Assembly: GCA_016787785.1 (NCBI GenBank)
Contig: JAEUTO010000010.1
Location: 372,001 to 436,000, forward strand
From: Bacteroidia bacterium
Lineage (GTDB): Bacteria > Bacteroidota > Bacteroidia > B-17B0 > Aurantibacillaceae
DNA length: 64,000 nt
Reading direction: 5' to 3'
Shown here: positions 1-64,000 of the stretch, piece by piece
Position numbering within the stretch: position 1 is the stretch's first letter
Layout of the letters: every line of letters starts with the position of its first letter
Translations under genes and position numbers: made by a program
Notes under the pieces: generated by a model
Database searches by the model: none
What the model was told of the DNA's origin: nothing
What the model saw: only the letters and a program-made list of their open reading frames with translations

Positions 1-149
1 TGTACGACACTTATGGAAAAATCATTTATCTGGAGAAAAACCAAGTTGCCAATGCTACTATTAATGTAAAAGAGTTGTCTAAAGGATTCTATATTTTGAA
101 ATTAAATTCAAATTTTGGTTTTGTGACAAAAAAAATTATTGTAGAATAA
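1..149 (+). CDS. 3' end of a T9SS-exported protein (type A sorting domain)
   Basis: Only the last 49 codons lie in the window, read in the frame starting at base 3 and ending with TAA at 147-149. The residues run YDTYGKIIYLEK, then a 'V-K-E-L-S-K-G-F-Y-I-L-K' block and a final KKIIVE. This is the typical ending of a T9SS type A C-terminal sorting domain: a short beta sandwich with 'L-x-x-G-x-Y-x-x-x-I' and a basic tail, removed on export to the cell surface. The passenger domain lies outside the window, so its function is unknown. The same tail type closes the genes ending at 4000, 11939, 15151 and 20271, so this gene is probably the leftmost visible member of the same surface-protein island. 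Confidence 0.8.
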   Translation, partial: YDTYGKIIYLEKNQVANATINVKELSKGFYILKLNSNFGFVTKKIIVE

Positions 150-192
150 GAATAAAAATTTAATTAGGTAAAAAAATAATAATAAAAAAAAC

Positions 193-855
193 ATGAAAAA
201 AATAGTCTTTTTAAGCATGCTGATTTTGACAGAATTTGTTTTGGCGGCACAAACAAAAAAAGGAAAACCCGAATCAGTTGCAAAAATGAGTTACGAGAAG
301 CATATTCAATTATCAAAAATTGAAATCCCAGGATATAAGAATTCCTACTCAAAACTCATTGACACTACTAAAAAAAGTAAGGAGTCTTATGTCATTTTTA
401 CCAGAAATGAAAAGCTATCTAATAATTTTGAAACCGATGTAGTTGTAAGTTATGGTGAAAGTAAGCCAATTTACACTTACAAAGGAAATCTTAAAAATTA
501 TATAAAACAACCTACAGGTGGAATATTGAGGGGGCCAAAAGAAAGTACTCAACCTAATACAAAAGATAGTTCTTGGGTAATTACTATCGGTGATAAAAAG
601 GTGATAATGAATTATTACTATTGCTATTTCGTTAATGAAAGCGGAGAGACTCGTGCTAAATCTACGATATTAGCGCACTATGATGATGGGGTAAATAATA
701 TTGAAGCAAGAATTAGGCCAAAGGATTTTATAAGTAAAGAGAATGGACTAACAAAAATTAAGGTCGAGCAGGAGTTTAAAAATAAACTACCTCAGGTTAG
801 CGAGCTGGAATCAGAGGTTAAAAAACTAATAGAAGTATATCTTAGTAACTACTAA
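193..855 (+). CDS. Exported hypothetical protein
   Basis: A 220-residue protein with a signal peptide: MKK, then a hydrophobic stretch to about residue 18, with likely cleavage after LAA before QTKKG. The mature part is Lys/Glu/Ser-rich, and I recognise no domain. It contains a tyrosine-rich patch around residues 140-146 (MNYYYCY) and no lipobox, so it is probably periplasmic or outer-membrane associated. It starts 43 bases after the sorting-domain gene ending at 149 and lies 125 bases before the coiled-coil gene at 981. The ATG is preceded by an A-rich leader, usual for this phylum, where Shine-Dalgarno sequences are weak. The assignment as a real gene rests on length, signal peptide and context. 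Confidence 0.6.
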   Translation: MKKIVFLSMLILTEFVLAAQTKKGKPESVAKMSYEKHIQLSKIEIPGYKNSYSKLIDTTKKSKESYVIFTRNEKLSNNFETDVVVSYGESKPIYTYKGNLKNYIKQPTGGILRGPKESTQPNTKDSSWVITIGDKKVIMNYYYCYFVNESGETRAKSTILAHYDDGVNNIEARIRPKDFISKENGLTKIKVEQEFKNKLPQVSELESEVKKLIEVYLSNY

Positions 856-980
856 CATAAGAAAAAGTAATGAAAGCAGCATAGTATCTTTATTATCTAC
901 TTCCTGTCTGTTATACATATTATCTTAAAACAACATTGACTAAAGGACCTTAACGTGTTGCGAAAAAAATAAATAAAATT

Positions 981-2267
981 ATGAAAAATACTGTATTTAT
1001 TCTTTTAATGATGCCGCTGTTAAATTTGAACATTCTATCTCAAACCTTATCAAAAATGGGCGAAAACTATATGAAACAGTATAAGCTGAGTGTGGAAAAA
1101 TTAAAGCAAATGAATTCGGATAGTCCTAAAATTAAAGGTGAATTGGCAAATGCAGATAGACTCGTTAAATCAATTCAAAAGTCCGACCCAGCCTATGATG
1201 TTTCTTATCTAGTTAAAGAGCTGAATGTATACAGAGGCGATGAAAAAAATCAACTTTCAAACAACGGTAAGACGTACTTGAAAGAGGTGGAAAAACGTTT
1301 TGATGTATTGCAAAACATCGATCCAACTAATAAAACGTATCAGGATGAATTAATATTGGCTAAGCGAAATATCGAATATCTTTCTAAATCCGACCCCAAC
1401 TACGATCTATCGGGCTTAAATGAAAAATTAGCAGACTTTAACAACAAACTCAAAATCGGAAAAGCTAAAAACGATGAGACCAGAAAAAATAAAGAAGGTT
1501 TAGATTCTAAATTACAAGAATTTTTAGAAACTAGTTTAGAATCTACATATAGCAAACAAACCGTAGCAGATAATAAAATAGAAATAGAAAAATTTAAAAA
1601 TGACTTTTCTGCTTACATACAAAATAGCTTAGTTAACGACGCGTCTTCAAAATCTACCCTGCAAAAAATTGAAATGGAATGGAATAGTAGCATAGATATA
1701 GAAACGCTCGAAAGCTACAAGAACTCCGTTAAAAGTACTACTAACGAAACTTATGCTGAGAGCTGTTATGATCAAATTAATTTGATAGAAATTAAATGGA
1801 GTTTATTAAAAAAGGCATTTCCAGCAAGTGAAATTCTCGCGCAAGCAGTCAATAAAATAAAAGAGTCAGAGCAGTTTGAAGGTGGTAAAGAAGGTGTTAT
1901 TAAAATGGTAAAAGCAAATAAATTAGAAGAGACAAAAAAAACACGTATGACACCCTGTGTAAACAGTAATGAAAGTTTAAAAGAAGAGATAAAAACGGCA
2001 TTGAAAGAAAGTAAACATTGTAAGGGGCGAATAATTATAAAGATCAACATTTTGCGTTCCGATTGGGCAATACAACGTCATGAATTAACAGGAAAAATTT
2101 TGGGCAGAGCAATTGATTTTGAAGCTGCATTGAAAAATACTGACGGATCTTGTGTTGTGTTAAAATCGCCTTGGTTTCATCAAAATTATAATGGTAGTGG
2201 TTATGGAAAGGGGTATGTTGAACATGGTGACGTTACAGATATTATTTGTGAAAACGTAAATAAGTAA
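981..2267 (+). CDS. Exported helical protein, short form of the 'DP-x-YD / DW-x-I-TG' paralog family
   Basis: 428 residues with a signal peptide (about residues 1-20, ending LSQ). The N-terminal half is Lys/Glu-rich and probably helical. It carries the motif 'IQKSDPAYDVSYL' near residue 70 and a second copy 'LSKSDPNYDLSGL' near residue 133, as if the unit were duplicated here. The C-terminal ~110 residues form a domain with 'RSDWAIQRHELTGKILGRA' as its core and end in ICENVNK. Both parts recur in the genes at 3997, 11936 and 16562. No catalytic motif is visible and I do not recognise the family. It probably works in the periplasm or at the outer membrane. It precedes the T9SS propeller protein at 2306 by 38 bases, so the two are likely co-transcribed. 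Confidence 0.7.
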   Translation: MKNTVFILLMMPLLNLNILSQTLSKMGENYMKQYKLSVEKLKQMNSDSPKIKGELANADRLVKSIQKSDPAYDVSYLVKELNVYRGDEKNQLSNNGKTYLKEVEKRFDVLQNIDPTNKTYQDELILAKRNIEYLSKSDPNYDLSGLNEKLADFNNKLKIGKAKNDETRKNKEGLDSKLQEFLETSLESTYSKQTVADNKIEIEKFKNDFSAYIQNSLVNDASSKSTLQKIEMEWNSSIDIETLESYKNSVKSTTNETYAESCYDQINLIEIKWSLLKKAFPASEILAQAVNKIKESEQFEGGKEGVIKMVKANKLEETKKTRMTPCVNSNESLKEEIKTALKESKHCKGRIIIKINILRSDWAIQRHELTGKILGRAIDFEAALKNTDGSCVVLKSPWFHQNYNGSGYGKGYVEHGDVTDIICENVNK

Positions 2268-2305
2268 TTTTTTAGATTAGTTTTTAATAATTAAAAAAGC
2301 AATTA

Positions 2306-4000
2306 ATGAGAGCTGTTGTAATTATAATTGGATTTTTAAGTTTTTTCAACTTAAAAGCGCAAATGAATTTATCTTGGGCAAAATCCATCGGATCATCGGG
2401 AGCTGATGAAGCGCAAACAATTGGATCTGATTTGAGCGGCAATGTCTACGTGGCTGGTTCTTTTAACGGATCTGTAGATTTCGACCCCGGTTCGGGGATT
2501 TTTTTATTAACATCAGCCGGTGCTACAGATGGCTATGTTGCAAAGTATGATGCTTCAGGAAATTTTATCAATGCCGTGTCATTTACAAATAACTTAGAGT
2601 GTAAGGTATATTCTCTTGCTATTGATAATCTTGGAAACATTATAGTAACTGGTTCGTTTACCGGCTCCGTCGATTTTGAGCCAGGACCAGGTGTTACGCA
2701 GCTAGTGGCTGGTGGTTATTATGATATTTTTCTGGTTAAACTCACTTCAAGCCTCGGTTTTGTTTGGGCTCATCGTTTTGGTTACGCGGGCGGAGATGAT
2801 TTTGGTTATTCAGTCGCAACTGATAATAGTAATAATATTTTAGTAACTGGTTATTTTCAAGGACCTAATATTGATTTTGATCCAGGTGGATCAACCTATT
2901 ATATTAGTTCGCAAGGTTTAAAAGATATTTTTGTTTTGAAGCTTGATGCAACAGCGAATTTTTTGTGGGCATTTGGTTTAGGAAGTTCGGGAAGTTTTCA
3001 GGACGTTGGACACGTGATAAAAACAGATCAATCAAACAACATTATTTTGGGCGGTTATTTTTCGTCGAGCGTCGATTTTGATCCGGGTTCTGGTTTGCAA
3101 ACTTTGACGGCTGGCGGAAATACAGATGCGTTTATTGCGAAATATACACCAAGTGGCTTGTACACTTGGGCGAAGTCATTTATCGGTTCGGGTAATGAAC
3201 TTTGCTACGGCTTACAGACCGATCTACTTGGTGATATATATTGTACAGGAACTTTTGCGGGCGGCACGTTATGTGATTTTGACCCGGGCCCAGCAAGTTT
3301 TATGTTACAGTCGAATGGTATTGATCAAGATGTTTTTCTTACAAAGTTAAGTTCTTCGGGTAATTTTGTTTGGGCTAAGGCATTAGGCGGCACACTGGCT
3401 GATTTTGGAAGAAGTGTTGCTGTTGATATGAATAAAGTGTATTTATCTGGATATTTCAATGGCGTCGCGGATCTAGATCCTTCTGCTGCGCTAAATACTT
3501 TTACTTCAAATGGCGGACTTGATTTTTTCATAACAACTCTAGATCTTTCCGGTAATTATATTAGTGCGTTTGCTTACGGATCTGTCGGTAACGATTATTG
3601 CAATTCAATTAGCTGCACAGCCAATGGTGTTTTACATGCCGCAGGGAGTTACAGTTCTACCGTAGATTTTGATTCGGGATTAAGTACTTATACTTTGAGC
3701 GCAGCGGGATCGAATGATGCCTACTTTTTTAAATTACAGGAAAACATTGTTGGAATTGAAGAAAACAGCATCAATAATAACGTTCAAATATTTCCGAACC
3801 CAACGCTGTCAGAATTTAATATCGTGTGCCAAAAGCCATTTGATTTAGAAATTTATGATGCGGCTGGTAGTTTGGTTTATTCTCAAAAGAACTGCGAACC
3901 TTTATGGAAAACAAAAGCCGTTTTAAAAAGCAACGGCGTATACTACATTAAAATAATTGACAACGATAATACTTACTCGACAAAAATAATTAAGCAATGA
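2306..4000 (+). CDS. T9SS-exported seven-unit beta-propeller-like surface protein
   Basis: 564 residues. A signal peptide (about 1-18) is followed by seven repeats of roughly 60 residues, each with a 'V-D-F-D-P-G' type block followed by 'D-x-F-x-x-K-L/Y-x-x-x-G-x-F-x-W-A' and 'G-N-x-x-x-x-G-x-F'. The sixth and seventh blocks degrade to DLDPS and DFDSG. Repeats of this type are annotated as SBBP/beta-propeller repeats, and seven units would close one propeller. From about residue 490 there is a type A sorting domain (IFPNPTLSEFNI ... NGVYYIKII ... KIIKQ), so the protein should cross the outer membrane by T9SS. Its stop codon overlaps the start of the next gene (ATGA). It is closely similar in layout to the protein at 13253. 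Confidence 0.85.
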   Translation: MRAVVIIIGFLSFFNLKAQMNLSWAKSIGSSGADEAQTIGSDLSGNVYVAGSFNGSVDFDPGSGIFLLTSAGATDGYVAKYDASGNFINAVSFTNNLECKVYSLAIDNLGNIIVTGSFTGSVDFEPGPGVTQLVAGGYYDIFLVKLTSSLGFVWAHRFGYAGGDDFGYSVATDNSNNILVTGYFQGPNIDFDPGGSTYYISSQGLKDIFVLKLDATANFLWAFGLGSSGSFQDVGHVIKTDQSNNIILGGYFSSSVDFDPGSGLQTLTAGGNTDAFIAKYTPSGLYTWAKSFIGSGNELCYGLQTDLLGDIYCTGTFAGGTLCDFDPGPASFMLQSNGIDQDVFLTKLSSSGNFVWAKALGGTLADFGRSVAVDMNKVYLSGYFNGVADLDPSAALNTFTSNGGLDFFITTLDLSGNYISAFAYGSVGNDYCNSISCTANGVLHAAGSYSSTVDFDSGLSTYTLSAAGSNDAYFFKLQENIVGIEENSINNNVQIFPNPTLSEFNIVCQKPFDLEIYDAAGSLVYSQKNCEPLWKTKAVLKSNGVYYIKIIDNDNTYSTKIIKQ

Positions 4001-5334
4001 TGAATATGAAGTCAAAAATTATTACAGTTTTTTTGCTTTTAAGTTTAGTAACTGCAAAAGCTCAATTTAATCTTAAAAAGCCAAATTTATCAATTGGTAA
4101 AGGTGATAAAACAGAGAATCATTCGGACAGTAAAGTACAAACCTATATAGAGGGTGCCAAAGCGAGTATTGAAAAATTAAACGCAAAATTAGACGAGGCG
4201 AATTGGGCTAATAGTAGTTTCGAAAGGGGTTATGCGTCTGAACTAGAAAACCTAGAAAGTAAAATTAATTCTATTAAGCGTGATGACCCGAATTATAAGA
4301 TTTCAGATTTTGAAGAGAAATATAAATATTTTAGCAACAAACAAAATGAGGGTTTAGCAAAACAGAAAGAAGAGAACAAGAAAGTAGCTGAGGCTAGTTT
4401 GAGTGCAGAAAAGGCAAAAGAGAAAGAAAAATTTGATGATTTGCATAAAAAAATTAAAGACGAAGGTATAACCAATGTTACACATCAAAAATATCTTCAA
4501 AAAATTGTTTTTTCTAAGACTGAAATTTCTAAAACTAGTCCTAACGAGAATTCCTTTGCATCCGATTTTCAAATTGCAAGTCCAATTTACTTTAGAATAT
4601 ATTTAAAGGAATGTCTTTACAATACACATGTAGTTGCGCACGATCCAAGTATTATTGAGAATCAGGGAGGGTTATGGTGTAAAATTTTTTTAGATGGGAA
4701 ACTAGCATGGGATAAGTCGTTTGCTCTAAATGGTAATGTGGGAAAATATCTGAAACCCGAAGAAAAAAAAACACTCACCACCTTAGGTGGTATTTTGAAT
4801 TTTAAAGATGAAAATTTAGGAAGCTATGAGTATATTAAAACAATGATAGAGAACGAAAACAGTTTAACGCCAGGCAATCACAGTTTCAGAATGGAAATCT
4901 ACCCGAAATTTATGTCCGACGACCGACCAACGGATGAGTTACTAGCTTCCGGCGAATTTAATTTAAATGTGACTAGTAACTTTGTGGATCGAAATAACTA
5001 TGTTGTTTGTATGCCAACTTCGAAAAAGAAGGACCTCGAACTTGAGGCTAAATTTACCGCTCGGCTGAAAGAGTATTTTATTGCGAACAAAGAAAAGGTA
5101 GAATTGAAAAAATTTGTTTTGCGAAGCTCAGAGTGGGAAATAGAAAAACATGAGATCACAGGAAAGATACTATCTAAAACTATGTATGGCGCAGCGGGTT
5201 TATCAAAAGATGGTAAATGCATCTTTAAGGTTTTTAGCTTTACCCAATTTTGGGATGGAAATGGATATCAATCAACCATTAGTGTTGAATCAACCGGCGG
5301 ACAGGGAGATGTTTTTTGCGATTGTTTGAAATAA
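3997..5334 (+). CDS. Exported helical protein, long form of the 'DP-x-YD / DW-x-I-TG' family
   Basis: 445 residues with a signal peptide (MKSKIITVFLLLSLVTAKAQ). The N-terminal helical part has 'IKRDDPNYKISDFEEKYKYF' near residues 93-112. A middle region with beta character ('YFRIYL ... LWCKIFLDGKLAWDKSF', then 'PGNHSFRMEIYP') is shared with the protein at 16562. The C-terminal domain has 'SSEWEIEKHEITGKIL' and ends in DVFCDCLK. The start overlaps the stop of the propeller gene (ATGA at 3997-4000), so translational coupling is likely. Alternative Met codons at 4000 and 4006 are in frame and would only shorten the n-region of the signal peptide. The function is unknown. The constant pairing with T9SS surface proteins suggests a partner, anchor or folding role, which is inference only. 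Confidence 0.75.
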   Translation: MMNMKSKIITVFLLLSLVTAKAQFNLKKPNLSIGKGDKTENHSDSKVQTYIEGAKASIEKLNAKLDEANWANSSFERGYASELENLESKINSIKRDDPNYKISDFEEKYKYFSNKQNEGLAKQKEENKKVAEASLSAEKAKEKEKFDDLHKKIKDEGITNVTHQKYLQKIVFSKTEISKTSPNENSFASDFQIASPIYFRIYLKECLYNTHVVAHDPSIIENQGGLWCKIFLDGKLAWDKSFALNGNVGKYLKPEEKKTLTTLGGILNFKDENLGSYEYIKTMIENENSLTPGNHSFRMEIYPKFMSDDRPTDELLASGEFNLNVTSNFVDRNNYVVCMPTSKKKDLELEAKFTARLKEYFIANKEKVELKKFVLRSSEWEIEKHEITGKILSKTMYGAAGLSKDGKCIFKVFSFTQFWDGNGYQSTISVESTGGQGDVFCDCLK

Positions 5335-5493
5335 TAGAAAAGTAATTTCAGAAATAGAATTTAAATATTTGAAAAGAGTGGAGTAAATTTTCGCCAGAGA
5401 TTATACGCTTCAGTATCAAAATGTTGTAGTTTTAACCTGCTTTATTTTTTTTTATAACTTTACCAAAAGTCTTTTTACGGCTTTTGGGTTGTT

Positions 5494-7386
5494 ATGAAAA
5501 AACAAATCGTATCATTACTCCTGGTTTTTCTTTTTAAAACTTACAACGGTTTTTCTCAAAACTGCGAGTGCCCTTCTTTAAAAGATATTCAGCTCAAAAC
5601 CGAAATTTTATTAAAAGAAGCTAAGACCGATTCGGCTCTACTTTTATTAAACAAAACTGATTTTAACAATTCGCCCAATTGCCTGGCCGTAAAATTCAAG
5701 TTGTACGGTAAACTTAATTACAAATTAAAAAATATAGATGAAGCACAGCAGTTTTTTAAAAAAGAACAAGGTCTGCTAAAAGAGAATAAGTGTAGCGAGC
5801 AAACGATAGCAGAAAATTATCAATCACTGGGTATGGTTTATTTTTTTTCCGATCAATTGGATAGCGCCTCTTATTTTTTTATGAAAGCATTAGAAATTGC
5901 CGAAAATATAAAGGATGAAAAATTCATGCAGGAAGCCTATACCAATTTAGCCCGTACGTTTGGAAAGGAAAAACAATTTGATAAGGCTGTTTATTATATA
6001 AAAAAAGCAATTGGTATAAATAAAAGAACAAATAATTTATTCTCTTTAGCAAAAAATTACGCGGTTTTAGGAACAGCATACACTTCTTTATTTAATAAAA
6101 ACCAGAGATCTACCAACTATCTGGATAGTGTTTCTGGGGCTCTAGACCAGGGAATTTATTTTGCAAAACTATCCGGTAATAAAGACGCACTTTATTCATG
6201 CTACAGTAATAAAGCGGGTTTAGCAGATCATTACAAGAACTACAACTTAGCCTATAACTATCTTGATTCGATAATTATTTCTGCTAATCCCGTTACAGAT
6301 ATTGCGCCGCTTAATATTGCTTACTTTAAAAAAGCATTTATACTTTTTCATCAGAACAATCTCGTATCAGCTTCACAGTTCGCTGATTCTTCTCTAAAAT
6401 ATGGCGTGTTGGGACAAACCTGGAGTTCGGTGGGCGATGTTTATGGGTTGATCTACCAGATCAACTTTAAAAAAGGAGATTATAAAGCTGCATTAGCAGC
6501 GCACGAAAAACTCTTTCAATTAAAAGATAGTCTTCATTCTGTTGAAAAAAATGAAAAGATAAATGAATTAGAACAAAGATATAATAAAGCGCAAAACGAA
6601 AAAACGATCAAAGAATTAGGCCAAGAAAAAGAAATATTAAATCAAAAGGAGGAAATAAGTAAATTACAAATAAATGCACTTGTAATTGGTATTTTGTTTT
6701 TAGCGTTGTTGATTTTTGTGATCGTTTTCTTTTATCGCCAGTCTGTTCTTAAAAATAAATTTAAAACCCTTGAGATTGAGCAGAGGTTGAATAGGGCGCG
6801 GATCAATCCTCATTTTTTCTTTAATGCACTGGCTTCATTGCAGGCTTTATCTTTAGAAGGAAGAAGATCTGAAGAGATCTCTGAGTATATTCATCGCTTT
6901 TCAAAGATCATGCGCGAATCACTAGAAAGTACTTTTAATGAATTGAATACGATCGAAAACGAAATTGAATTCTTAACGCACTATCTTGAGCTTCAAAAAT
7001 TACGATCCGATAATAAATTTAATTATCAATTTATTATCGACGAGACGATTGAAACTGATATTTTACTTTTACCGGGAATGATCTTGCAACCTTTTATTGA
7101 AAACTCTATCGAACACGGTTTTTCAACTATTGAAAATGGAGGGAAAATAAATATTGAATTTAGCTTAGCCGATAATAATTTAAAAATTGTTATTACAGAT
7201 AATGGATCAGGGTTTAAGGAAAGTGAGAAACACAAGGGTTATCCATCAAGGGCTACACAAATAATTAACGACCGTTTATATTTATTGAATAAAAAGTATA
7301 AAACAAATGCTATCTTTGAATTAACAAATTTATTCGATAAGGGAACCAAAGTAGTTATACTTTTACCTGTAATTCCAAAAGATTGA
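5494..7386 (+). CDS. TPR-containing LytS/YehU-type sensor histidine kinase
   Basis: 630 residues. A signal peptide (1-22) is followed by TPR-like helical pairs to about residue 360, a coiled coil, one transmembrane segment near 395-414, and a His_kinase domain of the LytS/YehU type. The phospho-acceptor is His440 in 'RINPHFFFNALASLQ'. The ATPase N box is 'PFIENSIEHGF' with Asn537, and the G box is 'DNGSGF' at about 569-574. It should sense something in the periplasm through the TPR region and phosphorylate the LytTR regulator that begins inside its own stop codon (TTGA, 7383-7386). A short hairpin (CCAAAAG 5463-5469 / CTTTTGG 5481-5487) lies just before the ATG and could affect translation. 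The kinase sits in the middle of the T9SS protein island. Confidence 0.92.
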   Translation: MKKQIVSLLLVFLFKTYNGFSQNCECPSLKDIQLKTEILLKEAKTDSALLLLNKTDFNNSPNCLAVKFKLYGKLNYKLKNIDEAQQFFKKEQGLLKENKCSEQTIAENYQSLGMVYFFSDQLDSASYFFMKALEIAENIKDEKFMQEAYTNLARTFGKEKQFDKAVYYIKKAIGINKRTNNLFSLAKNYAVLGTAYTSLFNKNQRSTNYLDSVSGALDQGIYFAKLSGNKDALYSCYSNKAGLADHYKNYNLAYNYLDSIIISANPVTDIAPLNIAYFKKAFILFHQNNLVSASQFADSSLKYGVLGQTWSSVGDVYGLIYQINFKKGDYKAALAAHEKLFQLKDSLHSVEKNEKINELEQRYNKAQNEKTIKELGQEKEILNQKEEISKLQINALVIGILFLALLIFVIVFFYRQSVLKNKFKTLEIEQRLNRARINPHFFFNALASLQALSLEGRRSEEISEYIHRFSKIMRESLESTFNELNTIENEIEFLTHYLELQKLRSDNKFNYQFIIDETIETDILLLPGMILQPFIENSIEHGFSTIENGGKINIEFSLADNNLKIVITDNGSGFKESEKHKGYPSRATQIINDRLYLLNKKYKTNAIFELTNLFDKGTKVVILLPVIPKD

Positions 7387-8129
7387 AAGTACTAATAATA
7401 GATAACGACCAAAAGATTCGCCAGGGTTTAAAAACCATGATTGAAAAATTTTGTCCGCAGGTTGTAGAATTAAATGAAGCAAATGCCATTCAATCCGGCA
7501 TCGAAGCAATTGCAAAGTACAACCCTGATCTTATTTTTTTAGACGTTGAATTGGATGAAGGTACCGGCATGGATCTCCTTTCTAAATTAAAGGAATATAA
7601 ATTTGATGTTGTTTTTATAACAGCATACAATAAATATGCAGTTGACGCTTTTAAGTTTAGCGCAATTGATTTTATTTTAAAACCAATTGGCTTAGAGGAT
7701 CTTCTTAATGCACTTCAAAAGGCGAAAACTAGCCTTGCTAATAAAGATCTTTTAAAACAATTAGTAATTTTAAAGGAAAATATGGGCTCCCTTTCTTCTT
7801 CCGAAAAGAAAATAGTTTTAAAGGATAGTGGCACTATGTATTTTATTAAAGTATCTGACATAATACATTGTAAAGCTGAAGGAAATTATACTGAGTTTTA
7901 TCTTGTGAATAAACAAAAACTTGTTACCTCTAATATGCTAAAAGAATACGAGGCTATGCTCGAGCCCTATGGCTTTATTCGCACACATCATTCTCACTTA
8001 ATTAATATAAAAAAGATCGTTCGTTTTGATAAAGCGGATGGTGGTTCTCTTTTACTGGAGAACAACCATAACGTTCCTGTTTCTCAGCGTAAAAAAGATC
8101 AGGTTTTAGAAGCGCTTTCGAAGATCTAA
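7383..8129 (+). CDS. LytTR-family response regulator
   Basis: 248 residues. The receiver domain (1-120) has acidic residues Asp7/Asp9, phospho-acceptor Asp54 in 'LIFLDVELDEG', Thr80 and Lys100 in 'FILKP'. A LytTR DNA-binding domain covers about 140-245 ('IHCKAEGNYTEFYL', 'FIRTHHSHLINI'). I take the start as TTG at 7383 because it gives the full first beta strand MKVLIIDND; no ATG is available and it overlaps the kinase stop by four bases. LytTR domains bind pairs of ~9-bp direct repeats about two helical turns apart, and exactly such repeats begin 11 bases after this gene's stop. Targets are therefore likely the operons at 8250 and 15927. Confidence 0.92.
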   Translation: MKVLIIDNDQKIRQGLKTMIEKFCPQVVELNEANAIQSGIEAIAKYNPDLIFLDVELDEGTGMDLLSKLKEYKFDVVFITAYNKYAVDAFKFSAIDFILKPIGLEDLLNALQKAKTSLANKDLLKQLVILKENMGSLSSSEKKIVLKDSGTMYFIKVSDIIHCKAEGNYTEFYLVNKQKLVTSNMLKEYEAMLEPYGFIRTHHSHLINIKKIVRFDKADGGSLLLENNHNVPVSQRKKDQVLEALSKI

Positions 8130-8139
8130 AGCCTAAAAA

Positions 8140-8190
8140 TCACTTATCCAAAATAACCCATCACTTATCCCTTTCTAACGATCCACTTAT
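8140..8190 (+). promoter_or_regulatory. Direct repeats, probable LytTR operator upstream of the 8250 operon
   Basis: TCACTTATCC occurs at 8140-8149 and again at 8161-8170, a 21-bp period. A third partial copy, CCACTTAT at 8183-8190, continues the phase at 22 bp. LytTR regulators (AgrA, AlgR family) recognise 9-10 bp direct repeats with this spacing. A LytTR gene ends at 8129 and the large surface-protein gene starts at 8250. The same 31-bp arrangement, including an A-rich spacer start, recurs at 15770-15800. Assigning it to the regulator at 7383 is inference. Confidence 0.7.
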
Positions 8191-8249
8191 GTAGATTGGT
8201 CTTCTGATGCTTTTAACTTTCATTCTTTTGTATCATAAAACCATACATT

Positions 8250-11200
8250 ATGAAAGCGTTTAAAGCACTCATTCCAGCTATTACACTAGCATTTACTTTT
8301 CAAACAATCAATGCGATCAATGATCCCAAAGCAAAACAAGCAGAAGGAAACTTTCAGGAAAATAAAGGACAGGTATATGACCAGAATTATAATTCACGCC
8401 CCGATGTATTATTTAGTGGTTCAGGTAACGGCATGGTTTATCACCTAAAAAATAATGGTGTAAGTTATCAATTACGCAATGTAGATAGATGGAAAGACGA
8501 AACAAGAAGTGCTTCTGAACAAGCTTTAAAAGTGCCTGATATTATTTCAATTTACAGGATCGATATTAATTGGAAGAATTGCAATTCAAATGTTGTAATA
8601 GAAAAAGGAGAAAAGACAGAGGGAGTAAGTAATTTTTATTTGCCAAACTGTCCTAATGGAATTTCAGGCGTTCAATCATACAAAAGTATTGTATATAAAA
8701 ATATTTATACAGGAATTGATCTTAAATGGTATCAAAAAAACAATGAGTTAGAATATGATTTTGTTGTAAAGCCAGGAGCAGATCCAACTAAAATTCGTCT
8801 GGAAATAAAAGGTGCAAAAAAACTTAGAATAAACACAAACGGAGAATTAGAAATTGAAACACCTTTTGGCATTATTACGGAGAAGGCGCCAGTTGCGTCT
8901 CAAAATAAAAATAAAATAAAAGCTGAATGGCTTTTGGTTAATAATGAACTTAGTTTCAAAATAGATAATTATGATGTAAATGAAGAATTGATCATTGACC
9001 CGGTTGTTAGAGTTTGGGGAACCTACTATGGAGGTGTTGGAAATGATAATATGATGGATACAAAGGCGGATGCCACCGGAAACGTTTACGTTGCAGGATA
9101 TGAAAATGCTAGTCCGGGTTTAGCAACTACTGGTGCACATCAGGTAACTGTTAGTGGTTTAAACGATTGTTTGTTGGTTAAATTTAATTCAATTGGTGTT
9201 CGTCAATGGGCTACTTATTATGGTGGTACAGGTAACGATTACGCTTACGGTTGCGCCGTTGCTCCTAGCGGAGATGTTTATATAGGCGGGAGTTCTGCCA
9301 GTACTACTTCAATTTCTACTGTTGGTAGTCATCAGGCTGGAAACGGAGGAAATATTGACGGTGTTTTAGTGAAGTTTAATTCGGCAGGCGTTCGCCAGTG
9401 GGCCACTTATTATGGAGGTACCGGTGATGAAATTATTTATGGTTGCACATCAGACGCCTTTGGAAATATCTTTGTTTCAGGAAGAACAAACAGTTCAAAT
9501 AATATTGCCACAGCCAGTGGTTTTCAATCCATTTATCTGGGAGGTGCAACGGATGCGTTCATGGCCAAATTTAGTCCGGGTGGTGTTAGACGATGGGCAA
9601 CTTACTATGGAAGTAGTGGAGCTGATGAAGCATTTAGAAGTTGTACTGATGCGACCGGAAAAGTTTTTTTTGCGGGGTTTACTGCCGGAACGGGTACATT
9701 AGTTGCAACTCCGGGAACTCATCAAACGGTTAATGGAGGCGGTGGTAATCCCGATGGATTTCTCGTAAAATTTGATTCTATTGGCGCACGACAATGGGCA
9801 ACTTTATATGGCGGTTTAGGAAGTGACTTTGGGAGAGCTTGTGCCATTGACGGTGCAGGAGATGTATATTTGACGGGATATGTTCCCTTTGGTACAACGT
9901 CAACTTTAATAGCTACCGCAGGCGCTTTCCAAACAAATGGTCTTGGTGGAAGTACCGAAGGATACTTAGTGAAATTTAACTCAACCGGAATTCGTCAATG
10001 GGGTACGTACGTAAGCACCATAGCAAATGATTATATCCTGTCTTGTCAATTTGATGGATCTTCGAATATTTACGTTTCAGGATACACAAATGTGGTAACA
10101 GCAGCTAATGTACAAATGTCAACTTCAGGCAGTCACCAACCCATAATAGGAGGATTAAACGATGGTTTCATTAATAAATTTGATCTTTCAGGTGTTCGCC
10201 AATGGGGTACATACTATGGAGGTGCGTTGGATGATTATATTCAATCCTCATGTGTTGCTTCCGCCGGTATAATTTATGTAGCAGGGTGGACGAGCAGTCC
10301 AACTGGTATTTCTACTGCGGCAGGACATCAAACCACTTTAAATACAGCAACCGATGGCTTTTTAGCACAGTTTAAAGATTGCGCAGGAACTACGTTTAGT
10401 ATCTCCGGAACAAATACAGTTTGCGCCGGGCAATCACTTACTTTAACCGGTGTTGGAACAGGAATAACTACCTATTCATGGAACTCCGGTCCCACCTCAA
10501 GTTCTATTGTTGTAACCCCAACCGCAACAACAGTTTATAGTTTAAGTGGCACAACATCAACATTAGGCTGTAATTATTTTACAAGTGCCAGCGTAACTAT
10601 TTCGCCAAGCCCATCCATAACTATTTCAGCAACTAACTATTCTATCTGTTCAGGCAACACAGTAGTTATAACTGCTACTGGCGCAACAAACTATACATGG
10701 TACCCGGGTAACAATTCTGTTGCTTCCATATTAGAGTCTCCAATAGCCACTTCGGTTTATACAGTTATTGGGAATTCAGGTGCCTGTAATTCTATTAAAA
10801 CAGTTACTATAAATGTCACAACAACACCAACCTTAATTTTAAGTTCAACCTCGCCTGTTATCTGTTCTGGTAACTCAATTCTACTGAATGCCTACGGAGC
10901 ATCTACCTATTCATGGAGCTCTGGGCCAACTACCCAATCTATTAGTCTATCGCCAACGGTTACAACTAACTATACTGTTACAGGATATAATGGTATGTGC
11001 ACAGATACCGAAACGCTGCAATTAACTGTAAATCCAAGTCCAACAATTTCTGTAAGCGATCACACAATTTGTGTGGGCGGAACAGCAACTCTTACGGCAA
11101 GTGGCGCAATAACATACAATTGGAGTAATGGAGCAACAACTTTTTCAACCGCAGTCACTCCTACAGCCAACACCTTTTACTCCGTTAGCGGTACAAATAG

Positions 11201-11939
11201 TTTTGGTTGTACTGCAAGTGCCCCGGTTACGGTATTTGTTGGTACTTCACTCGGAATAAACATTTCAGCTTCATCAAATATTGTTTGTGCCGGTGATCTT
11301 GTAACAATAAGTGCAAACGGAGCCAGTACTTATACCTGGAACACGAATGCAAATACATCTTCAATATCTGTGAATCCAACAACGTCAACAACTTACACAG
11401 TCAACGGAGAAAGTGGTTCCTGCTCAGGTTCCAATACCATACTAATATCTGTAAACCCTTTACCCACAATAGCAGCAACCGCAAATTCAACATTAGTATG
11501 TGCAGGCAACACTATCACTTTGAATGCAAATGGTGCCATTACTTATACTTGGGCACCGGGGAGTTTTACGTTACCTGCAATTACTGAAACACCTTCTATT
11601 ACCACAGTTTATACAGTTACGGGAACAGATGTTAACGGGTGTGTAAATTCCCAAACAGTTAGTGCAAATGTTAGTCCTTGCGCGGGTATAAAAACCTTTA
11701 GTAATGGAAATAACGAGATCAATATTTATCCAAATCCAACAAACGCTCTCGTAAATATTGAGACTTCATTTGAAAAATTTGAAATAACTATGTACAATTC
11801 CATTGGGCAATCTGTTTTTGAAAAGAAAAATGTGTCAGATCGTTTTGTAATAAATGTTAGTGCTTTGGCAAAAGGCGTATATACTATAAAATTAGCAACT
11901 TCAGAAGGATCAATAATTAAAAAACTAATTGTAGAATGA
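8250..11939 (+). CDS. Giant T9SS surface protein: DUF7948-like head, seven SBBP repeats, six Ig-like repeats
   Basis: 1229 residues with a signal peptide to about residue 22. Residues ~30-250 form a conserved head starting 'GNFQENKGQV', typical of the domain placed before SBBP repeats (DUF7948). Seven repeats marked by 'V-R-Q-W-A-T-Y-Y-G-G' follow to about residue 705. From ~710 to 1145 there are six Ig-like units of the form 'C-x-G-x-x-x-x-L-x-A-x-G-A-x-x-Y-x-W ... T-x-Y-x-V-x-G'. A type A sorting domain ends the protein (IYPNPTNALVNI ... KGVYTIKL ... KKLIVE). It is likely a surface adhesin or binding protein; the ligand is unknown. It is the first gene after the LytTR-type repeats and overlaps the next gene by ATGA. 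Confidence 0.9.
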   Translation: MKAFKALIPAITLAFTFQTINAINDPKAKQAEGNFQENKGQVYDQNYNSRPDVLFSGSGNGMVYHLKNNGVSYQLRNVDRWKDETRSASEQALKVPDIISIYRIDINWKNCNSNVVIEKGEKTEGVSNFYLPNCPNGISGVQSYKSIVYKNIYTGIDLKWYQKNNELEYDFVVKPGADPTKIRLEIKGAKKLRINTNGELEIETPFGIITEKAPVASQNKNKIKAEWLLVNNELSFKIDNYDVNEELIIDPVVRVWGTYYGGVGNDNMMDTKADATGNVYVAGYENASPGLATTGAHQVTVSGLNDCLLVKFNSIGVRQWATYYGGTGNDYAYGCAVAPSGDVYIGGSSASTTSISTVGSHQAGNGGNIDGVLVKFNSAGVRQWATYYGGTGDEIIYGCTSDAFGNIFVSGRTNSSNNIATASGFQSIYLGGATDAFMAKFSPGGVRRWATYYGSSGADEAFRSCTDATGKVFFAGFTAGTGTLVATPGTHQTVNGGGGNPDGFLVKFDSIGARQWATLYGGLGSDFGRACAIDGAGDVYLTGYVPFGTTSTLIATAGAFQTNGLGGSTEGYLVKFNSTGIRQWGTYVSTIANDYILSCQFDGSSNIYVSGYTNVVTAANVQMSTSGSHQPIIGGLNDGFINKFDLSGVRQWGTYYGGALDDYIQSSCVASAGIIYVAGWTSSPTGISTAAGHQTTLNTATDGFLAQFKDCAGTTFSISGTNTVCAGQSLTLTGVGTGITTYSWNSGPTSSSIVVTPTATTVYSLSGTTSTLGCNYFTSASVTISPSPSITISATNYSICSGNTVVITATGATNYTWYPGNNSVASILESPIATSVYTVIGNSGACNSIKTVTINVTTTPTLILSSTSPVICSGNSILLNAYGASTYSWSSGPTTQSISLSPTVTTNYTVTGYNGMCTDTETLQLTVNPSPTISVSDHTICVGGTATLTASGAITYNWSNGATTFSTAVTPTANTFYSVSGTNSFGCTASAPVTVFVGTSLGINISASSNIVCAGDLVTISANGASTYTWNTNANTSSISVNPTTSTTYTVNGESGSCSGSNTILISVNPLPTIAATANSTLVCAGNTITLNANGAITYTWAPGSFTLPAITETPSITTVYTVTGTDVNGCVNSQTVSANVSPCAGIKTFSNGNNEINIYPNPTNALVNIETSFEKFEITMYNSIGQSVFEKKNVSDRFVINVSALAKGVYTIKLATSEGSIIKKLIVE

Positions 11940-13240
11940 GAAAAATACTAATAGTTACACTATTTATATCAGGTTTATTGATGAACGCCCAGGAACCCTC
12001 TAATCCAGCTGCGAAAGCACAATACAAAACATATAAAACAGCTATTGATAAATTAAGTGCTATCGATCCTGTTGAAAAAGTTGCAGCGTATAAAAATCAA
12101 ATTTCGCAAGCGGAGGCGGCGCTTAACAATATTAAAAAATATGAGCCTGGTTTTGACGTTACCTCCATGGAAGCAGAACTATTGAAACACAAAACAAAAG
12201 TTGGAGATGCTCCTAAGGATGAAAAAGCTTTAGATTTTGCAAAATTAAGAGCAGAGGTGGATAAAATGAAATCCGAGAATCTTCAGGGAGTTACGCTTTC
12301 AAGCAATGGGAATTGGGGACAGGTACAGTTTTATCTAGATCTGTATAAAAAGAAATATCCTGAAAGCGAGTTGGCTCCTTACAAAAAAGAGTTAGATGAT
12401 TATAAAGTTACCTATAAATCAAAAGTGGGCGAAAAGAAGCAGGAAAAGAGCAACTTAAATGCTTTTGAAGATGAATTTAAGAAAACATTTTTCAGAGACC
12501 GCTATGATTTAGAAACTGATAAAGAAGAAAATTTATCAATTATTGAAGCCAATTTAAAAACCTATCAAAAAAACTTAGAGGCATTTTTAACTCCCGAAAA
12601 CATTGCTGTTGCTACTAAAATAGACGACCATCCTTCAAAAAGTTTATACAAAATGGTTATGGATGGTAACGCGGGAACAAAATCACTTATTTCAGAAATA
12701 AAAAAGAATATTGGCACAAAATATTTTACAAGAAAAGTAAAAGCTGTGAGTTTTTATTGTAAGCTTCAATCCTACCAAATAAAGTACAACTGTTACAGAA
12801 AGTTATTTGGAGAAAAACCTGAACTGGTAACTGTTTGCGAAGATATAAATAAAGAAATAAAAGCAATTGGGACTAAAGAAGAATTAGTAGCACTTGCAGA
12901 AAAAAATAATATCGAAGAAATTAAAAACAGGCAAATGAGGCCAGCTGTAAGAAACGATGAGGTTATTGAAAAGGAAATTAGAAATGCTTTAAAGGATAAA
13001 GACGGCACAATCTTAAAAATTAATTTATTGGATAAGGATTGGAGAGTTGTAAGAAATGAATTAACTGGAATCGCTTTAAGCAGAGCACAGGACTTTCACA
13101 TGGCAGTAAAAAAGAGTAATGGTAAATGCGTGCTGTATGATTTGATTTTACATGAAGATTTTGATGGTACTAAATACTTATCAGGATATGTAAGTGGTTA
13201 TGGAACCGGATGGGAAATGCTTTGTGAAAATGTTAAATAA
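11936..13240 (+). CDS. Exported helical protein, short form of the 'DP-x-YD / DW-x-I-TG' family
   Basis: 434 residues with a signal peptide (about 1-18, ending NAQ). The Lys/Glu-rich helical N-terminal half has a diverged motif 'IKKYEPGFDVTSMEAELL' near residue 63. The C-terminal domain core is 'DKDWRVVRNELTGIALSRA', and the protein ends in MLCENVK, close to the ending of the protein at 981 (ICENVNK). The start ATG overlaps the stop of the giant surface protein (ATGA, 11936-11939), repeating the arrangement at 3997. The next gene starts 12 bases downstream. No known domain is recognised. It is probably periplasmic or surface associated and works with its upstream neighbour. Confidence 0.75.
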   Translation: MRKILIVTLFISGLLMNAQEPSNPAAKAQYKTYKTAIDKLSAIDPVEKVAAYKNQISQAEAALNNIKKYEPGFDVTSMEAELLKHKTKVGDAPKDEKALDFAKLRAEVDKMKSENLQGVTLSSNGNWGQVQFYLDLYKKKYPESELAPYKKELDDYKVTYKSKVGEKKQEKSNLNAFEDEFKKTFFRDRYDLETDKEENLSIIEANLKTYQKNLEAFLTPENIAVATKIDDHPSKSLYKMVMDGNAGTKSLISEIKKNIGTKYFTRKVKAVSFYCKLQSYQIKYNCYRKLFGEKPELVTVCEDINKEIKAIGTKEELVALAEKNNIEEIKNRQMRPAVRNDEVIEKEIRNALKDKDGTILKINLLDKDWRVVRNELTGIALSRAQDFHMAVKKSNGKCVLYDLILHEDFDGTKYLSGYVSGYGTGWEMLCENVK

Positions 13241-13252
13241 AAACGATGTAAT

Positions 13253-15151
13253 ATGAAAAAACTAATACTAATTTTTTTAATACCCCTGGCTTTAAATTTA
13301 AATTCGCAAATAGCCTATTCGTGGGCAAGGCAAACCGGAGGAACCAGTACTGAAGACAGCCAATGTATCGCGAGTGATGCAAGTGGTAACGTTTACATTG
13401 CGGGTTCTTTTCAGGGAACTGTTGATTTTGATCCGGGTGCAGGAACAACAACTTTAGTTTCGGCTGGGAGTGACGATGCATTTATCTCAAAATTTGATGC
13501 AAATGGAAATTTTATTGCGGTGTACACTTTTACAAATAATCTATTCTGTAAAATTTTTGGTATTACGATAGACAACGGCGGGAATATTATCACAACAGGA
13601 GCCTTTTCAGGTTCTGTTGATTTTGATCCTGGTGTTGCTGTTAACGCAAAAACGTCAAATGGGCTTAACGATATTTTTGTTTGTAAATTAAGTTCTACAG
13701 GTACTTTTATGTGGGTAAAAGCAATAGGCTCCTTTGGTTCTGACGATTTTGGGGTTTCGGTTACAACAGATGTAAGCGCGAATGTTTTGGTAACAGGATA
13801 TTTCCAGGGAACTAACGTTAACTTTGATGTGGGAGCCAGTAATTTTGCTATGACTGCTTTTTCTGGAAAAGATGTTTTTGTTTTAAAATTAAATTCAGGA
13901 GGTGTGTTTACCTGGGCTATTGATATTGGTGGATCAGGAACTGAAGTGGGTCAAACAATAAAAACAGATGGTTCAGGAAATGTTTATCTAGGGGGTTATT
14001 TTGGATTTACTGTTGATTTTGATCCCGGTGCAGGCACTGCCAATTTAACAAGTGCAGGTGGAAACGATGCTTTCATCGCAAAATATACATCTTCAGGTAT
14101 TTATGTTTGGGTTAAAAAATTTAGTGGGGGATTGGATGAAGTTTGTTACAGTATTAGCGTTAATTCTGCTGGAGATATATACTCTACAGGTACTTTCCAA
14201 AGCACTACTGATTTTGATCCCGATGCGGGAACATTTAATTTGGGGCCATCAAATACAAATGATGATATATTTGTATCTAAACTAAATTCTACGGGAGCAT
14301 TTGTTTGGGCAAAAAAATTTGGTGGAAGCGCCGTTGATTTTGGAACTTCTATTTCTGTAGATGCTTCGGGTGTTTATACAACCGGCTATTACGCTGGCAC
14401 AGCGGATTTTGATCCTTCGACCACAAGTGTTGTAAATTTAGTTGCCACTGCAGGTTCCGACTTTTTTATTTCAAAGTTAGATCTTAATGGAAATTATATT
14501 TTCGCAAAAAGTATCGGTGGCTCTGGCAATGATATCGGGCGAGCAATAATTACGCCTTCTACAGATCTTATCTACACTACAGGTGCGTTTAATACAATAG
14601 CCGATTTTGATATCAGTCCTCTTGCTACTTCAAATTTAACAAGCGTGGGATCAACAGATGCTTTTTTATTAAAGTTAATTCCTTGCCCTTTGCAAACACC
14701 TACAGTTGTAGCCTCCTCAACTTTAATTTGCAGTGGCTATACAAGTAGTTTGTCGGTTATCGGAGCTGTAAATTACACATGGAGTACAGGCGCAACAACT
14801 TCTGTTATTGCAGTTACGCCATCAATTACCACTGGCTATTCTGTAAGCGGAATGTACACAAACGGTTGCGTAAATACGGGAAGTATTAATATACAGGTTA
14901 GCGCTTGTACCGGAACTGATGAACATAGTATTTCGGGTGGTATAATAAGCGTATTTCCAAACCCAAATAGTGGCGTGTTTACGCTTAGAGCTGCAACTGC
15001 AGGAAAATTAATGGTTGTAAATTCATTAGGGCAATTGGTTGACGAGATATATGTAAATGAAGGTTCTCAAAAGATCAACATAAGCCTGGGAGCAGGAATA
15101 TATTATTTGATCGATAAACATGAAAAAATAAAGATCGTAATTGCCAATTAG
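13253..15151 (+). CDS. T9SS-exported seven-unit propeller-like protein with one Ig-like unit
   Basis: 632 residues. Signal peptide, then seven 'D-F-D-P-G-A-G' type repeats (to about residue 478), one Ig-like unit (~481-560, 'LICSGYTSSLSVIGAVNYTW') and a type A sorting domain (VFPNPNSGVFTL ... GAGIYYLI). The propeller part is a clear paralog of the protein at 2306: the openings 'YSWARQTGGT' and 'LSWAKSIGSS' and the block 'TFTNNLFCKIFGITIDNGGNII' correspond position by position. The extra Ig-like unit resembles those in the proteins at 8250 and 18358, so this gene looks like a mosaic. It is the last gene of the operon that begins at 8250, since a strong terminator follows at 15197. Confidence 0.87.
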   Translation: MKKLILIFLIPLALNLNSQIAYSWARQTGGTSTEDSQCIASDASGNVYIAGSFQGTVDFDPGAGTTTLVSAGSDDAFISKFDANGNFIAVYTFTNNLFCKIFGITIDNGGNIITTGAFSGSVDFDPGVAVNAKTSNGLNDIFVCKLSSTGTFMWVKAIGSFGSDDFGVSVTTDVSANVLVTGYFQGTNVNFDVGASNFAMTAFSGKDVFVLKLNSGGVFTWAIDIGGSGTEVGQTIKTDGSGNVYLGGYFGFTVDFDPGAGTANLTSAGGNDAFIAKYTSSGIYVWVKKFSGGLDEVCYSISVNSAGDIYSTGTFQSTTDFDPDAGTFNLGPSNTNDDIFVSKLNSTGAFVWAKKFGGSAVDFGTSISVDASGVYTTGYYAGTADFDPSTTSVVNLVATAGSDFFISKLDLNGNYIFAKSIGGSGNDIGRAIITPSTDLIYTTGAFNTIADFDISPLATSNLTSVGSTDAFLLKLIPCPLQTPTVVASSTLICSGYTSSLSVIGAVNYTWSTGATTSVIAVTPSITTGYSVSGMYTNGCVNTGSINIQVSACTGTDEHSISGGIISVFPNPNSGVFTLRAATAGKLMVVNSLGQLVDEIYVNEGSQKINISLGAGIYYLIDKHEKIKIVIAN

Positions 15152-15196
15152 TTATTAAGGGTTTTAAATATTAAGGTAATTACTGTTTTGATCAAG

Positions 15197-15229
15197 TAAG
15201 GGTAGACTGTGTGCTACCCTTATTTTATT
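15197..15229 (+). terminator. Rho-independent terminator of the 8250-15151 operon
   Basis: A 9-bp perfect stem, TAAGGGTAG / CTACCCTTA, with an 8-base loop (15206-15213) is followed by ATTTTATTT. It lies 45 bases after the stop of the propeller/Ig gene and sets the end of that operon. Confidence 0.85.
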
Positions 15230-15329
15230 TAATATAATAAACGGCTAAGTTTAAAAAATGAAACACCTTGTGGCAGCGATACTTTAGCCTTTTTTTTACA
15301 AATGCAATCGTAAATTGGATAGAAATAAA

Positions 15330-15689
15330 CTATTTATTTTCGTTTAAAGGATAGATCCTGAAATAATATTCATTATTCTTTTCTTGTTTATAAAGTGCTA
15401 TAAACTGTCTGTCAATATATTCATATAAAATGGCCCTGAAAGTTTTTTCTTCATCAGTGTAGGTTGTAATTACAGCATCTTTTACGGTTAAAATATTCAG
15501 ACTATCGTTTTTTTTAATTTTAATTTTTAGCTTGTTAAACCCTTTTATCAAAGCATTAAGATCGTTTTTAGGTTTAACGATTGTTACACTTAATCCATTA
15601 AAAAAGCGAGAGTTTTTATTTGCTGCTTCTACAAAATCGTCAAGTATTCTTTCATATGAGCTAACTTCTTTTATCATCTTGATTTGCAT
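15330..15689 (-). CDS. Hypothetical protein
   Basis: 119 residues, rich in Lys, Asn and Glu, with no signal peptide or membrane segment, so probably cytoplasmic. It alternates predicted helix (1-25, 45-60) and strand, and I recognise no family. It is the only gene on the minus strand in the first 23 kb and stands alone between the terminator at 15197 and the repeat element at 15770. Its reading frame is open throughout and no gene opposes it, which supports it being real. The start is ATG at 15689; an in-frame Met five residues later is an alternative. It could be a small regulator of the neighbouring island, but nothing in the sequence shows this. Confidence 0.5.
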   Translation of the reverse strand: MQIKMIKEVSSYERILDDFVEAANKNSRFFNGLSVTIVKPKNDLNALIKGFNKLKIKIKKNDSLNILTVKDAVITTYTDEEKTFRAILYEYIDRQFIALYKQEKNNEYYFRIYPLNENK

Positions 15690-15769
15690 TAGATAGATTT
15701 GTTAAAGGCGGATACCAGACCTACATCCTTTCAGGTACAAAAGTGACAAAAATATTCTTGCTTATTCTA

Positions 15770-15800
15770 TCACTTATCCAAAAACCTATATCACTTATCC
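15770..15800 (+). promoter_or_regulatory. Second copy of the LytTR-type direct repeat, upstream of the 15927 operon
   Basis: TCACTTATCC at 15770-15779 and again at 15791-15800, with the same 21-bp period as at 8140-8170 and a similar A-rich spacer (AAAAACCTATA against AAAATAACCCA). It is 126 bases before the ATG at 15927. A near-consensus -7 box, TACTTTTA, lies at 15831-15838. It is probably a second target site for the regulator encoded at 7383. Confidence 0.7.
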
Positions 15801-15926
15801 ATGTATTTAATTAACAGATCTCATTAACGGTACTTTTACAACCAATAAGATAATTATGAAACTAAGTAAATAAAAAAATAAATTTTAAAGACTAAGTAAA
15901 TCAATAAATCCATCAAATCTAAAAAA

Positions 15927-16535
15927 ATGAAAAAAAATCTGAAAATTGTAACGCTGTGCTGTCTTGCAAGCTTTTTAATAATCTCATGTGGCTCAAAACA
16001 AACCGGTGGATCAACTGTACAGGACGAAAGCAAAGCTACTTCTGAAACATCTGGTGAAGCGAAAAAAGTTAATGCCAATTTAGGCTTAACTATGACAGAC
16101 ACTCCGATAGAAAAGCTTGGATTTACATTAGGGCTGCCAACGGGTTGGTCTTTGACAGAGCCTACGGAAATGATGGACATGATAACCTGTTCTGTTAAAA
16201 GTGGTGGTACTGAAGTTTTTTATATCGAAAGTAGTGCTACTAAACAGGATAATCCTGGATTAGCAAGTATGTTGGAAGCATGGGACAACGCAGATAAATA
16301 TTCTGTGTTAGAGAAAGAAGAAAATACCGCATTTGATGGCGGCAGTAGAACCGGTTTGGTGGTTTGGAAAAAGAAAGTAGATAACAAGGCGAGAGAAGTA
16401 GTATTTGACTATTTCATAACACTAAATGGTGATAAAATTAAGTTTGCTAAATTCTATCCAACAGATAACACCTACAATTGCAATTCTATCGACACATGCA
16501 TAGCAATAATTAAATCAATTAAACAAAAAAAATAG
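15927..16535 (+). CDS. Lipoprotein of unknown function
   Basis: 202 residues with a lipoprotein signal, 'LASFLIISCGSK'; Cys21 follows the hydrophobic core. A Ser/Thr-rich linker (to about 45) leads into a compact domain beginning 'LGLTMTDTPIEKLGFTLGLPTGW' and ending in 'CIAIIKSIKQKK'. The 'F-x-L-x-L-P-x-G-W' strand and the closing 'I-x-x-S-I-K' helix are reminiscent of small PsbP-like lipoproteins, but this resemblance is weak. It is the first gene after the direct repeats at 15770 and lies 26 bases before the coiled-coil gene at 16562. It should sit on the periplasmic face of the inner membrane or in the outer membrane. Confidence 0.75.
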   Translation: MKKNLKIVTLCCLASFLIISCGSKQTGGSTVQDESKATSETSGEAKKVNANLGLTMTDTPIEKLGFTLGLPTGWSLTEPTEMMDMITCSVKSGGTEVFYIESSATKQDNPGLASMLEAWDNADKYSVLEKEENTAFDGGSRTGLVVWKKKVDNKAREVVFDYFITLNGDKIKFAKFYPTDNTYNCNSIDTCIAIIKSIKQKK

Positions 16536-16561
16536 CAAGCTTAATCGTTAATACCTAAACC

Positions 16562-18289
16562 ATGAAAAAAATAATTTTAACCACTGCGGTTATATTTCTT
16601 ACAAGCGGCGCTTCTTATTTAAATGCCCAATTATTTAATAAGGATAAATTAAAGATCGGGAAAGAGAAAGAGGTGTCTAAAGAGAAAGAGGTGGTAAAAG
16701 AAGGTAGCGGTTCAAAAGATAGCCCCGCGGAAGTTGCTATTAATGGGGTAAAATTTAATATTAAAAAGCTCGACGAACTTTTAAAAAGTCCGAAATGGAC
16801 AGATCTTGATTATAGAAATAAAGTTCTTACCTACATTAACGAAATGGAGGACAAAATTGCCTCTATAAAAAGAGACGATCCAAAATACGATGTAAAGGAT
16901 TTTGAAAAAAAACACGCGGAGTATAAAGAAGCGTATAAAAAAGGTAAAGCCGAAAACGCCTCTGCTATGGGCAAAGGTGATGAGTACCGAATGTATAATC
17001 GGAAAATTGAACGTATTATGAAAATGGTTGATGGCATCGCATACGCTGATTCTTATAGCGACATGATTAGCAATACCATTAGAAATTCAACTTTGGCAAA
17101 GTTAAAAGACAGCTTGTCTGCCCTGGATTACCAAAGTATGAAAAATAAATTTACGAAAGAGGAATTAAAGGCTTTAGATTTTAATGATTTGAATAATGAA
17201 ACGGTTCTCAATGTTTTTACTTTTGAGAAAAAGTTTAAAACAAGTATAGTATATGCAATTACTAATCAATACGAAAAAAGAGCTGCTAAAGTTACGGATG
17301 ATATTGGCGAACATTTTATAATTGTTGATCAGGGTTTATCTTTTTTAAATGTTGTTTTACCTCATTTGACCAAAGAGAATACAACAGAGTTAAATGCGAA
17401 AAAAGCTGAATTTGAAGCGTCTGTGAAAAAAGATAAAGAGTATTTAAAATCAAATGTATCTACCGGTACTTATCATGATTCGCATTATAATCAACTAATA
17501 TTTACAAACGACGGCATGAAAATAGGTGCCGAAAATCCCTCACTTGAAAAAGCCGAGTTTAATGCTAAAGATAATATTTACATGAATATTTATTTAAATG
17601 GCAAATATAATACAAGCATTGAAACAGAATGGCAACACGCTGAAGTATATGTAAAACTTAATATTGATGGTAAGGATATTGAACTTGGATTGCCAATTGA
17701 TCTTACTCCCGCCGATGTAAACAAAAGTGCATATTGTTTTCCTTTATTACCGTCGCCGGAAAATAATACGCAACCTCATGTTGCTTATTGGGCATCTAAA
17801 ACTTTTAAGGATCTTTCTGTTGGAAAGCATACTATTATTGCGTTTGCGAGCTTTAAAGGTAAAACAGTTGCAAATAAATTTACGCTTAATATCGATGATA
17901 AAGAGGCAATGAAAAATCGGTATGAAGTATTTGAAACAAAGCGTGGCGACTTGTTTAAAATACCTGGAAAAGTTGGCACATTCGCGCCAGCTGAAATAGT
18001 TGCTGATGTGAAAAGAATAGTGCAGGAGGATAGTGAAGGCGGGAAATTAACGGTGGTAAAAGTAATTTCTTTTAATTCAGACTGGAGTATTGAAAAAAAT
18101 AAATACACAGGTGTAATTCTAAAAAGATTTCTTGAGTTTGGTTTGATCGTAAAGGATGCCAATGGTAAATGCTGGTATCAGGGCGAGCAATTTTATCAGG
18201 ATTTTGCTGGTTCAGGCAAATACACTAAAACAACACGAGGTGCTACTTTTTTTATCAGGGAGCGTATAAATTGCGCAGCAACAAAATAA
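16562..18289 (+). CDS. Exported helical protein, long form of the 'DP-x-YD / DW-x-I-TG' family
   Basis: 575 residues, the longest of the four paralogs. A signal peptide (1-22) is followed by a run of short Lys/Glu repeats (K-E-K-E-V near residues 37-46). The motif 'IKRDDPKYDVKDFEKKHAEY' near residue 102 is nearly the same as in the protein at 3997. The middle beta region ('NIYMNIYLNG', 'VGKHTIIAFASFKG') matches that of 3997, and the C-terminal domain has 'NSDWSIEKNKYTGVIL'. The 'E-x-T-G' position is K-Y-T-G here. The function is unknown. It lies between the lipoprotein at 15927 and the LamG/Ig protein at 18358, probably in one operon. Confidence 0.75.
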   Translation: MKKIILTTAVIFLTSGASYLNAQLFNKDKLKIGKEKEVSKEKEVVKEGSGSKDSPAEVAINGVKFNIKKLDELLKSPKWTDLDYRNKVLTYINEMEDKIASIKRDDPKYDVKDFEKKHAEYKEAYKKGKAENASAMGKGDEYRMYNRKIERIMKMVDGIAYADSYSDMISNTIRNSTLAKLKDSLSALDYQSMKNKFTKEELKALDFNDLNNETVLNVFTFEKKFKTSIVYAITNQYEKRAAKVTDDIGEHFIIVDQGLSFLNVVLPHLTKENTTELNAKKAEFEASVKKDKEYLKSNVSTGTYHDSHYNQLIFTNDGMKIGAENPSLEKAEFNAKDNIYMNIYLNGKYNTSIETEWQHAEVYVKLNIDGKDIELGLPIDLTPADVNKSAYCFPLLPSPENNTQPHVAYWASKTFKDLSVGKHTIIAFASFKGKTVANKFTLNIDDKEAMKNRYEVFETKRGDLFKIPGKVGTFAPAEIVADVKRIVQEDSEGGKLTVVKVISFNSDWSIEKNKYTGVILKRFLEFGLIVKDANGKCWYQGEQFYQDFAGSGKYTKTTRGATFFIRERINCAATK

Positions 18290-18357
18290 ATATCAATCAT
18301 TTTGTATAATTATAATATGATCAATGTCTTTAATAAACTATGTAAAATTAAATTATA

Positions 18358-20271
18358 ATGAAAAAACAAATTTTTATAGTCGCTATATTTTTCATGATTG
18401 GAATGGCTGTTCCTGCACAATCTAATTTTTCAAGTTCTATTGCAGGAGAAGCTCTTAATTTGGATGGGGTAAACGACTATATTGTTTGCCCTATTGCAGT
18501 GTCTTCATTTTCAAGTGGAGTATTTACACTCGAGGCATGGGCAAAAAGTAGTTCAAATAGCTCTTACACCTCAATTATTAAAAACTGGGGACATACTCTT
18601 AATGGCGCTTTTCATTTAGGAACCACTCTTATTGGTGATAAGTTTGAAATTTATCTTACTCAAAGCAATGGGACTACAATTTTTGCAACCGACCCAGCAA
18701 CAATTGCATTGGGCACTTGGTATCATATAGCGGCTGTTGCAGATGGAACAAATTTGCGTTTGTATAAAAATGGAATTCAAGTTGCTAGTACGAGTTATAA
18801 TGGAACTCTGCTTACAAATTTTCCTTATACTTTCATTGGCGCTAAGCCAAATGATACCGGAACTGCACCTTCTTCACCGGAGGCTGGACATTGGAACGGA
18901 ATATTGGATGAGCTGCGTATTTGGAACCGACCATTGTGCCAGGGTGAAATACAAAACAATATGAATGGCGAAATAGCCACTACAGCTTCAAGTCTATTAG
19001 CTAATTATCATTTTAATCAAGGTGTTGCATCTTCATCAAATCCAACAATAACAAGTTTAAATGACGCAACCGGAAATTTAAATACAGGATTACTTACCAA
19101 CTTTGCGTTAGTTGGTTCTACGAGTAACTGGATAGCCCCGGGTGGAGTAGTAAGCGGAAGTCTTGTTCCGGCGTTTGTTAGTCCTACCGTTACTATTTTC
19201 GGATCAAATGCAATATGTAACGGCGCAACAACTACTTTTACTGCGAGTGGTAATGTTATTACTTACACGTGGACATCTGGTCCTAACAACTCGTTATATA
19301 CAATCAGTCCTACAATAACTACAACCTATTCGGTTAGTGGAACAAATACAGCAGGTTGCCTCTCAAATATTGCCACTAAAACTTTATCTGTAAATCCTCT
19401 GCCTGTAGTTTCAGTTAATAATGGCGTTATCTGCTATGGTAATTCATTTACAATTACTCCAAGTGGCGCTAGCACATACACTATAAGCGGTGGTTCTTCT
19501 GTCGTTACCCCTACCGCTAACACGTCTTATAACATAACGGGCACAAGTTCTTTTGGCTGTGTAAGTTCTAATACGGCAGTAAGTTCGGTAACTGTAAATG
19601 CTTTACCTACTGTTTCTGTTAATAGTGGCGTAATTTGTTCAGGCGACTCATTTACAATTGCTCCAAGTGGTACTGCAGATACTTACTCCTACAGTAGTGG
19701 TGGTTCAATTGTAACACCAACAGCAAATACATTATACACTGTTACAGGAACCAGTACAGTTACATCTTGCACTAATACCGCTATTACTGCGGTAACTGTA
19801 AATGCTTTGCCAACTATAAATGCTGTTTCAAACGCAAGTGTATTGTGTGTTGGTCAATCAGCTTCATTATCAGCAAACGGAACAATTACTTATACATGGA
19901 ATACAAATGCAACGACTTCTGTAATTTTTGTTTCGCCAAGTGTAACAACAACTTATTCAGTTACAGGAACTGACATAAACGGATGTAGTAACAGCACAAC
20001 AATAACACAATCAGTTACGGCCTGCACTAGCTTGTTTACGATAAAAGGTAAAGAAATACAGGTAATAGCTATTTATCCAAACCCGAACAGGGGAGAGTTT
20101 ATGCTTGATATTAGTGTTAGTGGGCAATACTTAATAGTAAATGGCCTGGGTGAATTGGTTCAAAAAATAGAAGGCGTAGCAGGATTGCAGAAAATAGATA
20201 TGTTCAATTTACCTAAAGGGATTTATTACCTAGTAGGAGAAAACATCCGGTCAAAATTTTTGATCGAGTAA
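18358..20271 (+). CDS. T9SS-exported LamG-like / Ig-like surface protein
   Basis: 637 residues. After a signal peptide (1-20), residues ~30-205 form a concanavalin/laminin-G-like domain: 'ALNLDGVNDYIVCP', 'FTLEAWAKSS', 'WYHIAAVADGTNLRLYKNG' and 'ILDELRIWNRPL' are diagnostic of the LamG_3 group. Four Ig-like units follow (~278-560; 'ICNGATTTFTASG', 'ICYGNSFTITPSG', 'ICSGDSFTIAPSG', 'LCVGQSASLSANG'). A type A sorting domain ends the protein (IYPNPNRGEFML ... KGIYYLVG). LamG domains usually bind carbohydrate or protein ligands, so a surface adhesin role is likely but not shown. It probably belongs to the operon starting at 15927. Confidence 0.9.
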   Translation: MKKQIFIVAIFFMIGMAVPAQSNFSSSIAGEALNLDGVNDYIVCPIAVSSFSSGVFTLEAWAKSSSNSSYTSIIKNWGHTLNGAFHLGTTLIGDKFEIYLTQSNGTTIFATDPATIALGTWYHIAAVADGTNLRLYKNGIQVASTSYNGTLLTNFPYTFIGAKPNDTGTAPSSPEAGHWNGILDELRIWNRPLCQGEIQNNMNGEIATTASSLLANYHFNQGVASSSNPTITSLNDATGNLNTGLLTNFALVGSTSNWIAPGGVVSGSLVPAFVSPTVTIFGSNAICNGATTTFTASGNVITYTWTSGPNNSLYTISPTITTTYSVSGTNTAGCLSNIATKTLSVNPLPVVSVNNGVICYGNSFTITPSGASTYTISGGSSVVTPTANTSYNITGTSSFGCVSSNTAVSSVTVNALPTVSVNSGVICSGDSFTIAPSGTADTYSYSSGGSIVTPTANTLYTVTGTSTVTSCTNTAITAVTVNALPTINAVSNASVLCVGQSASLSANGTITYTWNTNATTSVIFVSPSVTTTYSVTGTDINGCSNSTTITQSVTACTSLFTIKGKEIQVIAIYPNPNRGEFMLDISVSGQYLIVNGLGELVQKIEGVAGLQKIDMFNLPKGIYYLVGENIRSKFLIE

Positions 20272-20309
20272 AAAGATATCTGGTAGCTACAGAAATATAA
20301 ACTAAATAT

Positions 20310-20690
20310 ATGTTAAGAAAAATGAAGAAGAAAATCATACTTTGCTTGGTAGCTGCAGCTACACTTAGCGCTAAACCCGGGATTAAAACCAATGTTTCAG
20401 AGGTTGTTGGATTCAGTGCTTCATTTCAAACACATAGTGTTGATGACAAAGTAAACAAAATGAATGAAGTAGTGGGCTTAACCGATTCTCAGAAAATAAA
20501 ATATAAAGCCTTAGTTGAAAAGAGCGAAAAGGAAAAGAAAGAATTACAGGAGAAAGTTAAAACTGCTACGTCTCAGGAAAAGGAAAAACTGCAAAATGAC
20601 TTTAAAAGGAACTATGAAGTAGAATTAAAAAAAATTCTTACGCCTGAGCAATTCAAAAAACTTGAAGATAAAAAATCTAAAAATAAATAG
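20310..20690 (+). CDS. Small exported helical protein, Spy/CpxP-like
   Basis: 126 residues with a signal peptide (MKKKIILCLVAAATLSA; ATG at 20322 would also serve as start). The mature part is strongly charged and helical, with 'LTDSQKIKYKALVEKSEKE' and 'ILTPEQFKKLEDKKSK'. The paired 'L-T-x-x-Q' and 'L-T-P-E-Q' motifs are the hallmark of Spy/CpxP-like periplasmic chaperones, although this one is short. It follows the LamG/Ig gene by 38 bases and could assist folding of the exported proteins of this operon; that role is inference. Confidence 0.65.
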   Translation: MLRKMKKKIILCLVAAATLSAKPGIKTNVSEVVGFSASFQTHSVDDKVNKMNEVVGLTDSQKIKYKALVEKSEKEKKELQEKVKTATSQEKEKLQNDFKRNYEVELKKILTPEQFKKLEDKKSKNK

Positions 20691-20994
20691 TAAAACTACT
20701 AATCGAAATAATAGAATCTTTAGAAACAGAACTGTAATCACCAGCGATACATTTATATTTCCTCGTGGGCAAGTATTAAACGGTAAATAAGCTTTAGTGA
20801 AGAAAGAATGAAGCACTTATGTATTAAATGACCGCATTTACTCAGTAAAACACTGCAGTTATATATTTGTCGAAATTTTTCACATTAAACTAAATAAATT
20901 TAATATTAAAGGCTCCATTTACCTTTTTATTTGCTATCCCTCAATTTGCATTGTAAATAAAATATTTAGCTGTTAAATAATAAATCTTATATAA
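20691..20994. other. Non-coding stretch, no clear feature
   Basis: 304 AT-rich bases between the Spy-like gene and the scramblase-like gene. I find no convincing ORF, terminator or RNA. A single CACTTAT (20814-20820) resembles the LytTR-type repeat, but no second copy lies 21-22 bases away. Confidence 0.5.
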
Positions 20995-21585
20995 ATGAAA
21001 AATATATTTTTAGACATAAATACTTTTGTAATTGACGAAAAAGTGACATTTTTTGAGTTTTCAAAAAATAGCTACCAGGTATTTAATGATAATGCCGAAA
21101 AGGTTGCTCATATAAATCAGAAGATCACTGTTTGGGAGCAAATACTTCGTGTTCTCATTGATAAAAAACGCCTGCCTTTTTTGTTGGAAATCAAAGATTC
21201 TGAAAATACTTTACAGGCCGTTATATCGCGAGGCTGGACCTTTGGCATGTCGAATATTAAAATTTTGGATAAGAACAATACCGAAATGGGAACGATCAAA
21301 AGAAAATTCTCATTAAAACCAACATTCATGATTTCTGACTTCCAGGGTAATGCAATTGCACAAATAATCGGAGATTACTATGCCTGGGACTTTGAAATAA
21401 AGGATCTCTCAGGAAAAATTATTGGGACAATTAATAAAAAATGGACTGGTTTTGCAAAAGAACTGTTTTCATCTGCCGATAAATACATTGTAAAAATTGA
21501 TCCTAATTACAGTGATAAGGTTGGAAGGATATTAATTCTCTCGAGTGCTATTACGATAGATATGATCCTAAAAAATAATAAATAG
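20995..21585 (+). CDS. Phospholipid scramblase-like / tubby C-terminal-like protein
   Basis: 196 residues, no signal peptide. The layout of antiparallel strands ('FFEFSKNSYQVFNDNAEKVAHI', 'PFLLEIKDSENTLQAVISRGW', 'NIKILDKNNTEMGTIKRKF', 'FMISDFQGNAIAQIIGDYYAWDFEIKDLSGKIIGTINKKW') with a C-terminal hydrophobic helix (~173-190, 'ILILSSAITIDMIL') matches the scramblase/LURP-one group, which share the tubby-like beta barrel. In bacteria the role of this family is not established; membrane-lipid binding is probable. It is followed at 35 and 38 bases by a small membrane protein and a GRAM/PH-like protein, suggesting a membrane-related cluster. Confidence 0.7.
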   Translation: MKNIFLDINTFVIDEKVTFFEFSKNSYQVFNDNAEKVAHINQKITVWEQILRVLIDKKRLPFLLEIKDSENTLQAVISRGWTFGMSNIKILDKNNTEMGTIKRKFSLKPTFMISDFQGNAIAQIIGDYYAWDFEIKDLSGKIIGTINKKWTGFAKELFSSADKYIVKIDPNYSDKVGRILILSSAITIDMILKNNK

Positions 21586-21620
21586 AGATTTTGCTCTTAT
21601 TAGTGAATTTATAGCTGTGT

Positions 21621-21860
21621 ATGAAGAATAATAAAGGCTCGAATAATGTTTTGCTGATTGCCATGTTTATGCTGGCAATAGGAATTGTTTTTTTCTTTTA
21701 TGCGGTAGTTGGCTTTATAATGGGCTTGAATGAACAATTGATCGTTATAAGAGGCCAGGAAATGCCCTTCGTAGATGGAGCCGTATTTTGGCTTTCTTTG
21801 ATTATATCAATTCTGTCTTTTGTTTTTGGATACTTATTTATTAAGTTATCCCGTAGGTGA
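21621..21860 (+). CDS. Small membrane protein with two transmembrane segments
   Basis: 79 residues. The first hydrophobic segment covers about residues 10-32 ('VLLIAMFMLAIGIVFFFYAVVGFI') and the second about 53-73 ('VFWLSLIISILSFVFGYLFI'), separated by a short loop with 'RGQEMPFVDG'. The ends are positively charged (MKNNKGS, KLSRR). I recognise no family. It lies between the scramblase-like gene and the GRAM/PH-like gene in the same orientation with short gaps, so it is probably co-expressed with them. Confidence 0.6.
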   Translation: MKNNKGSNNVLLIAMFMLAIGIVFFFYAVVGFIMGLNEQLIVIRGQEMPFVDGAVFWLSLIISILSFVFGYLFIKLSRR

Positions 21861-21898
21861 TTAAAAAAAAGTGTTGAACAACTAAATATTTCGGTGTC

Positions 21899-22264
21899 AT
21901 GAACGATAAAATTTTAAAGACAGAAAAAGTTGGATATTTAAAATCAAAAATTAATTTACAGCAAGCTACTCTTACAATGACGGCAACAAAGATCAGTTTG
22001 CAGTGTAACAAGACGGCTATGGGCGGACTAGGATTGTTAGGAGCATTATTGCGTAAACGAATTGAAAAAATTGATACCGTTTTTGATCTTGATCTTGAAA
22101 GTATAAGGTCGGTGGAACAAGGTAAATTTGGAGCAGAGAAGAACGTGATGCAAATAACCTTTAATCAAAATGTAACTTACCGTGTCATTGTAAATAATTA
22201 TAAAGAATGGGAGGACCTTATCTTACACTATTTCAATAAACTGCTCAATCATAAAATTCGTTAA
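21899..22264 (+). CDS. Small GRAM/PH-like domain protein
   Basis: 121 residues, soluble. The pattern of strands 'LKSKINLQQATLTMTATKISLQC', 'FDLDLESIRSVEQGKFGAEKNVMQITF', 'VTYRVIVNNYKEWEDLILHYF', with a closing helix containing 'N-Y-K-E-W', is typical of bacterial GRAM/PH-like domains. These often bind membranes or act as adaptor modules. A Gly/Leu-rich loop (residues 41-50, 'MGGLGLLGALL') interrupts the first sheet. It is likely part of the little membrane cluster starting at 20995. The call rests on strand pattern only. Confidence 0.5.
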   Translation: MNDKILKTEKVGYLKSKINLQQATLTMTATKISLQCNKTAMGGLGLLGALLRKRIEKIDTVFDLDLESIRSVEQGKFGAEKNVMQITFNQNVTYRVIVNNYKEWEDLILHYFNKLLNHKIR

Positions 22265-22348
22265 TTCTAATCTATTTTATCTTTCGTTAACATCCTTTTT
22301 TGGCCTTGTTAATTCCGTTTAATGATATTTGATATAAATAAATATTAC

Positions 22349-23104
22349 ATGAGAGCAATTATTATTTTAGGTTTTGGCGTTATTGCGCAAGTTGCCTTGT
22401 CGCAACAACAACAGCAAATGCAGCAAGTGTTTGTAAACAATATTTCAAACATTAATATTCAATACCGCGGCAATCTTAGTAATAACGCTAACGTTAAATC
22501 CATTCAAACAAATATTTCTCAGGTAAATAACAGAGCCGTTCAAAGTCAGCAGTTAGCAAGTAATACATTAAAGGCAAGACCAACCCAACAATACACTCAA
22601 GTTAAAGTAACCAATACAAATAAAAATCCGGTTACCGCGCAGGTTCGACGTGCCAATCCACGCCCGCGGCCTAGATTGACCAATGCTATCCCGGTTAATG
22701 TTAATCCTCCACAAAACGTAGATGTAAACAATGTTTTGGAAGCTAATCAAGTTTTAGGTAACGAATTTAACCCTGTTGTACAAACGATTAATTTCATTAA
22801 TAATGATGACCTGCAAGTGCAAAACTTTTCGAATGTAACAAATGAAGGAGTTAACCCTTTTAGTCAACTCGACAATATCAATGTAGGCGCTCAAATAAAT
22901 TTTAATTTAGACCTTTCTTTAAATTTAAAAGGTAAGTCAAACATTAGATCGCGTTCATCAGCATCTTCTTCATCGTCTTCGCATTCAAAATCACGCAGTT
23001 TTAGCAAAAAGATGGCAAAATTAAAGCGCAATTTTTTTGGTAAACTTTCTTCCCACAAAAAAGGTAAACACCGTTTAGATGTTTGTTTTGCTTGGAAAAA
23101 TTAA
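22349..23104 (+). CDS. Exported Gln/Asn-rich protein with Ser-rich basic tail
   Basis: 251 residues from the ATG at 22349, chosen over the ATG at 22322 because it gives a clean signal peptide (MRAIIILGFGVIAQVALSQ). The mature protein begins with a Gln tract (QQQQQMQQ), is rich in Asn, Val and Gln with repeated N-x-N patterns to about residue 205, and then has a Ser/Arg/Lys-rich stretch ('SSASSSSSSHSKSRS') and a basic C-terminus ending LDVCFAWKN. Low complexity prevents family assignment; it could be a matrix or surface component. The stop overlaps the next start by one base (TAATG), so the genes are coupled. A second copy of the last ~11 codons is found at 23533-23565. Confidence 0.65.
   Translation: MRAIIILGFGVIAQVALSQQQQQMQQVFVNNISNINIQYRGNLSNNANVKSIQTNISQVNNRAVQSQQLASNTLKARPTQQYTQVKVTNTNKNPVTAQVRRANPRPRPRLTNAIPVNVNPPQNVDVNNVLEANQVLGNEFNPVVQTINFINNDDLQVQNFSNVTNEGVNPFSQLDNINVGAQINFNLDLSLNLKGKSNIRSRSSASSSSSSHSKSRSFSKKMAKLKRNFFGKLSSHKKGKHRLDVCFAWKN
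23073..23103 (+). repeat. First copy of a duplicated gene tail (second copy at 23533-23565)
   Basis: The segment encoding LDVCFAWKN plus stop, at the end of the Gln/Asn-rich gene, recurs after the lipoprotein gene. The shared cores are TTTAGATGTTTGTTTTG and TGGAAAAATTAA, with the bases between them differing. The second copy is in frame as H-L-D-V-C-F-V-W-K-N-stop, but no gene body leads into it. Confidence 0.7.
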
Positions 23105-23517
23105 TGAGAAGTAAATTTTATTTGCTATTAGTTTATTTTTTAAGTTCCTGCATTGCATCCGATAAACTGACTACGCGCACCTTTTCTTCAATGGAAGACA
23201 TGATATCTGTTATTAAAGAAGATTTCAAAAAAAGCCTTACAGATCTAAAAGATACAGTATATTATTTTCCTCCAATTACAAGTAAAATACCTGGAGATAC
23301 AACTATAATTATGTTTGGATCTTGTAAACCCCTGAGCTTTAAAAAAACCGGCAACGAGTTCCATATTAACAGCAAGAGTCGGGTGCTTGGTGATACTACA
23401 ATTATTTTATTTCCATCTAAAAGCGCTGAAATTTATTTGACTCACATGGTAGAATATTACATTGACCGGAAGAAATTGAAAATTCTGTATGTCGCCAATG
23501 ACGGGTTCATTCAATAA
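23104..23517 (+). CDS. Small lipoprotein of unknown function
   Basis: 137 residues from the ATG at 23104, which overlaps the previous stop by one base. The in-frame ATG at 23083 would place seven residues before the signal and is unlikely. The lipobox is 'YFLSSC' with Cys16. The mature part has one long helix ('SSMEDMISVIKEDFKKSLTDLKDTVYYF') and strands ending 'YYIDRKKLKILYVANDGFIQ'. I recognise no family. The gene is bracketed by a ~35-bp repeat of the upstream gene's 3' end, which suggests it was inserted there. Confidence 0.65.
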   Translation: MRSKFYLLLVYFLSSCIASDKLTTRTFSSMEDMISVIKEDFKKSLTDLKDTVYYFPPITSKIPGDTTIIMFGSCKPLSFKKTGNEFHINSKSRVLGDTTIILFPSKSAEIYLTHMVEYYIDRKKLKILYVANDGFIQ

Positions 23518-23532
23518 TAAAATTTAAACCTC

Positions 23533-23565
23533 ATTTAGATGTTTGTTTTGTGTGGAAAAATTAAA
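23533..23565 (+). pseudogene. Vestigial tail: duplicated 3' end of the gene at 22349
   Basis: This non-coding remnant translates as KPHLDVCFVWKN followed by a stop, against KHRLDVCFAWKN at the end of the intact gene 460 bases upstream. It lies in the gap after the lipoprotein gene stop at 23517. It probably marks the original end of the upstream gene before the lipoprotein segment was inserted, or an unequal duplication. Confidence 0.55.
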
Positions 23566-23593
23566 TGTGAGAAAATAACCCCATTTAATTTTT
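23556..23593. terminator. Probable bidirectional AT-rich terminator
   Basis: A 12-bp perfect inverted repeat, AAAAATTAAATG (23556-23567) / CATTTAATTTTT (23582-23593), lies between convergent genes. The stem has few G/C pairs, so strength is uncertain, but A- and T-rich ends on both sides fit a shared terminator. Confidence 0.5.
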
Positions 23594-24016
23594 AGTAATC
23601 ATTATTCTATTGTAATCAAACACTTGCTTTTTTGGGTTAAAACTAACAAATAGTTGTTTTGCCGTTGTGCTGCTTTTTTCGTTTTCGTCGGTATTTATGA
23701 TCAATTCAAAATCAAAATTAAACGTGTTTGCTATAAATGTAGCGGTGGAAAAGAAAATGGTTTGTGTGTTTTTAAAATTACTGCCTACAATAAGCTTATA
23801 ATTTTTATTCAGTTGTAATTCAGCGGCAAGTTCTTCATCTCTTCCGGTTACGAGTATGATCTTGTCGCATACGAGCGTGTAATTGGCAGAGGTTCTCATG
23901 AGTTCCTGATCTAAAAATTTCCCGCTTATTATCAAGGATTGTGAATTGGAAGACTTGCTTCCAAAAAATAGAAGCAGATAGATAAGAATTTTTAGGTTTT
24001 GCGTTTTCATGGCCAT
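23585..24016 (-). CDS. Exported hypothetical protein
   Basis: 143 residues with a signal peptide ending near NSQ at residue 26. The Met at residue 3 (24010) is an equally good start. The mature part appears all-beta, with 'LIISGKFLDQELMRTSANYTLVCDKIIL', 'YKLIVGSNFKNTQTIFFSTATF' and 'FDFELIINTDENE', a layout like carrier or lipocalin-type small domains in this phylum, but I cannot name a family. It stands alone between two terminators, so it is probably a single-gene transcript. Confidence 0.6.
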   Translation of the reverse strand: MAMKTQNLKILIYLLLFFGSKSSNSQSLIISGKFLDQELMRTSANYTLVCDKIILVTGRDEELAAELQLNKNYKLIVGSNFKNTQTIFFSTATFIANTFNFDFELIINTDENEKSSTTAKQLFVSFNPKKQVFDYNRIMITKN

Positions 24017-24161
24017 CTATTTTCATAGAGTTAATCATATAGCTTGCCATGTTGTAAAAACGTGTAAAATCAAAGGTTTAAACGAGAAGCGGTTTTTAAA
24101 TTTTCCAGAAAATGGAAAATATTTCCGGTTTTAAGAAAGACATAAACTAATGTTCTGTAAT

Positions 24162-24200
24162 AAAAAAAGGCCATTGCACCGCGTGCAATGGCCTTTTTTT
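24162..24200. terminator. Strong bidirectional rho-independent terminator downstream of hpd
   Basis: An 11-bp G/C-containing stem, GGCCATTGCAC (24169-24179) / GTGCAATGGCC (24183-24193), has a three-base loop and is flanked by seven A's and seven T's. It lies 14 bases beyond the hpd stop on the minus strand. Confidence 0.95.
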
Positions 24201-24214
24201 AAAGAAAATGTTAC

Positions 24215-25375
24215 TTAAAGCGTTCCTCTTAAGGCTTGCTCTCGTTCTATAGATTCGAATAAAGCTTTGAAGTTACCTGCACCAAAACCTTTGGCACCCA
24301 TACGTTGTATCACTTCATAAAAAAGAGTAGGGCGGTCTTCAACAGGTTTGGTGAAGATCTGTAGTAAATAGCCTTCTTCATCTGCATCAACCAAAATAGA
24401 TAATCGTTGAAGCTCTTTAATGTCTTCTTTCATAATATCCATGTGCACTCCTAAACGTCTTGGAATATCATCATAATAAGCTTGTGGCGGTGGTGGTAAA
24501 AATTCAATGCCACGCGCTTTTAATTCTGCAACTGTTTTAATAATATCGTCGGTAGCTAATGCTAAATGTTGCACGCCGGAACCTTCGTAAAAATCAATAT
24601 ATTCTTCTATTTGTGATTTTTTCTTGCCTTCTGCCGGCTCGTTAATTGGGAATTTAATACGACCATTTCCGTTACTCATTACCTTACTCATTAAAGCAGA
24701 ATATTCTGTTGTAATTTGTTTGTCGTCAAAACTTAAAAAATTCACAAAGCCCATCACTTCTTCGTACCATTTAACGGTTGCGTTCATTTGGTTCCAACCC
24801 ACATTACCAACCATATGGTCAATAAATTTTAAACCAACCGGCGCCGGATTGTAATCACTTTTCCATTCTTTAAACCCGGGTAAAAAAGCACCTTTGTAAT
24901 TTTTGCGTTCTACAAACATGTGCACTGTTTCGCCATAAGTGTAAATGCCAGAGCGCACTACTTCGCCCTGTTCATCTTTTTCAACGGTTGGCTCCATAAA
25001 AGGCTTAGCGCCACGTTTAGTTGTTTCTTCAAATGCTTTGCGCGCATCTTCAACCCAAAGCGCAATAACTTTAACGCCATCGCCGTGTTTTTTTACGTGC
25101 TCGCCAATGGGCGAATTGCTGTTTAAAGCTGTTGTTAATACAATGCGGATCTTATCCTGCTTTAAAACATAGGAACAACGGTCTTTTAAACCGGTTTCAA
25201 GCCCCGCATAAGCGTAAGATTGAAAGCCAAATGCTGTTTTGTAAAAGTGTGCAGACTGTTTAGCGTTGCCTACGTAAAATTCCACGTAATCGGTTCCTAA
25301 TAGGGGTAAAAAGTCTTGTGCGCCGTCAAATATTTTTTCTAAACCGTATTCTACGTTCTTTATTTCTTTTGCCAT
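24215..25375 (-). CDS. hpd: 4-hydroxyphenylpyruvate dioxygenase
   Basis: 386 residues, the normal length for the family. It converts 4-hydroxyphenylpyruvate to homogentisate in tyrosine catabolism and acts in the cytoplasm with Fe(II). There are two vicinal-oxygen-chelate domains (about 25-160 and 180-345). The expected iron ligands are His187 in 'FIDHMVGNV', His270 in 'GSGVQHLALATDD' and Glu354 in 'LFYEVIQRMG'. The C-terminal helix 'GFGAGNFKALFESIEREQ' that closes over the active site is complete. No other tyrosine-degradation gene is adjacent. A full promoter (25505-25535) and a strong terminator (24162) show it is transcribed alone. Confidence 0.97.
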   Translation of the reverse strand: MAKEIKNVEYGLEKIFDGAQDFLPLLGTDYVEFYVGNAKQSAHFYKTAFGFQSYAYAGLETGLKDRCSYVLKQDKIRIVLTTALNSNSPIGEHVKKHGDGVKVIALWVEDARKAFEETTKRGAKPFMEPTVEKDEQGEVVRSGIYTYGETVHMFVERKNYKGAFLPGFKEWKSDYNPAPVGLKFIDHMVGNVGWNQMNATVKWYEEVMGFVNFLSFDDKQITTEYSALMSKVMSNGNGRIKFPINEPAEGKKKSQIEEYIDFYEGSGVQHLALATDDIIKTVAELKARGIEFLPPPPQAYYDDIPRRLGVHMDIMKEDIKELQRLSILVDADEEGYLLQIFTKPVEDRPTLFYEVIQRMGAKGFGAGNFKALFESIEREQALRGTL

Positions 25376-25504
25376 TTTAAATGTATTTTACTATTAATGA
25401 AATTGTTAATTTTAAAAAAAATGTAAATTAATTAGGAGTTGTATTCAACTCCACATGGCCATAGAAAGAGCCCTTAATATTTTACGATTTGCCATTTATT
25501 ATCT

Positions 25505-25535
25505 CAAATATAACTATTTTTAAAAAGAGGGCAAA
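25505..25535 (-). promoter_or_regulatory. Bacteroidota-type promoter for hpd
   Basis: Read on the minus strand, TTTG (25535-25532) is separated by exactly 19 bases from TATATTTG (25512-25505). This matches the phylum's -33/-7 consensus TTTG-N19-TAnnTTTG. It predicts a leader of about 120 bases before the hpd ATG at 25375. Confidence 0.65.
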
Positions 25536-25582
25536 TCTAAAAACACTTTAATTAATGATTTTTATCTTAAAATGGGCTATTA

Positions 25583-25996
25583 TTAATTCAATCTGTAAAA
25601 GAAAAAGAAAATAGCGGCTGCTGCCCATTTTTTATCTACATTTTTAAAATACCCGATGGTTGAATAGCTTTGATTTTGAACCGTTCCATCATCTTTTACA
25701 TAACCAATGGTTGAATAACTCTGGTTTTGCACTGTACCATCTTTTTTAATATAACCAATAGTTGAATAGCTTTGATTTTGTACAGTACCATCCTCTTTTA
25801 TATAACCAATGGTTGAATAGCTTTGGTTCTGCACTGTTCCGTCCTTTTTTATGTAACCAATGGTTGAATAACTTTGATTTTGCACCGTGCCGTCTTCCTT
25901 GATATAGCCAACGGTTCCGTAACTGCCGTTTTGCACTGTTTGCGAAAAGCCACTAAATGTTAGAAGAACGATCGTTACTAAAAATAACTTTTTCAT
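25583..25996 (-). CDS. Secreted tandem-repeat protein, '5-fold beta-flower' type
   Basis: 137 residues. A signal peptide (1-19, ending FSQ) is followed by six 17-residue units of the form 'T-V-Q-N-Q-S-Y-S-T-I-G-Y-I-K-K-D-G'. The first is variant (SYGTVGYIKED), and the fifth and sixth end VKDD and FKNV. The C-terminus 'KKWAAAAIFFFFYRLN' is the usual ending of this Bacteroidota family, named for a repeated beta structure. The function is not known. It is 12 bases downstream of... the rimO stop lies at 26009, so this gene follows rimO on the minus strand and may be co-transcribed with it. Confidence 0.75.
   Translation of the reverse strand: MKKLFLVTIVLLTFSGFSQTVQNGSYGTVGYIKEDGTVQNQSYSTIGYIKKDGTVQNQSYSTIGYIKEDGTVQNQSYSTIGYIKKDGTVQNQSYSTIGYVKDDGTVQNQSYSTIGYFKNVDKKWAAAAIFFFFYRLN
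25636..25939 (-). repeat. 51-bp tandem coding repeats
   Basis: About six 51-bp units encode the 17-residue repeats of the beta-flower protein. The copies differ mainly at synonymous positions (for example ACTGTACCATC, ACCGTTCCATC and ACTGTTCCGTC for the same residues). This points to an older array kept by selection on the protein rather than a fresh expansion. Confidence 0.8.
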
Positions 25997-26008
25997 CTTA
26001 TTTCGGTT

Positions 26009-27322
26009 TTAAATTAATTTTCCATAAAGGTCAAAATCGTTGGCCTCAGTAATTTTTACATTTGCAAAATCGCCAATGCGCGCATAAGTGTCGCCTTCTA
26101 CTTTTACCAAAACTTCATTATCTACATCCGGACTATCAAACTCTGTTCTGCCAATAAAATATTCACCTTCTTTTCGGTCAAACAAAACTTTATAGTTAGC
26201 GCCAACTTTTTGTTGATTTAATTTGTAGGATATCTCTTGTTGAACCGCCATTACCGCATCCGCACGTTTACGTTTTATTTTTTCCGAAACATCATCTTTT
26301 AAAAGATGCGCATGTGTATTTTCTTCATGTGAATAGGTAAAGATGCCCAACCGTTCAAATTTGCTTTCTTCAACCCATTTCAACATTTCTTCGTGATCTT
26401 TTTCGGTTTCTCCCGGATAACCGGCAATTAAAGTAGTACGTAAAGCAATACCCGGAACTTTGTCGCGGATCTTATTTACTAGATCGATGGTTTTTTGTTT
26501 TGTAATTCCACGTCGCATACTCGTAAGCATATTATCGCTAATGTGTTGCAAAGGCATGTCTAAATAATTACAAACCGTAGCTTTTGCTTTCATTACATCT
26601 AACACTTCCATAGGAAAACCACTTGGGAAAGCATAGTGCAAACGCAGCCAGTCAATTCCTTCCACATCACTTAATTTATCCACCAGGCTGGCGAGTTCAC
26701 GTTTCTTATAAATATCTAACCCGTAATAAGTAAGATCTTGTGCGATCAACAATAATTCTTTTGTGCCTTTTGCTGCAAGAATTTTAGCACGATTAACCAA
26801 TTCATCTTTTTCAACACTCACATGTTTGCCTCGCATTAAAGGTATAGCACAAAAACTGCAGGGTCTGTCGCAGCCCTCACTAATTTTAAAATAGGCATAA
26901 TGCTGGGGTGTGGTAAGCAAACGCTCGCCAACTAATTCGTGTTTATAATCTGCTTTTAATGTCTTTAATATTTTTGGTAAGTCGCGGGTACCAAAATAGG
27001 CATCCACTTCAGGAATTTCTTTTTCCAGATCTTTTTTATAGCGTTCGCTTAAGCAACCTGTTACGTAAACTTTTTCAACCGCACCTTCTTTTTTTGCTTC
27101 TACATAACGCAAAATAGTATCAATACTTTCTTGTTTTGCATTATCAACAAAGCCGCAAGTATTAATAATTACAATTTGGTGATCATCGCTTGTTCCTTCA
27201 TGCTCAACGTCAAACTTATTGGCTTTTAGCTGCCCCATCAGTACTTCGCTATCAACAAGATTTTTGCTGCAGCCCAGCGTTACTACGTTTACTTTGTTCT
27301 TTTTTAAAGTTTTAGTTTTCAT
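26009..27322 (-). CDS. rimO: Ribosomal protein S12 methylthiotransferase
   Basis: 437 residues. This radical-SAM enzyme adds a methylthio group to a conserved aspartate of ribosomal protein S12. The N-terminal UPF0004 domain has three cluster cysteines (Cys18 in 'TLGCSKNLVDSE', Cys56 in 'INTCGFVD', Cys90 in 'VTGCLSERY'). The radical-SAM motif is 'CDRPCSFC' (Cys151, Cys155, Cys158) followed by 'AIPLMRG'. The C-terminal TRAM domain (~370-437) contains 'FIGRTEFDSPDVDNEVLV', the signature that separates RimO from MiaB. All parts are intact. It lies upstream of the beta-flower gene by 12 bases and is divergent from the kinase gene at 27448. Confidence 0.97.
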   Translation of the reverse strand: MKTKTLKKNKVNVVTLGCSKNLVDSEVLMGQLKANKFDVEHEGTSDDHQIVIINTCGFVDNAKQESIDTILRYVEAKKEGAVEKVYVTGCLSERYKKDLEKEIPEVDAYFGTRDLPKILKTLKADYKHELVGERLLTTPQHYAYFKISEGCDRPCSFCAIPLMRGKHVSVEKDELVNRAKILAAKGTKELLLIAQDLTYYGLDIYKKRELASLVDKLSDVEGIDWLRLHYAFPSGFPMEVLDVMKAKATVCNYLDMPLQHISDNMLTSMRRGITKQKTIDLVNKIRDKVPGIALRTTLIAGYPGETEKDHEEMLKWVEESKFERLGIFTYSHEENTHAHLLKDDVSEKIKRKRADAVMAVQQEISYKLNQQKVGANYKVLFDRKEGEYFIGRTEFDSPDVDNEVLVKVEGDTYARIGDFANVKITEANDFDLYGKLI

Positions 27323-27447
27323 TACGGGTGCAAGATACCAAAAATAAGGCTATTTAGCAGCCCTATGTAAGCCTATTTTCTTAAAAAACCCTTAATTTAA
27401 AGGGGTTCTTTTACGAATATTTTTTACATTTAGAGACTCAACAACGC

Positions 27448-29421
27448 ATGAACATCCTAATTGAAAGAAAGACACAAAAACGTGTAGTAGCGGCAATGAT
27501 AACTTTTTGTCTCTTTTTTGCTTTACCTGTTTTTACTCAAAATGGTATTGACTCGCTTTTAGGGGTACTCGCAAAGTCTAAAGAAGATAGCAATAAAGTA
27601 AAACTCTTGAACGAGTTATCCAATGCCTATTTTAATACAGATGATGCAAAAACAAGGCAATATAACACAGAAGCCATTCATTTAGCAAGAAAGGTTAAAT
27701 TTCTTAATGGTGAAGCAAAGGCCATTAATAACCTTGGTGTTATTATTCAAAAAAGTGGAAATTACGATTCTGCCCTTGTTTTGCAAAAGCAAGCGCTTGC
27801 CATTTATACAAAAATAAATTCCCTAAAAGGTATTGCAAAAACGAATAGTGATATCTGCATTATTTATTGGCGTAAAGCTGATTATGTAACAGCCCTGGAT
27901 TACCAGCTAAAAGCACTACGCGTTTACGAGCAGTTAAAAGAAGATAAAGGCCTTTCATATTGCTATAACATGATCGGCATTATATACAGAAATTTAAAAA
28001 AAGATAACGAGGCCATTAGTTATTATTTAAAGGCCATTGCAATAAGAAAAAAAATAAACGATGAACGTGGTTTAGCCGCTTCTTACCAAAATATTGGAAA
28101 CATTTATAAAAGTAGGTTAATGGAAGATACCGCAATGATGTATTATTCAAATTCGGTAGCCCTGCATAAAAAGTTTAATAATAAGAACGCAGAATCTATG
28201 GTTATTTCCAGCATGGGCGATCTTAAATATGAATTTAAAAAGTATGCCGAAGCAAAAAAATATTACTTATTGGCAATGGAAGTAAACAAGAATGCCATTG
28301 ATTCGAATATTTTAGCAACCATGTATATTAATATAGGGAATGTTAATTGCAGGTTAAAAGATTTTAAAAATGGCGAAGCAGATATAACAAAGGGACTTAA
28401 CATGCTGCATAAGCTTGGAGATAAAGAAGGCGTTATGTCGGCCTACGAAATGCTCGCTTTTTCTTACCAGGAACAAAAGAACTTTGAGAAGGCTTTAGAA
28501 AGTTATCATGCTTATATTTTGATGAAAGACAGCATCATGAGCAATAAAGAAAAAGAAGAGATTGCTGAGTTGCAGACACGCTATGAAGTTGAGAAAAAGG
28601 ATCTGCAATTGGGGAAGAATAAAGCAGAATTAGAAGCTAAGGAGAAACAAAATTTTATAAAGAACATCATCATTGTATCCATTATACTGTTAATATTTTT
28701 GGTGATCATTATTGCTGTTATCACTTTCCGTAAAAAACGAGTTGAACAAAAGGCTGAGTTGGATGCCGAAATTGCAGCTCAGAAAGAAATACGTATTAAA
28801 TCTATCATTGAAGCCGAAGAAAAAGAACGTCGCCGTATTGCGCAAGACTTGCATGATGGTGTTGGCCAGATATTGTCTGCAGCTAAATTAAATCTAAGCG
28901 GAATTGAAGGGCAAATAAAGCTAGAAAATCCGGAACAAAAAGAAGCTTTTAAAAATGCAATGGATCTTATAGATGATTCTGTAAAGGAAGTGCGGGCTGT
29001 TTCGCATAATATGATGCCAAACACGCTAATAAAATTAGGATTAGCGAGTGCAATAAGGGAGTTTATCACTAAAATAGGTAATGTTCCAAATCTGAAGATC
29101 GACCTTGAGATAGTTGGATTAGATAAACGTATTGATGAGAACACAGAAACTGTGCTTTACCGGGTCATACAGGAAATAGTGGCAAACATCATTAAACACG
29201 CTAAAGCAACAGAAATTAGTTTACAGTTGATCAAACATGAAAAAGAACTTTCAATAATTGTAGAAGATAATGGTGTTGGTTTTGATACATCAAAAATTAA
29301 TTCTTTTGAAGGGATAGGCTTAAAGAATATAATTTCAAGAATTGAATTTATAAATGGATCAGTACATTTTGATTCAACTATTAATCGTGGAACAACTGTA
29401 GTGATAGAAGTAAAAGCGTGA
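27448..29421 (+). CDS. TPR-containing NarL-type sensor histidine kinase
   Basis: 657 residues. A signal peptide (to about residue 31) precedes TPR repeats over ~35-380 (several 'A-L-x-Y-x-x-x-A-L-x-x-Y/x-K' pairs), a coiled coil and one transmembrane segment near 407-428. The kinase is of the HisKA_3 class, with His469 in 'RRRIAQDLHDGVGQ'. The ATPase domain has N box 'VIQEIVANIIKHA' and G box 'VEDNGVGFD'. Such kinases normally pair with a NarL/LuxR-type regulator, but none is adjacent, so the partner must be elsewhere. Instead, the stop overlaps the start of a potassium-channel gene (TGATG), implying joint translation and perhaps a shared stimulus. Confidence 0.92.
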   Translation: MNILIERKTQKRVVAAMITFCLFFALPVFTQNGIDSLLGVLAKSKEDSNKVKLLNELSNAYFNTDDAKTRQYNTEAIHLARKVKFLNGEAKAINNLGVIIQKSGNYDSALVLQKQALAIYTKINSLKGIAKTNSDICIIYWRKADYVTALDYQLKALRVYEQLKEDKGLSYCYNMIGIIYRNLKKDNEAISYYLKAIAIRKKINDERGLAASYQNIGNIYKSRLMEDTAMMYYSNSVALHKKFNNKNAESMVISSMGDLKYEFKKYAEAKKYYLLAMEVNKNAIDSNILATMYINIGNVNCRLKDFKNGEADITKGLNMLHKLGDKEGVMSAYEMLAFSYQEQKNFEKALESYHAYILMKDSIMSNKEKEEIAELQTRYEVEKKDLQLGKNKAELEAKEKQNFIKNIIIVSIILLIFLVIIIAVITFRKKRVEQKAELDAEIAAQKEIRIKSIIEAEEKERRRIAQDLHDGVGQILSAAKLNLSGIEGQIKLENPEQKEAFKNAMDLIDDSVKEVRAVSHNMMPNTLIKLGLASAIREFITKIGNVPNLKIDLEIVGLDKRIDENTETVLYRVIQEIVANIIKHAKATEISLQLIKHEKELSIIVEDNGVGFDTSKINSFEGIGLKNIISRIEFINGSVHFDSTINRGTTVVIEVKA

Positions 29422-30434
29422 TGAAATTCGTCAAAGAATACTATAGATTTATGATACCGCTTTTTTTGCTGGTATTATTGATCATTATTGGTACCATCGG
29501 TTATGTTGTTATTGATGGTTATACATGGTTTAATGCGTTTTATATGACCATTATAACCGTTGCTACTGTTGGCTATGGCGAAGTAGAGCCACTATCAGTT
29601 GCTGGGAAGGTATTTACTTCCTTTTTAATTATAACAAGTTTTATTACATTTGCTTATGCTGTTTCATCCATTACAAAATTTATAGTGGATGGCGAGCTAA
29701 ACTCATTCTTTAAACACAAACGCTTGAACTCTGCTGTCGAAAAATTAACCGATCATGTAATTATCTGCGGATATGGCCGTAATGGTAAGCAGGCTGCGCA
29801 GATCCTAAAAAAACACGATAAGCGTTTTGTTGTGATTGAAGATGATCAAAGAGTAACCTCCAATATAAATCACAGATTTTCAGATCTGGTCTTAAATGGT
29901 GACGCAACGCAAGATGAAGTGCTTTTAAAGGCCGGCATTATGAAGGCAAAAGCATTAATAACAACACTACCTACGGATGCCGCCAATGTATTTATAGTAT
30001 TAACAGCGCGCAATTTAAACCCAAAATTAACCATCATATCGCGTGCAAGTGATGATGGTAGTGATGCTAAGTTAAAGATAGCAGGCGCCACAAATGTTAT
30101 AATGCCTGATAAAGTTGGAGGGGCCCATATGGCCAGTTTGGTGATGAAGCCCGATGTAATGGAATTTCTCGATCTTATCACTGCTCAAAGTGCCGATAGT
30201 ATTAATCTGGAAGAGATATCTTTTGACTCTATTTCAGATTCTTTAAAAAATAAAACATTGAAAGATCTTGAGATAAGAAATAAAAGTGGTGCAAATATTA
30301 TTGGCTTCAAAACGGTTTTAGGCGAATATATCGTTAACCCAAGTGCTGACACTGAAATCATTCCACAATCAAAGATCTTTGTGTTAGGATCGCCTGATCA
30401 AATAAAAAAATTAAAAGAAATTCTGGTCGACTAA
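29421..30434 (+). CDS. Potassium channel with RCK (TrkA-N/TrkA-C) domains
   Basis: 337 residues from the ATG at 29421 (a GTG at 29418 is also in frame). Two transmembrane helices (~10-30 and ~62-82) flank a pore loop with the K+ selectivity filter 'TVGYGE' at residues 49-54. A TrkA-N Rossmann domain follows (~105-225, 'HVIICGYGRNGKQAAQIL' nucleotide-binding motif, 'VVIEDDQ'), then a TrkA-C domain (~250-337). This is the MthK/Kch-type layout, opening in response to a nucleotide or ion ligand. It is translationally coupled to the sensor kinase upstream, and its 3' end overlaps the convergent priA by four bases. Confidence 0.93.
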   Translation: MKFVKEYYRFMIPLFLLVLLIIIGTIGYVVIDGYTWFNAFYMTIITVATVGYGEVEPLSVAGKVFTSFLIITSFITFAYAVSSITKFIVDGELNSFFKHKRLNSAVEKLTDHVIICGYGRNGKQAAQILKKHDKRFVVIEDDQRVTSNINHRFSDLVLNGDATQDEVLLKAGIMKAKALITTLPTDAANVFIVLTARNLNPKLTIISRASDDGSDAKLKIAGATNVIMPDKVGGAHMASLVMKPDVMEFLDLITAQSADSINLEEISFDSISDSLKNKTLKDLEIRNKSGANIIGFKTVLGEYIVNPSADTEIIPQSKIFVLGSPDQIKKLKEILVD

Positions 30435-32974
30435 ACCGGATCAACATCAACTGCTACTTTGTAACGCCAATCTTTAAATGTATTCTGCAAATTATCTAAT
30501 GCTGTATAAATTATTTGTCGAGTTGAAAGTGCCGTTTCTTTTTTAGAAGTTTTAATTAAAATGCGTTTATAATATTGGTTCTTGATCCTTGATATTAAAG
30601 GAAATTCTGGGCCCAATAGATTTTCGTTAAAAGTTGGTTTTAACAACATAAACAACTCATTAGCTAAATGATTTACTTCGTTAACATCTTTTGAGATGAT
30701 ATTTATTTCGAATAAACGGGAGAAAGGCGGGTAATTGTATTGCGATCTTTCGGCCAAAGTATCTGCTAAAAAATTCTTTATTTTATTTTCAGAGATGTAG
30801 TTGATAACGTGATGCTGTGGTTGCGTTGTTTGAATAAATACTTTGCCCTTATCGCTGCTTCTACCGGCGCGGCCTTTAACTTGTGTTATTAATTGAAAAG
30901 CTTTCTCAAACGAGCGGAAATCAGGGAAATTTAAAATTGAATCGGCATTTAAAACGCCTACCACATTTACGTTGTTAAAATCAAGTCCTTTGGTTACCAT
31001 TTGTGTGCCAATGAGAATATCAATATTGCCGCTTTCAAAATCATCAATAATTTGTTTGTAGGCATATTTACTGCGGGTGCTGTCAAGGTCCATGCGTGCA
31101 ATTTTTGCATTTGGAAAGAGCACTTCAATATCCTCTTCAATTTTTTCGGTACCCATTCCTTTATAAATAAGATTATTGCTGCCACAGGCAGTACAGGTTT
31201 TTGGCGGCGCAATGGAATAGCCGCAATAATGGCAGGTTAATTTTTGCGAATGTTTATGATAGATCAACGATACATCGCATTGTACACAGTGTGGTACGTG
31301 GCCACATTGTTTACATTCTGTATAAGGTGCAAATCCACGGCGGTTCTGAAATAAAATAACCTGTTGTTTTTTTGAAAGCGCATTTTCAATGGCCTTAAAT
31401 AAAGGTGGTGTTAAACAAGCCTTCATTTGATTCGACTTCTCAAAAAAGTTGATGTCGCAAACTTCAATATTAGTGCCACCACTTTCTACGTACTGATTAT
31501 TTAATTCAACCAAAGTATATTTTGATTGCTCGCAATTATAATAACTCTCTACTGATGGCGTAGCGCTTCCTAAAAGCACAGAAGCTTTGTGCAGGGTAGC
31601 TAAATATAAAGCAGAATCTCTTGCATGATAGCGCGGAGAAGGATCATGTTGTTTAAAAGAATTATCATGTTCTTCATCAACAATAATTAAACCTAAATTA
31701 TTAAAGGGTAAAAATAAACATGAACGCGCGCCTAATATGATTTTGTAGTTGTGTTTTTCACTCGATATTTCTTGTTTCGGGTTTTTAATTTCGGGTTCTG
31801 TGTTTGTTAAGTCGCTTGCTCCCTGGTGTAAAACGTTGTTCCATATCTCCACGCGTTCATTCTCGCTAAACCGGGAGTGATAAACTCCAACTATCTCTCC
31901 AAACACGGCGCGTAAACGGGTAATTAATTGGGTTGTTAATGCAATTTCGGGAATTAAGAAAAGCACCTGCTTACCTTGTTTTAAAGTATCTTTTATGAGT
32001 TGAATGTAGATCTCTGTTTTACCACTACCGGTAACACCGTGTAATAGAACCGGTTTATTTGCTTTAAACCCTTCTTTGGTTTTTTCGTAAGCAACTTGTT
32101 GTTGTTTGCTTAATGCTTTTATTACGCTACTACTTTTTTCAAATAGCAACCTGCCAACTTCAAATTGGTCTTCAGTAAAAACATCTTTTTTTACTAAGGC
32201 CGTAATAGATGCAGTCTCAACTTTTTTAAGCAATTCAGATTTCTTTATCCAACCATTCAAACTGTGCTCTTTGTTTTTTTGTAATTGTAAAAAGCAAAGT
32301 AAAGCTTCTGCCTGTTTAAATGCTTTTTTTTCGAGTTGATCTAATGTGTCTCTTAAGAAATTTTCGTTTGTATATTTTTCATTTAGACGAATGAAAGATT
32401 GCAGTTTTGGCTTGTATTTGTCTTTTACATCTTCGTAAACAACAATTGCATTTTTTTTAAGCAACGCATTAATAATGCCTTGAACGGATTTTAGTTTTAG
32501 TAATTTTGCTACATCATCAAAACTTAAATTTTGACTCGCATGCAACGTATCAATTAATAAGTGTTCTTTTTCTGCGAAATAAGAATGCTCAATTTCTTCA
32601 AAATTAAACTCCGGATTTATTTGTATGTGCGAGGTGCTGCTCAGTTTTAAACCAGATGGTAACGCAGCATTCATAACATCGCCCGGGTTAGCGCAGTAAT
32701 AAAAAGCTATCCAGTCCCAAAATTTTAATTGCGTTTCATTTACAATGGGATGATCATCTAAAATGGCATTAATGTATTTTGCCTGGTAGTGTGTGGGTGC
32801 AACCGTATGGATCTTGTATATAATGCCTGTATAGATCTTTGTTTTGCCAAACTGCACTAAAACCCTTTTGCCTATCTCTACAGATGTATTTAATTCTTTT
32901 GGAACCCTGTAAGTGTATTTATTGGGTACACCTAAAGGAACAATAACATCTGCAAAGAGGGTTTCGTTTTGCAT
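30431..32974 (-). CDS. priA: Primosomal replication restart helicase PriA
   Basis: 847 residues, on the long side for the family. It reloads the replisome at stalled forks as a 3'-5' helicase. The N-terminal 3'BD region (1-110) precedes Walker A 'GVTGSGKT' at 313-320 and the DEAH-like motif 'DEEHD' at 433-437, with an inserted Lys/Glu-rich stretch at ~385-408 just before it. The zinc-binding cysteines are complete: 'CKQCGHVPHCVQC', 'CHYC' and 'CTAC'. The helicase C-terminal half includes 'GTQMVTKGLDFNNV' and 'QVKGRAGR'. The stop overlaps the convergent channel gene, and the start overlaps the stop of the ZIP gene by one base, indicating an operon with the ZIP and methyltransferase genes. Confidence 0.97.
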   Translation of the reverse strand: MQNETLFADVIVPLGVPNKYTYRVPKELNTSVEIGKRVLVQFGKTKIYTGIIYKIHTVAPTHYQAKYINAILDDHPIVNETQLKFWDWIAFYYCANPGDVMNAALPSGLKLSSTSHIQINPEFNFEEIEHSYFAEKEHLLIDTLHASQNLSFDDVAKLLKLKSVQGIINALLKKNAIVVYEDVKDKYKPKLQSFIRLNEKYTNENFLRDTLDQLEKKAFKQAEALLCFLQLQKNKEHSLNGWIKKSELLKKVETASITALVKKDVFTEDQFEVGRLLFEKSSSVIKALSKQQQVAYEKTKEGFKANKPVLLHGVTGSGKTEIYIQLIKDTLKQGKQVLFLIPEIALTTQLITRLRAVFGEIVGVYHSRFSENERVEIWNNVLHQGASDLTNTEPEIKNPKQEISSEKHNYKIILGARSCLFLPFNNLGLIIVDEEHDNSFKQHDPSPRYHARDSALYLATLHKASVLLGSATPSVESYYNCEQSKYTLVELNNQYVESGGTNIEVCDINFFEKSNQMKACLTPPLFKAIENALSKKQQVILFQNRRGFAPYTECKQCGHVPHCVQCDVSLIYHKHSQKLTCHYCGYSIAPPKTCTACGSNNLIYKGMGTEKIEEDIEVLFPNAKIARMDLDSTRSKYAYKQIIDDFESGNIDILIGTQMVTKGLDFNNVNVVGVLNADSILNFPDFRSFEKAFQLITQVKGRAGRSSDKGKVFIQTTQPQHHVINYISENKIKNFLADTLAERSQYNYPPFSRLFEINIISKDVNEVNHLANELFMLLKPTFNENLLGPEFPLISRIKNQYYKRILIKTSKKETALSTRQIIYTALDNLQNTFKDWRYKVAVDVDPV

Positions 32975-33705
32975 TAACTGATCAAATAAGCTAAGATTAT
33001 TCCTCCGGCCATCATCAGTACTTTTGTTTTATTGTATTTATGATGTTCGCTTGTTTCAAATAAAATGGCTGTAGAAATATGTAAGAAAATACCAATTACC
33101 ATTGCAAAAGCAATTTGACTGTAGGTTTGGTAATTGTTGAGGCCAAATGTTTGTAGAACGTAACTGCTCAAATAACCTAAAGGTGTCATAATCGAAAATA
33201 ATAATAGCAGCAGCCATTTTTTCGAGTTTTTTGATTCATGTTCTTTTAATAGAGAAACAAAAGCAATTGTAATAGGAATATTGTGCAGTGCCAAACCTAA
33301 TATCAACTGATTGTTAATGGTAGAAGTATTATCGGCATTTAGATTATAAATTGGTAAACCTTCTAAATACGAGTGAAGTAACAAGCCAATAATTATTCCT
33401 TTTGGTAAATGGTTCTTGCATTCGCTGCTGTGCAAGTGCACATGACCATGTTCTATACCTGTGCTAAACGTATCTATTAATAACTGTATGCAAAAGCCAA
33501 GCACAATAAATAAACCCATTTGTTTTACATTGCCTAACTCAAAGGCTTCGGGCAACAGATGAATGATGCACAGGGCAAATAAATAAGCGGCACTAAAAGC
33601 TAACAGTAAGCGTAAATTTACCTGATTGATCTTTATTTGCAGCGCAATGCCACCCGCAAGCAGAATGGGAGCAATTAAACAAAATATGGATAGAAATGGA
33701 TTCAA
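32974..33705 (-). CDS. ZIP-family metal transporter
   Basis: 243 residues with about eight hydrophobic segments. It probably moves Zn2+ or other divalent metals into the cytoplasm. The TM4 metal-site motif 'HSYLEG' (His111, Glu115) is present, preceded by a His-rich loop ('GIEHGHVHLHS', ~83-93), as is usual in ZIP proteins. In TM5 the expected 'H-x-x-P-E-G' reads 'HNIPIT' (His141), so the second acidic metal ligand is missing; this may change metal preference or rate. It is encoded between a methyltransferase (three-base gap) and priA (one-base overlap) on the same strand. Confidence 0.85.
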   Translation of the reverse strand: MNPFLSIFCLIAPILLAGGIALQIKINQVNLRLLLAFSAAYLFALCIIHLLPEAFELGNVKQMGLFIVLGFCIQLLIDTFSTGIEHGHVHLHSSECKNHLPKGIIIGLLLHSYLEGLPIYNLNADNTSTINNQLILGLALHNIPITIAFVSLLKEHESKNSKKWLLLLLFSIMTPLGYLSSYVLQTFGLNNYQTYSQIAFAMVIGIFLHISTAILFETSEHHKYNKTKVLMMAGGIILAYLIS

Positions 33706-33708
33706 ATC

Positions 33709-34440
33709 TTATTTCTTAAATAGTATAATTAAATTGTCAGATGTTTTTTGGTCAAATGGCTCTAATTTATAATTGCCAAATATACCTTCAAATTTTAAGC
33801 CTGCCGCATTGGCAAACGCTTCAAAATCCTCTTTTTTTAACAGCGAAACCGATTCTTCAAAATAGTAGTCTTTGGTATTATCGCTAAACTCAATACGTTT
33901 AACGATGGATTTATCAATTATCTTTTTTTCTATCTTAAATATGATGTCGCCGCGTTGCTCGGTATAATTGGGTTTAAAAGAATCTATTATTTTTTGAGAG
34001 TTAAAAAAATCTAACACAAAAACACCATTTGGTTTTAAGGCTTTGGCTACATTTTTAAACACCAAAAAATTATCATTAAAATTTTCGAAGTAGCCAAAAC
34101 TTGTAAATAAATTAAATACGGCGTCAAAATAATTTATCCTAAAGGGATCACGCATATCGTGCACATAAAAATCAAGTGTAGCGTTACTAAATTTACTGGC
34201 TTCTTTGATGCTATTACGCGAAAGATCTGTGCCAACTACATTCAAACCTTTTTTATTTAAAGCAATAGAGTGTCTTCCTCTGCCACAGGCAAGATCCCAT
34301 ACTTTTGCATCGGGCGCTAAATGTAAATGTGAGCAAAGATTGTCAATAAAAAATCCTGCTTCGTTCTCATTACGGTTATTATACAATAAATGGTAATAAG
34401 GCGAATTGAACCAATCTTTAAACCATTCAGCAGTATTCAT
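33709..34440 (-). CDS. Class I SAM-dependent methyltransferase
   Basis: 243 residues, soluble. The SAM-binding motif I 'VWDLACGRGRHSIAL' is at about 47-61, motif II acidic residue in 'VVGTDLS' near 73, and 'YFDAVFNLFTSFGYF' near 108-122 as the post-II region. The family is the small 'methyltransferase domain 25' type; the substrate cannot be read from the sequence. An N-terminal 'WFNSPYYHLLYNNRNENEA' segment is a recurrent feature of this subgroup in Bacteroidota. It heads the likely operon methyltransferase-ZIP-priA. Confidence 0.85.
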   Translation of the reverse strand: MNTAEWFKDWFNSPYYHLLYNNRNENEAGFFIDNLCSHLHLAPDAKVWDLACGRGRHSIALNKKGLNVVGTDLSRNSIKEASKFSNATLDFYVHDMRDPFRINYFDAVFNLFTSFGYFENFNDNFLVFKNVAKALKPNGVFVLDFFNSQKIIDSFKPNYTEQRGDIIFKIEKKIIDKSIVKRIEFSDNTKDYYFEESVSLLKKEDFEAFANAAGLKFEGIFGNYKLEPFDQKTSDNLIILFKK

Positions 34441-34456
34441 AGTGTAAAGTTACTAA

Positions 34457-34493
34457 AAATAAAAACCACCAATAATGTTGGTGGTTTTTATTT
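34457..34493. terminator. Terminator between the PorE-like gene and the methyltransferase operon
   Basis: A 12-bp stem, AAAAACCACCAA (34461-34472) / TTGGTGGTTTTT (34478-34489), extends by four more A-T pairs, with loop TAATG. It stops transcription arriving from the PorE-like gene on the minus strand, so the methyltransferase must have its own promoter. Confidence 0.85.
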
Positions 34494-34512
34494 ATGATTA
34501 TTTTAGTTTGAT

Positions 34513-37131
34513 CTAGCTTGCTTTGGCCTTCACGTATTGAAACTTCTCGTATTTCTTACGTCCTAAGTTAAAGTCGCCGCGGTATTTTGGTCCACCCACT
34601 TTTGCTTTACGGGTAAATTTCACTTTAGAAACATCGCCGCCTTTTGCTGCAACCGCATCTTTAATGCTTGTAGAAAGTTTTTTAGCACGTGCAGATGCCA
34701 GACGCTTGTTACCACCTCTGCAAGGTACACGCGATGCGCTAGAGGTAATACGAACCGTTACTACTTTTTGCTTACTTAATTCTACTATCTTATCAATAAA
34801 GTTGGTCCAAACAGCATCAGCATCATTAATTTGTTTTTTGTTATAGGTGAAGAAAAACTCGTATTCGCTCGGAGGCAGATCTGAAGTGGCATTTGTATTT
34901 GTACTATTGTTATTGCCTGCAACTGCGCTCGCCAGGTTAATTAAAATAGTTTTATTAAATGGCTTTTTAGATTTTGCGCCCGGCGTTGTAATTGTTATTT
35001 CTTCAGATGTTGAAGCCTCGCTGATGGCTATTACTTTATACTTTGATTCAGCAATTAGCGGTATTTTCGCAACACCTTTTTCATCTGTGGTAACATTAGT
35101 CTTATCACCATTCGCATCTGTTAACGTAACCGCCGCATTAGCAATTGGTTTCTTGTTCTTAGAATTTTTTACTACAAGATCCATAGTTACTTCTTTTGCA
35201 GCAACTGTTTCTACTTTACCACCATCTATGTAAAGTACCTGGTTAACTACTTTACCTGATTTAATGCCAACCGTACTAATATCGGCAACCGCAGATTTTT
35301 TACCATTTACTTCAGCAAATAGTGTATATTTTTGTTCAGGTTTTAAGATAATACCATCAAATTTGCCTTGCGCATTAGCTTCAATGATCTTAGGATCACT
35401 TCCTTTTTCCTGCAATGTTAATTTGGCACCTGCAACAGGAGTTTTGCTTTTTGGATTGTCCAGCACAAGTGGCATTAAAGTAATTCCTTTTTTCTTGGCA
35501 GAGATCTTGCCTAATAATTTTACAGGCTCTAAATTAACTTCTCTGGCAATTTCCTGGTAAGTAAGGTCGCCGGTAACAAATACATCTTCATTATAAAATT
35601 CCTCTCCTGCGGGTGCCTGGTAAGAGAAATTGTATTCTTTACCCGGAGGCAAAATGGTTGAAAAAGTTCCGTTAATTAATTTTGGTCTGTAAGAGCCAAC
35701 AATTTCGCCTGTTTGTTTATCTTTTACAATAATGATAATGTCATCCGGTAATTTTTCACCTTCTGCTGGAACGATCTGTCCCTTAAATAAAGCAAGTGGT
35801 TTTTCTTTTGCACCTGGAATAGAAACCATGTAAATATCTTTCTCGCCGTAACCACCATCTTTTCCTGATGATAAATAACTCCTTTTTCCATCTGGCGATG
35901 TTACAAAGAACACATCATCATCTGTTGTATTAATTGGGAAACCAAGATTAGTTACTTCCGAGAATTTATTCTCGCCATTTAAACTTGCAAAGAAGATATC
36001 ATAACCACCCATTGTTTTGTGCCCGTTGGATGAAAAGAAGAAAGTAACGCCATCAGGATGAATAAAAGCACCGTCTTCATCATACTCTGTATTAATTGTT
36101 GGGCCCATGTTTAAAGCCTTGCTCCAAATGCCGTTCGGTAGCCTGATACAACGGTAAATGTCTTTTCCTCCCATACCACCGGGCCTGTCTGATACAAAGA
36201 ACAATACATTTCCATCTGCGCTTAAGCAAGCGTGCGATTCCTGATATTTACTATTTACATCCGACCCAAATTCTTTTAGAGTGGTCCAGTCTTTACCATC
36301 AAAAGTACTGTAGTAAATATTGCCGGCCATTCCTTCGCCACCATCTTTGTATATGATTAGCGTTTGACCATCAGGACTGAGGTTAATAACCGCCTCCATC
36401 GCACTGGTATTAATATTTGGGGAAATTGATACAGGGCTGGTCCATTTTCCGTTATCATCTTTGTAACAAACAACCACATCTTCATTGTACAAGCCATTAA
36501 CCTCTTTAAAGCCACCGGTTGTGTTTGGGCGACGCGTGGTAAAGATCAAGGTACGCTCATCTGCACTTAAAACCGGGCTGTAATCTGGATACTGACTGTT
36601 TACGCTGTCTCCTAAGTTGGTGATCTGAACATTCATGGGAATTGCAACTAATTCTTTGGCGTAAACCGCAGTTTCTTTATGCCTTACAACTAATTTCATC
36701 CATTCTTTATCTTTTGCACTAACAAATTTTTTAAACTCATCGTATTGCGCAATTGCTTCGTCAAATTTGTAATTGATATGTAACGCTTCGCCATAAAATA
36801 AATGAGCTAAGGGAGCCGAGGCTTTTTCACTGGCATCATCTGTTCTATAAGTACGAGAAACATTTGTAACTGCTTTAGCTAAAAAATACTCTGCTTTTGG
36901 TTTTTGTAAGGCAGAATGCAGGTAGCAAATGCCTAACATGTAGTTTACATTAGCATTTGTAGAATCTATGGCATAGGCCGCTTCAAAGTTTTCCTGGGCA
37001 AGGCTATAGTTATCTTCCAAAAGGAGATAAGAACCTTCCTGAAAATATTCTTTGTAGGATCCGCCTGTTTTTGTTTGTGAATTAACAAATAAGGCTAAAC
37101 TAATAAAAGCTAGAGTAAATAGTTTTCTCAT
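34513..37131 (-). CDS. PorE-like TPR / PD40 propeller / CRD / OmpA-like outer-membrane protein
   Basis: 872 residues. A signal peptide (1-19) is followed by TPR-type helices (~25-150) and PD40 (WD40-like) repeats (~160-430, 'YPDYSPVLSADERTLIFTTRR', 'DGAFIHPDGVTFFFSSNGH'). Two carboxypeptidase-regulatory-like domains (~455-530 and ~560-740) and a C-terminal OmpA-like region (~765-872) complete it. This order matches PorE (PG1058 of Porphyromonas gingivalis), which ties the T9SS to peptidoglycan, and the window holds many T9SS substrates. The OmpA part keeps 'N-x-x-L-x-S-A-R-A' (from Asn808), but the expected 'G-H-T-D' aspartate region reads 'SSASRVPC', so peptidoglycan binding may be altered. 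Similar architectures outside PorE exist, so the name is tentative. Confidence 0.75.
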   Translation of the reverse strand: MRKLFTLAFISLALFVNSQTKTGGSYKEYFQEGSYLLLEDNYSLAQENFEAAYAIDSTNANVNYMLGICYLHSALQKPKAEYFLAKAVTNVSRTYRTDDASEKASAPLAHLFYGEALHINYKFDEAIAQYDEFKKFVSAKDKEWMKLVVRHKETAVYAKELVAIPMNVQITNLGDSVNSQYPDYSPVLSADERTLIFTTRRPNTTGGFKEVNGLYNEDVVVCYKDDNGKWTSPVSISPNINTSAMEAVINLSPDGQTLIIYKDGGEGMAGNIYYSTFDGKDWTTLKEFGSDVNSKYQESHACLSADGNVLFFVSDRPGGMGGKDIYRCIRLPNGIWSKALNMGPTINTEYDEDGAFIHPDGVTFFFSSNGHKTMGGYDIFFASLNGENKFSEVTNLGFPINTTDDDVFFVTSPDGKRSYLSSGKDGGYGEKDIYMVSIPGAKEKPLALFKGQIVPAEGEKLPDDIIIIVKDKQTGEIVGSYRPKLINGTFSTILPPGKEYNFSYQAPAGEEFYNEDVFVTGDLTYQEIAREVNLEPVKLLGKISAKKKGITLMPLVLDNPKSKTPVAGAKLTLQEKGSDPKIIEANAQGKFDGIILKPEQKYTLFAEVNGKKSAVADISTVGIKSGKVVNQVLYIDGGKVETVAAKEVTMDLVVKNSKNKKPIANAAVTLTDANGDKTNVTTDEKGVAKIPLIAESKYKVIAISEASTSEEITITTPGAKSKKPFNKTILINLASAVAGNNNSTNTNATSDLPPSEYEFFFTYNKKQINDADAVWTNFIDKIVELSKQKVVTVRITSSASRVPCRGGNKRLASARAKKLSTSIKDAVAAKGGDVSKVKFTRKAKVGGPKYRGDFNLGRKKYEKFQYVKAKAS

Positions 37132-37150
37132 GTTTAATTTTAATAAGAAA

Positions 37151-37158
37151 CAAAGATA
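37151..37158 (-). promoter_or_regulatory. Candidate -7 box for the PorE-like gene
   Basis: On the minus strand this reads TATCTTTG, a full match to TAnnTTTG, 20 bases before the ATG at 37131. A TTTG at the expected -33 distance is not clear; the nearest is 25 bases further upstream. Confidence 0.45.
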
Positions 37159-37287
37159 TAACTATAATTTATACAGACTTGTCCAAAACATTAAATGAAA
37201 CACGACTTTTAAACGCTTAAAGGTTAATAAGCCTCGAAAATCGTTTTAGTTGATGATTTCTTTTTCGATCCTTAAGACTTAAATTTT

Positions 37288-37295
37288 TATATTTG
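37288..37295 (+). promoter_or_regulatory. Candidate -7 box for prfC
   Basis: TATATTTG matches TAnnTTTG exactly, 18 bases before the prfC ATG. No good -33 element is visible, so this is a partial promoter call. Confidence 0.45.
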
Positions 37296-37313
37296 CGCCC
37301 TCATTAAATACAA

Positions 37314-38894
37314 ATGACCTTTACAGAGGAAATAAACAGACGCCGCACTTTTGCCATCATAGCACATCCCGATGCTGGTAAAACAACCTTAACAGAAAAA
37401 TTGTTGTTGTTTGGAGGTGCCATACAAACCGCAGGGGCTGTAAAGTCTAATAAGATCAAAAAATCTACAACTTCCGATTTTATGGAAATTGAGAAGCAAC
37501 GTGGTATTTCGGTGTCTACCTCGGTTATGGCTTTTGATTACAAAAATTATAAAGTAAATATTTTAGATACACCCGGACACGAAGATTTTGCTGAAGATAC
37601 TTACCGAACACTTAGCGCAGTTGATAGTGTTATAATGGTTATTGATTGTGTGAAAGGCGTTGAGCCCCAAACCCGCAAACTCCTAGAGGTTTGCCGTATG
37701 CGTAACACCCCGGTAATAGTTTTTATAAATAAGATGGATCGCGAAGGACAAAACCCTTTTGATCTTTTGGATGAAATTGAAAAAGAACTGAAAATAAAAG
37801 TGCGTCCGTTAACCTGGCCAATTGGTATTGGTAAATCGTTTAAAGGCGTTTATAATTTAACAGAAAGATCATTAAATCTATTTACGGGAGACAGTAAAAC
37901 AACTGTTGAAGAACGATTAAAAATAAAAGACATTAACGATAAAGAAATTGATAAGCGTGTAGGTGTTGATTTTGCTGAGCAATTAAGAGCTGACGTAGAT
38001 CTGATAGACGGTGTGTATGACACACTGGATACCCAAAAATATTTGGATGGGATATTAAGCCCCGTATTTTTTGGAAGTGCTGTAAATAATTTTGGTATTA
38101 ACGAATTGCTGGATTGTTTTGTAGAGATAGCGCCAGGACCAAAAGAGCGCGAGACAGATACCGGTACTGTAAAACCCGATGATAAAAAATTCTCAGGGTT
38201 TGTTTTTAAAATACACGCTAATCTGGATCCAAAACACAGAGATAGAATTGCTTTTTTACGGATCTGTTCAGGAACTTTTGAACGGAATAAATATTACCAT
38301 CACGTGCGCGACAATAAAGAGCTGCGTTTTAGCAATCCAACTGCTTTTATGGCGCAGCAAAAATCGGTTATTGATGAGGCCTTTCCCGGCGATGTAGTGG
38401 GTTTGTATGATGCCGGTAATTTTAAAATTGGCGATACATTAACCGAAGGCGCTAACTTTCAGTTTAAAGGCATACCAAGCTTCTCGCCCGAATTATTTAG
38501 ATACGTTACCAATACAGATCCTATGAAGACCAAACAATTGCAAAAAGGTTTGGAACAATTAACGGACGAAGGTGTTGCACAGTTATTTACGCGTAAAATA
38601 GACGGTAGAAAAGTAATAGGTACAGTTGGCGCTTTACAGTTTGAGGTGATACAACATAGGTTAAAGGCCGAGTACAACGCCAGCGCCAGTTTTGATCAAA
38701 TCAATTTATACAAAGCCTTATGGATAAGTGCTGATGATAAAAAGAAACTGGAAGCTTTTATGCAGGACAGAAATGCACATATTGCTTTGGATAAAGAGGG
38801 TAGACCTGTTTTTTTAGCAGAAAGTGCCTGGTTATTACAAATGGCACAGGAGAAATTTCCGGACATTAAATTCCATTTAAAGAGCGAGTTTTAG
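37314..38894 (+). CDS. prfC: Peptide chain release factor 3
   Basis: 526 residues, the usual length for RF3. This GTPase removes RF1/RF2 from the ribosome after termination. P-loop 'AHPDAGKT' (17-24), G3 'DTPGHEDF' (86-93), G4 'NKMD' (140-143), and the switch region '...[14 protein letters not shown]'. Domain II covers ~290-385, and the RF3-specific C-terminal domain ~390-526 ('[18 protein letters not shown]'). It is intact and transcribed alone, facing the glycosyltransferase gene across an inverted repeat. Confidence 0.97.
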
Positions 38895-38900
38895 AATTAC

Positions 38901-38966
38901 TTAACCACAAAGCACACTAAGTAGCGCTAAGTTCACTAAGAATTTCATCGTGCTCTTTGTGGTTAA
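38901..38966. repeat. Inverted repeat between convergent prfC and glycosyltransferase genes
   Basis: TTAACCACAAAGCAC (38901-38915) pairs with GTGCTCTTTGTGGTTAA (38950-38966), apart from two extra bases. The interior contains CACTAAG twice. The stop codon of the minus-strand glycosyltransferase (38963-38965) is inside the right arm. 'ACCACAAAG' repeats of this sort are common between genes in AT-rich bacteria. It may act as a bidirectional terminator. Confidence 0.6.
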
Positions 38967-40141
38967 ACCTTTAATAGTTTTCTATAAAGCTCATCCATTT
39001 CCCGGCACAAGCGCGAATAACTAAATTCATTAATTACTTCTTCGCTTGCTGTATGAGCATTCTTAGAAATTTCAGAAAAATTTGTAACAGCCTCTAATAA
39101 ATTCTTTTTATAGGTTTCTCTATCATCTGCTTCTGAAAGCAACCCGCATTTTGGATTTAAGATATCTTTAACACCGCCAACATTTGTGGTAACAATAAAT
39201 TTTCCTGCAGCCTGCGCCTCAATTAAACTAACAGGTGTACCTTCGTTTTTGGATGTTAAACAAACAATATCAAGTCCCGCCAAAGCAATGTCAATTTCCT
39301 TTATCCAGCTTGTAAATGTAATTTGCTGACGGTACTCTGCCTTCTCAGACCAGGTTAGACCTTTACTTTCCGTATATTTTATAAGTTCTTCTTTTGTTTC
39401 ACCGTCGCCGATAATAAAAGCATTTATTTTTTTATCTGAATTTTTTGCAACGTGGGCAATAGCATCAATAAATAAAAAATGATTCTTTATTGGCGCAAGC
39501 CTGCCAATTATGCCAATAGTAAGTTCTTCAGGTAGTACATAAAAGTTTTTTCTAAAAAGTTCACGTTTTGCTGTTTTGTCTGCTGCAAATCTTTTAAGAT
39601 CAAAACCAAGTTTTATTACATGTGTTTTTTCAGGAGCGCAAACGTTATAGTCTTTTGTTAACTCTGTTTTTTGTATTCCACTTATAGCAACAATGGCACT
39701 GCTTCTTTTAGAGAGGTAACGCTCAATAGTTTTAAAAATAAATGTTTTAAACGAAGAAAAATAGCCTTTAAAAACATGTCCATGAAAGGTGTGAACAACA
39801 ACCGGCACGTTACAGCTAAAAGCCGCCAAACGCCCTATTGCTCCGGCTTTACTGGCATGTGTATGCACAATATCAGGTTTAAACTCTTTAATTATTTGTT
39901 TTATTTTTTTGTACGCATAGTAATCACTTAGTGGATTGATGCTGCGTTTAAGTTCATGAACAATAATTGGTTTTAAACCTAAGGATTCCGGAATATATAA
40001 TGAACTTTCTTCGCCTTCCTCTTCCGGACCGCCAATTAAAAGCGTTTCATACTGCTGCGGTAAATATTTGCTCAAGTAAGAAACGTTGTAAGTTATTCCA
40101 CCCAAATTAAAACGGTTTATGATACGCAGTACTTTAGGCAT
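38963..40141 (-). CDS. Family 4 glycosyltransferase
   Basis: 392 residues, GT-B fold. The N-terminal half has 'INRFNLGGITYNVSYLSKYL' (donor/acceptor loop) and 'DIVHTHASKAGAIGRLAA'. The C-terminal GT4 signature is 'IGIIGRLAPIKNHFLFIDAI', then 'AFIIGDGETKEELIKY', and the E-x7-E region 'LTSKNEGTPVSLIEAQAAGKFIVTTNVGG'. It probably adds a sugar to a cell-surface polysaccharide or lipid; the sugar cannot be predicted. It overlaps the asparagine synthase gene by eight bases on the same strand, so both probably serve one polysaccharide pathway. Confidence 0.9.
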   Translation of the reverse strand: MPKVLRIINRFNLGGITYNVSYLSKYLPQQYETLLIGGPEEEGEESSLYIPESLGLKPIIVHELKRSINPLSDYYAYKKIKQIIKEFKPDIVHTHASKAGAIGRLAAFSCNVPVVVHTFHGHVFKGYFSSFKTFIFKTIERYLSKRSSAIVAISGIQKTELTKDYNVCAPEKTHVIKLGFDLKRFAADKTAKRELFRKNFYVLPEELTIGIIGRLAPIKNHFLFIDAIAHVAKNSDKKINAFIIGDGETKEELIKYTESKGLTWSEKAEYRQQITFTSWIKEIDIALAGLDIVCLTSKNEGTPVSLIEAQAAGKFIVTTNVGGVKDILNPKCGLLSEADDRETYKKNLLEAVTNFSEISKNAHTASEEVINEFSYSRLCREMDELYRKLLKV

Positions 40142-41978
40142 TGGGTTTTATATAATCTTTAAAATTGGTTAACCAGCTCTCAAACACAATAACGGCCCAT
40201 AGTTTAGCGGCGCTATCGCCCGGATTTTTAGAATGTAATTGTACTTTAAGATCTTGGATGTAATTGAAATTTAAGATGCCTTCTGCTTCAATTTTTTCTT
40301 TGTTAAGTAATTCACTTTCAAATTCAGATGAGAATTTCCCGCTTAGCCATTTGTGTAAAGGCAATTCAAAACCTTTTTTACTTCTTTTAAAAATTTCTTC
40401 AGGTAATAAATTACCGAAACTTTTTTTAAGTATTATTTTTTGTGCGTTTTTCGTAATTTTTTCTCCGCTGTTTAAATTCAACGCAAACTCAACAATGCGG
40501 TAATCCAAAAAAGGGTTCCTGATCTCAATGCCATGCTGCATGCTATATCTGTCGGCTTTTACAAGCATATCATCCGTTAATACAGTTTGCAGGTCAAACG
40601 CATCTTCAAGATCAAAATTAGAGTAGGTAGCGTTTGTTTTAAATAACGAATCGAAATATTTTGGGTTTGGTTTTTGCTTTAATAAGCCATCAATTTCTTT
40701 TTGGGTTGAAATAGAAGCCAGGAACTGTTGTTTTGCAATTGGATCTAATTTTACAAGGGCATTAAATTTTTTTAATTGACGCGTCTTGTTTGCTATAGTG
40801 CCTTGTCTTGAACTTTTATTAAAAGCTAAAAAAGGCGCACTTGAGCCTGCAATTAATTTATTTAAACTGCTGTTACTCATTAATAAAGCCTTATGCTTAG
40901 TATACCCTTTAAATAGTTCATCGGCGCCATCGCCACTTAGAGCAACCTTTACATGGTTTTTTGTTAATTTAGAAAGCATGTAAAAATTAAAGGCCGAAGA
41001 ATCGGCAAAGGGCTCATCAACACAGTTTAAAAATGCGTGAATGTTATTTAAAAAATCGTTCTCACATAATTTAAATGTGTGATGATCAGAGTTAATATGT
41101 TTTGCAACAAGCTCAGCATAATTGGTTTCATCAAAATAATTTTCTTCCGTAAAACCAATGCTAAAGGTGTGTAGATCTGCTTTATTTTTTTTAGCAAGTG
41201 CCGAAATAATAGACGAATCTATGCCGCCGCTTAAGAATGTTCCTACCGGCACATCTGCGTGCAATCTAAGTTTCACGGCATCTTCTAATAATTCACTTAA
41301 GTTATTTCCGGTTTTTTTTGGCGCGGTGTACCAGTTTTTTATTACAACTGTGTTGTTTTTAACCCTAATAAATTGTCCGGGCAATAACCGATAAATATTT
41401 TTAAAAATGGTCTCGTTTCCTGCGCAAAAATTTAACCTGAAATAGGTGTTTAGTTGGTCTGAATTTAATTCCTGTTTGCCGGCTAATTCCATCAGGGGCT
41501 TTAATTCCGATGAAAAAGCAAATTTATCTTCATCCTTATAAAAATAAAGCGGTTTTATCCCTAACCTATCTCTTGCTACCAATAGATCGTTGTTCTCTGC
41601 ATCAAAAAAAGCGAAGGCAAAAAAGCCATTTAATTTGTTTAAACAATTCTCTTTTTCTGTTTTAACAAGGTTAAATAATACTTCAACGTCTCCGGTTGTT
41701 TTTATATTATTTTGTGTTTTTTGAAACTCTTTATAATTAAATATTTCGCCATTAAATATCAGGCAATTTTTATTTTCGCTGTCCAAAAAAGGCTGATCAC
41801 TGGCGCTACTAGTGTCTAAAATTTGCAGTCGCGTATGAAACAGTGTGCAGTTTAAAAAAGTTTTAAATGCTTGGTTATCGGGGCCGCGATGTTTTAACAA
41901 ATCTAATATTTTTTGATTGTTAATAAACTTTTTCGACGTTTTATTGTCGAAATATAATATACCCGCTATACCGCACAT
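40134..41978 (-). CDS. asnB: Asparagine synthase (glutamine-hydrolysing)
   Basis: 614 residues. The class II glutamine amidotransferase domain begins with catalytic Cys2 (MCGIAGILYF) after Met removal and includes 'RGPDNQAF' and 'LIFNGEIFNYKE'. The synthetase domain has the ATP pyrophosphatase motif 'LSGGIDSS' at 249-256 and 'ALSGDGADELFKGY'. The family makes asparagine from aspartate, but many copies next to glycosyltransferases amidate surface-polysaccharide precursors. The eight-base overlap with a GT4 gene supports the second role, though the enzyme itself could do the first. A near-consensus -7 box (TATATTTA on the minus strand) lies just upstream. Confidence 0.92.
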   Translation of the reverse strand: MCGIAGILYFDNKTSKKFINNQKILDLLKHRGPDNQAFKTFLNCTLFHTRLQILDTSSASDQPFLDSENKNCLIFNGEIFNYKEFQKTQNNIKTTGDVEVLFNLVKTEKENCLNKLNGFFAFAFFDAENNDLLVARDRLGIKPLYFYKDEDKFAFSSELKPLMELAGKQELNSDQLNTYFRLNFCAGNETIFKNIYRLLPGQFIRVKNNTVVIKNWYTAPKKTGNNLSELLEDAVKLRLHADVPVGTFLSGGIDSSIISALAKKNKADLHTFSIGFTEENYFDETNYAELVAKHINSDHHTFKLCENDFLNNIHAFLNCVDEPFADSSAFNFYMLSKLTKNHVKVALSGDGADELFKGYTKHKALLMSNSSLNKLIAGSSAPFLAFNKSSRQGTIANKTRQLKKFNALVKLDPIAKQQFLASISTQKEIDGLLKQKPNPKYFDSLFKTNATYSNFDLEDAFDLQTVLTDDMLVKADRYSMQHGIEIRNPFLDYRIVEFALNLNSGEKITKNAQKIILKKSFGNLLPEEIFKRSKKGFELPLHKWLSGKFSSEFESELLNKEKIEAEGILNFNYIQDLKVQLHSKNPGDSAAKLWAVIVFESWLTNFKDYIKPNA

Positions 41979-42036
41979 TTTGTTTGTAAATATACTTGTT
42001 GAAATGTATAAATTATAATTATATTAGTTGTTTATT

Positions 42037-45000
42037 TTGAAGCTCTTAAAATATATATTTTCAGTATTAGCCCTTATTATTGCAGGTAGTTCTTATTCGC
42101 AGCAACTACGCTTTAAGCACATTACAAATGAAGAGGGTTTAAGTACTAACTACGTTACCTCCATTATGCAGGATGATAAGGGATTTATGTGGTTTGGCAC
42201 GCAGGATGGTCTTAACAAGTATGATGGGTATGGCTTTACTATTTTTAAGAACGATCCTACCACGTTGCAATCGCTTTCAAGTTCTGAAATTACCTGTTTA
42301 AAACAATTGCGAACCGATCTTATTATCGTTGGAACCCGTGATGGTATTAATTTTTTTAACCCCATAACGTTACAATTTACTAGGTTAAACACGGTAAAAG
42401 GTACGAATGTTAAGATCAATGCTATTGCAGTGATGAATAACGACAATATAATTTTAGGGAGTGACGATGGTTTATTTTCTGTAAATATTTCTACCAAGGC
42501 GGTTAAACGCTATGAATTTCCGATAGAAGGACAAGTAAGTATAAATTGTATTAAAGAAATTAATGGTAAATTTTTTCTTGGCACGAAAGAAAAAGGGTTA
42601 TGGCTTTTTTCAAATAATAAGTTAGAGAGGGTAAATTTTCTTAATCCAAATTTATTTGATTTCAAACCAATAGATCTTGAGTCGATCAATTGTTTGCAGG
42701 AGTATGCCGGAAAAATTTACGTTGGAACAAATAAATCGGGTATTTTTAAGATTGATAGTGATACTTATGAAGTAGAAGATAAAATTTTATTTACCGATAA
42801 GCCTGACAATACTTTAAACAATATAAATTATTTTATCATAAATGGTAACAGGTTATACACTGCCACCAATTATGGTTTTGTTATTTATAACTTACTTTCG
42901 GGCAAAATAATAAATAACGAAAACAAGGAAAGTTCAAATCCTTTCAAGATAAATGATAACCTTATTAAAACTGTTTTTTTAGATAATCAGGGTAATTCCT
43001 GGTTGGGAACTCAATTGGGCGGTATTAACGTTTCTTTTTTTCGTTCAATAAAATTTCCGGATGTTGAAGATGATAAGCAACATCAATTTAAAAATCTTTA
43101 TGCTTTTTATGAAACAAAAAATAAAGAACGCATTATTGGTGGTGAGAATATTTTTGTTTTTATGGATAAGAATGGTCAGGTAACAGATCATTCTGATATA
43201 TTGGATGATAACAGTGTACTATCTATTTATGAAGAACATAGTAATACTTATTGGTTAGGCACTTGGGGCATAGGGTTATTGCGTTTTGACAGGGCAACAA
43301 AAACAGTAAAAACAATTATCGATAGAAAACTTGGAGGAACTGTTTTGTGCCTCAAAGGCGATGGAAACGGTAATTTGTTTGTTGGAACCTTTGGAGATGG
43401 TTTATTTAGAGTTAATTTAAAAACTTTGGAAGTAAAACACTTTGGTACAAAAGAAGGTTTACCTAATTTGAATATCAATACCATTTTTAAAGATTCTAAA
43501 GGAGTGGTATGGATCGGTACCTACGACGGTGGTCTGTTAAAACTAAAAGAGTTTCCCCTGGGAGACAAATTAAATATTGAACAAATTTATAAAAATGAAG
43601 GGAAGCCGGAGAATATTGCAACAAATATTGTATTCGGTGTAAATGAAGATAAGAATGGGAACATTTGGGTGGCAACTTCTGCCGGACTTAGTAAATATCT
43701 GCCAAACAAAACTTTTTATAATTTTTATGAAAAAGATGGTTTGCCTAACACCTATCTATATTCCCTCTTAAAGGATAGTGTAAATAATTTTTGGATGAGC
43801 TCCAATTATGGTATCATTAAGTTCGATCCTTTGCAAAAGGAAAACGAGATCGTTTTTAAAAGTTATGGTATTAAAGACGGTTTATTAAATACCGAGTATA
43901 ATGTGGGTGCCGCTTTTGTATCCCCATCGGGCACTATGTATTTTGGAGGTTCTAAGGGATATAATGTGTTTAGACCAACATTAATTAAAGATAACTTATT
44001 AGCTCCAAATTCTTTTATTACTGGTTATAAAAGAGGAGGAAAAGATATAAGTGTAGATTCTTTCATTGCCTACAAAAAATATTTAAAATTAAGTTGGCGG
44101 GAAAACTATTTTCAGTTTGAGCTCGCGGCTTTGGATTATACCGATCCGGCAAAAAATAAATTCAAGTACAAATTAGAAGGTTATGATAATGATTGGTCTG
44201 CCCCGACAAATGTGCGCTATGTGTCTTATACTGAATTGCCAGGGGGTGAATATAAATTTTTAGTTAAAGCAACCAATAACGATGGCGTTTGGAATGATAA
44301 TCCTTTTGAGATCACAATAGAAGTGGTACCACCATTTTGGAAAACCAAACTCTTTTATTTTTTACTCGTAATTTTTGCCGGCGGTGGTATTTATGCTTTT
44401 ACCCAATACAGAACCAGAGCTATAAAAAAAGAAAATAAGATCCTTGAAAATAAAGTGGCCGAGCGGACCCGCGAACTCGAAGAAAAAAATAACGATATCA
44501 CGAGCAGTATTGAGTATGCTAAACGTATACAAGAAGCTATTTTACCATCAAAAGACCAGATCTTTAAAAAGCTTAACAGAGCATTTATTCTTTATCAACC
44601 AAAAGATATTGTGAGTGGCGACTTTTATTGGTTTGCCGAAAAAAATGGCATAAAGATATTAGCTGTTGTTGATTGTACCGGTCATGGTGTGCCAGGAGCT
44701 TTTATGAGTATGATCGGCCATAATCTTTTACACCAGATCGTTTCCGAGAAAGGAATTACTGACCCAGCCGATATTTTAAATAATTTACATAAAGGCGTGC
44801 AAGAAGCTTTAAGGCAGGGGCAAAACGAAATTAATACCAACGATGGTATGGATGTATCTTTAATTACTATTAACGATACTACGAAGGAGGTAAAATGGGC
44901 AGGAGCTAACAGACCTTTAATTACGGTTGATTCTACCGGAGAATTCTTGAAATTTGATGGTAATAAATTTCCTGTAGGCGGCGCTCAACTGGATATAAAC

Positions 45001-45252
45001 CGCATGTTTACCACGCAGATAATTAAGTTAAAAAATCCGGCTATGGCCTATTTAACATCTGATGGTTATGCCGATCAATTTGGAGGCGACCGTGGTAAAA
45101 AATACATGGTAAAACGTTTCCACGATCTATTATGCACTATTCATTTGCATAGCCCCGAAGATCAAAAGAAGGAGTTAATGTTAAGTTTTAATCAGTGGAG
45201 GCAAAATCACGAGCAGGTTGATGACGTTTTGGTGGTTGGAATTGGAATTTAA
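42037..45252 (+). CDS. Reg_prop/Y_Y_Y sensor with SpoIIE-type PP2C phosphatase (SiaA-like role)
   Basis: About 1071 residues from a TTG at 42037, chosen because it gives MKLLKYIFSVLALI, a clean signal peptide; a TTG at 42028 adds three residues and no ATG fits. Two-component-regulator propeller repeats fill ~25-690 ('SIMQDDKGFMWFGTQDGLNKYDGY' type). A Y_Y_Y domain follows (~695-765), a transmembrane helix (~770-790), a coiled coil ('NKVAERTRELEEKNNDI') and a SpoIIE/PP2C domain (~850-1071) with metal-binding 'VVDCTGHGVPGAF' and 'DGYADQFGG'. It would dephosphorylate a target in response to a periplasmic signal. The SiaB- and SiaC-like genes at 46192 and 46776 make it the likely SiaA counterpart. 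Confidence 0.9.
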   Translation: MKLLKYIFSVLALIIAGSSYSQQLRFKHITNEEGLSTNYVTSIMQDDKGFMWFGTQDGLNKYDGYGFTIFKNDPTTLQSLSSSEITCLKQLRTDLIIVGTRDGINFFNPITLQFTRLNTVKGTNVKINAIAVMNNDNIILGSDDGLFSVNISTKAVKRYEFPIEGQVSINCIKEINGKFFLGTKEKGLWLFSNNKLERVNFLNPNLFDFKPIDLESINCLQEYAGKIYVGTNKSGIFKIDSDTYEVEDKILFTDKPDNTLNNINYFIINGNRLYTATNYGFVIYNLLSGKIINNENKESSNPFKINDNLIKTVFLDNQGNSWLGTQLGGINVSFFRSIKFPDVEDDKQHQFKNLYAFYETKNKERIIGGENIFVFMDKNGQVTDHSDILDDNSVLSIYEEHSNTYWLGTWGIGLLRFDRATKTVKTIIDRKLGGTVLCLKGDGNGNLFVGTFGDGLFRVNLKTLEVKHFGTKEGLPNLNINTIFKDSKGVVWIGTYDGGLLKLKEFPLGDKLNIEQIYKNEGKPENIATNIVFGVNEDKNGNIWVATSAGLSKYLPNKTFYNFYEKDGLPNTYLYSLLKDSVNNFWMSSNYGIIKFDPLQKENEIVFKSYGIKDGLLNTEYNVGAAFVSPSGTMYFGGSKGYNVFRPTLIKDNLLAPNSFITGYKRGGKDISVDSFIAYKKYLKLSWRENYFQFELAALDYTDPAKNKFKYKLEGYDNDWSAPTNVRYVSYTELPGGEYKFLVKATNNDGVWNDNPFEITIEVVPPFWKTKLFYFLLVIFAGGGIYAFTQYRTRAIKKENKILENKVAERTRELEEKNNDITSSIEYAKRIQEAILPSKDQIFKKLNRAFILYQPKDIVSGDFYWFAEKNGIKILAVVDCTGHGVPGAFMSMIGHNLLHQIVSEKGITDPADILNNLHKGVQEALRQGQNEINTNDGMDVSLITINDTTKEVKWAGANRPLITVDSTGEFLKFDGNKFPVGGAQLDINRMFTTQIIKLKNPAMAYLTSDGYADQFGGDRGKKYMVKRFHDLLCTIHLHSPEDQKKELMLSFNQWRQNHEQVDDVLVVGIGI

Positions 45253-45292
45253 CATTAGAATTTGGGATTTAAAATAATTTATTATATTTGTC

Positions 45293-45300
45293 TAACTTTA
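45293..45300 (+). promoter_or_regulatory. Candidate -7 box before the lipoprotein-SiaB-SiaC genes
   Basis: TATATTTG lies 10 bases before the ATG at 45311, in the 58-base gap after the phosphatase gene. If real, the three downstream genes can be expressed apart from the phosphatase. The leader would be very short. Confidence 0.4.
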
Positions 45301-45310
45301 AATTTTCAAC

Positions 45311-46186
45311 ATGAAAAAAGCATATAAAATAGTTTTAGTATTAAGCTGTGTTACATCTTTATTTTTTGTAGGCTGTCATAAAAAAGAAACCGTAGAAGTG
45401 GATAATGAGACCCAATCTTCAGTTGACAACGCAGTGGCTGATCAAGAGTACATGATGATCGTTCCGGCAACTAACGGACATGCCATTAATACTAAAGGTA
45501 CAGGATCTAATAATGGTAGATTAATGTCGCCACCAGCTTGTGACACTTTAACTTGGTTAAATAGAACAACTGCCGATACTACATTAAACGCTAACAATAA
45601 ATATCTTGTGCCACCGGTTTATGAATTAAATCTTTTACCAGTTGCTTGCCCGGCTTCTTTTACCGATGGAAAAGTAAGAACCGGAAAATGGAATATCAGA
45701 ATTACCGGACCTTTAAAACTAGTTGGTAGCCAAATGATCTTAAAACTGATCAACCACAAAGCCTCTGGTATAGGTTATTCTTGCGATAGTATGGTAGTTA
45801 CAACGTTAGCTACAACATCTATAAGCTCTACTTTTAATATTAAATTAATTAACGGAGTTTGTTCAAGCCCAAATTGGACCATCAAATACAGCTTTGACAG
45901 AACTTTTACGAATTATGGAAAAGGTAACCCTTCAGGAACAGACCCTGTTGTTGAAGTATTTGGTACCGCAAACGGTGTTAACCGTGTGGGAAAAGCTTTT
46001 TCGGTTAATATACCACAAGCATCGCCGTTAATTAAACATAAACAATGTCAATATATTGATAAAGGAATATTAGAACTTACACCAGAAGGTTTCAAAACAA
46101 GGACCGTGGATTTTGGAAACGGTACTTGCGACGATGACGCCACATTTACCGTTAACGGAAGCACAGTAGCATTTAAATTGAAATAA
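45311..46186 (+). CDS. Lipoprotein of the Sia-like locus
   Basis: 291 residues with lipobox 'LFFVGCHKK' (Cys22). A linker rich in Asn, Gly and Thr (~30-75) leads into a beta-rich domain with 'DGKVRTGKWNIRITGPL' and a closing 'TVDFGNGTCDDDATFTVNGSTVAFKL'. Members of this type are common among Bacteroidota lipoproteins; the role is unknown. The lipoprotein at 62207 is a paralog ('SGKNRTGQIKYEV', 'NKPTSGTIEH'). It ends five bases before the SiaB-like kinase, so the two are probably co-translated. That suggests an extracytoplasmic component of the signalling system, which is inference. Confidence 0.75.
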   Translation: MKKAYKIVLVLSCVTSLFFVGCHKKETVEVDNETQSSVDNAVADQEYMMIVPATNGHAINTKGTGSNNGRLMSPPACDTLTWLNRTTADTTLNANNKYLVPPVYELNLLPVACPASFTDGKVRTGKWNIRITGPLKLVGSQMILKLINHKASGIGYSCDSMVVTTLATTSISSTFNIKLINGVCSSPNWTIKYSFDRTFTNYGKGNPSGTDPVVEVFGTANGVNRVGKAFSVNIPQASPLIKHKQCQYIDKGILELTPEGFKTRTVDFGNGTCDDDATFTVNGSTVAFKLK

Positions 46187-46191
46187 CCCGA

Positions 46192-46764
46192 ATGGAAATG
46201 CTGACAGACCGAAAAATGGTAGATGTTTTTGATATATATGATAAAATGGAGCGAAATAATATTTTGCTTTCATTTAAAGGGGAAATTACATCAGACCTTC
46301 TAACCTCTATTCTTCAGATAATGGAGAATAAGATGGAAAACATGCAGGAAGAACCGAAAATGAAAAAGAAGGTTTACAATGTATTGGTAGAGTGTTTGCA
46401 GAATTTATATCACCATTTAGACGATTCTTCTAATTTTACCGGAGATAATAATCGCTCGGCTATTTTTATGATCGGTAAACTTGACGGAAAATACTCTATA
46501 TTTACGGGCAATTATATCCTTAATGAGAATATAAATGGCCTTAAAAGGCGTTTGGACGAAGTAAATTCATTATCAAAAGAAGAACTTAAGGAATACTATA
46601 AAAAAGTGCTTAATAACGGCGAAATGTCGTTAAAAGGCGGAGGCGGATTAGGGATGATTGATATAGCCAGAAAAACTGGTGAAAAATTAGAGTACGATTT
46701 TTTGGAAATTGACAATAAAGTTTCTTTCTTTACACTCAATATAAAAGTATCACAACAAAATTAA
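46192..46764 (+). CDS. SiaB-family protein kinase
   Basis: 190 residues, cytoplasmic. The fold is GHKL-like, with an N-box-like helix 'VLVECLQNLYHHL' (Glu67, Asn71) and a Gly-rich lid 'GGGGLGMIDIARKTG' (149-163). In Pseudomonas aeruginosa SiaB phosphorylates SiaC, and SiaA reverses this. The SiaC-like gene starts 11 bases downstream with the expected target threonine, and the SpoIIE phosphatase lies upstream. A second Met codon at 46198 is a possible start. Assignment to the family is strong by context and length. Confidence 0.85.
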   Translation: MEMLTDRKMVDVFDIYDKMERNNILLSFKGEITSDLLTSILQIMENKMENMQEEPKMKKKVYNVLVECLQNLYHHLDDSSNFTGDNNRSAIFMIGKLDGKYSIFTGNYILNENINGLKRRLDEVNSLSKEELKEYYKKVLNNGEMSLKGGGGLGMIDIARKTGEKLEYDFLEIDNKVSFFTLNIKVSQQN

Positions 46765-46775
46765 AAATTACAATT

Positions 46776-47156
46776 ATGGACAAATACGCTATCGAAGGCA
46801 CACCAAAAACACCAAGTATCAGTTTTGACTTAAATGGTGGAATTTTAGAGATCAAGGGACGTTCTATTCCTGAGAATTCTATTGAATTTTATAAACCTTT
46901 AGTTGATGCACTGGATAAATATTCTAGCGCTGCAAAAACTGCTACAACTGTTAATGTGCAGTTGGAGTATTTTAATACATCATCTTCAAAATGCATCTTA
47001 GATGTATTTAAGAAGTTAGAAGGTATTAACAAGGGTGGTAGCGCTGTAACTATTAACTGGCATTATGAAGAAGATGATGAGGATATGTTAGAAGCTGGTG
47101 AAGATTACCAAGCCATCATCAACGTGCCATTTAAGATGGTAATGGTTAACGAATAA
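46776..47156 (+). CDS. SiaC-family phospho-target protein (DUF1987)
   Basis: 126 residues. 'GTPKTPSISFDLNGGILEIKGRSIPENS' at the N-terminus and 'VQLEYFNTSSSKCILDVFKKL' in the middle are the DUF1987/SiaC signatures. Thr68 in 'YFNTSSSK' falls at the same number as the threonine phosphorylated in P. aeruginosa SiaC. There, unphosphorylated SiaC binds and activates the diguanylate cyclase SiaD. No GGDEF protein is in this window, so the target here must be another protein. The gene closes the module and is followed by a terminator at 47181. Confidence 0.88.
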   Translation: MDKYAIEGTPKTPSISFDLNGGILEIKGRSIPENSIEFYKPLVDALDKYSSAAKTATTVNVQLEYFNTSSSKCILDVFKKLEGINKGGSAVTINWHYEEDDEDMLEAGEDYQAIINVPFKMVMVNE

Positions 47157-47180
47157 TATTTTAGTTTTCTAAATATATTA

Positions 47181-47205
47181 CCCTGCCGGTTGGCGGGGTT
47201 TTTTT
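47181..47205 (+). terminator. Terminator after the Sia-like module
   Basis: Stem CCCTGCC / GGCGGGG (one G-T pair) with loop GGTT, followed by seven T's, 24 bases after the SiaC-like stop. Confidence 0.85.
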
Positions 47206-47308
47206 GTTATATGCCGGGGGCGATCTTTTTTTTAAAAATACAAATAATAATTGCTTTCCATTACTGCATTACTCCCCGTTTTTTTATAAAAAACTCAAGT
47301 ACTTTCTG

Positions 47309-47316
47309 TATATTTG
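47309..47316 (+). promoter_or_regulatory. Candidate -7 box for the aldolase gene
   Basis: TATATTTG, a full TAnnTTTG match, 21 bases before the ATG at 47338. No clear TTTG stands 19 bases upstream. Confidence 0.45.
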
Positions 47317-47337
47317 CTACCTTAAATTTTAAGTTAC

Positions 47338-48393
47338 ATGACAACCAAAATAGTAGAATTATTAGGCAGTAATGCCAACGATTTGTTAAACCATACCTGT
47401 AAAACAATTTCTAAAGAACACCTTCATTTACCTGGTTATGATTTTGTAGATCGCATGTTCTCACCTTCTAACCGCAACCCGCAAGTACTAAGAAGCTTAA
47501 ACCAGTTATATAATAACGGAAGATTGGCGGGCACCGGTTACATGAGTATTTTGCCAGTTGATCAAGGAATTGAACATAGCGCGGGTGCAAGTTTTGCACC
47601 AAATCCTATTTATTTTGACAGCGAGAACATTGTTAAACTGGCAATAGAAGGTGGTTGTAACGCTGTTGCTTCAACCTTTGGTGTGTTGGCTTCCGTTTCG
47701 AGAAAGTACGCTCATAAAATACCCTTTATTGTAAAGATTAATCATAACGAATTCTTAACCTACCCAAACAAATTCGATCAGATCATGTTTGGTTCGGTGG
47801 AAGAGGCTTGGAACATGGGAGCTGTAGCGGTAGGAGCAACAATTTATTTTGGCTCGCCAGAGTCTTCCCGTCAGATAGTTGAAGTAGCACAAGCATTTGA
47901 AAGAGCTCACGAGTTAGGCATGGCAACCATTTTATGGTGCTATACGCGTAACAATGCCTTTAAAAAAGATGGTGTTGATTACCATACAGCTGCAGATCTT
48001 TCGTCGCAAGCAAACCATTTAGGTGTAACTATACAAGCAGACATCATAAAACAAAAACTGTCCGACAAAAATGGCGGATATAACGCTATTAACTTCGGTA
48101 AAACACATCCAAAAGTTTATTCAGAGTTAACTACAGATCATCCAATAGATCTTTGTCGTTACCAGGTTGCTAATTGCTATATGGGCCGCATGGGCTTAAT
48201 TAACAGTGGCGGCGAAAGTAAAGGTGCAAGCGATCTTTCTGAGGCTGTAACAACTGCCGTAATCAATAAAAGAGCGGGTGGTCAGGGTTTAATCAGCGGA
48301 CGAAAAGCATTTCAGAAACCAATTGCAGAGGGTATTCAGTTGTTGAATGCCGTGCAAGATGTGTATTTGGATAAATCTATAACTATAGCATAA
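47338..48393 (+). CDS. fbaB: Class I fructose-bisphosphate aldolase (DhnA/FbaB type)
   Basis: 351 residues. It splits fructose-1,6-bisphosphate to the two triose phosphates using a Schiff-base lysine. The sequence follows the E. coli FbaB pattern: '[17 protein letters not shown]', '[12 protein letters not shown]', '[10 protein letters not shown]', '[14 protein letters not shown]' (region of the active-site lysine), '[14 protein letters not shown]' and '[17 protein letters not shown]'. It acts in cytoplasmic glycolysis and gluconeogenesis. It stands between a terminator and accD, and no other glycolytic gene is near. Confidence 0.95.
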
Positions 48394-48432
48394 GAAATGT
48401 TGAATGAAAAATTATAGATGTTGAATTGAGCA

Positions 48433-48460
48433 TTTATAATTTATAATTTATAATTTATAA
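48433..48460 (+). repeat. Heptanucleotide tandem repeat (TTTATAA)4 in the accD leader
   Basis: Four exact copies of TTTATAA end 10 bases before the accD ATG at 48471. Since the array overlaps where a promoter -7 box or ribosome-binding region would be, changes in copy number could alter accD expression. Confidence 0.8.
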
Positions 48461-48470
48461 TTTTCAAAAG

Positions 48471-49316
48471 ATGGGTTGGTTTAAAAGATTAAAATCAGGT
48501 ATTACAACTTCTACTAAAGAGAAGAAGGAAACTCCTGAAGGATTATGGTACAAGTGCCCTTCGTGCAAAAAAATAAATACAGCCCAGGAACATGCCGCCA
48601 ATAAATACGTTTGTGTTGAGTGCGCACATCATGAGCGTATAGGTAGTAAAGAATATTTTGAAGTTATTTTTGACGATAACCAATTTACTGAGCTTAACGA
48701 AAATCTTGTAAGCGGCGACCCGCTTGACTTTACAGATACAAAAAAATATACCGACAGGTTAACCGATACTATTAAAAAAACCGGTTTAAAAGACGCATTA
48801 AGAAGTGCTTATGGCCAGGTTAACGGTAACGATCTTGTTATTTGTTGTATGGATTTTTCTTTCATAGGCGGCAGTATGGGAAGCGTTGTGGGTGAAAAAA
48901 TTGCCCGCTCCATTGATTACTGTCTTAAAACAAGAACGCCTTTGCTTATCATTTCAAAAAGTGGTGGTGCACGTATGATGGAAGCTGCTTTTTCTCTTAT
49001 GCAAATGGCAAAAACATCTGCAAAATTAAGTCAGTTAGATAAAGCCGGCATCCCTTACATCTCTTTATTAACCGACCCTACAACGGGTGGTGTTACCGCA
49101 AGTTATGCTATGTTAGGTGATCTTAACATTGCAGAGCCGGGTTCATTAATCGGTTTTGCGGGGCCGCGTGTTGTTAAAGAAACCATTGGTAAAGATCTTC
49201 CAAAAGGATTTCAAACTGCCGAGTTTGTATTAGAGCACGGTTTCCTCGACAAAATTATTCCACGTACAGAGCTAAAAGATAAGCTTGGCGCGCTTCTTAA
49301 AATGTTCAAGAGTTAG
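48471..49316 (+). CDS. accD: Acetyl-CoA carboxylase, carboxyltransferase beta subunit
   Basis: 281 residues. With AccA it moves the carboxyl group from biotin to acetyl-CoA, giving malonyl-CoA for fatty-acid synthesis. The N-terminal zinc ribbon is complete (Cys29, Cys32, Cys48, Cys51 in 'CPSC' and 'CVEC'). The crotonase-fold core has '[18 protein letters not shown]', '[21 protein letters not shown]', '[15 protein letters not shown]' and '[13 protein letters not shown]'. The length is normal. accA is not adjacent. A (TTTATAA)4 array precedes it and a good terminator follows. Confidence 0.97.
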
Positions 49317-49340
49317 AAAAAACGTTCATTATTTTATACA

Positions 49341-49377
49341 ATCCCAAAGGTTTTATTGGCCTTTGGGATCTTTTTTT
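49341..49377 (+). terminator. Terminator after accD
   Basis: A 10-bp perfect stem ATCCCAAAGG (49341-49350) / CCTTTGGGAT (49360-49369), with a nine-base loop, is followed by CTTTTTTT. Confidence 0.9.
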
Positions 49378-49491
49378 GCTCATTCATTCATACGATTCAC
49401 TCTATTTTACTGATTTTTAACAACTTACATTATTAAGTTTACCCAACTTTTGCTTAACTTTAAACGTATAATATATAGAGAAATACCATCT

Positions 49492-50043
49492 ATGAACGTT
49501 ACTCCCGAACTTATTGCAATGTGCGTAAAGCAGGATCGCAGGGCGGAGTATGAACTCTACAAAGTATCGTATAGTTATTTGATGAGTATTTGCATGCGAT
49601 ACAACAAAGATAAAGATACAGCCTCAGAAATTTTAAACATGGGGTTCCTAAAAATTTTAAAAAACATAAGTACGTATAAAACTGAGATTCCTTTTAAAGT
49701 TTGGATCCGCCGGATAATGGTGAATACTTTAATTGATGAATACAGAAAACAAAAACGCGAAAAAGAACGCGTTACCTATGTTGATGAATATTACGACTCA
49801 TCTGATTACGCAGAGGTGAACGATGCACTAAGTAACATTAGCTGCAAACAAATTTACGACGAGATAAATAAATTACCACAGGCAACAAAGCAAGTATTTA
49901 ACTTGTATGTTATCGATGGATATTCGCACAAAGAGGTGGGCGAAATGCTTGGCATCAGCGAAGGAACCTCTAAGTGGCATTTGAACGCAGCAAGAGAAAA
50001 ATTAAAAGAACAAATAGGGAAAAATATATTAATTAGAGTATAA
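49492..50043 (+). CDS. ECF-type RNA polymerase sigma factor
   Basis: 183 residues from the ATG at 49492; a TTG 14 codons upstream gives an unlikely basic extension. Region 2 (~15-85) contains 'ELYKVSYSYLMSICMRYNKD', 'EILNMGFLKILKNISTYK' and 'FKVWIRRIMVNTLIDEYRK'. Region 4 (~120-178) contains 'LPQATKQVFNLYVIDGYSHKEVGEMLGISEGTSKWHLNAAREKL', a helix-turn-helix. It directs RNA polymerase to a small regulon. The next gene, nine bases downstream, encodes a membrane protein with a short cytoplasmic N-terminus that may hold the sigma factor inactive. Confidence 0.93.
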   Translation: MNVTPELIAMCVKQDRRAEYELYKVSYSYLMSICMRYNKDKDTASEILNMGFLKILKNISTYKTEIPFKVWIRRIMVNTLIDEYRKQKREKERVTYVDEYYDSSDYAEVNDALSNISCKQIYDEINKLPQATKQVFNLYVIDGYSHKEVGEMLGISEGTSKWHLNAAREKLKEQIGKNILIRV

Positions 50044-50052
50044 AGTAAAAAC

Positions 50053-51510
50053 ATGAACCCAGAACAAAAGTTTGATAAGATCATCAGAAAAAAAGTTGAT
50101 GAGGCAGAGTTTCCATTTGATGAGCAAAATTGGAACAAGCTGAGCATGCAATTAGATGCAGAAAGAAGACTTGCCACCAGCAGAGGTTGGGGTAAATTCT
50201 TATTTTTGGGTCTGTTGTTCCTTGGTATTACATCTGCCGGTATTGCGGTATATAAAATACAAGGTCCTGCTGGTATCAAAGGCCAATTGGCTTCAGGTAA
50301 CACAGGTTCAAACGATAACAATGGTTCATCTGCACAAGCTCAAAGTGCTAATGCTTCTAAAAACAACACTAATAATTCCGATAATAATTTACTTGCTTCA
50401 AATAGCGGTAACAACCAAACAATAGGTCTTGCAAATTATGCAGGTAGTAACCCTAACGACATCAATAATGCATTAGCTGTAAACGTAACTAACACAAATG
50501 CGGATGTTGTTAATAGTAACAACAACTCGGTAAATAGTAATTCTGCTAAGAATTCTAATTCAGAAAATGTATCATCGTCTGAAAAAGATAACAACTCTAC
50601 TGTTTCTAAAGGTAAAAAAGAAGCTAAGTATACTTCAGGATCAAATGGCTTAGGTAAAAAAGGTCTTAATGCGCTCAATAACAACGGTAGTTTAAAAAAT
50701 GCCGATGCAGTTGGCTGGGCAGATGGTTCAACAAATAAAACAATGTACGATGGCGACGTTCTATTACAACACAATGCACTTAATAGAATAGATTCAAAAT
50801 TAAATATTGTTTATTCTAATCGCAACGTAAAACTAGGCGCACTTAAAATACCAAACTGGTACGATGAAGATTACCGTCGTAAAGGTAAAAAACGTATGAG
50901 CTTCTTAAATGCCGAAGCGGGTGGTGCTTTCTTATTAGGTTGGGATTCTAAAGACGGAAAAGATGGTAGAGGTTTTAACTGGTATGCAGGTGTTAACTAC
51001 GGTAAATTCTTAAATAAGAAATTCGGTTTTAGCGCAGGTTCGCAGTTTTATAATGTTGGTAACATCAAACAATCGTTTTACGAAAGTTCTAAATCTGTTT
51101 ACGGTTTAGGTTCAACTTCTACAAACACAGTTATTACTACACGATCTCTTTTCTACTTCTCTGTTCCGGTTAAAGTGTATTTTGCTGTTAGTCCTTCTCA
51201 CCAAATTGGTGCATCGGTTAACCCAAGCTTCTTGTTCTCTTCAAAAAATGTTGTTGAAACATACCGTTTAACAGACGATATTAAGTCAAACGAAATGACA
51301 TCAAAGAGCTCAGGTATTTACGAGGGTGTTAGGTTAAACAACGTTCTTATCTCTGCTTTTTACAAGGCGCAGTTAAACAAACGCTTGTTCTTAAATACAG
51401 AGGTTATGTATGGCGTGCGTGATATCTTTAAAAATACAACTTCAAACAATTATTCACAAAAGCCAATTGGTTTAAGAGTAGGGTTACAATACACTTTATT
51501 TGAAAAATAA
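50053..51510 (+). CDS. Anti-sigma-like inner-membrane segment joined to an outer-membrane beta barrel
   Basis: 485 residues. A short cytoplasmic region (1-47) with 'FDEQNWNKLSMQLDAERR' precedes one transmembrane helix (48-67). A low-complexity Asn/Ser-rich stretch (~75-190) leads through a linker to a C-terminal porin/PorT-type beta barrel (~285-485; alternating strands such as 'NWYAGVNYGKFLNKKFGFSAGSQFYNVG', ending 'RVGLQYTLFEK' with aromatic-hydrophobic pattern). If correct, one chain spans both membranes and could pass an outer-membrane signal to the sigma factor upstream. The anti-sigma role is inferred from position and the 'W-x-x-L' helix, not from a recognised domain. Confidence 0.75.
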   Translation: MNPEQKFDKIIRKKVDEAEFPFDEQNWNKLSMQLDAERRLATSRGWGKFLFLGLLFLGITSAGIAVYKIQGPAGIKGQLASGNTGSNDNNGSSAQAQSANASKNNTNNSDNNLLASNSGNNQTIGLANYAGSNPNDINNALAVNVTNTNADVVNSNNNSVNSNSAKNSNSENVSSSEKDNNSTVSKGKKEAKYTSGSNGLGKKGLNALNNNGSLKNADAVGWADGSTNKTMYDGDVLLQHNALNRIDSKLNIVYSNRNVKLGALKIPNWYDEDYRRKGKKRMSFLNAEAGGAFLLGWDSKDGKDGRGFNWYAGVNYGKFLNKKFGFSAGSQFYNVGNIKQSFYESSKSVYGLGSTSTNTVITTRSLFYFSVPVKVYFAVSPSHQIGASVNPSFLFSSKNVVETYRLTDDIKSNEMTSKSSGIYEGVRLNNVLISAFYKAQLNKRLFLNTEVMYGVRDIFKNTTSNNYSQKPIGLRVGLQYTLFEK

Positions 51511-51513
51511 TAT

Positions 51514-52632
51514 ATGAAAACACATGTACTCGTTCTGATATTGATTGGGTTATTCTTTAACTCATGTAATAAAAAATCCCTCCCTCCAAAAGAAGAGGAG
51601 CCGGGGCCGGTTTTTTATTTTAAGTGCGATATCGCTGGTTTCCCTGTTGATATGGAAGCGGGAGTAAATGCTTATTACATGAGATCGTCTTATTACAAAG
51701 ATTCAAACGACGTGTATGTTTTTAAAGGGGAATTAAAACAAAAAGATTGTTCGGGCAATTGTGGTTTTGGTTTAACGGTTATGTTAAACGACTACAAAGC
51801 ATCGCCAAACGGTGTTATGAATATCGATAGTACATTAATGTTCACCTCTTACCAATATAATGATGCCGCTCTTGAGCCGCTTTATTACACAGGTAATTTT
51901 GCACCTCACCAGTCAACACAACAAGCAGCTTACAATTGGCTGTTTAGCGATGGTGGTAGCTGGAATTCTGCAAACTGCAATAAAACGTTTAAAGCAAATA
52001 CAACTTACAGTGCTTCTTTAGGAGTGTCGGTTACCAGCCCTACTGCCAGCAGCATGAGCCATACAAATGTATACAGGATCGGCAATCCGGTTCAAACAAA
52101 CTTAAACGTATACAGGATCAGTCCTTTTTCTATATTTAATTACAAATTCTCTACTACAAATATCACCGGTCAGGCACCTTTTTCTTATTTGTGGGATTTT
52201 GGAGATGGTTATAATTCTATTGAACCTTCGCCAACACATGAGTATATCAGTCCTAACTTATATATAGCAAAACTTACGGTTGTTGATGCAAACAATGATA
52301 CTTGCGAATCCTATTACAAGGTTCCGGCCATTAACGGCCCAATAGCCGACCCTAATTTCAACGCTAATTTTACACCGGTATTAAACCCTAAATCGCTTTC
52401 TACTGTTAGTATTCTTATTAACGACCCAAAGGGTAATGTTTATACATTAGGTCAGGTAAACCAATCAAAGAACAGTCATTTTGAAATTGTTTCGGTAGAA
52501 AATTACCAGGCAACCGATAGCAATCAGGCTTTTAAGAAAATTAAGATAAAATTCAATTGTACGGTATATAACGGCGCTAATTTGCTCGAAATTAAGGATG
52601 GAGAGGCCGTAATTGCTATAGCCTACAAATAA
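51514..52632 (+). CDS. PKD-domain lipoprotein
   Basis: 372 residues with lipobox 'LFFNSCNKK' (Cys18). Residues ~195-270 hold a PKD domain with the signature 'YLWDFGDGYNSIEPSPTHEY' followed by 'YIAKLTVVDANNDTC'. The N-terminal beta-rich region and the C-terminal ~100 residues are not recognised. PKD domains usually mediate protein or carbohydrate contacts outside the cell. It starts three bases after the barrel gene, so it forms an operon with the ECF sigma factor and is probably its outer-membrane partner. The terminator at 52736 ends the unit. Confidence 0.82.
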   Translation: MKTHVLVLILIGLFFNSCNKKSLPPKEEEPGPVFYFKCDIAGFPVDMEAGVNAYYMRSSYYKDSNDVYVFKGELKQKDCSGNCGFGLTVMLNDYKASPNGVMNIDSTLMFTSYQYNDAALEPLYYTGNFAPHQSTQQAAYNWLFSDGGSWNSANCNKTFKANTTYSASLGVSVTSPTASSMSHTNVYRIGNPVQTNLNVYRISPFSIFNYKFSTTNITGQAPFSYLWDFGDGYNSIEPSPTHEYISPNLYIAKLTVVDANNDTCESYYKVPAINGPIADPNFNANFTPVLNPKSLSTVSILINDPKGNVYTLGQVNQSKNSHFEIVSVENYQATDSNQAFKKIKIKFNCTVYNGANLLEIKDGEAVIAIAYK

Positions 52633-52735
52633 ATAAGATAATTACCCAACCTTTTAGTAATACCCAACGTATTATTAGCAGGTAAACAATTTTTTGCTGT
52701 TCTATAGTTCTGTGTTAGTTCTGTGTTTAGAGCGT

Positions 52736-52776
52736 AAATCCCTTCTACTTTGTGTTGTAGAAGGGATTTTTTTTGT
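52736..52776 (+). terminator. Terminator after the sigma-factor operon
   Basis: A 13-bp perfect stem AAATCCCTTCTAC (52736-52748) / GTAGAAGGGATTT (52757-52769) is followed by TTTTTG. It is about 100 bases beyond the PKD lipoprotein stop. Confidence 0.92.
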
Positions 52777-52789
52777 GCTTAGAAATGGC

Positions 52790-52797
52790 TATTTTTG
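52790..52797 (+). promoter_or_regulatory. Candidate -7 box for the gene at 52804
   Basis: TATTTTTG matches TAnnTTTG, but only six bases separate it from the ATG, so the transcript would be nearly leaderless. A TTTG at 52772-52775 is 14 bases upstream, shorter than the usual 19. Confidence 0.35.
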
Positions 52798-52803
52798 TAT
52801 AGA

Positions 52804-53334
52804 ATGAAAATGTTAAAAAGCCTGTCACCGTTTATACTTCTTTTCCTTATCGGCGTTATGAGCTTTCGTTTTTTATTCTTCATTTCGTACATCAAAGCGC
52901 AAAAAAAAGACTTCAGACAACAATTGATCAGTTCAACAACAAATCAGGTGGTTGAGGTCAAATTTTCATCCAACGATATTTACGTTAATAAAAACGGCTT
53001 TGAATGGAAAGAAAAAAATAAAGAGTTAGTAATTAATGGCCAATACCACGAAGTGGTTTCTGTAATAAAAGTAAAAGACCATTTTATTGTAAAGATCATT
53101 CAAGACAAAGCTGAGAATAAACTGTTCCAGAACTTTTTTTGTGCAAATAAAGATATTCAACACAATTACCTCGATCTTGTAAAAGTACTTTTAAACTTTA
53201 ATTACTTAAATGATCCTCACGAACGTCAGATACATTCTTTTTACGTTTATATTGTTCAAAAACCTATTGCCGATTGGGTTTTTAGCGACAGTCAATTTTC
53301 TTTAAAACAAATTAAGCCACCTCAGTTCGCTTAG
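52804..53334 (+). CDS. Small inner-membrane-anchored protein, paralog of 56614
   Basis: 176 residues from the ATG at 52804. One N-terminal hydrophobic segment (~8-27, 'FILLFLIGVMSFRFLFFISYI') acts as signal anchor. The rest contains 'VVEVKFSSNDIYVNKNGFEWKEKNKELVINGQYHEVVSV', which is nearly repeated in the protein at 56614, and ends 'LKQIKPPQFA'. I do not recognise a named family. Each copy lies upstream of a TonB-dependent receptor (next but one here, directly upstream at 57204), so it is probably linked to metal or cofactor uptake. Confidence 0.7.
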   Translation: MKMLKSLSPFILLFLIGVMSFRFLFFISYIKAQKKDFRQQLISSTTNQVVEVKFSSNDIYVNKNGFEWKEKNKELVINGQYHEVVSVIKVKDHFIVKIIQDKAENKLFQNFFCANKDIQHNYLDLVKVLLNFNYLNDPHERQIHSFYVYIVQKPIADWVFSDSQFSLKQIKPPQFA

Positions 53335-53428
53335 TCCTATTTTTTAATAAAATTTCTCAGTCTTATTTTGCATTCTGTTTTTATGGGGTGTGATTTATAT
53401 TTATTATATTATTTAAATACAAAAATTT

Positions 53429-53854
53429 ATGAAGACAAAGATCATTAAAGTTATTGCGCTTGCGTTATTAGTAATTATTGCGGTGCCATCTTGCAGCAAA
53501 TATGAAGAAGGACCGAAGTTTAGCCTGTTATCAAAAAAAGCACGCCTTGCAGGGGAATGGAAAATAGAAAATGTAAGTACAAATGGTACCGATCAAACCG
53601 CAGATGTAAAAGCCCTGGTTGGGGATAGTTATGTTTTAACGCTTACTAAAGATGAAAAATATAAAGTAAGTGGAAACTTTACCGACGAAGGAACTTACAA
53701 ATGGGGCGAAGATAAAGATGATATTTATTTAACATCAAACACCGCAGGTTCAAAAGAAGTGGCTTATCGTATCTTACGTTTAAAATCTAAAGAACTTTGG
53801 TTAAGAACTACTGCTGCAAACGGCGATAAAACAATTACTAAATACAAACAATAA
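53429..53854 (+). CDS. Lipocalin-like lipoprotein
   Basis: 141 residues with lipobox 'IIAVPSCSKY' (Cys22). The mature domain starts 'LAGEWKIENVSTNG' and runs through strands 'SYVLTLTKDEKYKVSG', 'DEGTYKWGEDKDDIYLTS' and 'AYRILRLKSKELWLRTT'. This is the pattern of the small lipocalin-like families abundant in Bacteroidota. The ligand is unknown. It has its own terminator at 53861 and lies between the small membrane protein and the first TonB-dependent receptor. Confidence 0.75.
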   Translation: MKTKIIKVIALALLVIIAVPSCSKYEEGPKFSLLSKKARLAGEWKIENVSTNGTDQTADVKALVGDSYVLTLTKDEKYKVSGNFTDEGTYKWGEDKDDIYLTSNTAGSKEVAYRILRLKSKELWLRTTAANGDKTITKYKQ

Positions 53855-53860
53855 TATTAA

Positions 53861-53895
53861 ACGAGGTTATTCAATTTTGGATAACCTCTTTTTTT
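53861..53895 (+). terminator. Terminator placed directly before the TonB receptor start
   Basis: Stem GAGGTTAT (53863-53870) / ATAACCTC (53881-53888), extendable by a C-G and a T-G pair, followed by seven T's. The T tract ends at 53895 and the receptor ATG is at 53897. Any read-through transcript of the receptor must therefore pass the hairpin. Confidence 0.85.
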
Positions 53896-53896
53896 A

Positions 53897-56155
53897 ATGC
53901 ATACCTGTTTTAAAAAAATATTTTTTTTTACAATGCTTTGTTTAGGTAATTTCTTAGCAGCGCAAAATAAATTAAGTGGTACTATTAGCAATAGTGGCAA
54001 TAATAAAGCTATTGCTTTTGCCATAGTAAATATTCCTGCTTTAAATATTCAAACAGAAACAGATAGTGCGGGGAATTTTAGCTTTACGAATATTCCAAAA
54101 GGGTATCATCAATTACAAGCAATAAAATTTGGGTATACACATTTTACCACTATGTTCTTTATGAGCGATTCTTCGCTTGTTATGAACATAGAATTAAAAC
54201 AAGATCCCAATTACCTGGATGAAATTGTTGTTTACGGTAACGAAGAATCAAAAAGATCAGAAACCGCCAACACAATAGATGTTTTGGATGTAAAAAGCAT
54301 GCGCGAATTAGGGGCTTTGTCGTTGAGCGATGGCATTGCAAAATTGCCCGGTGTTAACCAGCTAAATACAGGGGCGGGAATATCTAAACCGGTTATAAGA
54401 GGTTTGTTTGGTAACCGCATACAAACCGTTTTGTTGGGAATGCGTTTTGATAACCAGCAATGGCAGGATGAGCATGGCCTTGGACTTACAGATATTGGCG
54501 TTGACAGGATCGAAATAATTAAGGGGCCGTCATCTCTTTTTTATGGCAGCGAAGCCATGGGGGGAGTTTTAAATATTATTAATGAAAAAAATGCGCCTGT
54601 TGGTAAAACGCAAGCCGATGTAGCCGGCAGATTTTTTTCAAACACGTATGGGTATGGTATTGATGCAGGTGTAAAAAGAAGTACACAAAAAATTAACTGG
54701 GCACTTAGGTTTGGCAACGAATCGCATGCCGATTACAGCGATGGCAACAACAATCGCATCTTAAATTCAAGGTTTGGTGGTTATGTTGGTAAGGCATCAT
54801 TAAGCTTTAAGGGAAAACGCTGGATAAATGAGAATAATTATTTGTTTGCCAAAAATGATTTTGGTTTTTTAATGGATGCCTACCAGGTATTTGACAAACC
54901 CGACGATAGACTGACAAGAAGTTTTGAACGTCCGCACCACACGGTACTCATTAATATGTTCACTACTCAAAATACTTTTGTATTTAATGCATCAAAATTA
55001 AAAATAGATCTTGGTTTTCACTCAAATAACCGTCAGGAGCAGGAAGGAGCAGGGGGCATAAGTCTTGATATGATCCTAAACACCTATACTGCAAAAATAA
55101 ACTGGACAAAGAATTTTAACGCAAGCACAGGGTTGGTTATCGGCTCTCAAAATCAGTTTCAAACAAATGTAAATGTTGGCTCGCGCATTATTGTACCTAA
55201 TGCTAATCTTTTCGAATCTTCCTTATTTACCTATCTTAAAAAACAATTTAAGTATGCTGTATTAGAAGGTGGTATACGTTACGATTATAAAATAATTGAA
55301 ACGCTTGAGACGGGTGTTTTAAATAACGGAAGTGCTTACAACCCCGGTACTAATGTTGTTGCTGTAAATAAAAATTATAATACGGTAAATGGCGCTATTG
55401 GTATTAGTATTTTCGATGCAAAACAAATTAATATTAAACTTAATGCGTCTTCAGGTTATCGGGGACCTAACTTAGCCGAATTATCATCTAATGGCTTACA
55501 CGAAGGAAGTTTAAGATATGAATTAGGAAATGTGAACTTAAAAGTGGAACAAAATTTTTGTGCTGATATTTATGCTGAATACTATAACAAGAACTTTACA
55601 ATATTTGGTACCGCCTTTATAAATCATTTTTTAAATTATATTTATTTGCAGCCGAGTAATGATGATTACTTAGGTTTTAGGATCTACAATTATATTCAAA
55701 AAGATGCTACGTTAAAAGGCGCAGAGGGTGGTATCAGGATGCATCCTTCGGTGGTAAAATTTCTTTTCATTCAATCTACTTACTCCGGCATTGTTGGTAC
55801 AACAAGCAATGGAGAATACTTACCTTTTATTCCGGCGCAAAAAATAAATAACGAATTAAAATTAAAAGCAAATACAGTGAGTAAACTTAAGAATTCTTTT
55901 ATTGGCATTGGTTATACCTATGTTTGGGCGCAAAACACACCTAATCAATTCGAGACCAGAACTGATGCCTACGACCTGGTAAATGCAAGTATTGGGACGG
56001 AAATTCATGGAATAAAAAATAAATTGCTTATTTCTCTTTCGGGTAATAATCTTTTAAATAAAGTTTATTACGATCATCTGTCACGTTTTAAATATTTCGG
56101 CATCTATAACATTGGCCGTTCAATCTCTCTAAACCTTAAATTTCAATTTAATTAA
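53897..56155 (+). CDS. TonB-dependent outer-membrane receptor
   Basis: 752 residues. A signal peptide (to ~21, ending LAAQ) precedes a carboxypeptidase-regulatory-like domain (~22-105, 'LSGTISNSGNNKAIAFAIVNI ... GNFSFTNIPKGYHQLQ') and a plug (~115-235, 'SLSDGIAKLPGVNQLNTG', 'IEIIKGPSSLFYGSEAMGGVLNIIN'). The 22-strand barrel ends in 'SISLNLKFQFN'. The plug motif 'G-P-S-S-L-F-Y-G-S-E-A-M-G-G-V' is that of siderophore, heme or metal receptors rather than SusC-type sugar receptors. It is followed eight bases later by a lipoprotein, likely its operon partner. Confidence 0.93.
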   Translation: MHTCFKKIFFFTMLCLGNFLAAQNKLSGTISNSGNNKAIAFAIVNIPALNIQTETDSAGNFSFTNIPKGYHQLQAIKFGYTHFTTMFFMSDSSLVMNIELKQDPNYLDEIVVYGNEESKRSETANTIDVLDVKSMRELGALSLSDGIAKLPGVNQLNTGAGISKPVIRGLFGNRIQTVLLGMRFDNQQWQDEHGLGLTDIGVDRIEIIKGPSSLFYGSEAMGGVLNIINEKNAPVGKTQADVAGRFFSNTYGYGIDAGVKRSTQKINWALRFGNESHADYSDGNNNRILNSRFGGYVGKASLSFKGKRWINENNYLFAKNDFGFLMDAYQVFDKPDDRLTRSFERPHHTVLINMFTTQNTFVFNASKLKIDLGFHSNNRQEQEGAGGISLDMILNTYTAKINWTKNFNASTGLVIGSQNQFQTNVNVGSRIIVPNANLFESSLFTYLKKQFKYAVLEGGIRYDYKIIETLETGVLNNGSAYNPGTNVVAVNKNYNTVNGAIGISIFDAKQINIKLNASSGYRGPNLAELSSNGLHEGSLRYELGNVNLKVEQNFCADIYAEYYNKNFTIFGTAFINHFLNYIYLQPSNDDYLGFRIYNYIQKDATLKGAEGGIRMHPSVVKFLFIQSTYSGIVGTTSNGEYLPFIPAQKINNELKLKANTVSKLKNSFIGIGYTYVWAQNTPNQFETRTDAYDLVNASIGTEIHGIKNKLLISLSGNNLLNKVYYDHLSRFKYFGIYNIGRSISLNLKFQFN

Positions 56156-56162
56156 TCAACAA

Positions 56163-56576
56163 ATGAAAAATTTAAAATACATACTCGTTTTAATGCTAGC
56201 AATAACAATCACGTTACTTTCCTGCAAAAAGAAAAAGGTAGACCCACACGTGCCACCGGATGTTGTTTTTAAAACAGGCGGTATTTATACCAGTAGCGAC
56301 AGGACTGTGAATAAAAAAGATACTATTACCGTTGGTATTACCGCTACAAAAACAGAAGACGATCTGAAATCGTATAACGTTTCTTACGCCTACGATGGTG
56401 GCGCAACTACTACCACTTTTTATAATTACCTGCTTACTGCAGATGAAGCTACTGGCTATTCGCACGACATTAAGATCATAGCCCGCAATCAGGTTGGAAC
56501 AGAAAGATGGGTATTTAGCATTGTTGACAGGGATGGGAATCTAACCCAAAAAACGATTATTTTAACAGTTCAATAA
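56163..56576 (+). CDS. Small lipoprotein next to the TonB receptor
   Basis: 137 residues with lipobox 'ITITLLSCKKK' (Cys21). The mature part begins with a basic run (KKKKVDPHVPP) and forms a single beta sandwich ('GIYTSSDRTVNKKDTITVGITATKTEDDLKSYNVSY', 'YSHDIKIIARNQVGTERWVFSIVDRDGNLTQKTIILTV') of Ig/FN3 type. It starts eight bases after the receptor stop and is likely a surface lipoprotein working with it. The function is otherwise unknown. Confidence 0.75.
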   Translation: MKNLKYILVLMLAITITLLSCKKKKVDPHVPPDVVFKTGGIYTSSDRTVNKKDTITVGITATKTEDDLKSYNVSYAYDGGATTTTFYNYLLTADEATGYSHDIKIIARNQVGTERWVFSIVDRDGNLTQKTIILTVQ

Positions 56577-56613
56577 TATTTAGTCAAAAATTGATAACTT
56601 GCCTTAAATTATA

Positions 56614-57129
56614 ATGGTAAAAAAATTATCCCCATATATATTACTTTTAATTTTTGGCGTACTTACGTTTCATTTTTTACTTTTTAGCTCTTATATAAGT
56701 TCACAAAAATCTACTTTCAGAGAACACACAATAAATGGAGGGCACGAGGTTGTTGAAATTAAGTTTTCTCATGATGATATTTTTAAAAATAAAAATGGGT
56801 TTGAGTGGAAAGAAAATAACAAAGAGGTAATTATTAATGGTTTTTACCATGAAGTAGTTTCTGTAGAAAATTTCAAAGATCATATTGTTGTTTGTGTTAT
56901 AGAAGATAGCGAAGAGAATGAACGTTTCAAAAAATTCTTCTGCTCAAACAATGGCTTTTATAAAAATTGTGGCGAACTCATAAAGTTGCTTTTGGCTTTT
57001 ACCTATCTTGAAAGTAGTGAGAATTTTACGTTTGTAATGCAAATATTTAAGAAAGAAGTAAAACCGGAAAACTTTCAATTCATAGATTTTAAATATTACC
57101 TCCAACAAATAAAACCGCCCCGGTTTTAA
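56614..57129 (+). CDS. Small inner-membrane-anchored protein, paralog of 52804
   Basis: 171 residues. N-terminal anchor (~5-25, 'SPYILLLIFGVLTFHFLLF'), then 'VVEIKFSHDDIFKNKNGFEWKENNKEVIINGFYHEVVSV', matching the protein at 52804 at most positions, and the shared ending 'LQQIKPPRF'. It has no named domain. It lies 75 bases before the second TonB-dependent receptor. Together with the gene at 52804 it indicates duplication of a membrane-protein/receptor unit. Confidence 0.7.
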   Translation: MVKKLSPYILLLIFGVLTFHFLLFSSYISSQKSTFREHTINGGHEVVEIKFSHDDIFKNKNGFEWKENNKEVIINGFYHEVVSVENFKDHIVVCVIEDSEENERFKKFFCSNNGFYKNCGELIKLLLAFTYLESSENFTFVMQIFKKEVKPENFQFIDFKYYLQQIKPPRF

Positions 57130-57203
57130 GTATAGCATTTTCCGATAGTTTCCCTTTAACAAGAGAAGTCTTTTTTAGTATTAATCAAATTTAACTTTAT
57201 AAA

Positions 57204-59612
57204 ATGAAGAAGTTTTTAGTATTGCCATTGGCGTGGTTATCTTTTAATGCCGTTGGTCAAAGTATTACTGTTCGCGATAATTCAACGCGCGAGCCAATTG
57301 TAAATGCAATTATAAAAGATAAAAATAACGTATCTGTTATAACAGATACAAAAGGTAAGGCAAATATTGCATCGCTAGACCGTTCCGATTCACTTTGGCT
57401 GTATAGTACCTCGTATTCTGCCAAAAAGATTATGGCCGGAAATGATGATATGGAAGTTGGATTAACCGTTAAGTTATTTCAATTGGATGAATTTGTTTTT
57501 TCGGCAAATAGAATTAAAGAAAAAAAGAGTGATGTCCCTTATACAATGGAAGTTATTAAACAAAAAGATATCGAGTTTGGTAATCAACCAACAACGGGTG
57601 AAGTTATGCAAAACACAGGTGCCGTTTTTGTTCAAAAAAGTCAAATGGGTGGCAGTAGCCCAGTACTCAGAGGTTTTGAGGCTAGCAGGGTGTTAATGGT
57701 AGTTGATGGTGTGCGTATGAATAACGCTATTTATCGTGCCGGGCATTTGCAGGATATAATTACACTGGATGCAAATATGTTAGAGCGTGCGGAGGTTATT
57801 TTTGGGCCATCTTCTACAGTTTATGGAAGTGATGCGTTAGGAGGCGTTATGCATTTTTACACGAAGAACGCCGAGTTTAGTACAGATGATAAAATGCTTG
57901 TGAAAGTTAATGGTATGGGGCGCTATGCTTCTGTTAATTCTGAAACCACAGGTCACCTTGATATTAACTTAGGTTGGAAAAAATTTGCGTCAATGACCAA
58001 TGTTACTTTTTCTCAATTTGGCGATCTTAATAGTGGCTCAACAAAACTGACGGGCTATTACAAAGGTTGGGACAGGCTGTATTATTCCGAACGCATTGGC
58101 GACCGAGATAGTATGATCGTAAATAGTAACGACAATTTACAAAAGGGTACAGGTTATAATCAGTTAGACATTATGCAGCGTTTTAATATTAAAACCGGAG
58201 AACATTTGATACATAACATAAACTTTCAAATGAGTCAGTCAAGCGATGTTCCAAGATACGATCGCTTAACAGAATATTCAGGCACAAAATTAAAATATGC
58301 CGAATGGAATTATGGCCCGCAAAAACGTATGCTTGCTGCTTATACTTTAAATTACGACGGTAAAACTCTTTTATCCGATAATGTAAAAGTTATTTTAGCA
58401 TATCAAAAGATAGAGCAGGATAGGATCACACGTAGGTTCCAAAATAACAACCGTGTTTCTCAAATGGAAGATGTAGGAGTTATCTCAGCTAACCTAGATG
58501 TTTTTAAAAATATAAAAGAAAAACACGAATTACGTTATGGTTTTGAAATTACTGCTAATGATGTTCAATCAACTGCCACTAATCTAAATATTTTGACCAA
58601 TTCGGTTAGCCCTGCTCAAACACGTTATGCTGATGGTGGCAGTAAAATGAATACTGCCGCTGCGTATGTTTCACACTCATGGGATGTAAGTGATAATTTT
58701 GTTATTTCAGATGGTTTGCGTTTTACCACATCGAACTTAGAATCAACATTTAATGATACAACCTTCTATAAATTTCCTTTTAAAACGGTTGATCAAAAAA
58801 GTCAGGCTGTAACCGGATGTTTGGGTTTTACCTGGAAAGAAACCGATAATTATAAAGTTTCGTTTTTGGTTAACTCAGGTTTTAGAACACCCAATGTAGA
58901 TGACATGACAAAAGTATTTGGAAGTGCAGGTAGTGTAGTTGTTGTTCCTAATCCGGAAGTTAAACCCGAATATGCAACTAATTTTGAGTTGGGCATAAGC
59001 AAAGTATTCGAGAAGAGATATAAATTTGATGTCACCGGTTTTTACACGATCATTGAAGATATAATGGTGCAGCGAGACTTTAAATTAAATGGGCAGGATA
59101 GCGCTTTGTTTAACGGCGTTAAATCAAAAGTTCAGGCAATGCAAAATGCTGATCGTGGATATATTTATGGTTTTACTGCCGGTATGCAATTTGATTTCAA
59201 TAATAATATTTCTTTTAAGAGCATAATAAATTACACCTATGGTAGATACATCGACTCCAGAAAAGATACAGTAGTGCCTTTAGATCACATTCCACCGGTA
59301 TTTGGCCAAACAAGTATTATTTACAAAGCAAAAAATACCGACGCAGAATTTTTTGTAAGGTACAATGGAAAAAAATCTATAGCAGATTATAGCAATAGTG
59401 GCGAAGATAACGCTGTATATTCTGCAGATCCTGTAAAGGGGTATATGCCAGGCTGGTTTACTTTAAACATAAGAGCCGGTTATAATTTTACGAAAAGCTT
59501 TAGGTTAAATGTTGCCTGCGAGAATATAACCGACAACAGATATCGGGTATTCGCAAGCGGTATTAATGCCCCTGGTAGAAATTTTATAATTAGTTTACGT
59601 TACAAAATTTAA
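57204..59612 (+). CDS. TonB-dependent receptor, hemoglobin/heme-receptor type
   Basis: 802 residues. Signal peptide (~1-18, ending VGQ), a short carboxypeptidase-regulatory-like domain (~19-90), a plug (~105-225; 'TTGEVMQNTGAVFVQKSQMGGSSPVLRGFEASRVLMVVDGVRMNNAIYRAGHLQDI', 'VIFGPSSTVYGSDALGGVMHFYT') and a barrel ending 'GRNFIISLRYKI'. The plug pattern 'Q-x-S-x-x-G-G-S-S-P-x-x-R-G-F' with 'V-D-G-V-R-M-N-N-A-I-Y-R-x-G-H-L-Q' is characteristic of the hemoglobin/transferrin receptor group. The substrate is likely heme or another iron source. It is followed by a small barrel protein at 59709. Confidence 0.92.
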   Translation: MKKFLVLPLAWLSFNAVGQSITVRDNSTREPIVNAIIKDKNNVSVITDTKGKANIASLDRSDSLWLYSTSYSAKKIMAGNDDMEVGLTVKLFQLDEFVFSANRIKEKKSDVPYTMEVIKQKDIEFGNQPTTGEVMQNTGAVFVQKSQMGGSSPVLRGFEASRVLMVVDGVRMNNAIYRAGHLQDIITLDANMLERAEVIFGPSSTVYGSDALGGVMHFYTKNAEFSTDDKMLVKVNGMGRYASVNSETTGHLDINLGWKKFASMTNVTFSQFGDLNSGSTKLTGYYKGWDRLYYSERIGDRDSMIVNSNDNLQKGTGYNQLDIMQRFNIKTGEHLIHNINFQMSQSSDVPRYDRLTEYSGTKLKYAEWNYGPQKRMLAAYTLNYDGKTLLSDNVKVILAYQKIEQDRITRRFQNNNRVSQMEDVGVISANLDVFKNIKEKHELRYGFEITANDVQSTATNLNILTNSVSPAQTRYADGGSKMNTAAAYVSHSWDVSDNFVISDGLRFTTSNLESTFNDTTFYKFPFKTVDQKSQAVTGCLGFTWKETDNYKVSFLVNSGFRTPNVDDMTKVFGSAGSVVVVPNPEVKPEYATNFELGISKVFEKRYKFDVTGFYTIIEDIMVQRDFKLNGQDSALFNGVKSKVQAMQNADRGYIYGFTAGMQFDFNNNISFKSIINYTYGRYIDSRKDTVVPLDHIPPVFGQTSIIYKAKNTDAEFFVRYNGKKSIADYSNSGEDNAVYSADPVKGYMPGWFTLNIRAGYNFTKSFRLNVACENITDNRYRVFASGINAPGRNFIISLRYKI

Positions 59613-59708
59613 AATAGCGTCAGTTTCTTTGACAGTTCAAAGGCGCGAGAGAAGGGTAAATTCTTATACAATATTTGAGCTAAGCTTTCGTTATCAATAT
59701 AATTGGTA

Positions 59709-60362
59709 ATGAGAGCTTGCTTAAATATTCTTCTCTTTGTATTTCTTTTTAACCCGTTAATAGGGCAGGAGAAAGAAAAACACTTTGAGTTAGGCCCCAC
59801 GTTAATTACAATTAATTCTTTAGGTACTATTTACCACTCATTTGTAGATAAACCCTCTATTGAATATAGTAACGGTTTGTTTTTTAAGTATAATAAAAAA
59901 CGGGTTGCATTCAGATCCATAATTAGTTATAACGAGAGTTATTTTAAATACAATGCTCCGGCAGGATGGATAGATGCTACCAGCGGCGAATCTATCAATA
60001 AAGACTTTCGCATTGGGCTTGGCGTTCAATACAGTTTAATAAAACGAAAAGATGTTATTTATATTTTAACCGATGTTTTTTACCGTAACATTTATTCCTC
60101 GGGTTATGTGTATGGTGGCATTTCGGGGCTCAACAATTCTTTTTCTTCTTCTACTGATGGTGTAGATGGCCTTGTTGGGTTTGGGTTAAAGCTAAAACTC
60201 TTTGAAGATATTTTTATTTTGCCTGAAGTTGGTTACAACATTTTTTATGGAAAAGTAAATTACAACACCGCGCATTTATTGTACGGCGAACCAAGCAAAT
60301 ACCAATACACAGAAGCTAATCTTAACCCGGTGGCGAAGTTACATTTAACTGTTCGCTTTTAA
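59709..60362 (+). CDS. Small outer-membrane beta-barrel protein
   Basis: 217 residues from the ATG at 59709; the TTG two codons earlier is less likely. Signal peptide (~1-18, ending IGQ), then alternating amphipathic strands ('HFELGPTLITINSLG', 'YSNGLFFKYNKKRVAFRSIISYN', 'RIGLGVQYSLIKRKDVIYILTDVFYR', 'FGLKLKLFEDIFILPEVGYNIFYG') ending 'AKLHLTVRF' with a C-terminal Phe. This is a PorT/OmpW-like small barrel of unknown function. It lies 96 bases after the heme-type receptor. Confidence 0.75.
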   Translation: MRACLNILLFVFLFNPLIGQEKEKHFELGPTLITINSLGTIYHSFVDKPSIEYSNGLFFKYNKKRVAFRSIISYNESYFKYNAPAGWIDATSGESINKDFRIGLGVQYSLIKRKDVIYILTDVFYRNIYSSGYVYGGISGLNNSFSSSTDGVDGLVGFGLKLKLFEDIFILPEVGYNIFYGKVNYNTAHLLYGEPSKYQYTEANLNPVAKLHLTVRF

Positions 60363-60407
60363 CTTTGTTCCATATCCCGACTAAATAAAATACCGTAATT
60401 TTATTTT

Positions 60408-60866
60408 ATGATAGATATACATAACACCACCGAGTTAAATAATATTTTAAATAAATTACAACCAAATGCCAAACCACTATGGGGTAAAATGTCGCCGCAA
60501 CATATTATTGAACATTTGGCCATGTCAGTAAAAATTTCTACAGGCCGTATTAATTCAAAATTTTATTTTACTGTTGAAGAAGCAGAAAAAGTTAAAGATC
60601 GCGTAATACGCAGTACTGCAGAATTAACGCAAGGAATTAAGAACCCTATTTTAACTGATGAGCCGCCAGCCTTGCAACATGCAGATCTTAAAACCGCTAT
60701 TAGCGAATTGCATAAAGAGATAGGTCATTTTAAAGATTACTATTCTAAAAACCCCAACTCTAAACACACTCAGCCGCGCATGGGCGATCTTGATCATAAA
60801 GAATGGCTTACCTTGCACAACAAACATTTTGCGCATCATTTTAATCAATACGGCCTTTTAAATTAA
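60408..60866 (+). CDS. DUF1569 / DinB-like four-helix protein
   Basis: 152 residues, cytoplasmic. 'LWGKMSPQHIIEHLAMSVKIS' (His at the start of a metal-binding pattern) and 'HTQPRMGDLDHKEWLTLHNKHFAHHFNQYGLL' at the C-terminus are the DUF1569 signature, placed in the DinB/YfiT metal-dependent hydrolase superfamily. The histidines of 'QHIIEH' and 'HNKHFAHH' are probably the metal ligands. The substrate is unknown. It lies between the small barrel gene and the GNAT gene, with short gaps. Confidence 0.8.
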   Translation: MIDIHNTTELNNILNKLQPNAKPLWGKMSPQHIIEHLAMSVKISTGRINSKFYFTVEEAEKVKDRVIRSTAELTQGIKNPILTDEPPALQHADLKTAISELHKEIGHFKDYYSKNPNSKHTQPRMGDLDHKEWLTLHNKHFAHHFNQYGLLN

Positions 60867-60933
60867 TTTGTTGTAAAAATTTGGTTTTTTTAAGAAACGG
60901 TAAATATTCCAGGTCGTAAACATTTGTACCTTT

Positions 60934-61548
60934 ATGAATATGGCAAATTTTGATCTTGATCAAACTATTATTTTAGAGAACGAGCGCGTTTTGCTGCGCC
61001 CACTCGAAAAAACAGACTTTAATGCGCTTCTTGGCTTTTCTTTAAACGAACCTGAGATCTGGAAATACTCTTTGGTACAAGCCGGGGGAGAAGAGAAGCT
61101 AAAAAAATATTTGGACATTGCCATGGAGGGTCGTGCCTCAAAGAAAGAATATCCCTTTATTGTATTTGATAAAAAACAAAATTCGTACGCCGGCAGCACG
61201 CGTTTTTACGATATACAGTTGCCGCATAAAACACTACAATTAGGCTATACCTGGTATGGTAAAAATTTTCAAGGCACTGGTTTAAATAAGCATTGCAAGT
61301 TCTTGTTATTACAATATGCTTTTGAAATTATGCAGATGGAACGTGTAGAGTTTAGAGCAGACAATAGTAATGCAAGAAGCATTGCCGCCATGAAAGCCAT
61401 TGGCTGCACAATAGAAGGTGTTTTACGCAGCAGCATGTATAATGGCGATGGCCTGACAAGACGCGACAGCATTGTTTTAAGTATTTTAAAAAAAGAATGG
61501 TTTGACAGCGTAAAAGAGAATTTAAAAAAACAATGTGAAACAAAATGA
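60934..61548 (+). CDS. GNAT-family N-acetyltransferase (RimJ/RimL type)
   Basis: 204 residues. 'VLLRPLEKTDFNALLGFSLNEPEIWKYSL' opens the fold. The acetyl-CoA binding region is 'LGYTWYGKNFQGTGLNKHCKFLLLQYAFE', and 'MERVEFRADNSNARSIAAMKAIGCTIEGVLR' is the classical motif of RimJ/RimL-like enzymes. The substrate cannot be predicted. The stop overlaps the next start (ATGA at 61545-61548), so it is coupled to the secreted papain-fold-like protein. Confidence 0.9.
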   Translation: MNMANFDLDQTIILENERVLLRPLEKTDFNALLGFSLNEPEIWKYSLVQAGGEEKLKKYLDIAMEGRASKKEYPFIVFDKKQNSYAGSTRFYDIQLPHKTLQLGYTWYGKNFQGTGLNKHCKFLLLQYAFEIMQMERVEFRADNSNARSIAAMKAIGCTIEGVLRSSMYNGDGLTRRDSIVLSILKKEWFDSVKENLKKQCETK

Positions 61549-62054
61549 GAACAACAACAATAATAGCACTCGTCATGTTTGGTTTTATTTTTAAACCATT
61601 TAATAATACGGAATCAATTTCTAAAAAAGTGGTTAGTTGCGATAGCACGCCTGTTTTAAATAAAAAGATAATTGATTTTGTGAAAACAAAGATCGGTAAA
61701 AAAGTAGGCAAGGGCGAGTGCTGGGATCTGGCGGCCGAAGCTTTAAATTCAGTAAATGCAAAATGGGATGGTAATTATAAATTTGGTACTGAAGTAAATT
61801 ATAAAAAAGATTGCGTGTATCCCGGCGACGTCATGCAGTTTGAAGGCGTGACCTTACAATATCAAGTAGGCACAAAAACGTATATGGAAAAAATGCAGCA
61901 TCACACCGCTGTAATTTATGAGGTAAATGGCAAAGAAGATTTTGTATTGGCCGATCAAAACACGGGCCGCTCCGGCAAAAAAGTTGGCCTAAGCCCATTT
62001 AAATTTGCCGACATGACCAAAGGTAAGTTTAAAGTTTTTCGTCCAATATTATAG
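61545..62054 (+). CDS. Secreted papain-fold-like protein
   Basis: 169 residues. A hydrophobic N-terminus (~4-18) serves as a signal. The core reads 'KKVGKGECWDLAAEALNSVNAKW' with a likely nucleophile Cys59, then 'QHHTAVIYEVNG' with the candidate catalytic His, and 'FVLADQNTG' as a possible third residue. Cys at the start of a helix after a Gly-rich turn, followed by His on a strand, is the NlpC/P60-CHAP or BBC1/AIM3-type papain arrangement. It might cleave peptidoglycan or another amide, but no substrate domain is attached. It is translationally coupled to a GNAT gene. Confidence 0.65.
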   Translation: MRTTTIIALVMFGFIFKPFNNTESISKKVVSCDSTPVLNKKIIDFVKTKIGKKVGKGECWDLAAEALNSVNAKWDGNYKFGTEVNYKKDCVYPGDVMQFEGVTLQYQVGTKTYMEKMQHHTAVIYEVNGKEDFVLADQNTGRSGKKVGLSPFKFADMTKGKFKVFRPIL

Positions 62055-62206
62055 AATACGGAGACTCTAGTTGATCTTTCTATTATCGTGCTACTTGTAT
62101 TGCTATCCCAAAGCAATCATTTTAAAATGAAGTATAGGTAAAAAAATAGTTCTTTCAATTAAACCTTTCTTTTTTCCGGTAGTCTTAGATAAAAATAAGC
62201 AAAAAC

Positions 62207-63142
62207 ATGAAAACGAATTTGAGTATAAAAACCGGAATTACAGCAGTAATAGCTTTGGCGTTAGTATTTGCTTCTTGCCGAAAAAAAGAAATGGAAGACG
62301 ATGACGATACGCCATTAATTAGTGCTCAGGCTAACGATGCCCAAACAAATGACGCCAATACGGACGATGCATATACTGATGCAGATAACAGTATGAGTAA
62401 TAGTAGAACTCTTTCAGGAACCAATACGGCAAGTACTTCGCCTGTTTTTTGGCCCTGCGACGCAACGGCAGATACCTCTCAAATTCAACAAGGTATTGTA
62501 ACACTAACCTTTAATGGTAGTGGTTGCAGCGGAAAAAACAGAACCGGGCAAATAAAGTACGAAGTAGTAAATTATGCTACAGGTGTACGCTGGAAAGATA
62601 TTAACGCCCAACTTATCGTAAACTTCATGAATTATAAAGTTACACGTAATGGTAAAAGTATGGTTATTAACGGTACACATAATTTAGTGAATGTAACGGG
62701 TGGTTTAGTATCTGAGTTATCAGGCGACAAACCAAGTATTGTAAGAACAGTAAACAGCAATAACATGAGCGTTGTTTTTGACGATAATAGCACACGCCAA
62801 TGGAGTATTGCTAAACGAAGAACCTGGGATTACAACGGTGGCAATTTAAAATTTTCGGTTACTGCTAATGGCGAAAATGGCGCGTCGGCTTGGGGTACAA
62901 ACCGCAAAGGCAATGGATTTACTACTAAAATAATTTCCCCAATTGTTTGCTTAAAAAATTGTGGTTGGAATAAGCCTACCTCCGGTACTATTGAGCACGC
63001 TGTTTCTGATAGAAATGCAACGGTTACTTTAGGAACAGATGCTTCGGGTAACATTAGTTCGAACGCTTGCCCAAATAACTTTAAAGTAGATTGGACGGGC
63101 CGCAGAGGCAAGCAACGCCAATATATTGGAACATATAATTAA
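62207..63142 (+). CDS. Lipoprotein, paralog of the Sia-locus lipoprotein
   Basis: 311 residues with lipobox 'LVFASCRKK' (Cys25). A strongly acidic, repetitive linker (~30-65: DDDD, then N/D-A-x-T/N-D-A units) leads into a beta-rich domain with 'CSGKNRTGQIKYEVVNYATG', 'MNYKVTRNGKSMVINGTHNLVNVTGG' and a C-terminal 'NFKVDWTGRRGKQRQYIGTYN'. It shares the 'G-K-x-R-T-G' core with the lipoprotein at 45311. The function is unknown. It is transcribed alone and ended by the terminator at 63158. Confidence 0.75.
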   Translation: MKTNLSIKTGITAVIALALVFASCRKKEMEDDDDTPLISAQANDAQTNDANTDDAYTDADNSMSNSRTLSGTNTASTSPVFWPCDATADTSQIQQGIVTLTFNGSGCSGKNRTGQIKYEVVNYATGVRWKDINAQLIVNFMNYKVTRNGKSMVINGTHNLVNVTGGLVSELSGDKPSIVRTVNSNNMSVVFDDNSTRQWSIAKRRTWDYNGGNLKFSVTANGENGASAWGTNRKGNGFTTKIISPIVCLKNCGWNKPTSGTIEHAVSDRNATVTLGTDASGNISSNACPNNFKVDWTGRRGKQRQYIGTYN

Positions 63143-63157
63143 AAAGTAAAAAATCAT

Positions 63158-63192
63158 AAAAAAAGGTTGTCGGTTCACGGCAGCCTTTTTTT
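63158..63192. terminator. Bidirectional terminator between the lipoprotein and RluE-like gene
   Basis: Stem of about 15 pairs (AAAAAAAGGTTGTCG / CGGCAGCCTTTTTTT, two G-T pairs) with loop GTTCA. The A and T tracts on each side suit both convergent genes. Confidence 0.85.
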
Positions 63193-63272
63193 ATTATGAT
63201 GTCGTTTGCCGAATACTATTTAATAAACAAAAAAAATCACCGAAGTTCATATTGATCAGCGCCATCTGCATT

Positions 63273-63827
63273 CTATTCATTAAGCAACAACAACTCAAAC
63301 AACTCTTTCTGTTCTATCTCTCTTACTTCGCCGGGTTGCATATCCCCAAGAGAAAGGTTCTCAATTTTTGTGCGGATCAAGCGTTTGCAATCATGCCTAA
63401 CGGCCGAGCACATTTTTCGTATCTGCCGGTTCTTACCTTCCATCAATACAAACTCCAGCCACGATTGTGGTAACTCTTCTCTAAAAGCATGTTCTCTAAA
63501 AGGTAAATTCTTTGGTTTCTCTATTAAATTCACTTCACAGGGTTGTGTTTTATATACGCCTTTTAGTTTTACCATTATCTCAACACCATCCCGCAACTTT
63601 TGTAATGATTCCTCAGAAATTTTCTTTTCTGCCTGTACTATGTAATTGCGTTTGTGTTTCCTATCCGGGTGCAATAAACGTTTGGTAAGCGTTTTATCTG
63701 TTGTTAAGATCAATAAGCCCTCGCTGTCATCATCTAAACGACCCACTGCGTTAGTACCTTCCGGAAAATCGTAGTCAAGGTCGCCCAAAAGCCTGTGTTT
63801 ATAGGGGCTTATAAACTGCGAGATCAT
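63273..63827 (-). CDS. RluE/RsuA-type rRNA pseudouridine synthase (5' end probably upstream)
   Basis: 184 residues from the first ATG. The catalytic motif 'GTNAVGRLDDDSEGLLILTTD' holds the conserved Asp of pseudouridine synthases. 'KHKRNYIVQ', 'EFVLMEGKNRQIRKM' and 'LIRTKIENLSLGDMQPGEVREI' complete the RluE-type family, which modifies 23S rRNA. In the same frame upstream of the ATG, the codons give E-R-Y-F-I-I-Y-K-P-Y-K, the conserved first strand of the enzyme. The true start is therefore likely a non-ATG codon, for instance CTG at 63863-63861, making about 196 residues. A -7-like box TACTTTTG (63888-63881 on the minus strand) agrees with this. Confidence 0.88.
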   Translation of the reverse strand: MISQFISPYKHRLLGDLDYDFPEGTNAVGRLDDDSEGLLILTTDKTLTKRLLHPDRKHKRNYIVQAEKKISEESLQKLRDGVEIMVKLKGVYKTQPCEVNLIEKPKNLPFREHAFREELPQSWLEFVLMEGKNRQIRKMCSAVRHDCKRLIRTKIENLSLGDMQPGEVREIEQKELFELLLLNE

Positions 63828-63880
63828 TTTGTAAGGCTTGTATATAATAAAGTAACGTTCCAGAACCGTTGTATTTAAAG

Positions 63881-63888
63881 CAAAAGTA
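63881..63888 (-). promoter_or_regulatory. Candidate -7 box for the pseudouridine synthase gene
   Basis: Reads TACTTTTG on the minus strand, a TAnnTTTG match. It predicts transcription from about 63875, which leaves room for a start codon near 63863 but excludes one further upstream. Confidence 0.4.
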
Positions 63889-63961
63889 CTATTAATGCTA
63901 TAATAATTTCACTTTTTTTACACATCAAAATTTTTCTTATCTTTAGTTTGTCAAATCAACT

Positions 63962-64000
63962 ATGAAAAAGATCTCCATATTCCTGTTCTTCGTTCTTATT
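63962..64000 (+). CDS. 5' end of an exported protein gene
   Basis: Only 13 codons are in the window: M-K-K-I-S-I-F-L-F-F-V-L-I. This is a typical signal-peptide start (basic n-region, hydrophobic core). An AT-rich leader precedes it and no minus-strand gene opposes it. The product cannot be inferred. Confidence 0.5.
   Translation, partial: MKKISIFLFFVLI

Follow-up and report, generated by a model that had tools for sequence, protein, structure and literature searches.

A SiaABC-type partner switch without a diguanylate cyclase in Bacteroidia, with an ABCG-type exporter as its candidate output

What does a SiaABC-type switch act upon if there is no diguanylate cyclase present for it to control? 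This question is raised by a four-gene cluster found within a 64,000-nucleotide stretch of Bacteroidia DNA, that is, the whole of the stretch analyzed, here termed the window. The sole SiaC output found described is the diguanylate cyclase of Pseudomonas, and the literature searched, mostly excluding subscription papers, on SiaC/SiaB families, SpoIIE switching in Bacteroidota, and the combination of TerB, ABC and FHA in Bacteroidetes revealed no study of the present system. A published paper (PMC8457831) had, though, already suggested DUF1987 proteins as modulators of the proteins adjacent to them. The answer favored here, with a probability of roughly 0.55, is that the switch controls a TerB-ABCG exporter, with both binding and activity being inferred.

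The original prediction placed a SpoIIE phosphatase, a lipoprotein, a SiaB-family kinase and a SiaC-family protein at window positions 42037-47156, and all four are found there (Table 1). This gene content is shown, as are the catalytic residues, the phosphosite and the absence of GGDEF matches described below.

Table 1. Features of the cluster and of the genes that follow it, in window positions.
Feature	Position	Strand	Remarks
SpoIIE/PP2C phosphatase	42037..45252	+	Periplasmic Reg_prop propeller, Y_Y_Y, TM helix, coiled coil, SiaA-like C-terminus
Putative promoter	45261..45290	+	By eye; may drive lipoprotein-siaB-siaC
Lipoprotein	45311..46186	+	VGC lipobox (by eye), beta-rich; conserved cluster member in order
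SiaB-family kinase	46192..46764	+	SiaB_fam_kinase 2.2e-50, above model cut-off
Codon for SiaB Glu67	46390..46392	+	Aligns with P. aeruginosa SiaB Glu61
SiaC-family phosphoprotein	46776..47156	+	STAS-like switch protein; PF09345 3.4e-43
Codon for SiaC Thr68	46977..46979	+	Predicted phosphosite, by alignment
Intrinsic terminator	47180..47207	+	8-bp stem and T tail; closes operon 3' of siaC
DeoC/LacD-family aldolase	47338-48393	same as siaC	Class I fructose-bisphosphate aldolase by author's reading
AccD-like protein	48471-49316		Named by eye
ECF-sigma-like gene	49450-50043		Named by eye

The phosphatase open reading frame (42028-45252; 1,074 aa) could start at 42028 or 42037, the alternative being TTG. 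It matches Reg_prop (1.9e-27), Y_Y_Y (2.4e-18) and SpoIIE (1.7e-15), with its TM helix and coiled coil having been read by eye. Residues 796-1071 match the 658-position SiaA model, NF038263, at 4.9e-55, which is under the whole-protein cut-off of that model. Upon alignment to 6k4e_A (E 9.9e-35) the motifs SGDFY, DCTGHGVPGA, DGYADQ and DD line up with those of SiaA, i.e., the metal-binding Asp residues of a PP2C/SpoIIE phosphatase are present. A sensor far larger than SiaA had been predicted, and the periplasmic propeller sensor is indeed larger. The lipoprotein has no family match at E 0.001 and, at E up to 0.1, matches only NlpE (0.025) and ClfB (0.071); its modeled fold (pLDDT 81) has a best PDB match of just E 0.052. 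Preceding it is TTTG-N18-TATATTTG, which we take to resemble the Bacteroidota promoter consensus.

The kinase matches 6kko_A in the PDB (phmmer, 2.9e-17). Across 153 SiaB frames its catalytic Glu is found in 150 and its glycine box, G149/G150/G152, is conserved in 141, 144 and 145, respectively. The window's kinase has both of these features of the SiaB family. SiaC aligns without gaps to 6kko_C (1.4e-19), NTSS over NTSS, and its Thr68 thus corresponds to P. aeruginosa Thr68, as had been claimed. Of 162 SiaC frames, 153 carry T at residue 68 and the other 9 carry S; the window's protein has the phosphorylatable Thr at this position. These frame sets are redundant, as some genomes were reached via two routes.

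It had been claimed, too, that no GGDEF protein is encoded here. That holds, and extends to the host genome, in which Pfam PF00990 gave 0 matches (the control was positive in 8/14 genomes), so a GGDEF gene elsewhere that might have refuted a new output was not found. Within the window's order SiaC is present in 65/65 genomes and GGDEF in 1/65, there as a frame of 118 aa that is interrupted by a stop; because of this pairing, an output other than GGDEF is very likely, i.e., diguanylate-cyclase output very likely is absent order-wide. The test for a SiaD, that is, for a GGDEF protein with a SiaC-binding stalk, is therefore not met in either the genome or, that single broken frame aside, the order. 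The original prediction had inferred a non-GGDEF output without giving a target, and to that extent is supported. Its statement that the phylum seldom has c-di-GMP enzymes failed for the phylum as sampled, with GGDEF in 80/148 genomes, but held for the class, G036 being the only class member among those 80. Four SiaC-positive genomes lie outside the class and all possess GGDEF. A diverged cyclase undetected by the Pfam model, implying a conventional output, remains a rival to the extent that these searches used PF00990 alone. We consider it very improbable, however, as that same model is positive in the phylum genomes and controls just cited and in only the one stop-containing frame of the order.

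Fourteen SiaC residues that contact SiaD are named in PMC8457831, and the window's SiaC is identical at only four, in the Thr68 loop. These contact residues were rejected as a marker of output, as the SiaC of G124 and G132, which are cyclase-partnered, also differ from that of P. aeruginosa at most of them. As seen from the other side of the interface, a stalk regex, drawn up by eye from those SiaD residues that the same paper lists as contacts, was run over the frames of those loci fetched with neighborhoods. It found only the G124 cyclase and, in G078, a SiaC-positive genome outside the class, a histidine kinase that follows siaC. The whole G124 GGDEF protein matches SiaD 7e6g (residues 45-252, 1.3e-28), while phmmer searches of the PDB with the stalk alone did not recover 7e6g. 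The histidine kinase with its SiaD-like stalk suggests an output swap, i.e., a docking stalk which has been moved to a new enzyme.

Might the target instead be found just downstream? One rival holds that SiaC controls the metabolic enzymes there, the aldolase and the AccD-like protein. The aldolase indeed lies 3' of siaC, on the same strand, in 37/43 core order loci (those fetched from the 65 genomes, with 22 not fetched and L093 dropped for its non-core SiaC), and the P. aeruginosa Sia system responds to carbon supply (PMC7647112). Against this, a terminator-like hairpin follows siaC in 28/37 of the aldolase loci versus 0/37 gaps shuffled once each, an argument that is limited by the 9/37 lacking a hairpin. 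Among 80 named loci, moreover, aldolase adjacency is confined to SiaC at least 87% identical to that of the window. These 80 are the best kept of at least 572 confirmed matches, and one of them, L181, gave no SiaC frame. Metabolic control we thus view as unlikely. A second rival casts SiaC as an anti-sigma antagonist, with a sigma/anti-sigma pair as target, e.g., the ECF-sigma-like gene and its neighbor. PP2C/kinase/STAS switches classically control sigma factors, SiaC structurally resembles anti-sigma antagonists (PMC7647112), and some loci have the sigma-like gene as the third one downstream. Between it and siaC, however, lie a terminator and two metabolic genes, and the arrangement is restricted to part of the order, making this rival similarly unlikely.

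The candidate favored here is an ABCG-type exporter of approximately 1,020 aa that carries an N-terminal module consisting of TerB plus a beta-sandwich. Its ATP-binding domain (ABC_tran, 1.5e-30) is followed by its membrane domain (ABC2_membrane, 2e-18), residues 256-792 match TIGR00955 at 3.1e-76, under that model's cut-off, and the top Foldseek matches are ABCG2 and ABCG5/G8, from 4.5e-12; membership among ABCG-type exporters is met. The Foldseek model is of poor quality (full-length mean pLDDT 57.6, although values of about 70-87 hold for most of residues 1-240), and no detail is claimed from it. It displays strands at residues 153-230, and the beta-sandwich matches FHA only weakly, in 1/10 members (E 0.064), with the Mek1 FHA region at E 0.3. 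VIA-align rows mostly cover residues 250-861 and supply little information on the N-terminus.

The association of this exporter with SiaC in relatives is shown, and by several routes. Among the 148 phylum genomes, strong matches to the exporter's N-terminus (A3 profile, E below 1e-60) occur only in G000, G044, G048 and G145, precisely those genomes of class Bacteroidia that are SiaC-positive (Fisher 3.6e-6, phylogeny ignored, and with just these four positive genomes). Within the order the profile is found in 62/65 genomes. The exporter adjoins siaC, 37-526 bp away, in 12/80 named loci, and lies 51-91 bp from it in G044, G048 and G145. Eight order genomes have operons of SiaB-SiaC-exporter-lipoprotein, nine in all, and in six of these nine a SpoIIE gene comes first. 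In two genomes (L241 and L242) the N-terminal module is fused to SiaC, with E of 5e-20 and 9e-13 for the exporter profile and of 8e-35 and 2e-32 for SiaC. Co-duplication is seen as well: the exporter tree has two sides, and on the core side the neighboring SiaC are 68-79% identical to that of the window (12 pairs), versus 32-46% on the second side (15 pairs). For this pairing a degenerate SiaC, L248_11, was swapped for the adjacent canonical L248_10, and many nodes of the SiaC tree are weakly supported.

The host genome's own matching exporter lies outside of the window, about 71 kb from siaC, and in the fetched loci of the order's core SiaC cluster the exporter is not adjacent. No exporter was found within 600 bp in 68/80 named loci, though some of the contigs stop short and the clustering may have missed small fragments. 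No SiaC is present in the fetched stretch of seven exporter loci (L239, L252, L254, L255, L256, L257 and L258), nor in L253, which is cut by a contig end, and G048 and G145 each have three exporter matches versus one SiaC. The 20 exporter stretches were chosen from exporter tables, nine for a nearby SiaC, and are not a random sample. The exporter candidate thus rests on relatives, with binding inferred.

A possible alternative is that the core SiaC is a general hub, one to which several effectors respond (a histidine kinase or anti-sigma protein, for example) and which many of the genome's SpoIIE phosphatases dephosphorylate, with the exporter being one client. The genome has 64 SpoIIE domains versus 8 SiaC genes and 5 SiaB domains. 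HATPase_c_2 is found in one short frame (139 aa), its other 11 matches being in longer frames, and STAS in one short frame (142 aa), its other match being in a 548-aa frame. Also in favor are the stalked histidine kinase 3' of siaC in G078 and a SiaC-Mrr fusion in G188. Against the hub, no client has been shown, and a SpoIIE gene is the immediate neighbor of 4/8 SiaC genes and lies within three genes of two more, which argues for dedicated pairs.

Under the exporter reading, a periplasmic signal, perhaps with the lipoprotein taking part, would be sensed by the Reg_prop/Y_Y_Y region, which would set SpoIIE phosphatase activity. Phosphate would be added to SiaC Thr68 by SiaB and removed by the phosphatase, biochemistry which is inferred. 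Unphosphorylated SiaC, small and STAS-like, would then bind its effector through its Thr68 face, that effector in this lineage being the exporter rather than a diguanylate cyclase. Docking on the N-terminal TerB-like helical and beta-sandwich domains would gate export. Phosphorylation by the window's SiaB, exporter binding, the direction of control, and use by the window's SiaC of an exporter 71 kb distant are all inferences. A bolder reading, which could as easily prove wrong as right, is that SiaC is a reusable docking adaptor: outside of the class it docks on cyclase or histidine-kinase stalks, whereas its Bacteroidia branch has an ABCG-type exporter under phosphorylation-gated control, with switch and exporter inherited, duplicated and fused together.

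The switch's presence in every order genome examined, together with the exporter link, leads from 'DUF1987 is widespread' to a target that can be tested, and provides an entry to a very large SpoIIE repertoire, i.e., those 64 domains. If the reading is true, then partner switching gates a membrane transporter, and a SiaABC switch sets the timing of export in a lineage that has no c-di-GMP cyclases. The novelty would be a new output of a known switch, not a new type of switch, with the exporter as target only narrowly favored and its binding by SiaC inferred.

That known switch, P. aeruginosa SiaABCD, shares with the window a PP2C phosphatase, a SiaB kinase with its Glu, SiaC Thr68, and the order phosphatase-kinase-SiaC. 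The window differs in its lack of SiaD/GGDEF, its larger propeller sensor versus a HAMP receptor, and its extra lipoprotein gene. SiaC-SiaD-like pairs outside of the class (G124, G132; L121, L122) likewise have PP2C-SiaB-SiaC in one operon, but there a stalk plus GGDEF protein comes next. In its periplasmic part (residues 3-770; phmmer 5e-78) the sensor is like the Reg_prop/Y_Y_Y hybrid two-component sensors (PDB 4a2l), whose cytoplasmic output, however, is a histidine kinase rather than a SpoIIE phosphatase. A precedent for the inferred exporter link is E. coli MlaB, a STAS protein that regulates the ABC protein MlaF (PMC7367683); as inferred here, a small STAS-domain protein has an ABC transporter for its target. 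No phosphatase/kinase switch is known to include MlaB, however, and MlaFEDB is a phospholipid transporter of a different type from an ABCG-type exporter. With mycobacterial Rv1747-PknF, a putative ABC exporter with FHA domains is modulated by a Ser/Thr kinase. PknF is a classical Hanks-type Ser/Thr kinase. The candidate exporter's beta-sandwich, by comparison, resembles FHA only weakly and is preceded by a TerB-like domain.

The four clustered genes of the original prediction are real and lie on one strand, i.e., phosphatase, lipoprotein, siaB, and siaC, separated by 58, 5, and 11 bp, respectively, with a terminator after siaC (table). Profile searches matched the window's Sia genes to their families far beyond chance expectation, and each Sia protein can be aligned to its counterpart among P. 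aeruginosa solved structures. SiaC Thr68 and SiaB Glu67 (P. aeruginosa Glu61) are in register with the P. aeruginosa proteins, and the phosphatase retains the SiaA PP2C motifs. Its periplasmic portion is a propeller plus Y_Y_Y, of the type found in hybrid two-component sensors (4a2l, 5e-78), and the claim that this sensor is larger than SiaA held as well (the SiaA model has 658 positions). The lipoprotein displayed no recognised fold upon structure modeling and structure search; that it takes part in sensing is a guess only. Of the 43 core loci fetched from the order, that is, those with the window-type siaC cluster, 32 have this phosphatase-to-siaC arrangement unbroken.

Present also in this 4.6-Mb genome is a very large SpoIIE phosphatase repertoire, with 64 such domains versus 8 SiaC, 5 SiaB domains, and a single short frame each for STAS and HATPase_c_2. 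Tandem SiaB proteins, with two kinase domains per chain, were seen by profile search in L030 (this genome's contig C1) and by eye in L115. In genome G188, one protein combines a SiaC domain, its Thr retained, with a restriction endonuclease domain of Mrr type (Mrr_cat 5.4e-21); it adjoins a 543-aa protein that by eye looks SIR2-like, and a use of SiaC in defence is possible.

Features discussed, with coordinates (window positions where no contig or locus is named)
Feature	Coordinates	Remark
SpoIIE phosphatase	42037-45252	
Lipoprotein	45311-46186	
SiaB	46192-46764	
SiaC	46776-47156	
Terminator	47180	8-bp stem, T tail
C4 exporter	C4:344665-347742	outside window
Kinase after siaC (G078)	L119:8091-9155	
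Exporter-module–SiaC fusions	L241:7525-8649; L242:8140-9273	374; 377 aa
Tandem SiaB	L030:10042-11172; L115:4720-5814	376; 364 aa
SiaC–Mrr fusion	L093:9720-10622	
Lipoprotein and secreted families	L239:12329-13692; L241:11744-13119	lipoprotein ~300 aa, secreted ~140 aa
Large protein	L030:11315-15883; L249:3946-8442	~1,500 aa
CheR- and CheB-like genes	L117:2359-3784; L118:13360-14791	by eye

That no diguanylate cyclase is encoded, as also predicted, held for this genome (16 contigs, listed as 100% complete), for which a whole-genome profile search returned 0 GGDEF matches, and held for nearly the whole order as sampled (65 genomes, one family, 10 genera), where the sole match (1/65) is a 118-aa frame containing a stop. 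SiaC is found in all 65, at 1 to 13 copies per genome (286 in total). Of 148 phylum genomes drawn evenly, 8 carry SiaC and 80 carry GGDEF. The SiaC-positive genomes within the class (G000, which is the window's own, G044, G048, and G145) all lack GGDEF (0/4), while those outside of it (G078, G108, G124, and G132) all possess it (4/4).

Outside the class, siaC is followed in G124 and G132 (L121, L122) by a stalk-plus-GGDEF protein, in G108 by a 188-aa protein, and in G078, directly, by a soluble histidine kinase. In BLAST with filters off, the N-terminal 112 residues of this kinase share 49% identity with the stalk of the G124 cyclase over a stretch of 83 residues, and the kinase's KITRISDSTQ aligns by eye to SiaD 77-86, where SiaC-touching residues include K77, V78, R80, I81, S82, D83, R84, Y85, and Q86 (PMC8457831). 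A docking stalk therefore is seemingly common to a cyclase and a kinase, with G078 displaying an apparent output swap behind that conserved stalk, as inferred from sequence alone.

Within the class, the recurring siaC neighbor is, instead of a stalk protein, an exporter of ~1,020 aa. Its N-terminus is TerB-like, with 9 of 10 members matching TerB when E values as high as 5 are admitted, the best being 4e-8; this genome's C4 copy, at 2e-4, is just below cut-off. A second N-terminal domain, made of strands, is predicted by structure modeling, and an ABC ATPase and ABC2 membrane domain then follow, with ABCG proteins the nearest relatives. Among the 148 genomes, an N-terminal exporter profile strongly matches exactly the four SiaC-positive class genomes; two others give weak matches only, at E 3.8e-6 in a 257-aa frame and 8.5e-5 in a 277-aa frame. 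The profile matched in 62 of 65 order genomes, with those lacking a match (G190, G195, G207) being drafts of 330 to 720 contigs.

The exporter lies convergently, 526 bp or less from siaC, in 12 of 80 named loci (the best kept of at least 572 confirmed matches), and within 3.1-4.1 kb in four more. In G048 and G145 (L117, L118), phosphatase, SiaB, SiaC, exporter, and a lipoprotein are all co-directional, as are SiaB, SiaC, exporter, and that same lipoprotein type in nine places within eight order genomes (L240-L248), six of these headed by a SpoIIE gene (L240, L244-L248). Seven of the nine (not L240 or L243) carry a second SiaC-domain gene between siaC and exporter, which in L241 and L242 encodes the exporter N-terminal module joined to a SiaC domain; L244-L246 encode SiaC-domain proteins of similar length, the N-terminus unmatched.

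Accompanying exporters are lipoprotein and secreted families without Pfam or NCBIfam match at E 0.01, possibly partners or cargo. A large protein without Pfam match sits between SiaB/SiaC pair and exporter in L030 and L249, and genes that by eye resemble CheR and CheB lie upstream of the L117 and L118 operons.

The exporter tree, which is unrooted, has a bipartition (support 0.996) that places this genome's C4 copy (L239) with exporters abutting core siaB-siaC, and its only other copy, C1 (L030, 5.9 kb from a SiaC/tandem-SiaB pair), with those of L240-L248, L117/L118, and SiaC-less extra copies (L256-L258). Exporters of the first side adjoin SiaC 68-79% identical to that of the window (12 pairs), those of the second 32-46% (15 pairs). 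Exporter and SiaC distances correlate (27 pairs, r 0.62, permutation p 1e-4), genome relatedness contributing to this figure. Bipartition and paired identities point to co-duplication of switch and exporter; the SiaC tree has many weakly supported nodes. Nine core-abutting exporters (L179, L193, L200, L201, L205, L206, L211, L216, L217) are 48-60% identical to the C4 copy versus 43-47% to C1, and a tenth (L215) 46% versus 42%. Because the C4 copy is closer to these exporters yet lies ~71 kb from the window's siaC, the link is one of orthology rather than position.

With binding inferred and that link by orthology, the exporter as main SiaC target is modestly favored (probability roughly 0.55). 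SiaC possibly is instead a hub with several clients. By analogy with P. aeruginosa, and without binding data here, dephosphorylated SiaC would be the binding form and Thr68 phosphorylation would block binding (PMC7647112, PMC8457831). MlaB-MlaF is a known case of an ABC transporter under the regulation of a STAS-domain protein (PMC7367683). Versus P. aeruginosa SiaC, only the Thr68 loop is retained of the named SiaD-binding surface (4 of 14 contacts), a pattern that fits a different partner without being diagnostic of one. The switch is of a known kind, while the output, predicted originally to be new, is so as far as the literature searched shows; a 2021 paper had already suggested that DUF1987 proteins act on neighboring ones (PMC8457831).
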